Made by a program: the position numbers and the translations under genes. A stretch of DNA of 21,185 nucleotides from a virus, in the IMG/VR virus record IMGVR_UViG_3300049215_000519, positions 64,001 through 85,185 of that record; one strand, written 5' to 3'. Positions 1 through 21,185 of the stretch are shown here, piece after piece. The notes beneath the pieces were generated by a model. It was not told where the DNA came from. It did no database searches and worked only from the letters and a program-made list of their open reading frames with translations. The first letter of the stretch is position 1; each line of letters begins with the position of its first letter.

Positions 1-11
1 CGCAGCAGGAC

Positions 12-413
12 GTGATGAACGTCGCGATGGACTTCACGCAGGGTCCGTACCTGTTCCAGCAGGGCCAGATGCCCGCGACTGGCATGGGCGTTGCCGGTCT
101 CGGCCGCGCGCCGCTGCAGCTCATGGGAGTCTGGCCGCCGTCGTCGTGGGGTTGGCTCACCAACCTCAAGATGAGGTTCGCCGCGTGGAAGGCGCAGCGC
201 GCTGCTGCGAAGGCGGCTGGTATGGCTGGCCTCATGGGGCTCATCCCGTACGGCCCGGCGATGTGGGCTGGCCCGCAGGTCGTGTCGTCGCCCGCGCAGC
301 GCATGTCGATGCTCACGCAGATGGCGCAGAAGGACATGTCGTCCGAGTTCGCCGACCGCAACACGAACGCCGTCATGATGCGGTGGGCCTACCTCCGCTC
401 GCCGACGAGGTAA
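12..413 (+). CDS. Met/Ala-rich hypothetical virion-region protein
   Basis: I do not recognise this protein. It is about 133 residues, unusually rich in Met, Ala and Gly, with a basic Ala-rich helix near residues 55-70 (FAAWKAQRAAAKAAG) followed by a hydrophobic stretch around 70-90 that could lie in or on a membrane. The frame is open to the left edge of the window, so the gene may start upstream. GTG at 12 and ATG at 15 are the first visible starts, with only a weak AGGA just before them. It shares a recurring Leu-Met-Gly pattern with the membrane protein encoded at 621-1271. Its position ahead of a small basic protein, a membrane protein and a capsid candidate suggests a virion component, but that is context only. 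Confidence 0.6.
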   Translation: MMNVAMDFTQGPYLFQQGQMPATGMGVAGLGRAPLQLMGVWPPSSWGWLTNLKMRFAAWKAQRAAAKAAGMAGLMGLIPYGPAMWAGPQVVSSPAQRMSMLTQMAQKDMSSEFADRNTNAVMMRWAYLRSPTR

Positions 414-416
414 TCC

Positions 417-590
417 ATGGCGTACGCGATGACACTTTCCGGCGCAGGGCTTGGTCGAGAGGCCAAGTGCAAGTGCGTCTACAATCCGCGGACCAAGAAG
501 ACCGTGGCGCTCTGCTTCGTCGGCAAGAGCAAGAAGAATCGATCCGGCTGGCAGTTTCAGAAAGGCGGAAGCCAGCTCTGCCGTAGATAA
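417..590 (+). CDS. small basic Cys-containing protein (57 aa)
   Basis: This short gene begins with ATG three bases after the stop codon of the preceding gene and ends in TAA. The product is 57 residues and strongly basic. It contains a CKC motif near residue 18 followed by basic turns (NPRTKKT, GKSKKNRSGW) and ends QLCRR. Four Cys (two in CKC, one in ALCF, one in QLCRR) could bind a metal or form disulfides. I do not recognise a family. Size, charge and the position inside the structural block would suit a DNA- or membrane-associated minor virion protein, which is inference. It resembles in character, though not clearly in sequence, the 48-aa basic protein encoded at 16397-16543. Confidence 0.65.
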   Translation: MAYAMTLSGAGLGREAKCKCVYNPRTKKTVALCFVGKSKKNRSGWQFQKGGSQLCRR

Positions 591-620
591 CTGCCAACCC
601 ACTTCACAAGGAGATCAGTC

Positions 621-1271
621 ATGGCTCGCAAGTACAAGATGCTCGGTAACGTCGACCTGCTCGGACTCAACGAGTACGGCAAGAACCCCGGCCTCAGCCC
701 GATCTGGGGCGCTGTGATCGGCGGTGGCGTCGCCGGTGTCACCTCGATGGCCGTCGGTCACGCGATGACTGGATCGGCGCAGACCAACCGCGACCTCTTT
801 GGTCTCGGTGCCGGTCTCGCGGTGTCGGGCATCATGTACGCCATGCCGTCTACGCGGCACGCCTCGATCGGCGCGGCCGTGGGCGCGGTCCTCGCGGCCG
901 GCCTCTCGTACCTCGAGCGGACCCTGATGGGCACCGTTCAGCTGCCCGCGGCGACCGCGGCGGTTGCCTCGCAGGTGGCCGCGGCTGCCTCTGGCACGCC
1001 TGGTATGGGCATCGCGACCACGCGTGCGCTCAACGGTCTTGGGATCTCGACCACGCGCGCGCTCAACGGCCTCGGCATCGCCACGACCGCCGCGCGCGTC
1101 GCGCCGGTCGGCACTATCCCGGGCGTCGCAGGTCTTCGGCTCGGCAACGGCCAGCCGCCGATCAACCTGATGGGTCGGCAGACTGCCGGCTCCGCGCAGG
1201 TTCGCCTGATGGGTGGTCCGCAGACCCACGGCATCGCCGGTCATTGGGGAGCGACCCACTTCCAACGCTAG
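621..1271 (+). CDS. multi-span membrane protein, putative virion membrane protein
   Basis: The product is 216 residues. A short basic N-terminus is followed by three Gly/Ala-rich hydrophobic segments at about residues 28-50, 58-76 and 82-104, giving a probable three-span membrane protein. The second half is a low-complexity Ala/Gly/Thr region holding a tandem 11-residue repeat (residues 128-160). The C-terminus has Leu-Met-Gly motifs as in the first gene of the window. A strong ribosome-binding site (AAGGAG) lies 7 bases before the ATG. The gene sits between a small basic protein and a capsid candidate in the same orientation. In membrane-containing phages such multi-span proteins are virion membrane components. 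I infer that role here and see no enzymatic motif. Confidence 0.75.
   Translation: MARKYKMLGNVDLLGLNEYGKNPGLSPIWGAVIGGGVAGVTSMAVGHAMTGSAQTNRDLFGLGAGLAVSGIMYAMPSTRHASIGAAVGAVLAAGLSYLERTLMGTVQLPAATAAVASQVAAAASGTPGMGIATTRALNGLGISTTRALNGLGIATTAARVAPVGTIPGVAGLRLGNGQPPINLMGRQTAGSAQVRLMGGPQTHGIAGHWGATHFQR
1002..1100 (+). repeat. three tandem 33-bp units inside the membrane protein gene
   Basis: Three in-frame 33-bp units encode GMGIATTRALN, GLGISTTRALN and GLGIATTAARV. The first two units differ mainly at synonymous positions, and the third has diverged at its end. The copy number could vary by slippage without breaking the reading frame. Confidence 0.8.
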
Positions 1272-1282
1272 CGCACTCGACC

Positions 1283-1296
1283 TGAGGACGTCCTCA
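1283..1296. promoter_or_regulatory. 14-bp perfect palindrome upstream of capsid candidate
   Basis: TGAGGACGTCCTCA reads identically on both strands. It starts 11 bases after the stop of the membrane protein gene and 55 bases before the ATG at 1338. There is no T-tract, so it is not an intrinsic terminator. It could be a dimeric protein-binding site or form a small RNA hairpin (5-bp stem) that stabilises or separates the downstream message. Confidence 0.4.
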
Positions 1297-1337
1297 CAAG
1301 AGTGTAAAACCGTCAATCATCACAAGGAGTTAGTATC

Positions 1338-2048
1338 ATGGCTGGAACTGTTGGCGTAGCACCTGGAAGCTACACGTTCACGCTGCCCACCGGGCAGACC
1401 ATCACGATCGAGGACTGGATCGACGACAAGCTGTACTCCACCGTGCAGCTGTCGAACGGTCAGACCTCCGCTGTCGAGGCATTCACCTCGGGCCGCGGAC
1501 AGCCGATCGCAGGCGGTGCGCGCATCCAGACGGATGTCGACACCAACCTGCCTCGCGCTGGCGACAACGGTCTGCCGCTCGCCTGGGAAGCGTTCATCTA
1601 CTCGGTGTGCATCGAGTTCGTGCGCGTCGAGCGCCCGCAGACGGGTCAGACCCAGCCCTCGTTGGCTGATGGTTCTGGCGCGTTCTCGGATCCGCCTCTC
1701 CTGCGTACGATCTTCAACGTGAACCGCGTGACCTTCGCGTACTTCTTCTACAACACGCGGCCGTACACGTACGGCACGCTGGTCGACTACCCGGCCGGCG
1801 TTGGTTTTACGCTGTTCACCACGAACGCGACGACCGAGCTGGCGAACAACGGCGTGCCGTCGCCGCGCGATCGCCAGTCGATGGTGCTGCCGATCTGGCT
1901 CCGTGAGAACATCGGGTTCCGCTTCCCGTTCGAGCCGAAGGCCCCGCTGGTCATCAGCCAGGCCGCGACCGACGGTGGTGCTGCTCTGACGTTCATGGAC
2001 GTCAAGGTCCGCGCGCAAGGTCTGATCAAGCGTTCGGCCGGCCTCTAA
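1338..2048 (+). CDS. putative major capsid protein, jelly-roll-like (236 aa)
   Basis: The product is 236 residues with alternating short hydrophobic stretches typical of a beta-sandwich, no membrane segment and no signal peptide. The last part (PIWLRENIGFRFPFEP, then TFMDVKVRAQGLI) looks like the final strands of a jelly roll. It resembles in layout the end of the 166-aa protein encoded at 3119. An excellent AAGGAG site precedes the ATG by 9 bases, and an intrinsic terminator follows the stop by about 25 bases, as expected for a highly expressed single structural gene. Two single-jelly-roll capsid proteins of unequal size are known in the P23-77/sphaerolipovirus group (VP16 and VP17). Capsid assignment here is inference from size, composition, expression signals and position. 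A minor structural protein is the alternative. Confidence 0.5.
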   Translation: MAGTVGVAPGSYTFTLPTGQTITIEDWIDDKLYSTVQLSNGQTSAVEAFTSGRGQPIAGGARIQTDVDTNLPRAGDNGLPLAWEAFIYSVCIEFVRVERPQTGQTQPSLADGSGAFSDPPLLRTIFNVNRVTFAYFFYNTRPYTYGTLVDYPAGVGFTLFTTNATTELANNGVPSPRDRQSMVLPIWLRENIGFRFPFEPKAPLVISQAATDGGAALTFMDVKVRAQGLIKRSAGL

Positions 2049-2236
2049 GCCGTCTGACCGCTCGGCCGTTCCAGCCCCCGCTCGTCGGGGGCTTTTGTTT
2101 TTCGGGGCGCGCACGCGAGGATGCCGAGCCGAAGGCGTTCGCCGTCGTAGCAGTACACGAACTGGAAGAACGAGCCTATGATCGGTTCGTTCAGGCCCGC
2201 GTACGATGGGTCATACCTCGCTTGGTGGAATCGCAT
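2045..2236 (-). CDS. small hypothetical protein (63 aa)
   Basis: This is the last gene of the reversed three-gene cassette. It starts with ATG inside the end of the deoxyribosyltransferase-like gene (26-nt overlap), with a GGAG 10 bases upstream. It ends by overlapping the last four bases of the opposing capsid-candidate gene. The product begins MRFHQARYDPSYAGLNEPII, and its aromatic-rich central part looks protein-like, whereas the final 20 residues are encoded by the reverse complement of the terminator region and look less so. No family recognised. A truncated or decayed gene is possible. Confidence 0.4.
   Translation of the reverse strand: MRFHQARYDPSYAGLNEPIIGSFFQFVYCYDGERLRLGILACAPRKTKAPDERGLERPSGQTA
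2073..2102 (+). terminator. intrinsic terminator after capsid candidate
   Basis: A perfect 7-bp stem (AGCCCCC / GGGGGCT) with a 7-base loop is followed by TTTGTTTTT. The T-tract is only on the plus-strand side, so it serves the upstream structural transcript. The reverse-strand transcript of the neighbouring cassette lacks a T-tract here. Confidence 0.85.
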
Positions 2237-2708
2237 TCTCGAGCTGCTCCGGCTTGGCGGTGATCTGCGCGAATGCCTCTTCGTCGGTGGCGTAGTAGTC
2301 GGCGAGTGCCGAGAAGATCGAGCGCTCCTTGCCCGAGCACAGCACCCATCGCTGGCGCTCGAGGATGCCCTGAGCGAGCGCGAGCTGGCTCATCGCGGCG
2401 AGTGCGAGCGCGAAGCCCATCTCGACCCACGCTCCGATCGTTGCCGTCTCCTTGGGCAGCAGGATCCAGAACGCCTGCGCTTGCGAGACCTGGTTGAGAT
2501 CGTTGTTCGCGCGCGCGGCGCGGAACTCGCGCGGCGCACCCATCGAGTTGGGACCACCGGGCTGTTTGATGATCTCAGGCCAGTCCGAGATCACGGTCAC
2601 TCCTGCCTCGCGCAGGCGCGCCATCCACTTCTCGGCGCGCGCGACCTCTTCTGCTGAGCCAGTTGCGCCTGCCACGTAGATCGTTCTCTTCAATGCTTGC
2701 GTCTCCAT
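2211..2708 (-). CDS. nucleoside 2-deoxyribosyltransferase-like protein
   Basis: This 165-residue protein has the layout of the nucleoside 2-deoxyribosyltransferase-like fold. A strand starts near the N-terminus (RTIYVAG), a helix follows (AEKWMARLREAGVTV), then a central AFWILLP strand and a conserved turn ending GAWVEMGFALA, in which the Glu matches the usual catalytic Glu position. The family exchanges or cleaves the N-glycosidic bond of deoxynucleosides, so nucleotide salvage or modification is plausible; many phage members are uncharacterised. An AAAGGA precedes the ATG by 8 bases. The ATG overlaps the TGA of the upstream minus-strand gene by one base, so the two are probably co-transcribed. 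The cassette runs opposite to the flanking structural genes. Confidence 0.7.
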   Translation of the reverse strand: METQALKRTIYVAGATGSAEEVARAEKWMARLREAGVTVISDWPEIIKQPGGPNSMGAPREFRAARANNDLNQVSQAQAFWILLPKETATIGAWVEMGFALALAAMSQLALAQGILERQRWVLCSGKERSIFSALADYYATDEEAFAQITAKPEQLENAIPPSEV

Positions 2709-3049
2709 CAGTTTTTTCCTTTGGCATCCTCGGCGAGGACGACGTGTCCCCAGAAGGCGACCCCGATGGTCATCGGGATCGATTCAGACTTGACGTTGAA
2801 CACCCGGGCCAGGTACCCGAGTACATCAGACCAACTCGCAGATTTGTCGTCGACGCTCATCTCCTGCACGAAGCAGTCGACCAGCTCGGCAAGTGCTACT
2901 TGGCCAATGTAGGTCTCGAGCTGCTTGTCCGCGTCGATGCGAGGGAACGTCTCGGTCCAGCCCGACGCTCCGACGGTGAGATAGTGCTTGGCCCCGACCG
3001 TCGGCCGCGCGAAGTACACCTTTCGCGTGATCCTGATCTTAGAAGCCAT
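2708..3049 (-). CDS. hypothetical protein (113 aa), first gene of reversed cassette
   Basis: I do not recognise this soluble protein. It starts MASKIRITRKVYFARPTVGA, has mixed alpha/beta composition, one Cys and no membrane segment, and ends in AEDAKGKN. It is the first gene of a three-gene minus-strand unit and overlaps the following deoxyribosyltransferase-like gene by one base (TGATG). It is divergent from the 166-aa structural candidate at 3119, with a 69-bp gap that must hold both promoters. I see no convincing Shine-Dalgarno for it. TAACCT (minus strand, 3082-3077) is a possible -10 with a 27-nt leader. Function unknown. Cotranscription with a nucleotide enzyme hints at metabolism rather than virion structure. 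Confidence 0.65.
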   Translation of the reverse strand: MASKIRITRKVYFARPTVGAKHYLTVGASGWTETFPRIDADKQLETYIGQVALAELVDCFVQEMSVDDKSASWSDVLGYLARVFNVKSESIPMTIGVAFWGHVVLAEDAKGKN

Positions 3050-3118
3050 TTGCCGGGCCTGGCTGTGTAGGTGTAAGGTTAGCCATCGCCATCAAGTTCA
3101 AACGGCGAGGAGTACAAC

Positions 3119-3619
3119 ATGGGCAGGCTTCCAGCGACCTTCGCAGGTCGGATCATCACGGCGCGTCAACCTTGGATCATGGCGGGCGAGGTGGAGCTGA
3201 CCACCGGCCAGACCGGCGTCCAGTTCCCTGACGCGACGTTCATCAACAACACCGACCGGCCGTTCGAGATCCATCGCATGATCCCGTTCGTCGTCGCCGA
3301 AGACGTCAACCTCGTGGCGCTCTCGACGCAGCCCGATCAAGACTTGCTCTCCGCCCTGATCCGCACGCGGATCGCGGATCTGGGCAAGACCCAGCAGCTG
3401 ACGAAGTCTTCGACGCTTCTGCGGCTCATGGTGAAGGGCAACTCCGAACGGACATGGGAATGGGCGGACCCGTACTACCTGGCGAAGGGAGAGCAGCTGC
3501 AGGTCATCAACGATGCGCTGACGTTCCCGTCAGGAATCTCGGGGCTCGTCGATCTCAAGGTCTGCATGGCCTTCCAGGGGTTCTTTGTGACGATTGGCCC
3601 TCCTTCTGAGTCCCGCTAA
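3119..3619 (+). CDS. putative small jelly-roll capsid protein (166 aa)
   Basis: The product is 166 residues, beta-rich, without membrane segments. A central stretch (TFINNTDRPFEIHRMIPF) and the C-terminal GLVDLKVCMAFQGFFV suggest paired antiparallel strands. The end resembles that of the 236-aa protein encoded at 1338 (MDVKVRAQGLI), which suggests a common fold or ancestry. The lengths recall the small and large single-jelly-roll capsid proteins of P23-77-like phages, but I recognise no diagnostic residue. A strong site (GAGGAG) lies 7 bases before the ATG, and TAAGGT at 3074-3079 is a possible -10. It opens a rightward run of structural candidates. Alternatives are a minor capsid or spike-base protein. 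Confidence 0.5.
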   Translation: MGRLPATFAGRIITARQPWIMAGEVELTTGQTGVQFPDATFINNTDRPFEIHRMIPFVVAEDVNLVALSTQPDQDLLSALIRTRIADLGKTQQLTKSSTLLRLMVKGNSERTWEWADPYYLAKGEQLQVINDALTFPSGISGLVDLKVCMAFQGFFVTIGPPSESR

Positions 3620-3642
3620 CTCTACAGGGGAGGTCTGACATC

Positions 3643-3966
3643 GTGCGTCCATCCGTCGTCCAGTCCATGTCGGTTCCGCTCATCGGCTCGAAGAAGAACT
3701 CGCGTCTCTTCCAAGCCGGTGACAAACCCATGCGCGTGATGGTCCGCAACGTCGGCGGCAACCTGGTGTACATCGCGCACGATGCCAACGACGTGTCGCA
3801 GGTCAACTCGACGGGTGGCGTGTACCAGCTACCACCCGGCTCGTCTGATGTCTTCGTGATCGCTCCTTGGCAGTCGCTGTTCGCAGCGGCCAACGGTGGT
3901 TCTGGCTCGGTCTCGATTGCGGCCTCCGAGGCGATCCCGGTTGGCAAGCAATACTTGGAGTCCTAA
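3643..3966 (+). CDS. putative minor structural protein (107 aa)
   Basis: The product is 107 residues and beta-rich, with no signal or membrane segment. GTG was chosen as start because GGGGAGG lies about 9 bases upstream and the next in-frame ATG has no such site. Its middle (VRNVGGNLVYIAHDANDV, then QLPPGSSDVFVIAPWQSLF) looks like a small beta-sandwich with PPG and APWQ turns, as in receptor-binding or capsid-decoration domains. It lies 23 bases after the 166-aa structural candidate and 2 bases before the next gene, so the three are probably one operon. Function is inferred from context only. Confidence 0.55.
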   Translation: MRPSVVQSMSVPLIGSKKNSRLFQAGDKPMRVMVRNVGGNLVYIAHDANDVSQVNSTGGVYQLPPGSSDVFVIAPWQSLFAAANGGSGSVSIAASEAIPVGKQYLES

Positions 3967-3968
3967 CC

Positions 3969-4898
3969 ATGGCCCAGCTCAACGTACCTTCGTTCACGAT
4001 CGACGAGGCGCTGCAGCGCGGCTATGACATCTGGGAGTTGTTCTTCAAGGATTGGGGATTCAGCTCCGACAATCTGCAGTGGCCACCCGTCAACACGGCG
4101 AGCATCAATCCTTCGCTTGCGGGCGTCTCCATCGGGCCGAAGTCGACGGTCGATCGGGTCTGGGTGTCCTACAACCTGCAGAAGCTCTCGCCCGACATCC
4201 CGATCGATTCGGGCATCGTCTTGACCAACCGCCTGCGCGAGGTCTCGGTGGATTCGCCGCTCATCTTCACGCAACCCTCGAATGAGGGCAAAGCCAGCAC
4301 GGTGACGGATCCCGTGATCACGATGAACAAGTTCGGGTCGCTGTACGTGTACTCGCACGACAACGATCAGGGCCTCTTTCCGAACACGCATCCTCCAGTC
4401 TATCTGCCGATCGTCAACTCGACGGTCTATGGAGATTTCTCCGACGTCAACGGCGTGTCTCGATCGCTGGGCGAGGCGGCTACGTTCGTTGGCCCGTACC
4501 TGCACCTCATTTGCTACCTCAAGTCCCCCAACATCATCCCTCCGCTCAAGCGCGCGCCGCTGACGGCTGGTGCTCTGACGCAGGTCAACGGTGGAGGCGA
4601 GCACGCCATCGCGCAGATCGCTACATTCGGTCGACGCACCATCCACATTTGCCTGATCGCGGATCAGCCGACTAGCTTCCGCATCGGTGCGCTGCGAGTC
4701 TCGAGTGATGGCAGCCTCTACAGTGGGTACACGACGCAGGAAGAGCCTGTCGACTCGGCGCTGAACGTCGCAGCGAATACGCCGGTCGTGCTCACGCCCT
4801 GCAGCCAGACGGAGGTCAAGGCGGACTACCTCAACATCTACGCGACGCTCACCCAGCCCAACACGAACATCAAGTGGTCTCTGACCGCTTACGACTGA
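3969..4898 (+). CDS. putative structural/vertex or spike-base protein (309 aa)
   Basis: The protein has 309 residues, is mostly beta, and has no membrane span or signal peptide. It starts MAQLNVPSFTIDEALQRGYD. ATG at 3969 is preferred over in-frame upstream starts because TTGGAG lies 8 bases before it and the upstream region already codes for the previous gene. An aromatic segment near residues 20-40 (DIWELFFKDWGF) may be an interaction helix. No catalytic motif is seen. It sits directly between small capsid-like proteins and the repeat/beta-helix adhesins, so it may connect capsid vertices to fibres. That is inference from gene order. The next gene begins 4 bases after its stop. Confidence 0.55.
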   Translation: MAQLNVPSFTIDEALQRGYDIWELFFKDWGFSSDNLQWPPVNTASINPSLAGVSIGPKSTVDRVWVSYNLQKLSPDIPIDSGIVLTNRLREVSVDSPLIFTQPSNEGKASTVTDPVITMNKFGSLYVYSHDNDQGLFPNTHPPVYLPIVNSTVYGDFSDVNGVSRSLGEAATFVGPYLHLICYLKSPNIIPPLKRAPLTAGALTQVNGGGEHAIAQIATFGRRTIHICLIADQPTSFRIGALRVSSDGSLYSGYTTQEEPVDSALNVAANTPVVLTPCSQTEVKADYLNIYATLTQPNTNIKWSLTAYD

Positions 4899-4902
4899 AA
4901 CC

Positions 4903-6051
4903 ATGCAAGGCACAAACGACGCAGGGCAGTGTGGCGGAGCGGTTCTCGCGATCTCCGCGTCGGCTTCGTCTGTCTCGAGCGGGACTGTCGTCTTCTCGAA
5001 CTCGAACAACGTCTCGTTCGGGATGTCGGGATCAACGGTCACAGCCTCCGCCGTTTTCTCCCAGACGGTTGAGCCAGCCGCTGCAATCGCCGCCGGTACG
5101 CAGACGGCTACCAGTGGGACAGTGGTGTTTGCCAACTCGAACAGCATCACGTTTGGGATGTTGGGCTCGAGTCAGGTCACCGCTAGCTTCAGCGCAACCC
5201 AGTCAACTGCGCCGAGTGCGATCAGTGCGGCTGGCTCGTCAGCTAGTTCCGGGACCGTCGTCTTCTCGAACTCGAACAATGTCTCGTTCGGGATGAACGG
5301 TAACACCATCACCGCGACGGCGTCCGCCTCGCAGTCGACTGCACCAAGTGCGATCGCTGCCGGCACGCAGACGGCAACCTCAGGAACCGTCGTCTTCTCG
5401 AACTCGAACAACTTCACGTTCGGGATGAGCGGTAGCTCACGAGTCACGGTGAGCTATGCGCCCTCTGTCAACTATCTCGAGCTTGGAACGCTGGCCGCGC
5501 TGGGGAACGCCGTCGTCAATAGTGGATCGTCGAATGTCAGCCTGTTCAGGGCTCAGTTCCCGGTCAACATCACGGCTACGAGATTGGATCTGATCGGCAA
5601 CCTGACAGTGGCCGGATCTACTCAGGGTACGTACACGTTCGCAGTTGGCATCTACACCTTTTCGGGTTCGACGGCCTCCCTAGCTAGCACTGGATCGGTG
5701 TCTGTCTCGTTCACGACGGGCGCTGGTGGGGCGGCTTCCGTCTATGGCGGTCAAAGTGCAATTCAGTATCGAACCATCCCGCTAGGGGGTACGTGGAATA
5801 TTTCTTCCGGCCCGTACATGATGGCGATGTTGATCTCTCAAGACAACCCGGCTGGTACAACCGGCGGTTGGTCGTTCTTTGGGGCCGCGAGTATCAACAT
5901 GGGTCGCGCTACTAACGGAACCGATGTGTTTGGACATGGCATGTTGGGCACCGCCTCATCAACAGTTCCAAACTCGTTCCAGGTTTCGGATAACGCCCTT
6001 GTAGGGAGCAACAACTTTCATGTGCTCTACATGAGATTTCTTGGAACCTGA
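4903..6051 (+). CDS. repeat-containing fibre/adhesin protein (382 aa)
   Basis: Residues 16-185 hold four copies of a roughly 35-residue Ser/Thr/Asn-rich unit with core GTVVFSNSNNVSFGM-GSTVTAS, expected to form short beta repeats. Residues 190-382 are a different beta-rich domain ending FHVLYMRFLGT, probably the distal binding head. No signal peptide or catalytic motif is visible. The start is four bases after the preceding stop and has no clear Shine-Dalgarno, suggesting translational coupling. The TGA overlaps the ATG of the beta-helix gene by one base. The same repeat occurs in the protein encoded at 8994, so the three adjacent proteins probably belong to one adhesion apparatus. Exact role and receptor are unknown. 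Confidence 0.7.
   Translation: MQGTNDAGQCGGAVLAISASASSVSSGTVVFSNSNNVSFGMSGSTVTASAVFSQTVEPAAAIAAGTQTATSGTVVFANSNSITFGMLGSSQVTASFSATQSTAPSAISAAGSSASSGTVVFSNSNNVSFGMNGNTITATASASQSTAPSAIAAGTQTATSGTVVFSNSNNFTFGMSGSSRVTVSYAPSVNYLELGTLAALGNAVVNSGSSNVSLFRAQFPVNITATRLDLIGNLTVAGSTQGTYTFAVGIYTFSGSTASLASTGSVSVSFTTGAGGAASVYGGQSAIQYRTIPLGGTWNISSGPYMMAMLISQDNPAGTTGGWSFFGAASINMGRATNGTDVFGHGMLGTASSTVPNSFQVSDNALVGSNNFHVLYMRFLGT
4948..5457 (+). repeat. four SNSN-type repeats, set A
   Basis: Four in-frame units of roughly 105-135 bp encode the GTVVFSNSN...FGM...TAS motif. Parts are nearly identical at DNA level: the block encoding VVFSNSNNVSFGM starting at 4987 recurs with one difference near 5265 and again, more diverged, near 5389. 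A second shared block encodes AGTQTA near 5095 and 5362. The same blocks recur in set B at 9324-9803. Confidence 0.85.
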
Positions 6052-8993
6052 TGACGCTCAGCCCGCAAACCTTCTTCGCAAACAACTTCCGCACGCCGGG
6101 CTTCATGTCCGCCGCGACGTTCGGAGCCAAGGGTGATGGTGTCACCGACGATCGCATTGCAATTCAGGCTGCGATCGATGCGGCGGTGGCGTTGGGTGGC
6201 TGCACGATCTACTTCCCGCCGGGCACGTACATGGTCAGCCGCGCGGGCGCGCACTTCTACTGCTTGAACATCTCCGGCAATAATGTCCGCTTTCAGGGCG
6301 CGTACCGCGGCGGATCGGTGATCCAGCAGGTCGCCGGGCTTCCAGCAGTCTCGGTGTCGTGTGTGTTCGGGGACTCGATCACGAACTTCCACGCCGAGAT
6401 GATGGAGTTCAACGGCAACTGGGGCAACGCGCTAACGACGGTCGCCTCGACGTCGAACAACCAGCTCCTCCCCGGCAGCGGCGGTCCCGCGACGATCAAC
6501 GTGCTCGACACGACGGGCTTCCCAGCGAGCGGCACGTTCACCGCGGTGCTGCCGGACCGCTTCGGGCAGGTCGTGACGTACACCGGGAAGACCGCGACGT
6601 CGTTCACTGGATGCACGGGTGGCACGGGCACGCTCCTCACCGGCCAAAACGTGGGCTACGTCGATGGCCAGGCTGGCATCAACCAAGGTGATCAGACCGG
6701 CGACCCGCAGAACCACGGCTGCATGATGCGTGGCTGCAACAATCTGCTCTTTCGCGACTGCCGGTTCGTGCAGAACTACGGCGACGGGATCTGGATCGGC
6801 GAGTCGGCGACCACGCCGTCGATCGGCCAAGAGACGCGCGTACTCGACTGCGATTTCTTCATGGTCGCGCGCAACGGCATCTCGATCGGTAACTCGACCA
6901 ACGACGTGCTTGTACAGAATTCGCGATTCGTCGCGAACTTCCAGGTGTGCTTCGATAGTGAGCCTGGCGGACTCGTGCAAAACGTCAAGATCGACAACAA
7001 CGACATGTTCGGGTGGTGGGATCAATCTCGTGCCGCCGGGCAATTCAACGGCGTCATCAACATGCAAGGCGCCTTTCCTGCGGCGCCTCTTGTTGGTCTG
7101 CACATCACCAACAACTTTGTGAGTGGCAGCATCGGCATCGAATTTGCTCAGGGTGTCGTCATCACCGGCAATGAGGTCACGCAGGACTTCTTTGGCGATG
7201 CGACGTCGGCGATCTACTGCGCGATCTATGAAGACTCGTTTATTATCAACAACAACTTCGTTTATTCTAGAACATCTACTACGGCAGGAGCAGTGTTACG
7301 TCTTGGTGCGATTGCAGTCACGTTCTTTGCCGGAGGATCGCAGCAGAACCAATTGCCAACTAACGGGATCATCAGCGGCAATCAAGTAAAGGTCCGCAAT
7401 GCTCGAGATGGCATATACATCAACACGCCCGGCGCGACGGGTCAGCTCGTCACTGGAACTGGATCTACGATCACCGACACGACCCTGATCGACACTACGT
7501 CGACGTGGACTGTCAATCAATGGGCAGGTTATCGAGTTCAGGTCGGCGCCGCATTCGCCGAGATTCTCTCGAACACGTCGAACGGCGCAGGGCTCGGTGG
7601 CACGCTCACGCTCAGACGGCAGGCGGGTGGCACCTCAAATGCGTGGACGGACTACCTCGGAAAAGCGTATTACACGCCAACAGCACCAGCCTCGTACACG
7701 ATCTTTGGTCAATCAGGCATGGTCGTTGTCGACAACAACCAGATCGATTGCGCCAACGATGGTTGGGGTGCAGGCGGCTATGGCATCTACTGCACCAACA
7801 GTACGAACGGGCTCACCATCCCGTCTGGTCGGATCCGGCTGACGCGCAACCAGATCTCGAACGCAAATCCGTCCGCGATCAAGATCGTGCGCTCGCCGTC
7901 GCAGCCGTACACGTTCCTCGAGCTGACGAACAACTACGCGTACGACACGCAGCTGGTGCCGACGTGCATCACCAACATCGACATGGATCTGCCGTTCAAC
8001 ATCACCAAGTTCGTGATGCGCGACAACCAGGTCGAGGGAGCGATCGCCGCGCACAACGTTACAAGTGGCGTGTGGATCGTCAACGATGGCTCGCCGCAAC
8101 AGTGGGCAGGCTGGAGTTCACCCAACGGAGTCATTGCGGCGTCGATTGGCTCGATCTTCCAGCGGCTCGATCCTGGTGGCGCAGCTGCGCTATGGGTCAA
8201 GCAATCGGACGACAGCCTCAACACGGGATGGGTACGTCTCACGCAGCCTACGACTGTGGGCTGGACCATCGATTCGGGCTCGGGCATCGGCATCCCGCAG
8301 AACACGACCGAGTGGATCAACGTCATCGCAGCTGCGGGCTTGACCGGGCTCGTTTCGGTGCCGGATGCTCTGTGGCTCTGCCAGGAGGCAGCGGGCAATC
8401 TCGCCGACTCGATCGGCATCTTCACGATGACGGCGACGGGCGCGAACCTGCGCTACCAGCAGACCGTCCCTGCGTGGCAAAGCAAGGGAGTCGGCTTCCC
8501 GGTCAACGTGTTCCAAGGCTGGGCCAACACGGATGCCTCATTGCCTGATCTCCTAGTCGCGAACGCGACCATGTGCTGCTATGCGGAGATCACCAACCCG
8601 CTCAACCAGAGCAGCCTGCTCAACATGGGTACAGGGGCTGGCACGACGTCGTACATCGGGACCGACGGCACGGGCAAGCCTCGAGCAGCTTCTGGTGCCG
8701 TTGGTGCCACGGGAACTCTTGCGACGACGGGCGCCGTCAGTCCGTTCGTGATCCAGAGCAATCGCACAGGGCTGGCATGCACTGGGCTCACGTCCCACGA
8801 CAAGCTGTCGCCTGCATTCTCCGTCGGTGTGACAGGCAAGCAGATCCAGTTCGGCAATCCTGCAGCTGCTGGGGTCAACAAGACGCCCGCAGCCAACATC
8901 GTGTACGGCTGGGCTTGGCTCACCACGACTCCTACGGCTGCACAGATCAAGCTGATCTTGCAGGTGCTAGGATGGATCATCGACTGGTCGTAG
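6051..8993 (+). CDS. tailspike-like protein with pectate-lyase-type beta-helix
   Basis: This 980-residue protein is the largest in the window. Residues 20-64 carry the typical opening of the pectate-lyase-3 superfamily (FGAKGDGVTDDRIAIQAAID, then a Gly-rich turn and YFPPGTYMVS). Long Asn/Gly/Ile ladders with NN and GN turns follow, consistent with a right-handed parallel beta-helix to about residue 670. Two insertions with Gly/Thr-rich hairpins (about 137-205 and 480-535) interrupt the coils. The last 200 residues resemble a concanavalin-like lectin domain, with a start of the type ALWLCQEAAGNLADS. Such proteins usually bind or depolymerise host surface polysaccharide. Catalytic residues cannot be assigned by eye. 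Its ATG overlaps the previous stop by one base. Confidence 0.8.
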   Translation: MTLSPQTFFANNFRTPGFMSAATFGAKGDGVTDDRIAIQAAIDAAVALGGCTIYFPPGTYMVSRAGAHFYCLNISGNNVRFQGAYRGGSVIQQVAGLPAVSVSCVFGDSITNFHAEMMEFNGNWGNALTTVASTSNNQLLPGSGGPATINVLDTTGFPASGTFTAVLPDRFGQVVTYTGKTATSFTGCTGGTGTLLTGQNVGYVDGQAGINQGDQTGDPQNHGCMMRGCNNLLFRDCRFVQNYGDGIWIGESATTPSIGQETRVLDCDFFMVARNGISIGNSTNDVLVQNSRFVANFQVCFDSEPGGLVQNVKIDNNDMFGWWDQSRAAGQFNGVINMQGAFPAAPLVGLHITNNFVSGSIGIEFAQGVVITGNEVTQDFFGDATSAIYCAIYEDSFIINNNFVYSRTSTTAGAVLRLGAIAVTFFAGGSQQNQLPTNGIISGNQVKVRNARDGIYINTPGATGQLVTGTGSTITDTTLIDTTSTWTVNQWAGYRVQVGAAFAEILSNTSNGAGLGGTLTLRRQAGGTSNAWTDYLGKAYYTPTAPASYTIFGQSGMVVVDNNQIDCANDGWGAGGYGIYCTNSTNGLTIPSGRIRLTRNQISNANPSAIKIVRSPSQPYTFLELTNNYAYDTQLVPTCITNIDMDLPFNITKFVMRDNQVEGAIAAHNVTSGVWIVNDGSPQQWAGWSSPNGVIAASIGSIFQRLDPGGAAALWVKQSDDSLNTGWVRLTQPTTVGWTIDSGSGIGIPQNTTEWINVIAAAGLTGLVSVPDALWLCQEAAGNLADSIGIFTMTATGANLRYQQTVPAWQSKGVGFPVNVFQGWANTDASLPDLLVANATMCCYAEITNPLNQSSLLNMGTGAGTTSYIGTDGTGKPRAASGAVGATGTLATTGAVSPFVIQSNRTGLACTGLTSHDKLSPAFSVGVTGKQIQFGNPAAAGVNKTPAANIVYGWAWLTTTPTAAQIKLILQVLGWIIDWS

Positions 8994-10049
8994 ATGCCGC
9001 TGCAAACCCTCAAAAGCATGGTGCACTTCTCCGGGGTCAACCCGGGGCAGTCCGTCACGTTACCGCACGGCCTCTCGAACAACTTCCGGCCGGTCGTTCC
9101 CGACGTCTGCACGCCGGACAACGGCAACTTCGTGTTCGTCGCCGCTGACGAGTTCACCATCACGTTCCAGAACACTGGCACGATCGCAGCCGACTGCGAC
9201 GTGCTCTGCGAGTCGTGGCACACGATCGAGCGCGCGTTCGGCGCCACGCAGAGCGTCAGCCTCGTACCTGCTCCGTTCATCCCTGCTGGTGGTGGAGGTG
9301 GAGCAGGCCAGCAGGTCATCAAAACGATCTCGGCTGGTACCGCGTTCGCGACCTCGCAAGAGGTCGTGTTCTCGAATTCCAACGGCATCTCGTTCGGTGC
9401 TGATGGAACGAGCGTCATCACGGCTGCGTTCGACGCGATCAAGACGATCGTCGGACATGGCGGCTCGACAGCTTCTGGCCCGACGATCTCGTTCCAGGAC
9501 GGAAACGGCGTCACCTTCGGCATCAGCGGCAATACGATCACGGCTTCGGTGCAGACGGCGGGTGGCACGGCGACGGGCGTTGGCATCAGCGCTGGTACGC
9601 AGACGGCTGGAACCGGCGTGGTGGTTTTCTCGAACTCCAACGGCATCTCGTTCGGGATGAACGCTTCGACGGTCACCGCAACCGCGGCTGACATCAAGGC
9701 GATCTCGGTCGGCGGCAGCGCCGTGACCAATGGCACGGTCGTGTTCTCGAACTCGAACTCGGTGAGCTTTGGCTACAACGGATCGACCATCACGGCCTCG
9801 GTCTACCAGCCGTCGGTCTCGAGGCTCGTTGGCTTCACCGCAGCGGGTGGCGAGACCCAGCTCACCGTGACGTTCACGCCAGCCGCGCCCGCGTCGAGCT
9901 ACAGCGTGTTGCCGTTCCTGAATGGCGTCAGCTTCCAAGTTGCGTTCGATTGCCCGGCCTCTGCCCGTTCGGTCAGTCAGTTCGTGGCGATCCCGTCGGG
10001 CTCGCTTGCAGCCGGTGACCAGATCGGTTTCCACCTCATCGCGACCTGA
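8994..10049 (+). CDS. repeat-containing fibre/adhesin protein (351 aa)
   Basis: Residues 1-85 form a beta-rich domain ending CESWHTIERAFG, probably the virion anchor or a collar-like domain. A Gly hinge (about 98-105) follows, then four copies of the SNSN repeat (about 111-270) and a C-terminal domain of about 75 residues ending in QIGFHLIAT. The second repeat is the most diverged (SFQDGNGVTFG). The ATG directly follows the TAG of the beta-helix gene with no Shine-Dalgarno, implying coupled translation. The shared repeats tie it to the 382-aa protein on the other side of the beta-helix gene. I infer a fibre or adhesion role; receptor unknown. Confidence 0.7.
   Translation: MPLQTLKSMVHFSGVNPGQSVTLPHGLSNNFRPVVPDVCTPDNGNFVFVAADEFTITFQNTGTIAADCDVLCESWHTIERAFGATQSVSLVPAPFIPAGGGGGAGQQVIKTISAGTAFATSQEVVFSNSNGISFGADGTSVITAAFDAIKTIVGHGGSTASGPTISFQDGNGVTFGISGNTITASVQTAGGTATGVGISAGTQTAGTGVVVFSNSNGISFGMNASTVTATAADIKAISVGGSAVTNGTVVFSNSNSVSFGYNGSTITASVYQPSVSRLVGFTAAGGETQLTVTFTPAAPASSYSVLPFLNGVSFQVAFDCPASARSVSQFVAIPSGSLAAGDQIGFHLIAT
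9324..9803 (+). repeat. four SNSN-type repeats, set B
   Basis: Four in-frame units encode the VFSNSNGISFG...TAS motif. The last unit (around 9740) shares with set A the DNA for VVFSNSN, and the AGTQTAG block near 9592 matches blocks in set A. Both sets are in the same orientation and flank the 2.9-kb beta-helix gene. Confidence 0.8.
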
Positions 10050-10053
10050 GCGC

Positions 10054-10083
10054 GCTGTCAGACCTAGCTGGTAGCCTCAAGCC
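10054..10083 (+). promoter_or_regulatory. phage promoter-like motif, leaderless start
   Basis: GCTGTCAGACC (10054-10064) is followed after 7 bases by TAGCCT (10072-10077) in an extended -10 context (TGG before it), then 6 bases to the GTG at 10084. The same box and spacing occur at 14663 and, on the minus strand, at 20408. There is no Shine-Dalgarno, so the transcript is probably leaderless. Confidence 0.65.
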
Positions 10084-10851
10084 GTGGTTGAAGATCCGAA
10101 GTGGAAAAACATCAACGAGGTCGCGGCGCAGTTCGCGGATGACGGCAACGGCAAGGGATTCCAACGCGCAGCTGTGCTTCACGGCTCGACGTTCAAGGAC
10201 TGCTCGACGGTCATCGTCGTCCCCAGTCGTGACGAGAAGTTCCATCATCGCGTGATCACGGCGTGGCAGAACCTGATCGCGCCGATGAACCAAAAGCGTT
10301 GCTTCCTGTTCGTGATCAACGATGAGGTTGGCGCTGCGTACACCAATACGATTCAGGGCATTCTCGCCAACCCCGAGATGTCTTCGTGGAAGTACATCAT
10401 GACGATGGAGAGCGACAACTTGCCCCCGCCCGATGCGCATATTCGTATGATCGAGACGATCGAGGCCGGACAATACGATGGTGTTTCAGGCATTTACTTT
10501 ACTAAGGGTGATGTGAACATGCCGATGGCCTACGGCGATCCCGAGGAGTTCCGCAAGACCGGCGTTCTGGATTTCCGGCCGCGCGACATCCGCGAGGCAC
10601 TGGCGAAGGGGCAGGTGATGGAGGTCAACGGCATCGCGATGGGCTGCTCGCTCTACCGCATGAGCCTGTTCAAGGAAGTCCAGCCGCCGTGGTTCGTCAC
10701 GCTGAATGACTACACCGAAGGCCAAGGCGCTGCGGCGATGACACAAGACCTCTACTTCTGTCGCGCGGCGCGCATGCAGGGCAAACGCTTCGCCGTCGAC
10801 TTCCGCGTTCGCGTGGGCCACATGGATCTCACCAGTGGAGAGGTGTACTGA
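10084..10851 (+). CDS. GT-A-type glycosyltransferase-like protein
   Basis: The 255-residue product has a GT-A-like arrangement. A first strand (STVIVVPSRD, residues 41-50) is followed by a helix with HHRVITAWQNL, a second strand (KRCFLFVIND), and a DXD-like acidic triplet in YIMTMESDN (ESD, residues 109-111) that would bind metal and nucleotide-sugar. A later segment is TQDLYFCRAARMQG (220-233), a pattern common in family 2 enzymes. It is the first gene of the sugar operon. GTG is the start because the promoter-like motif ends 6 bases before it. The next gene's ATG overlaps its TGA. Donor and acceptor cannot be deduced. It may glycosylate virion proteins or host surface polymer. Confidence 0.7.
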   Translation: MVEDPKWKNINEVAAQFADDGNGKGFQRAAVLHGSTFKDCSTVIVVPSRDEKFHHRVITAWQNLIAPMNQKRCFLFVINDEVGAAYTNTIQGILANPEMSSWKYIMTMESDNLPPPDAHIRMIETIEAGQYDGVSGIYFTKGDVNMPMAYGDPEEFRKTGVLDFRPRDIREALAKGQVMEVNGIAMGCSLYRMSLFKEVQPPWFVTLNDYTEGQGAAAMTQDLYFCRAARMQGKRFAVDFRVRVGHMDLTSGEVY

Positions 10852-11834
10852 TGGGCAAGAACGTTTTGATTACGGGCGCTGCTGGCTTCATCGGAAGTCA
10901 CGTTGCTCGCTACTTCGCGAGCAAGTACCCAGATTGGAAGATCAGCACGATCGAGCGGCTGAACTATGCTTCGGCGCTAGAGCGGCTGGTTCCTGTCGCC
11001 AGCCGGTTGAAGATTGTGCTGCACGATCTGCGAGCCCCAATCCCCGAGTATGTGCGCAACCAGCTCGGTGAGTTGGATCTCGTGTTTCACTTGGCGGCTG
11101 AGACCCACGTCGATCGCAGTTGCGTAGATCCTACACCGTTCGTCGAGTCGAACATCCTCGGCACGTTCAACATGCTCGAGTTCTGTCGGTTGTACCAGCC
11201 GAAGTTGCAGATGTTCTTCCAGATCTCGACTGACGAAGTCTACGGTCCTGCGCCAGTCGGAGTGGATCACACCGAAGAGGCACCACATCGGCCATCCAAT
11301 GTGTACTCGGCGACCAAGGCAGCGGCGGAAGATCTCGTGTATGCGTACGAGCACTCCATGGGGGTACCAGTCATCACGACGAACACGATGAACAACATCG
11401 CCCCCACACAAGCTGTTGAGAAGTACATCCCGCGCGTGATCAGGGCGCTCGTTCGAGGAGATCTCATCACGGTTCATGGGACGCCCGACAACGTTGGCAG
11501 TCGAAAGTATCTCCACGCGCGCGATCACGCGAGCGCTCTCGATTTCCTCATGTTCAACGGCAAGCGCGGAGAGCGATACAACGTCGTCGGAGCTGAAGAG
11601 GTTTCGAATCTCGACGTGGTGAGGCGGATCGAAGGTGTCTTGACAGATCTCGGTCGCCGTGTTGAAGCCAAAGTAAAGTTTCAGGATTTTCATCTCGGGC
11701 GCCCTGGTCACGATCGTCGCTACAGCCTTGACGGATCAAAGATGGCTGGCCTCGGCTGGACTCCGCCGACATCATTCGATGAGACGCTGCGTGAGATCGT
11801 TGGCTGGACCTTGGAGCATCCTGAATGGCTGTGA
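10851..11834 (+). CDS. dTDP-glucose 4,6-dehydratase-like NAD-dependent enzyme
   Basis: This 327-residue protein is a short-chain dehydrogenase of the extended epimerase/dehydratase type. The NAD-binding Gly motif GAAGFIGSH is at residues 9-17, the FHLAAETHVDRS motif at about 79-90, the STDEVYG motif at 126-132 (Asp-Glu as in dehydratases), and the catalytic YSATK at 152-156. NNIAPTQAVEKYIPRV corresponds to the NNYGPYQ...KLIP region of dTDP-glucose 4,6-dehydratase (RfbB/RmlB), which converts dTDP-glucose to the 4-keto-6-deoxy sugar. Length matches the family. It overlaps the glycosyltransferase gene by one base and the next small gene by 10 bases. Substrate assignment is by family resemblance; a related NDP-sugar dehydratase is possible. 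Confidence 0.85.
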   Translation: MGKNVLITGAAGFIGSHVARYFASKYPDWKISTIERLNYASALERLVPVASRLKIVLHDLRAPIPEYVRNQLGELDLVFHLAAETHVDRSCVDPTPFVESNILGTFNMLEFCRLYQPKLQMFFQISTDEVYGPAPVGVDHTEEAPHRPSNVYSATKAAAEDLVYAYEHSMGVPVITTNTMNNIAPTQAVEKYIPRVIRALVRGDLITVHGTPDNVGSRKYLHARDHASALDFLMFNGKRGERYNVVGAEEVSNLDVVRRIEGVLTDLGRRVEAKVKFQDFHLGRPGHDRRYSLDGSKMAGLGWTPPTSFDETLREIVGWTLEHPEWL

Positions 11835-12154
11835 TCGAGATCCGAACCTGCAAGCGCTGTGGTCAAGAGTTTCAGCCGACCGCTCGAGGCCAAAAGTATT
11901 GCGGCAAGCAGAAGGTGCGTGGGACCTGTCTCCAGGGGATTTATGAGCAAGAGCAAGATCAAGAAGCCGGGCGAGCACAACATCAGAACGCTGGGTCCTC
12001 CGACGCTGCCGATGGCTGCTTCGACGGTATCGCTCAAGATCGACCTCGGCTGCGGCCAGAACCCTCGCGAGGGCTTCGAAGGCGCCGATCGCGTCGCAGG
12101 GCCAACCGTCAAGCATGTCGTGAACCTGTTCCGCTACCCATGGCCGTGGGCTGA
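11825..12154 (+). CDS. zinc-ribbon-like small protein, possibly frameshifted
   Basis: The first 35 residues look real: MAVIEIRTCKRCGQEFQPTA, then RGQKYCGKQKVRGTC, a CxxC...C...C arrangement typical of small zinc ribbons. A TTGGAG precedes the ATG by about 9 bases. After the last Cys the frame continues about 210 bases inside the methyltransferase gene and becomes Arg/Gln-rich, like a shadow translation. At the GGGG tract near 11936-11939, reading back one base or one added G would give a TGA at 11944-11946, overlapping the methyltransferase ATG at 11943 (ATGA). A 40-residue protein broken by an indel, sequencing error or programmed -1 shift is therefore plausible. The coordinates give the uninterrupted frame. 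Confidence 0.45.
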   Translation: MAVIEIRTCKRCGQEFQPTARGQKYCGKQKVRGTCLQGIYEQEQDQEAGRAQHQNAGSSDAADGCFDGIAQDRPRLRPEPSRGLRRRRSRRRANRQACREPVPLPMAVG

Positions 12155-12593
12155 CAACTCCATCGAGCAGCTCAACGCGAGCCACTTCATCGAGCACATC
12201 CCAGACGTCGAAGTCGAGGCGGATGGCACCACGGCGGAGTGGGGTGAAGGGCAAGATGCGCTCTTGCGGTTCTTCGACGAGTGCTACCGCGTGTTGATCC
12301 CCGACGGCTGGCTGTTCCTGCAGTGGCCAAGCCTTCGTAGCAACCGAGCGTTTCAGGACCCGACGCATCGCCGCTTCATCCCCGAGGCAACGATGGGCTA
12401 CCTCGACCGCGACTGGCGCGTGTCGCAGAAGCTCGATCATTACAACGTCAAGTGCCACTTCAAGGCGTTCGACGTTGGGCACACCTACGACTCGTCGATC
12501 CACGCGCGTCACGATCAGGTTCGTGAGCGCTTCGTCCAAAATTATTGGAATGGTTCGATCGATTTTTGCGCGAAGTTAAAAGCTATCAAGTAG
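11943..12593 (+). CDS. class I SAM-dependent methyltransferase
   Basis: The 216-residue product carries methyltransferase motif I (KIDLGCGQNP, residues 32-41). HFIEHIPD follows, as in Methyltransf_11-type enzymes, then FFDECYRVLIPDGWLFLQWPS, the usual strand-turn after motif III. It lies last in the sugar operon, so a sugar, glycan or peptide substrate is likely, but DNA or small-molecule methylation cannot be excluded. ATG at 11943 was chosen because a Lys-rich natural N-terminus follows and upstream in-frame codons belong to the previous gene. The last 50-60 bases are A+T-richer than the rest. The final residues AKLKAIK are repeated at the end of the following HNH gene, showing that the 3' end was duplicated by an insertion. 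Confidence 0.8.
   Translation: MSKSKIKKPGEHNIRTLGPPTLPMAASTVSLKIDLGCGQNPREGFEGADRVAGPTVKHVVNLFRYPWPWADNSIEQLNASHFIEHIPDVEVEADGTTAEWGEGQDALLRFFDECYRVLIPDGWLFLQWPSLRSNRAFQDPTHRRFIPEATMGYLDRDWRVSQKLDHYNVKCHFKAFDVGHTYDSSIHARHDQVRERFVQNYWNGSIDFCAKLKAIK
12570..12593 (+). repeat. recoded copy of methyltransferase 3' end
   Basis: These eight codons (AKLKAIK plus TAG) recur at 13149-13172. The 24-bp copies differ at 5 positions, all synonymous; this upstream copy uses the A+T-richer codons TTA, AAA and GCT. It lies at the left edge of the HNH insertion. Confidence 0.85.
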
Positions 12594-13172
12594 ATGCCTC
12601 GTGGAGCCACAGTCATTGATTTACTTGGCCAGCGCTTTGGTCGGCTGGTGGTGATCGCGCAAATCGCCGAGCGAAAGGATCGGGGCGTAGTTTGGCGGTG
12701 TCGATGCGATTGCGGGAAGGACCACGATGTGAGGGGTGCAGGTCTACGACATGGGAAGACTAGGTCGTGTGGCTGCCTCCAAAAAGAGCGAAATGATTGT
12801 GGGCCTACTCATCGATGCTGGAGAGGTGTGGGAGACCTGCCAGGACGGTATTGGTATCAGGTGTTGACGGGGGCGGCTTCTCGCGGACTTTCAGTGTTGA
12901 TCACCATGGAACAGGCTTGGAACGTCTTCGTCAGTCAAGATGGAATCTGCGCGCTCAGCGGACGCAAACTCACGTTTGGTACCAGGAAGCGCGCGTGGCA
13001 GATGACTGCGTCTCTCGATCGCATCGATAGCTCACGAGGGTACGAAATGGACAACATCCAATGGATTCACAAGCGTCTGCAGTTCATGAAGAACAACCTG
13101 ACCGACGACGAGTTCGTAGGATGGTGTCGAGACATCGTCGATCACCAGGCCAAGCTCAAGGCGATCAAGTAG
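12594..13172 (+). CDS. HNH homing-type endonuclease
   Basis: The 192-residue protein has two parts. Residues 8-66 form a zinc-binding domain often found in phage HNH proteins (DLLGQRFGRLVV, CRCDCGK at 36-42, SCGC at 58-61). Residues 115-180 form the nuclease part with ICALSG, SLDRIDSS at 140-147 and MDNIQWIHK, the last His-like and Asn positions fitting a divergent HNH site. ATG immediately follows the methyltransferase TAG with no Shine-Dalgarno, so translation is probably coupled. The C-terminal AKLKAIK is not expected in HNH proteins and equals the methyltransferase terminus. Its TAG overlaps the GTG of the next gene. It is likely a free-standing mobile endonuclease gene, active or recently active. 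Confidence 0.8.
   Translation: MPRGATVIDLLGQRFGRLVVIAQIAERKDRGVVWRCRCDCGKDHDVRGAGLRHGKTRSCGCLQKERNDCGPTHRCWRGVGDLPGRYWYQVLTGAASRGLSVLITMEQAWNVFVSQDGICALSGRKLTFGTRKRAWQMTASLDRIDSSRGYEMDNIQWIHKRLQFMKNNLTDDEFVGWCRDIVDHQAKLKAIK
13149..13172 (+). repeat. ancestral-looking copy of methyltransferase 3' end
   Basis: This copy encodes AKLKAIK plus TAG with G+C-rich codons and is now the 3' end of the HNH gene. Its TAG overlaps the GTG start at 13172, and its AAGG can act as a weak Shine-Dalgarno for that gene, which may explain why this copy kept its DNA sequence. Confidence 0.85.
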
Positions 13173-13357
13173 TGAAGGCGTACGTGCTGCAGTTCCCGCA
13201 AGGTGGGCGGCTCGTGATCCACGCTGATGAGTCTCGGGTCCACCTCGAGTCGACGATCAACGACACGAAGATCCTCATCACCGTCGAGCCCGACATCGCG
13301 CGTGAGATTGCAGACGCGATCACCGAAATCTCCCAGCTGATCAAGGTCGCCAACTGA
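13172..13357 (+). CDS. small hypothetical protein (61 aa)
   Basis: The product starts MKAYVLQFPQGGRLVIHADE and ends in an Ile-rich amphipathic helix (REIADAITEISQLIKVAN). It has a beta-hairpin-plus-helix look, with no Cys and no membrane segment. I chose the GTG that overlaps the preceding TAG because such overlaps are frequent in this genome and protein-like sequence starts exactly there. Before the HNH insertion this gene would have overlapped the methyltransferase stop in the same way. Its TGA overlaps the next ATG by one base. Function unknown. Confidence 0.6.
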   Translation: MKAYVLQFPQGGRLVIHADESRVHLESTINDTKILITVEPDIAREIADAITEISQLIKVAN

Positions 13358-13605
13358 TGTCGAAATGGGAGAAAAACGAACGTGATGTGCTCAGAAGTCG
13401 ATGTACCGATCAGACGTGGAACGTTGCTCGGCAGAGCGATGGCTACGTGAGCTACGAAGCGGCTCAGCTCGCCGTGATGCAGGACATCCGCGACGAGCTG
13501 AAGAAGCTCAACGCGATCTTCCACTGCTCGAACGCGCTCGAGATCCCGACCATCCTCCGTCAAATCAGAAGAAATACGACCAAGCACAAAGCCAAGAGAA
13601 AGTAG
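13357..13605 (+). CDS. small basic hypothetical protein (82 aa)
   Basis: The 82-residue product is soluble and basic at both ends. It starts MSKWEKNERDVLRSRCTDQT, has a central helix (AVMQDIRDELKKLNAIF) with coiled-coil character, and ends in NTTKHKAKRK. Two Cys are present. The one-base overlap with the previous gene (TGATG) indicates the same operon. It is the last gene of the operon that began at 10084; a new leaderless promoter-like site starts 10 bases after its stop. A nucleic-acid-binding or virion-internal role would fit the charge, but I recognise no family. Confidence 0.6.
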   Translation: MSKWEKNERDVLRSRCTDQTWNVARQSDGYVSYEAAQLAVMQDIRDELKKLNAIFHCSNALEIPTILRQIRRNTTKHKAKRK

Positions 13606-13615
13606 CTAGAAGCCG

Positions 13616-13630
13616 TGGTACTTTACGGTC
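13616..13630 (+). promoter_or_regulatory. extended -10 with leaderless start
   Basis: TGGTACTTT (extended -10, 13616-13624) ends 6 bases before the ATG at 13631. There is no Shine-Dalgarno and no 11-bp GCTGTCAGACC box here. Confidence 0.5.
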
Positions 13631-13939
13631 ATGACCTATATTCGTACGTACGGGCTGCACGATGGGTCTTATACTTCGACCGATCTGCAGGCAGGACTGC
13701 ATAGTTGCATTGCAGACTGTGATAGGGACAGCCCGAACGATCCTGGCCATCAAGTTTGTACTGATAGCTGCGCTGCCGCGTTTCCAACTGCTATAAATCC
13801 TACCACCTCAGGAGATCTTCCTGGAGGCTTGGCGCCACCCCCTGGATACAACCCGGCTAAGCCAATCAACTGGTATCGAACGGGTGGGGCCGCTTTGCTG
13901 GGAATCGTCGTCGGAATTGCTCTAGCTATTAGAGGATAG
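13631..13939 (+). CDS. tail-anchored protein with twin CX3C motif (102 aa)
   Basis: The product has an N-terminal soluble part with two CX3C motifs: C26, C30, C43 and C47, spaced CX3C-X12-CX3C. This is the pattern of a disulfide-stapled helical hairpin. A Pro/Gly-rich linker (about 57-80) leads to a single C-terminal membrane segment (GGAALLGIVVGIALAI, 85-100) ending RG. This topology would expose the Cys domain on one side of a membrane. It and the next gene are distinctly A+T-richer in codon use than their neighbours. It probably forms an operon with the following gene, 4 bases downstream. I recognise no family; a virion or cell-envelope membrane protein is inferred. Confidence 0.6.
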   Translation: MTYIRTYGLHDGSYTSTDLQAGLHSCIADCDRDSPNDPGHQVCTDSCAAAFPTAINPTTSGDLPGGLAPPPGYNPAKPINWYRTGGAALLGIVVGIALAIRG

Positions 13940-13943
13940 GCTC

Positions 13944-14663
13944 ATGTTGCGTGACACAAGCATTCAAGCATGTCTAGCTCAAGGTAATGCTGCCTCTCAA
14001 CCTATTGACAATCAGCGTTATACGCTGGCAGCTAGTTGGTTCCCGTCCGATTACTTCGAGACTAGCGCGATTCGACAAGCGGTAGCCGCCGTTCAATCGG
14101 TTCTTTCACAGGCGTTTGATATTAGTTCTAAAGCTGATGACGCCTGTAGTAAGGCGCCAGGATGTAGTGATCCTGTATATCTAGACAATTATGGGGCATT
14201 GCTAAGCGTCACAAATCAATCACAAGATTATCTTGACACCGCAAATTCTGCCGACACCGACGCCAGCTCAGCGTTGCAAACGGCGTACGTAGTCGCACCA
14301 GGATTCAAAGACTGGGTTCTAAAGGCTTTGGGGGCAGCCTCAGATGCAGTAACAGGCGCTGCTGTAACTAGTTGCCTTATGCCGTGGTGGTCTGCAGCCG
14401 TGGTAGCCGTTCAGAATGCGGCAGCGGCAGCTGGTGATGTCCTGATTCGTATTCTTGGGGTAGCCGCTGATGTTGCTAAGGCTACGATCGCAGCTGGACA
14501 AGGCCTCGCGAAAACTGCAAAGGAGGCCTTCGATCTGACAGCCTGGCTATTTAGTAGCTTGCCGTTCTTGGCTGGTGGGGTTGTCTTGTTCTTTAGTGGA
14601 AGATACATCTGGAAAAATCGGGTTACGCTCAGGACCAAGCTTTTAAAGAGAAGCCAGGGCTAG
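13944..14663 (+). CDS. tail-anchored membrane protein (239 aa)
   Basis: The protein is long, Ala/Ser/Thr-rich and mostly helical, with Cys at 10, 68, 74 and 144. An amphipathic or hydrophobic Ala-rich stretch (about 135-185) could embed in membrane, and a definite membrane segment lies near 203-223 (WLFSSLPFLAGGVVLFF). It ends in a strongly basic tail (RVTLRTKLLKRSQG). GAGGAT lies about 8 bases before the ATG. It shares A+T-richer codon use with the gene before it, and both end in membrane anchors, suggesting that the pair arrived together and works together. No catalytic motif is seen. Virion membrane or entry protein is an inference. Confidence 0.6.
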   Translation: MLRDTSIQACLAQGNAASQPIDNQRYTLAASWFPSDYFETSAIRQAVAAVQSVLSQAFDISSKADDACSKAPGCSDPVYLDNYGALLSVTNQSQDYLDTANSADTDASSALQTAYVVAPGFKDWVLKALGAASDAVTGAAVTSCLMPWWSAAVVAVQNAAAAAGDVLIRILGVAADVAKATIAAGQGLAKTAKEAFDLTAWLFSSLPFLAGGVVLFFSGRYIWKNRVTLRTKLLKRSQG

Positions 14664-14692
14664 CTGTCAGACCCTTCTGGTAGAGTCAGGGC
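14663..14692 (+). promoter_or_regulatory. phage promoter-like motif, leaderless start
   Basis: GCTGTCAGACC (14663-14673), 7 bases, TAGAGT (14681-14686) preceded by TGG, then 6 bases to the ATG at 14693. Box, spacing and start distance match the site at 10054. It overlaps the TAG of the preceding gene, so termination and re-initiation of transcription are tightly packed. Confidence 0.65.
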
Positions 14693-15010
14693 ATGCGGTT
14701 CAAGGACTGGAAGAACGAGATCAACCACCATCACTCGTCGGCGCATCGTCTCGAGCGGTCCGCCGAACGCAAGTACCTCGTCCAAGACCGAGTCGGAGAG
14801 CGGCTCTATCTCCACGTTCGAGTGCTTGGCTGGCCCCAAGGTGAGCCACTTGTTTCGTTCACGCTCAGCCACGAGGTCTTGGGATTCGTAGCCGACCCAT
14901 TGACCCAGCTGACGTCAGAGGACATGACCAAGATCGCGTTGCTCAAGGAGCAGATCGAGGACTGGGTCGATGGCAACCGCGACTCGATGCCGGACAACAT
15001 GACGCTGTGA
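14693..15010 (+). CDS. hypothetical soluble protein (105 aa)
   Basis: The 105-residue product starts MRFKDWKNEINHHHSSAHRL, has a beta-rich middle (ERLYLHVRVLGWPQGEPLVSF) and ends in a helix and a loop (IALLKEQIEDWVDGNRDSM). There is no Cys and no membrane segment. The HHH cluster near residue 12 might bind metal, but there is no further support. It opens an operon of six tightly coupled genes running to about 16.0 kb. Its TGA overlaps the next GTG (GTGA). G+C-rich codons return here after the A+T-rich pair. Function unknown. Confidence 0.65.
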   Translation: MRFKDWKNEINHHHSSAHRLERSAERKYLVQDRVGERLYLHVRVLGWPQGEPLVSFTLSHEVLGFVADPLTQLTSEDMTKIALLKEQIEDWVDGNRDSMPDNMTL

Positions 15011-15189
15011 GGGACGACGAGCTTCCCTTCATCGAGAGATGCCCTTGCGGTCGTATCGCGAGGTTCGCGATCATGCATCCCAACCCTGACAAGGTGAAGA
15101 CCAAGTACGTATGCTCTGATCACGTCCAGACGCTGCGCAGCGACAGCGCGAACGTCTTCAGAATCGAGGACGGAGAGATGGTGGACTAG
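15007..15189 (+). CDS. small zinc-binding-like protein (60 aa)
   Basis: The product has a CPCG motif near residue 12 and a CSDH motif near residue 36, giving a possible four-ligand zinc site (C-x-C...C-x-x-H) around a short beta-hairpin (RIARFAIMHPN...KYVCSDH). GTG overlaps the preceding TGA by four bases, typical of coupled phage genes, and its TAG overlaps the next GTG by one. Such small zinc-ribbon proteins are common in phages and are mostly uncharacterised. A nucleic-acid or protein-binding role is possible. Confidence 0.6.
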   Translation: MRDDELPFIERCPCGRIARFAIMHPNPDKVKTKYVCSDHVQTLRSDSANVFRIEDGEMVD

Positions 15190-15542
15190 TGGATCCGCTC
15201 GCCAACACCAAGGTTGTGATCATCGTGTTCGCGATGCACGGATGCCCGGCTTGCCAGGACTACCTGCCGCGGTTCTACAACCAGATCGAGGGCTATCAGA
15301 AGATGGGCCACCCGTTCGTGATCTACCAAGGCGAGCCGCTCTCGAAGGGCCAGATCCCGGTGATGGTCTACGACTCGACGAGCCAGGAGAAGTCGCTGCA
15401 AGACTTCGCGAATCTGCACCACATCGAGAACCTGCCGACCACGCTTCTTCTGCCGAAGGTCGGCCATCCCATGCGGTTCGAGGGTGCGCTCTCCAACGAG
15501 CAGATCTACACTTTGCTGAACAGCGCGATCGCCCACAACTAA
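15189..15542 (+). CDS. thioredoxin-fold protein with CPAC motif
   Basis: The 117-residue protein has a thioredoxin fold. A first strand (VVIIVFAMHGCPAC) carries the redox motif CPAC at residues 19-22. A later strand (IPVMVYD) and the loop before the last strands (ENLPTTLLL) carry the cis-Pro at about residue 83, followed by a C-terminal helix. No signal peptide is present, so it would act in the cytoplasm. Phage thioredoxin or glutaredoxin-like proteins reduce ribonucleotide reductase or act on Cys-rich proteins. This operon and the next blocks encode several Cys-rich small proteins that could be partners. GTG overlaps the preceding TAG, with GGAGAG 10 bases upstream. Its TAA overlaps the next ATG. 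Confidence 0.8.
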   Translation: MDPLANTKVVIIVFAMHGCPACQDYLPRFYNQIEGYQKMGHPFVIYQGEPLSKGQIPVMVYDSTSQEKSLQDFANLHHIENLPTTLLLPKVGHPMRFEGALSNEQIYTLLNSAIAHN

Positions 15543-15625
15543 TGCCCATAGATCTTCTGATCTGCCTGGTCGTGATCGCCGTGTTCTCGGTGCCGGTGGT
15601 GCTCTACAGGCGGAGGCAGCCCTGA
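15542..15625 (+). CDS. 27-aa single-span membrane peptide
   Basis: The ATG overlaps the preceding TAA by one base. The peptide begins MPIDLLICLVVIAVFSVPVV and ends LYRRRQP: one hydrophobic span followed by a positive tail, the same topology as several other proteins here. It could be a small virion membrane protein or a lysis-related peptide. Its very small size lowers confidence, but the overlap, topology and operon position support it. Confidence 0.5.
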   Translation: MPIDLLICLVVIAVFSVPVVLYRRRQP

Positions 15626-15636
15626 GCCCCCTCTTG

Positions 15637-15789
15637 GTGGCCTGCCGCATCTGCGAGGCGCCTGTGGGCGCCCCGTGCCGCGTCGTGCGGCTCAACGGCC
15701 GCTGGATCGACAACCAGCCCGACAACTGCCATCCCACCCGCGTCGCCGACGCTCGGGCGGCTGAGAAATTGAAGGAGAGGCTAAGCTAG
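15637..15789 (+). CDS. small zinc-finger-like protein (50 aa)
   Basis: The frame contains CRICEAPVGAPCR at the N-terminus and CHPTRVADARAAE later. This resembles the CxxCgapxGxPCR...HxxR pattern of small zinc-finger proteins common in actinobacteria and their phages. GTG at 15637 is a conservative start. CTG at 15622, overlapping the preceding TGA and 5 bases after GGAGG, would add the residues before ACRIC and may be the true start. The TAG overlaps the GTG of the next gene by one base. Function unknown; nucleic-acid binding is likely if zinc is bound. Confidence 0.55.
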   Translation: MACRICEAPVGAPCRVVRLNGRWIDNQPDNCHPTRVADARAAEKLKERLS

Positions 15790-16019
15790 TGTCTAAGAAG
15801 AAAAAGTTGCAGTCGACGTTGTCCCCGCAGATCCGCGCCATCCTTCAGCGCACGGTCGAGGGCCGCAAGGTCATCGACGAGTCGCTCCGGTCTTCGCGAG
15901 CGACGTCAGCTCATCCACCGAGTTCACCAGCGAGTCCTCTTCAGCCACGAACTCAGGTACGGCTGAAGGTGAACCATCGGGGTCAGGCTCGTCAGCCTCT
16001 CGTTCGATTGCCGCGATGA
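15789..16019 (+). CDS. small basic protein overlapping an opposing gene
   Basis: The first 36 residues look real: a Lys-rich start (MSKKKKLQ) and a helix (PQIRAILQRTVEGRKVIDES). The remaining 40 residues lie antisense to the gene at 15871-16119 and are Pro/Ser/Arg-rich, like a shadow translation. A GGAG about 10 bases upstream and the one-base overlap with the preceding gene support the GTG start. The 149-bp tail-to-tail overlap suggests that a rearrangement joined the rightward operon to the leftward block and removed the original stop. A truncated gene with a read-through tail is possible. Confidence 0.5.
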   Translation: MSKKKKLQSTLSPQIRAILQRTVEGRKVIDESLRSSRATSAHPPSSPASPLQPRTQVRLKVNHRGQARQPLVRLPR

Positions 16020-16119
16020 CCAGCTCGAGGGAGCGCGTGCGCGCGCTGAGATCAGCCTGACACTCGGCGCTGCGCTTCTCGACGTCCTCGAGCAGCGCCT
16101 TCCTAGTCGGTTCGGCCAT
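15871..16119 (-). CDS. acidic helical hypothetical protein (82 aa)
   Basis: The product begins MAEPTRKALLEDVEKRSAEC and has a long predicted coiled helix to about residue 45, then an acidic Pro-containing region (EADEPDPDGSPS) and a second helix. ATG at 16119 is chosen because GGAGG lies 5 bases before it; in-frame codons further upstream overlap the previous gene more deeply. It overlaps the upstream membrane-protein gene by 17 bases and the opposing plus-strand gene by 149 bases. It is last in the minus-strand run that starts at 16687. No family recognised. Confidence 0.6.
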   Translation of the reverse strand: MAEPTRKALLEDVEKRSAECQADLSARTRSLELVIAAIEREADEPDPDGSPSAVPEFVAEEDSLVNSVDELTSLAKTGATRR

Positions 16120-16378
16120 GAGAACCTCCGTTCCGGTAGCGCCGCATCGCCGCGTCCACGACTTGGGTGGCGACCTTGGCAAACTCGGCGTACTTCGCCA
16201 TCCAGTCTTCGGCCTTCGAGATGTACTTGTCCTCGATCGCCGTCATCTCTTCGCGATGCTTCTTCCGCTCTCGCTCGCGGTCGCGGTACAGCTTCCACGT
16301 CGAGAGCGTGGCAAGAAGCGCGAGGATCCCGAGCGGACCGTACACCGTGAGCGATGCTGACAGGTCTACAGGATCCAC
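16103..16378 (-). CDS. single-span membrane protein with charged coiled coil (91 aa)
   Basis: The N-terminus is hydrophobic with one membrane span at about residues 11-30 (TVYGPLGILALLATLSTWKL). A highly charged helix follows (YRDRERERKKHREEMTAIED) and continues as a coiled coil to about residue 80. GTG start has AGGAG 7 bases upstream. Size and topology would suit a holin-accessory or spanin-like inner-membrane protein, or a virion membrane protein; i-spanins have a similar N-terminal anchor with a coiled coil. It is co-oriented with the small basic protein upstream (18 bases away) and overlaps the next gene by 17 bases. Confidence 0.65.
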   Translation of the reverse strand: MDPVDLSASLTVYGPLGILALLATLSTWKLYRDRERERKKHREEMTAIEDKYISKAEDWMAKYAEFAKVATQVVDAAMRRYRNGGSHGRTD

Positions 16379-16396
16379 GTGAGGCTCCTAGACCGA

Positions 16397-16543
16397 CTAG
16401 CGCCGGCCCTTGAGCTTGCGCTTGACGCACGAGCCGAGCATCTTGCCCGACGTCGGACCCTCTTTGAAGCACGCCTTGGCGGCAGCGCCGAAGCGACGGT
16501 TCCAAGCGGTGACTTTCCTCTTCTTGTGACGACGACGGGCCAT
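16397..16543 (-). CDS. 48-aa highly basic protein
   Basis: AAGGAG lies 7 bases before the ATG. The peptide starts MARRRHKKRKVTAWNRRFG, continues with an Ala/Lys helix containing ACFKEG, and ends GSCVKRKLKGRR, so about one third of its residues are Arg or Lys. Two Cys are present. Such proteins usually bind nucleic acid, and in tailless phages small basic virion proteins can condense the genome or coat the membrane. That role is inferred. It follows the Pro/Arg-rich peptide gene by 15 bases and precedes the membrane/coiled-coil gene by 18. Confidence 0.7.
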   Translation of the reverse strand: MARRRHKKRKVTAWNRRFGAAAKACFKEGPTSGKMLGSCVKRKLKGRR

Positions 16544-16558
16544 TGGTTTTCTCCTTGT

Positions 16559-16687
16559 TCAGCGGGCAGGACGGAGGGCAGGACGAATCGCGGGCCGCGG
16601 TCCGGGTACAACCGGACGCATAGGCTTGGGAGGCGTGGGCCGCACGACAGGTCGCGTGCAACAACCGTTTCCAGGCTTGGGTCCCAT
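16559..16687 (-). CDS. 42-aa Pro/Arg-rich peptide
   Basis: An ATG at 16687 opens a 42-codon frame ending TGA. The peptide starts MGPKPGNGCCTRPVVRPTPP and continues in repeated RP/PR steps (PGPRPAIRPALRPAR). It is first in the minus-strand run. TAAGAT lies 9 bases before the ATG and AGGGGG directly before it, so a very short leader is likely. Pro/Arg-rich sequence can arise by chance in G+C-rich DNA, but the promoter, operon position and continuous pattern favour a real gene. It could be a DNA-binding virion peptide, a linker peptide or an inhibitor of a host process. Confidence 0.45.
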   Translation of the reverse strand: MGPKPGNGCCTRPVVRPTPPKPMRPVVPGPRPAIRPALRPAR

Positions 16688-16702
16688 GACCCCCTTATCT
16701 TA
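16688..16702 (-). promoter_or_regulatory. candidate promoter of the small-protein block
   Basis: On the minus strand TAAGAT (16702-16697) stands 9 bases before the ATG at 16687. The remaining 78 bases up to the end of the transglycosylase gene show no other signal I can support. Confidence 0.35.
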
Positions 16703-16780
16703 CTGCGGCTTGGCCCGGCGTGCTAGTGCACGTTGCTCACGCCGACGTGAAGATCGCGTCTTTGAAGACAACTAGGTAAA

Positions 16781-17533
16781 TCATGTAGCCAGTCGCCGAC
16801 GGCGACCGTACCACCACGCGCCGACGCCGAGCCCAAGGAGCCCGAAGATCATGAGCGACAGGGTGCTGTCGTACTGCAAAGTCTTCACGATGTTGCTGAC
16901 GGTGGCCGATACGCCTGACACATCGGTCGCGCCCCACATCCCGACGTCGTTGGCGTTGGCGAGCACTTCGTTGATTCGTGTCGAGTTGTTCCATGCGGCC
17001 CTGACGGCGGGGGCGAACCCGCCCCAATCGGCGCACGGTTGCCCGGTTGCTGCTGTGCAAGCCGCCAGCCCTACAACAATTGCATGCGGCAAAGCATGAT
17101 ACATCTTTACGAGCTTCCAGTAGTCTTCGCCGTTGTCGATCCAGATCGTGCCGGCTGCGCTTAGGAGATCGTCGACGCGGCTACGAGCGTTGTTGATGTA
17201 CGTCACCAACGCCTGCATCTGGTCGGCTTGCTGAGCCTGGGAGAGGCTCGCGTAGGTAGCGTACGAGTTGGCGCCCGCAATACACGGTGGAACCGGGTGC
17301 TGTGCAGCGTACGTGGTGCCCGCCATCGTCAGGTTGTCGGAGCAGTCGCCTGCAGAGCACCACTGCCCGATGCCGACCTCGAACAGGGTGGGATCGGATG
17401 TGCGATTGCAGGGGTTGCCCCCGCTTTCCTTGTCGATCCACGCGATGATGAAGTCGACTGGGATGTCGCCTGCCATCGTCTCGGCGAGAGGGCGCCAGTC
17501 CTCGGCAGTGCCACGAAACGGTGAGAGGAGCAT
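16781..17533 (-). CDS. tail-anchored lytic transglycosylase-like protein
   Basis: The 250-residue protein begins with a soluble lysozyme-like domain. IPVDFIIAWIDKESGGNP (residues 24-41) contains the likely catalytic Glu36, and FEVGIGQW (51-58) corresponds to the conserved Gly-x-x-Gln motif of SLT-type transglycosylases, which cleave peptidoglycan with 1,6-anhydro product formation. Six Cys in the domain may form disulfides. The C-terminus has one membrane span (about 225-242) and a tail RRRRLAT. There is no N-terminal signal, so it is tail-anchored. PRD1 carries a virion-membrane transglycosylase (P7), and a comparable entry role is inferred here. It is divergent from the peptidoglycan-binding-like gene at 17576 and appears to have its own leaderless promoter. 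Confidence 0.75.
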   Translation of the reverse strand: MLLSPFRGTAEDWRPLAETMAGDIPVDFIIAWIDKESGGNPCNRTSDPTLFEVGIGQWCSAGDCSDNLTMAGTTYAAQHPVPPCIAGANSYATYASLSQAQQADQMQALVTYINNARSRVDDLLSAAGTIWIDNGEDYWKLVKMYHALPHAIVVGLAACTAATGQPCADWGGFAPAVRAAWNNSTRINEVLANANDVGMWGATDVSGVSATVSNIVKTLQYDSTLSLMIFGLLGLGVGAWWYGRRRRLAT

Positions 17534-17546
17534 CGCTTAGATGATA
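17534..17546 (-). promoter_or_regulatory. leaderless promoter of transglycosylase gene
   Basis: On the minus strand TATCAT (17546-17541) lies 7 bases before the ATG at 17533, without a Shine-Dalgarno. It forms a divergent pair with the plus-strand site at 17561 in a 42-bp intergenic gap. Confidence 0.5.
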
Positions 17547-17560
17547 CCTTAACTTGACTG

Positions 17561-17575
17561 TGGTAGCCTACTGCC
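17561..17575 (+). promoter_or_regulatory. extended -10 with leaderless start
   Basis: TGGTAGCCT (17561-17569) ends 6 bases before the ATG at 17576. The hexamer TAGCCT and its spacing match the site at 10072. TTGACT at 17554 is too close to be a usual -35. Confidence 0.55.
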
Positions 17576-18145
17576 ATGGCCAACGCTATTGCCATGCTTC
17601 AGATCGCCGCGAATCGTTTCGCACAATCGGGTAACTTCGCGCCGGTCAGCGTCGATGGCGTGATGGGGCCAGCAACCGCCTCTGCAGTTCATGCAGCGCT
17701 GTCGGTTGTGCAAGGAGACGTGCCGGAAGAGTCCGACAACGCTGCGACGCTCAACGCGACGCTCGATCAGAACCAGATGACCCAGAGCGCGTCGGGCTTG
17801 GCGACCTACCTGAACCAGAACGCGGATGCACTTGGGTTTGGGTCACCAGCCGTATCGACTGGTGGCGGTCTTTCACCGACGCCCGCGATGCCAGGCTCGC
17901 CGTTCGCCACGAACCTTTCGGTGATGTGGGCCAACCTACCAGTGCCAGCCAAGATCGGCGGCGGGTTGCTCGCCGTCGCCGGGCTCGTGATGCTCGTCAG
18001 GCACCTCTCCGGCGGCAAGCGGCACGGCCGCGCGCTGCACGGTGTCAACCTCGGAGAGGACTACATCGATGCCGAAGCCCACGAAGCGGAAGAGGCTGAA
18101 GAGGGCCAAGAAGCCCCAGAGTTCGACGAGAGCGACGAAGGCTGA
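17576..18145 (+). CDS. membrane protein with peptidoglycan-binding-like N-terminus
   Basis: The 189-residue protein has an N-terminal segment (residues 2-42) ending VSVDGVMGPATASAVHAAL, matching the D-G-x-x-G-P-x-T-x-x-A-V signature of peptidoglycan-binding domain 1. A Gln/Asn-rich linker and a Pro/Gly loop (about 88-112) follow. Then come one membrane span (about 127-143) with basic flank (GGKRHGR) and an extremely acidic tail (AEEAEEGQEAPEFDESDEG). ATG at 17576 is supported by the promoter-like site 6 bases upstream. Divergent pairing with the transglycosylase gene suggests the two act together on the cell wall, probably as virion membrane proteins. The last 77 bases also read as a basic peptide in another frame. 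Confidence 0.7.
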   Translation: MANAIAMLQIAANRFAQSGNFAPVSVDGVMGPATASAVHAALSVVQGDVPEESDNAATLNATLDQNQMTQSASGLATYLNQNADALGFGSPAVSTGGGLSPTPAMPGSPFATNLSVMWANLPVPAKIGGGLLAVAGLVMLVRHLSGGKRHGRALHGVNLGEDYIDAEAHEAEEAEEGQEAPEFDESDEG

Positions 18146-18158
18146 TACGCTCGTCCAC
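18143..18158 (+). promoter_or_regulatory. extended -10 built on a stop codon
   Basis: TGATACGCT (18143-18151) has the extended -10 form TGnTAnnnT and ends 7 bases before the ATG at 18159. Its TGA is the stop codon of the preceding gene. No Shine-Dalgarno is at the proper distance. Confidence 0.45.
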
Positions 18159-18383
18159 ATGGACGCTCTCAAGAACCTTCTGGACAACGAGAAAGGCCTC
18201 GTGGCCGCTCTCATGATGATCGGTGCGACTATCTTCGTCGTCACCGGCAAGATGGCCATCGACGAGTGGAAGTCGATGAGCGAGTGGGTTTTCACGGCCT
18301 ACGCAGGCGCGACCGCGCTGCACCAGTCGGCGCTCGCGTTCGCTGGCAAGGGCACGCCTCCTTCGGCCGGAGACGCCAAGTGA
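18159..18383 (+). CDS. holin-like small membrane protein (74 aa)
   Basis: The product has a short charged N-terminus (MDALKNLLDNEK), a clear membrane span at about residues 13-30 (GLVAALMMIGATIFVVTG), a charged hinge, a second more amphipathic helix (about 43-62) and a polar tail. Size and topology suit a class II or pinholin-type holin. Neighbouring lipoprotein and a GH25 lysozyme 2.3 kb downstream support a lysis role. ATG at 18159 is preferred because a promoter-like site precedes it; an in-frame ATG at 18069 would add a very basic N-terminus overlapping the previous gene. It overlaps the next gene by four bases (GTGA). Confidence 0.6.
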   Translation: MDALKNLLDNEKGLVAALMMIGATIFVVTGKMAIDEWKSMSEWVFTAYAGATALHQSALAFAGKGTPPSAGDAK

Positions 18384-18742
18384 AAGCGCCGCGTCCCATT
18401 GCATTGCTCTTGCTCATCGTGCTTGCTGCGTGCGGGCCAACCGCTCGCGAGAAAGCAATCAGCGCTACCTTCGTTTCGATCAACGCGGCTCGTGATGGCT
18501 TCGTTTCGTACAACACTGCTCATGAAAACGACATCGTGACGCATGCGGCTACCAAGGTGGAGGCCGTCAACAACCTCACGAAATATCGCCTCGCACGTGA
18601 GCATGTGACCGAGGCTTTCATCGCCGCGTACCACGCACTCTCGGCTGCGGTGCTCGTGGCGAGTGACCCCAAGTCTCTGCCAGCCCTCTTGCAGGCCGCG
18701 GCTGATCTCAAGGTGGCGATCGCCGCGCTCGAGAAGGAGTAG
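18380..18742 (+). CDS. lipoprotein, possible o-spanin-like or lysis protein (120 aa)
   Basis: A lipoprotein signal is clear: a basic start (MKAPRP), a hydrophobic core (IALLLLIVLA) and a lipobox LAAC at residues 14-17, followed by G and P. The mature part is a long helical region of about 100 residues (REKAISATFVSINAARDGF to IAALEKE). GTG at 18380 overlaps the TGA of the holin-like gene and has GGAG about 8 bases upstream, giving a signal peptide that starts at the usual place. Outer-membrane lipoproteins next to holins are often o-spanins, although this one is longer and helical, and no matching i-spanin is adjacent. An alternative is superinfection exclusion. Confidence 0.65.
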   Translation: MKAPRPIALLLLIVLAACGPTAREKAISATFVSINAARDGFVSYNTAHENDIVTHAATKVEAVNNLTKYRLAREHVTEAFIAAYHALSAAVLVASDPKSLPALLQAAADLKVAIAALEKE

Positions 18743-18745
18743 ACC

Positions 18746-19018
18746 ATGTCAACGTGGCAAGACGCTCAAAAGGCGCTAGGTGTGGCGCAGGTCGTGATCG
18801 CAGGCATCGAGTCGATCGAGTCCGTGCTCGGTATGGGCCAGTCGGCTGATGCGATCGTCAAGGCGATCTCGGCGATCATCTCGACCGTGAAGGCGGGCGC
18901 TTCTGGCCAGGTCACGGCCTCCGAAGTGACGGCGGCTCTACAGACGCTGCAGGACCAACTCGCAGCTGAGGACGCAGTGGCGGATGCGGCAGTGAACGCC
19001 AAGTTCCCCACGACTTGA
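18746..19018 (+). CDS. small helical protein, paralogue of the 20425 gene (90 aa)
   Basis: AAGGAG lies just before the ATG. The product is a small, Ala/Ile-rich helical protein with no Cys and no confident membrane span. Residues from AISAIISTVKAG onward align without gaps to TISAIVMSCVEG in the protein encoded at 20425. They share ISAI, two Gly, TA, AL, L and LA positions (about 13 of 36 identical), so the two are paralogues. Both copies sit beside lysis genes, one after the lipoprotein and one before the GH25 lysozyme. A lysis-accessory role is possible; no family is recognised. Its 3' end overlaps the opposing gene by 107 bp. Confidence 0.65.
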   Translation: MSTWQDAQKALGVAQVVIAGIESIESVLGMGQSADAIVKAISAIISTVKAGASGQVTASEVTAALQTLQDQLAAEDAVADAAVNAKFPTT

Positions 19019-19235
19019 CCAGTTCTTCTGCATAGGCGAGCGCGCAGCGGACCGATGCAGCCTCGATCGGCAGCAGGTCTCCCCGCTTCGCGCGGTCCAC
19101 GCAGTAGCGAGTCCTGCAGGTCATGAGCAGCACGCCGATGAACCGCGCTCCCACGAGCGTGGACGAGTCTCCGTCGAGAGGGGCGCCGCAGATGCGGCAG
19201 GACCACTCGCACGGCGCCGTGTTGCGCTGGGTCAC
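18912..19235 (-). CDS. Cys-rich zinc-ribbon-like protein
   Basis: The N-terminal part has CEWSCRICGAP (residues 9-19) and a later CRTRYC and RCALAYAEELV, giving a possible zinc ribbon followed by a helix. From about residue 78 (WRSLPHPPLRPQ) the frame runs antisense through the plus-strand gene at 18746 and looks like shadow sequence. GTG overlaps the TGA of the upstream HNH gene by four bases. The original stop was probably lost when the leftward block was joined tail-to-tail to the rightward operon. Function unknown. Confidence 0.5.
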   Translation of the reverse strand: MTQRNTAPCEWSCRICGAPLDGDSSTLVGARFIGVLLMTCRTRYCVDRAKRGDLLPIEAASVRCALAYAEELVKSWGTWRSLPHPPLRPQLRVGPAASVEPPSLRRP

Positions 19236-19792
19236 ACCCCAGATCGTTTCTTGGCGAATGCTGCTCGAGCCTTGGCTGCCGATGCTTGAATGGCTGGGCT
19301 AGTTCTGCCTTTCTTAGCCTTGCTGATTTGCTCGCCACGCCTTGGCTTGGTGATCGGCGAACCGCCTACCCAACGATATTGGTTGACGATATCGCTGATG
19401 TGCCCAGAGCTAACACCAAACCGTTCCGCAAGTTGAGTGTATGAAAGTCCCTGCTTGACCGAGTCTCTGATGCTCTGCGCATCGTCCGCTGTTAGCTTGG
19501 TGCTCCTCAAGTTTCGGTTCTGCTCAGTAACCGTGGCCCAACGGCAGTTACTTGGTTTGTAGTCGCCATCTTTGTCAGGCCAGCGGTCAAGCGTCTTATC
19601 CTCAGGCCTCAGCCCCATGTCTTCTAGAAAGTTTCTGAACTTTCGCCATCGTAGGCAGACCTTGATTCCGCGACCACCGTATCGAGCGTACTCGTCATTT
19701 TTTGGGTTGGTGCAGCGTTGGATCATGTGCTGCCACGAGTAGTAGGTAGGGCTGGCTCCACCTGACCACGTATGGCTGTGAGCGCTATTCAT
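19232..19792 (-). CDS. HNH endonuclease with C-terminal helix-turn-helix
   Basis: The 186-residue protein has the common phage HNH layout: TYYSWQHMIQRCTNP near residues 16-30, YARYGGRGIKVC at 35-46, FRNFLEDMG at 52-60, then LDRWPDKDGDYKPSNCRWAT at 68-87 holding the HNH-type core. A helix-turn-helix follows (about 100-141, SYTQLAERFGVSSGHISDIV) that could direct DNA binding, and a basic Ala/Lys tail ends it. The start overlaps the TSCPD gene stop by 8 bases and the end overlaps the next gene (GTGA). It is probably a free-standing homing-type endonuclease in the leftward block. Unlike the HNH gene at 12594, I see no duplicated neighbouring gene end. Confidence 0.75.
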   Translation of the reverse strand: MNSAHSHTWSGGASPTYYSWQHMIQRCTNPKNDEYARYGGRGIKVCLRWRKFRNFLEDMGLRPEDKTLDRWPDKDGDYKPSNCRWATVTEQNRNLRSTKLTADDAQSIRDSVKQGLSYTQLAERFGVSSGHISDIVNQYRWVGGSPITKPRRGEQISKAKKGRTSPAIQASAAKARAAFAKKRSGV

Positions 19793-20168
19793 TGGGCTTC
19801 CCGAATTTGAGTTGGAGCCATTTGGCCAGAAGGTCCAAGGGTGACGTACACGACTTGATCTCCTCGTCGCCCGTGAAGCCGTTGGGCTTGAAGTTGGTCC
19901 CTCGGAGCTTGGGCAAGAAGGCCTCGAGAGGAACGCCGTACTGCAGGAGCGTCGAGATCAGCGTTGCCACGGCGTCGATCATGCCGGACGCGAGGGAGCC
20001 TGGCTTGTCCGCCTTGACGAACACCTCGCCGAGAGTTCCGTCTTCGTAGAAGCCGGTCGTGAAGTAGAAGTGCATCGTGTCCGTCGTGCCGTCCTTGTGG
20101 ACGTGCGGCAGCCTGAACACGCGGGTGATGGACTTCCTTTCCGACGGCAGCCGCCGCCGCTCTACCAT
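19785..20168 (-). CDS. TSCPD-domain protein
   Basis: The 127-residue protein matches the TSCPD domain first described at the C-terminus of some ribonucleotide reductases. A beta-meander (TMHFYFTTGFYEDGTLGEVFVKAD) is followed by a helix (GMIDAVATLISTLLQYGVP), GVPLEAFLPKLRG, and EIKSCTSPLDLLAKWL (residues 103-118), equivalent to the SCPD motif, here SCTSPLD. Stand-alone copies occur in phages and are often linked to nucleotide metabolism. ATG at 20168 is preferred because it overlaps the upstream stop within ATGGTAG and matches the genome's overlap style; an in-frame start at 20213 would overlap more. No Shine-Dalgarno is seen. The HNH gene starts within its last codons. Confidence 0.75.
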   Translation of the reverse strand: MVERRRLPSERKSITRVFRLPHVHKDGTTDTMHFYFTTGFYEDGTLGEVFVKADKPGSLASGMIDAVATLISTLLQYGVPLEAFLPKLRGTNFKPNGFTGDEEIKSCTSPLDLLAKWLQLKFGKPNE

Positions 20169-20377
20169 CGCGTCTCGTGTCCCCACACGCGGTGCGTCGA
20201 GCAGTTCGAGCACTCGTACATCACGTTCTCTACGGGACGGCTGATTGGACCGTCGTCGTCAGTTTTGACGAGCCGCATACTGTGATACGTGTGCAGCTGC
20301 GGCCTCCGGCACTTTAGGCACATGAGCAGCGCCTGCATCGTCCGCTGGAAGGCATGAACTCCATTGAGCCCGGTCAT
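20162..20377 (-). CDS. small zinc-ribbon-like protein (71 aa)
   Basis: Two CxxC pairs, CLKC near residue 19 and CSNC near residue 56, separated by a beta-hairpin-like region, indicate a zinc ribbon. It is the first gene of the leftward block (zinc ribbon, TSCPD, HNH, Cys-rich protein). The ATG lies 7 bases after the TAGATT of the phage promoter-like motif and has no Shine-Dalgarno, so translation is probably leaderless. Its stop overlaps the TSCPD gene start. Small CxxC...CxxC proteins may bind DNA, RNA or RNA polymerase; the target here is unknown. Confidence 0.65.
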   Translation of the reverse strand: MTGLNGVHAFQRTMQALLMCLKCRRPQLHTYHSMRLVKTDDDGPISRPVENVMYECSNCSTHRVWGHETRW

Positions 20378-20408
20378 CGGGGAAAATCTACCAGCTGGGT
20401 CTGACAGC
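20378..20408 (-). promoter_or_regulatory. phage promoter-like motif, minus strand
   Basis: On the minus strand GCTGTCAGACC (20408-20398) is followed after 7 bases (ending CTGG) by TAGATT (20390-20385) and 7 bases to the ATG at 20377. This is the third copy of the motif found at 10054 and 14663. Its box overlaps the plus-strand promoter candidate at 20402. Confidence 0.65.
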
Positions 20409-20424
20409 GCGCTAAGCTCAGCTC
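20402..20424 (+). promoter_or_regulatory. leaderless promoter candidate of lysis segment
   Basis: TAAGCT (20413-20418) ends 6 bases before the ATG at 20425; TGACA (20402-20406) lies upstream but at a short distance. No Shine-Dalgarno is present. Confidence 0.45.
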
Positions 20425-20694
20425 ATGTGGACGCAAGCAAAAATCATGATCGCGATGCTGAACTCGACGGTGATGAGCCTGGAGATGATCGGCGGGCTCG
20501 CCAAGCGTACCGACTATCCGCGCGAGGCGCTCGGTACGATCTCCGCGATCGTGATGAGTTGTGTTGAGGGCTTCCAGGGTCGAACCACAGCGCGCGACAT
20601 CGAAGGCGCGCTGCTCATGCTCAAGGCCAAGCTCGCCGATCAAGGTGGCATGCCGTCGATGAATCTCGTCGAAGAGTTCAAGGCTGCGCTGTGA
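20425..20694 (+). CDS. small helical protein, paralogue of the 18746 gene (89 aa)
   Basis: The 89-residue protein starts MWTQAKIMIAMLNSTVMSLE, with a Met-rich amphipathic helix. Residues from TISAIVMSCVEG to LKAKLADQ align without gaps to the protein encoded at 18746, and it ends VEEFKAAL. No membrane span is certain, although the first 25 residues are fairly hydrophobic. It is followed at once by the GH25 lysozyme gene, so the pair is probably one transcript and it may assist lysis. Its TGA overlaps a GTG in frame with the lysozyme. No known family recognised. Confidence 0.65.
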   Translation: MWTQAKIMIAMLNSTVMSLEMIGGLAKRTDYPREALGTISAIVMSCVEGFQGRTTARDIEGALLMLKAKLADQGGMPSMNLVEEFKAAL

Positions 20695-20732
20695 TCTTCG
20701 ATTGGTTACGACAGTTGTTCAAGGAGAAATCG

Positions 20733-21185
20733 ATGGCCATCAGCCCAATTTTTGCCGATGTATACGAAAACGACTTGAACGGCAACCCGAACATCCAGGC
20801 CTATGTCGACGCGGGTCTTCCGTGGGCGGGCATCGGCCTCAAAGCAACCGAGGGCACGTACTACCCAAGAAACCCGAATTGGTTTCAGAAACATTATCCG
20901 CTGGTGAAGAATCTTGCGGGCGCACGCTGGGGCCAGACGTTTTTCAGATGGTCCTATCACTATTTTCGGGTTGACGAGGATCCTGTGAAGCAGGCGGATT
21001 TCTACATGGGTCTCGTCGAGAGCAGTGGGGGCTTCGACATCGGTGATCTGCGGCCTGTCGTCGACGTCGAGAGCAGCGAACAGCCTGCCCATGCCTCGCC
21101 TCAGCAGGTGATCGATGGCGTCTCGGCGTTCGCTGCGCGCATCAAGTCGCGCCACGGCAAGGCGCCGATTCTATACGGTGGCAGC
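20733..21185 (+). CDS. GH25 lysozyme (endolysin), cut by window end
   Basis: The frame is open to the end of the window, giving 151 residues of a glycoside hydrolase family 25 muramidase. The N-terminal SPIFADVYEND is the first strand, GIGLKATEG (about 33-41) is typical of family 25, and SYHYFR is the strand with YHY. PVVDVESSE (about 108-116) carries the acidic catalytic pair D-x-E, and APILYGG is the last visible strand. It cleaves the N-acetylmuramic acid to N-acetylglucosamine bond of peptidoglycan. ATG at 20733 has AAGGAG 6 bases upstream. An in-frame GTG at 20691, overlapping the preceding TGA, would add 14 residues and is an alternative. No signal peptide, so a holin would be needed. 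Confidence 0.9.
   Translation, partial: MAISPIFADVYENDLNGNPNIQAYVDAGLPWAGIGLKATEGTYYPRNPNWFQKHYPLVKNLAGARWGQTFFRWSYHYFRVDEDPVKQADFYMGLVESSGGFDIGDLRPVVDVESSEQPAHASPQQVIDGVSAFAARIKSRHGKAPILYGGS

Follow-up and report, generated by a model that had tools for sequence, protein, structure and literature searches.

The stretch of DNA that we analysed, hereafter the window, is 21,185 bp long and corresponds to positions 64001-85185 of an 85,185 bp virus record in IMG/VR. Genes for a glycosyltransferase (10084-10851) and a nucleotide-sugar epimerase/dehydratase (10851-11834) lie upstream of a gene for a SAM-dependent methyltransferase (MT; 11943-12593, plus strand, 216 aa). The MT stop codon, TAG (12591-12593), abuts without a gap the ATG (12594) of a gene for an HNH endonuclease (12594-13172, plus strand, 192 aa), i.e., the endonuclease ORF adjoins a complete host gene that stops at 12593. 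The HNH ORF fills the 579-bp insertion, in which no integrase ORF is found. It is followed by a gene for a 61-aa protein (13172-13357, plus strand), whose GTG start overlaps the preceding TAG by one base. Neither the 61-aa gene nor the HNH protein has close relatives in IMG/VR. A further ORF (11825-11946), which overlaps the MT start codon, carries a zinc-type motif (CKRCGQEF...YCGKQK), and its first 40 aa weakly resemble the zinc part of the HNH/NinG families.

An earlier note on this DNA had claimed that the MT and the HNH protein end in the same seven residues, AKLKAIK, followed by TAG, and both the coordinates and the two translations agree with that claim. The two 24-bp copies, one at the end of the MT (12570-12593, plus strand) and the other comprising the last seven HNH codons and the stop (13149-13172, plus strand), are in frame, lie 579 bp apart, and are identical at 19 of 24 positions, with the five differences all synonymous, also as described. 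When the two ends are aligned at the stop codon they score 33; a score of 30 was not reached once among 36,672 cross-locus pairings of an upstream-gene end with an HNH end. The duplication is short (seven residues), but it is confirmed as real.

The note had further described the MT end as A+T-rich. The last 18 codons (12537-12590) have a GC3 of 0.44, whereas 18-codon windows from 11 genes of the phage average 0.77. In codon preference they score lower than each of the 181 MT-body windows and rank among the lowest 17 of the 1081 windows taken from the 11 genes. Since this shift starts ~33 bp ahead of the duplicated 24 bp, simple copying does not account for the left end. We propose that the segment at 12537-12593 (plus strand; 18 codons and TAG), with its A+T-rich composition and a codon style unlike that of the phage, is a replacement MT end, and that the MT, as the presumptive target gene, is a hybrid of a resident body and a replaced end. 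The right copy is written in the phage's own codon style, as previously noted, and its TAG (13170-13172) shares one base, 13172, with the GTG of the next gene, again in line with the earlier description. It is the proposed remnant of the old MT end, and the start of the 61-aa gene at the remnant's TAG is proposed to be the ancestral junction between the MT and the next gene.

To which of the two proteins do the seven residues belong? The MT gives weak matches to Methyltransf_11 and phrog_5399, and its AlphaFold2 model (pLDDT 86) has class-I methyltransferases as its PDB fold neighbors. Residues 207-214 form the last core β-strand in that model (pLDDT about 98), and the loss of this strand would probably break the enzyme. 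The best MT relative, at locus L010 (62% best-segment identity), is encoded in the same glycosyltransferase-epimerase-MT gene order as in the window, and ends in ...FDFHAKLKAIK (NHYWNGKFDFHAKLKAIK); at L009, the synteny comprises glycosyltransferase and MT. The MTs at L012 (YWNAVTDLQIQLKAIK), L013 (YWNAVTDLSVQLKAIK), and L089 (LIELKAVK) have ends of the LKAIK/LKAVK type, and about 100 MT homologs share the terminal strand motif. No HNH match of the window type was found behind the MT at L010, L012, L013, L089, or other loci with MT homologs; the absence of the HNH gene from the equivalent place in L010, L009, and other MT loci amounts to a presence/absence polymorphism. The HNH homologs, on the other hand, stop a few residues past the ...C..I..H/N segment and lack AKLKAIK. 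Because the L010 end is identical, about 100 homologs share the motif, the residues belong to a core strand, and HNH homologs lack them, we assign AKLKAIK, from these sequence comparisons, to the MT as its own end. The earlier note had named two observations that would speak against its model, namely HNH homologs that normally end in AKLKAIK, and an uninserted relative that matches the left copy at the DNA level. We encountered neither: the ends of the HNH homologs differ, and the HNH-free L010 MT itself ends in AKLKAIK. The last 24 bases of L010 match the right copy at 20 of 24 positions and the left copy at 19 of 24, in an MT too divergent (62% identity) for this difference to discriminate between the copies, and no close HNH-free relative of the window genome was found.

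The HNH protein combines an N-terminal zinc-ribbon-like part (GQRFGRL...CxCDCG...SCGC), which is putatively DNA-binding, with a catalytic part of the HNH/EndoVII type (CALSG...SLDRID...NIQW). Profile matches were obtained to phrog_374 (HNH endonuclease, 1.4e-23), phrog_3322, and phrog_1035 (endonuclease VII), whilst no Pfam family reached threshold. Among solved structures, PacI alone is related by sequence (E=1.2e-5); it is also the top fold match, albeit a weak one. The catalytic motif of the family, SLDRID, is atypical in that it has R where EndoVII has the catalytic H. At L007 and L124, which carry the same element, the natural tail of the HNH homolog is DHQAGLVAQK, which partly resembles DHQAKLKAIK in the window (junction comparison: GATCACCAGGCCAAGCTC, window; GATCACCAAGCAGGACTC, L007; CACGCCAAGCTG, L010). 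Given that tail, "DHQA" in the window was probably part of the HNH protein from the outset, and the HNH gene and the MT end may have been joined at the short homology there.

The clearest comparison at the DNA level came from Lactococcus phages of the genus Skunavirus. Among the 16 named phages first examined, the pattern was present only in phi93, in which a methylase gene precedes an HNH gene, with a 33-residue stump of a methylase end behind the latter. Compared with the HNH-free Skunavirus Phi155, the phi93 methylase keeps 98-100% identity for ~650 bp, after which an abrupt change leads into a foreign end that carries a stop codon of its own. Behind the HNH gene, a stretch of 106 bp shows 100% identity to the methylase ends that are native to Phi155, Phi17, MP1, and others. 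The HNH gene is thus present in phi93 and absent from the same site in a close relative. The DNA closest to the foreign end outside Lactococcus phages is in Agrobacterium phage Atu_ph07 (74% over 101 bp). Foreign methylase ends also occur in phages with no HNH gene: Phi40 (L376) has the foreign end, phi145 (L378) has it joined to the last ~20 native bases, and Phi109 (L377) carries a frameshifted recombinant of foreign and native ends. FB14 (L379) has the foreign end as well, at 96.9% identity. The ends in Phi40, Phi109, phi145, and FB14 are apparent scars left after loss of the HNH gene. A methylase with such an end, M.Phi145I, is active and protects DNA from HphI (PMC4190342). The HNH gene is reported in the same paper, the consulted part of which does not mention a duplicated gene end.

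A second HNH gene in phi93 (L381, 8133-8630), which belongs to another subfamily, is located at the overlapping HSP2/HSP3 junction and is associated with an 18-bp duplicated end. HSP2 of phi93 ends in VVSNGL and the HNH protein in EVSNGI, compared with LVSNGI in HNH-free sk1 (L383, 6080-6150); the right copy is identical to sk1 at 17 of 18 bp and the left copy at 15 of 18. Judged by these ends, this second case appears to be the arrangement of the window in miniature, with the old gene end serving as the end of the HNH gene, although natural variation at the HSP2 site in phi15 tempers it. The earlier note had predicted such a result, namely that an uninserted relative matches the right copy. 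Two candidates from phi15 were discarded: the HNH insertion between TerS and TerL is clean and without duplication, and the apparent repeat at the HNH gene at 26364-26864 is probably a repeat of the HNH domain. For the window, the Skunavirus phages represent DNA-level proof by analogy.

HNH loci were also drawn from IMG/VR with three queries, giving 206 non-redundant loci, and the translated 400-nt flanks on either side of the HNH domain were compared (E<=0.01) in a composition-corrected test with cross-locus pairing and ordinary genes as controls. This test replaced a first DNA/protein scan of 84 loci, which was noisy for GC-rich frames. A gene end was duplicated across the HNH gene at 13 of the 206 loci, against 0.19 expected from cross-locus pairing, i.e., ~70 times the expectation. 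Among ordinary genes on the same and related contigs, 6 of 613 showed a duplication, and half of these six are repeat proteins or nuclease paralogs (Fisher p=7e-5 for HNH loci versus control genes, or 3e-6 without those three controls). The window case is too short for the flank test and was called by the end test aligned at the stop codon, as was one additional case, L326. Gene-end duplication across HNH genes is therefore general and extends beyond the window. Most surveyed HNH loci nevertheless show no duplication, and we checked three other HNH-type genes in the 85-kb genome itself (window 19232-19792, minus strand; L003:3233-3835; L003:4937-5428), none of which has duplicated flanks, so that the duplication marks a subclass and is not the rule.

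Most of the positive loci combine an intact upstream gene with a remnant located at, or within, the HNH C-terminus. L327, L323, L155, L239, L233, L357, and L153 show a whole upstream gene, the HNH gene, and then a stump of the upstream gene's end; at L248, L353, L195, L166, and L190 (the last with E=0.022, beyond the 0.01 cut-off), the HNH frame continues to the end of the stump, as it does in the window. Our own reading of the sequences, made without database assignment, suggests that the targets are methyltransferase-like at L327, nucleotidyltransferase-like at L323, and DNA-polymerase-like at L190. L127 (2001-3734) and L151 (2884-4226) are mirror images, in which a second copy of the 5′ start of the downstream gene precedes the HNH gene or is fused to it. 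Identical residues are mostly specified by different codons in the two copies, with only about 40-60% of the codons shared at such residues in these other cases, so that the duplications are not recent copies. L155, L166, L195, and L233 have no close relatives in INPHARED. We set aside L123, because of its tandem HNH genes, and L148, L158, and L192, because of their low-complexity frames. At L123 (1-1595), an HNH-domain fragment directly precedes a related HNH gene, as though the gene had been duplicated in tandem or inserted serially. In Streptomyces phages LukeCage and Jada (L360, L374), the HNH gene lies directly behind a gene annotated as a Ro-like RNA-binding protein, and a similar-looking gene is found upstream of the HNH-type gene at L195.

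We conclude, with a probability of about 85%, that a free-standing HNH gene of the homing type inserted near the 3′ end of the MT gene and brought with it a replacement copy of that end. The model in the earlier note, in which the element supplies a new end, the old end stays downstream, and the HNH frame reads through it, is thereby supported, at the DNA level in Skunavirus and by its recurrence elsewhere. In such a scenario, the endonuclease would cut the native gene end of a recipient phage, and repair would join the recipient gene, by homology inside the gene, to the donor's diverged end and HNH gene. On the far side, the end of the HNH gene would be connected with whatever remained of the gene end originally present in the recipient. 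The MT would stay whole because it receives a new end, and the old end would persist as a downstream remnant, which in the window would be the last seven HNH codons. An in-frame stump would provide the HNH gene with its C-terminus and stop. The re-spelled end, being diverged across the cut region, would be expected to escape renewed cleavage. The foreign segment starts about 15-35 bp before the start of the stump, in the window as well as in phi93, which would fit a cut inside that interval. Cleavage, immunity, and homing are inferred for the window element. We also think it rather probable that there is a widespread, hitherto unrecognized class of phage HNH elements whose payload includes a diverged replacement end for the gene that they cut, which accounts for several per cent of HNH loci in several subfamilies, mostly at 3′ and sometimes at 5′ ends, and swaps gene ends between distantly related phages, such that foreign ends persist after the HNH gene is lost.

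Ordinary gene conversion might produce a similar picture, if the donor had its HNH gene cleanly between intact genes. The MT end would then be a tract of co-conversion, and the fused remnant would result from a single mishap during repair instead of being part of what the element carries. Phage homing is known to alter the sequence flanking the insertion site, as described in the consulted part of PMC2988022, and the many HNH loci without duplication agree with such a process. It differs from our preferred explanation mainly in regularity, and the recurrence at 14 or more loci, in several HNH subfamilies and at 3′ and rarely 5′ ends, points to a regular product; we thus consider it unlikely for the window, whilst it describes how an element of this kind could first arise. 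A local tandem duplication of the gene end upon HNH insertion, comparable to a target-site duplication, with the copies drifting apart afterwards, would explain why in-frame copies lie on either side of the HNH gene, and insertions are commonly accompanied by short direct repeats. Drift does not, however, account for phi93, because there the right copy is 100% identical to the relatives, whilst the left end departs from them abruptly, over its entire length and also at the protein level. The onset of the codon shift about 33 bp before the 24-bp copy in the window, and the low codon sharing at the other loci, likewise argue against a duplication of this type, which we regard as very unlikely.

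Still less credence can be given to chance or convergence, by which the HNH protein would merely happen to end in the MT's seven residues. The DHQAGLVAQK tail at L007/L124 means that the A, L, A, and K of the match could be native to the HNH protein, yet the stop codon and 19 of 24 bases match as well, not one cross-locus pair attained the score, and the architecture recurs at HNH genes far above expectation and independently in phi93. A splicing element, either a group I intron or an intein, with a repeated exon end deserves mention, given that HNH genes often ride in introns and that the length of the insertion is a multiple of three. It can practically be dismissed: an in-frame MT stop directly precedes the HNH ATG, no Rfam match was found in 11900-13700, and, judging by its model, the MT is complete without splicing.

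Integrase-type elements at tRNA genes and icd provide a replacement 3′ gene end with synonymous changes; these use a site-specific integrase and att sites, whereas the insertion in the window holds an HNH ORF only. A like architecture is seen in the mobile endonuclease ORFs (mORFs) of fungal mitochondria, which carry foreign gene ends at atp6 in Allomyces macrogynus and at atp6, atp9, cox2, and nad3 in Glomus (PMC3630166), and the parallel to Allomyces atp6 drawn in the earlier note is apt (PMC3630166). As proposed for the window, an endonuclease gene follows a host gene with a foreign C-terminal part, and the native C-terminus lies downstream; in the fungal elements, the native copy matches relatives and the inserted copy is diverged, sometimes with an in-frame connection to the endonuclease ORF (PMC3630166). 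The fungal elements are mitochondrial and encode LAGLIDADG or GIY-YIG enzymes, whereas ours are HNH elements in double-stranded DNA phages, with ends of 7 to about 40 codons. Since the window endonuclease is HNH/PacI-like rather than LAGLIDADG or GIY-YIG, the element would work like a fungal mORF but is not a member of that group.

Free-standing homing endonucleases of phages, such as T4 Seg/Mob and the Skunavirus HNHE, share with the window an intron-less gene beside a presumed target, and alter the flanks upon homing, but in the consulted parts of PMC2988022 and PMC12724721 their insertions are intergenic or approximately located, and no replaced or duplicated ends are described. The ShiLan domain is likewise an HNH element in a phage methylase gene, with no intron or intein detected, but it lies inside the gene, with the host frame open through it, and the part of PMC11855218 that was consulted does not mention a duplicated end. 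Cyanophage F-CphI is free-standing, has an EndoVII-type motif, and leaves its own genome protected by an altered target; in this collaborative homing, protection comes from an intron in the target, rather than from a re-spelled gene end (PMC6083498). No account of replaced or duplicated gene ends was found in the consulted parts of PMC10448857, PMC11855218, PMC2988022, PMC12724721, and PMC4190342, which deal with phage HNH and homing genes, and literature searches on this subject yielded no relevant publication, although earlier reports are possible. The architecture is thus known from fungal mitochondria, and what is new here is the endonuclease family and the type of genome, for which we found no phage report.

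The arrangement would explain how a selfish nuclease gene can enter coding sequence in the compact genome of a phage without a self-splicing intron or intein, by mending the gene that it breaks. Since the start of the remnant marks the likely cut region, the targets of many uncharacterized HNH proteins may become readable from sequence. The same process offers a cause for abrupt mosaic switches within phage genes, such as those in phi93, Phi40, phi145, and Phi109. Finally, the states before insertion, with the HNH gene in place, and after its loss are all represented among culturable Skunavirus phages, so that the entire cycle is open to direct experiment.
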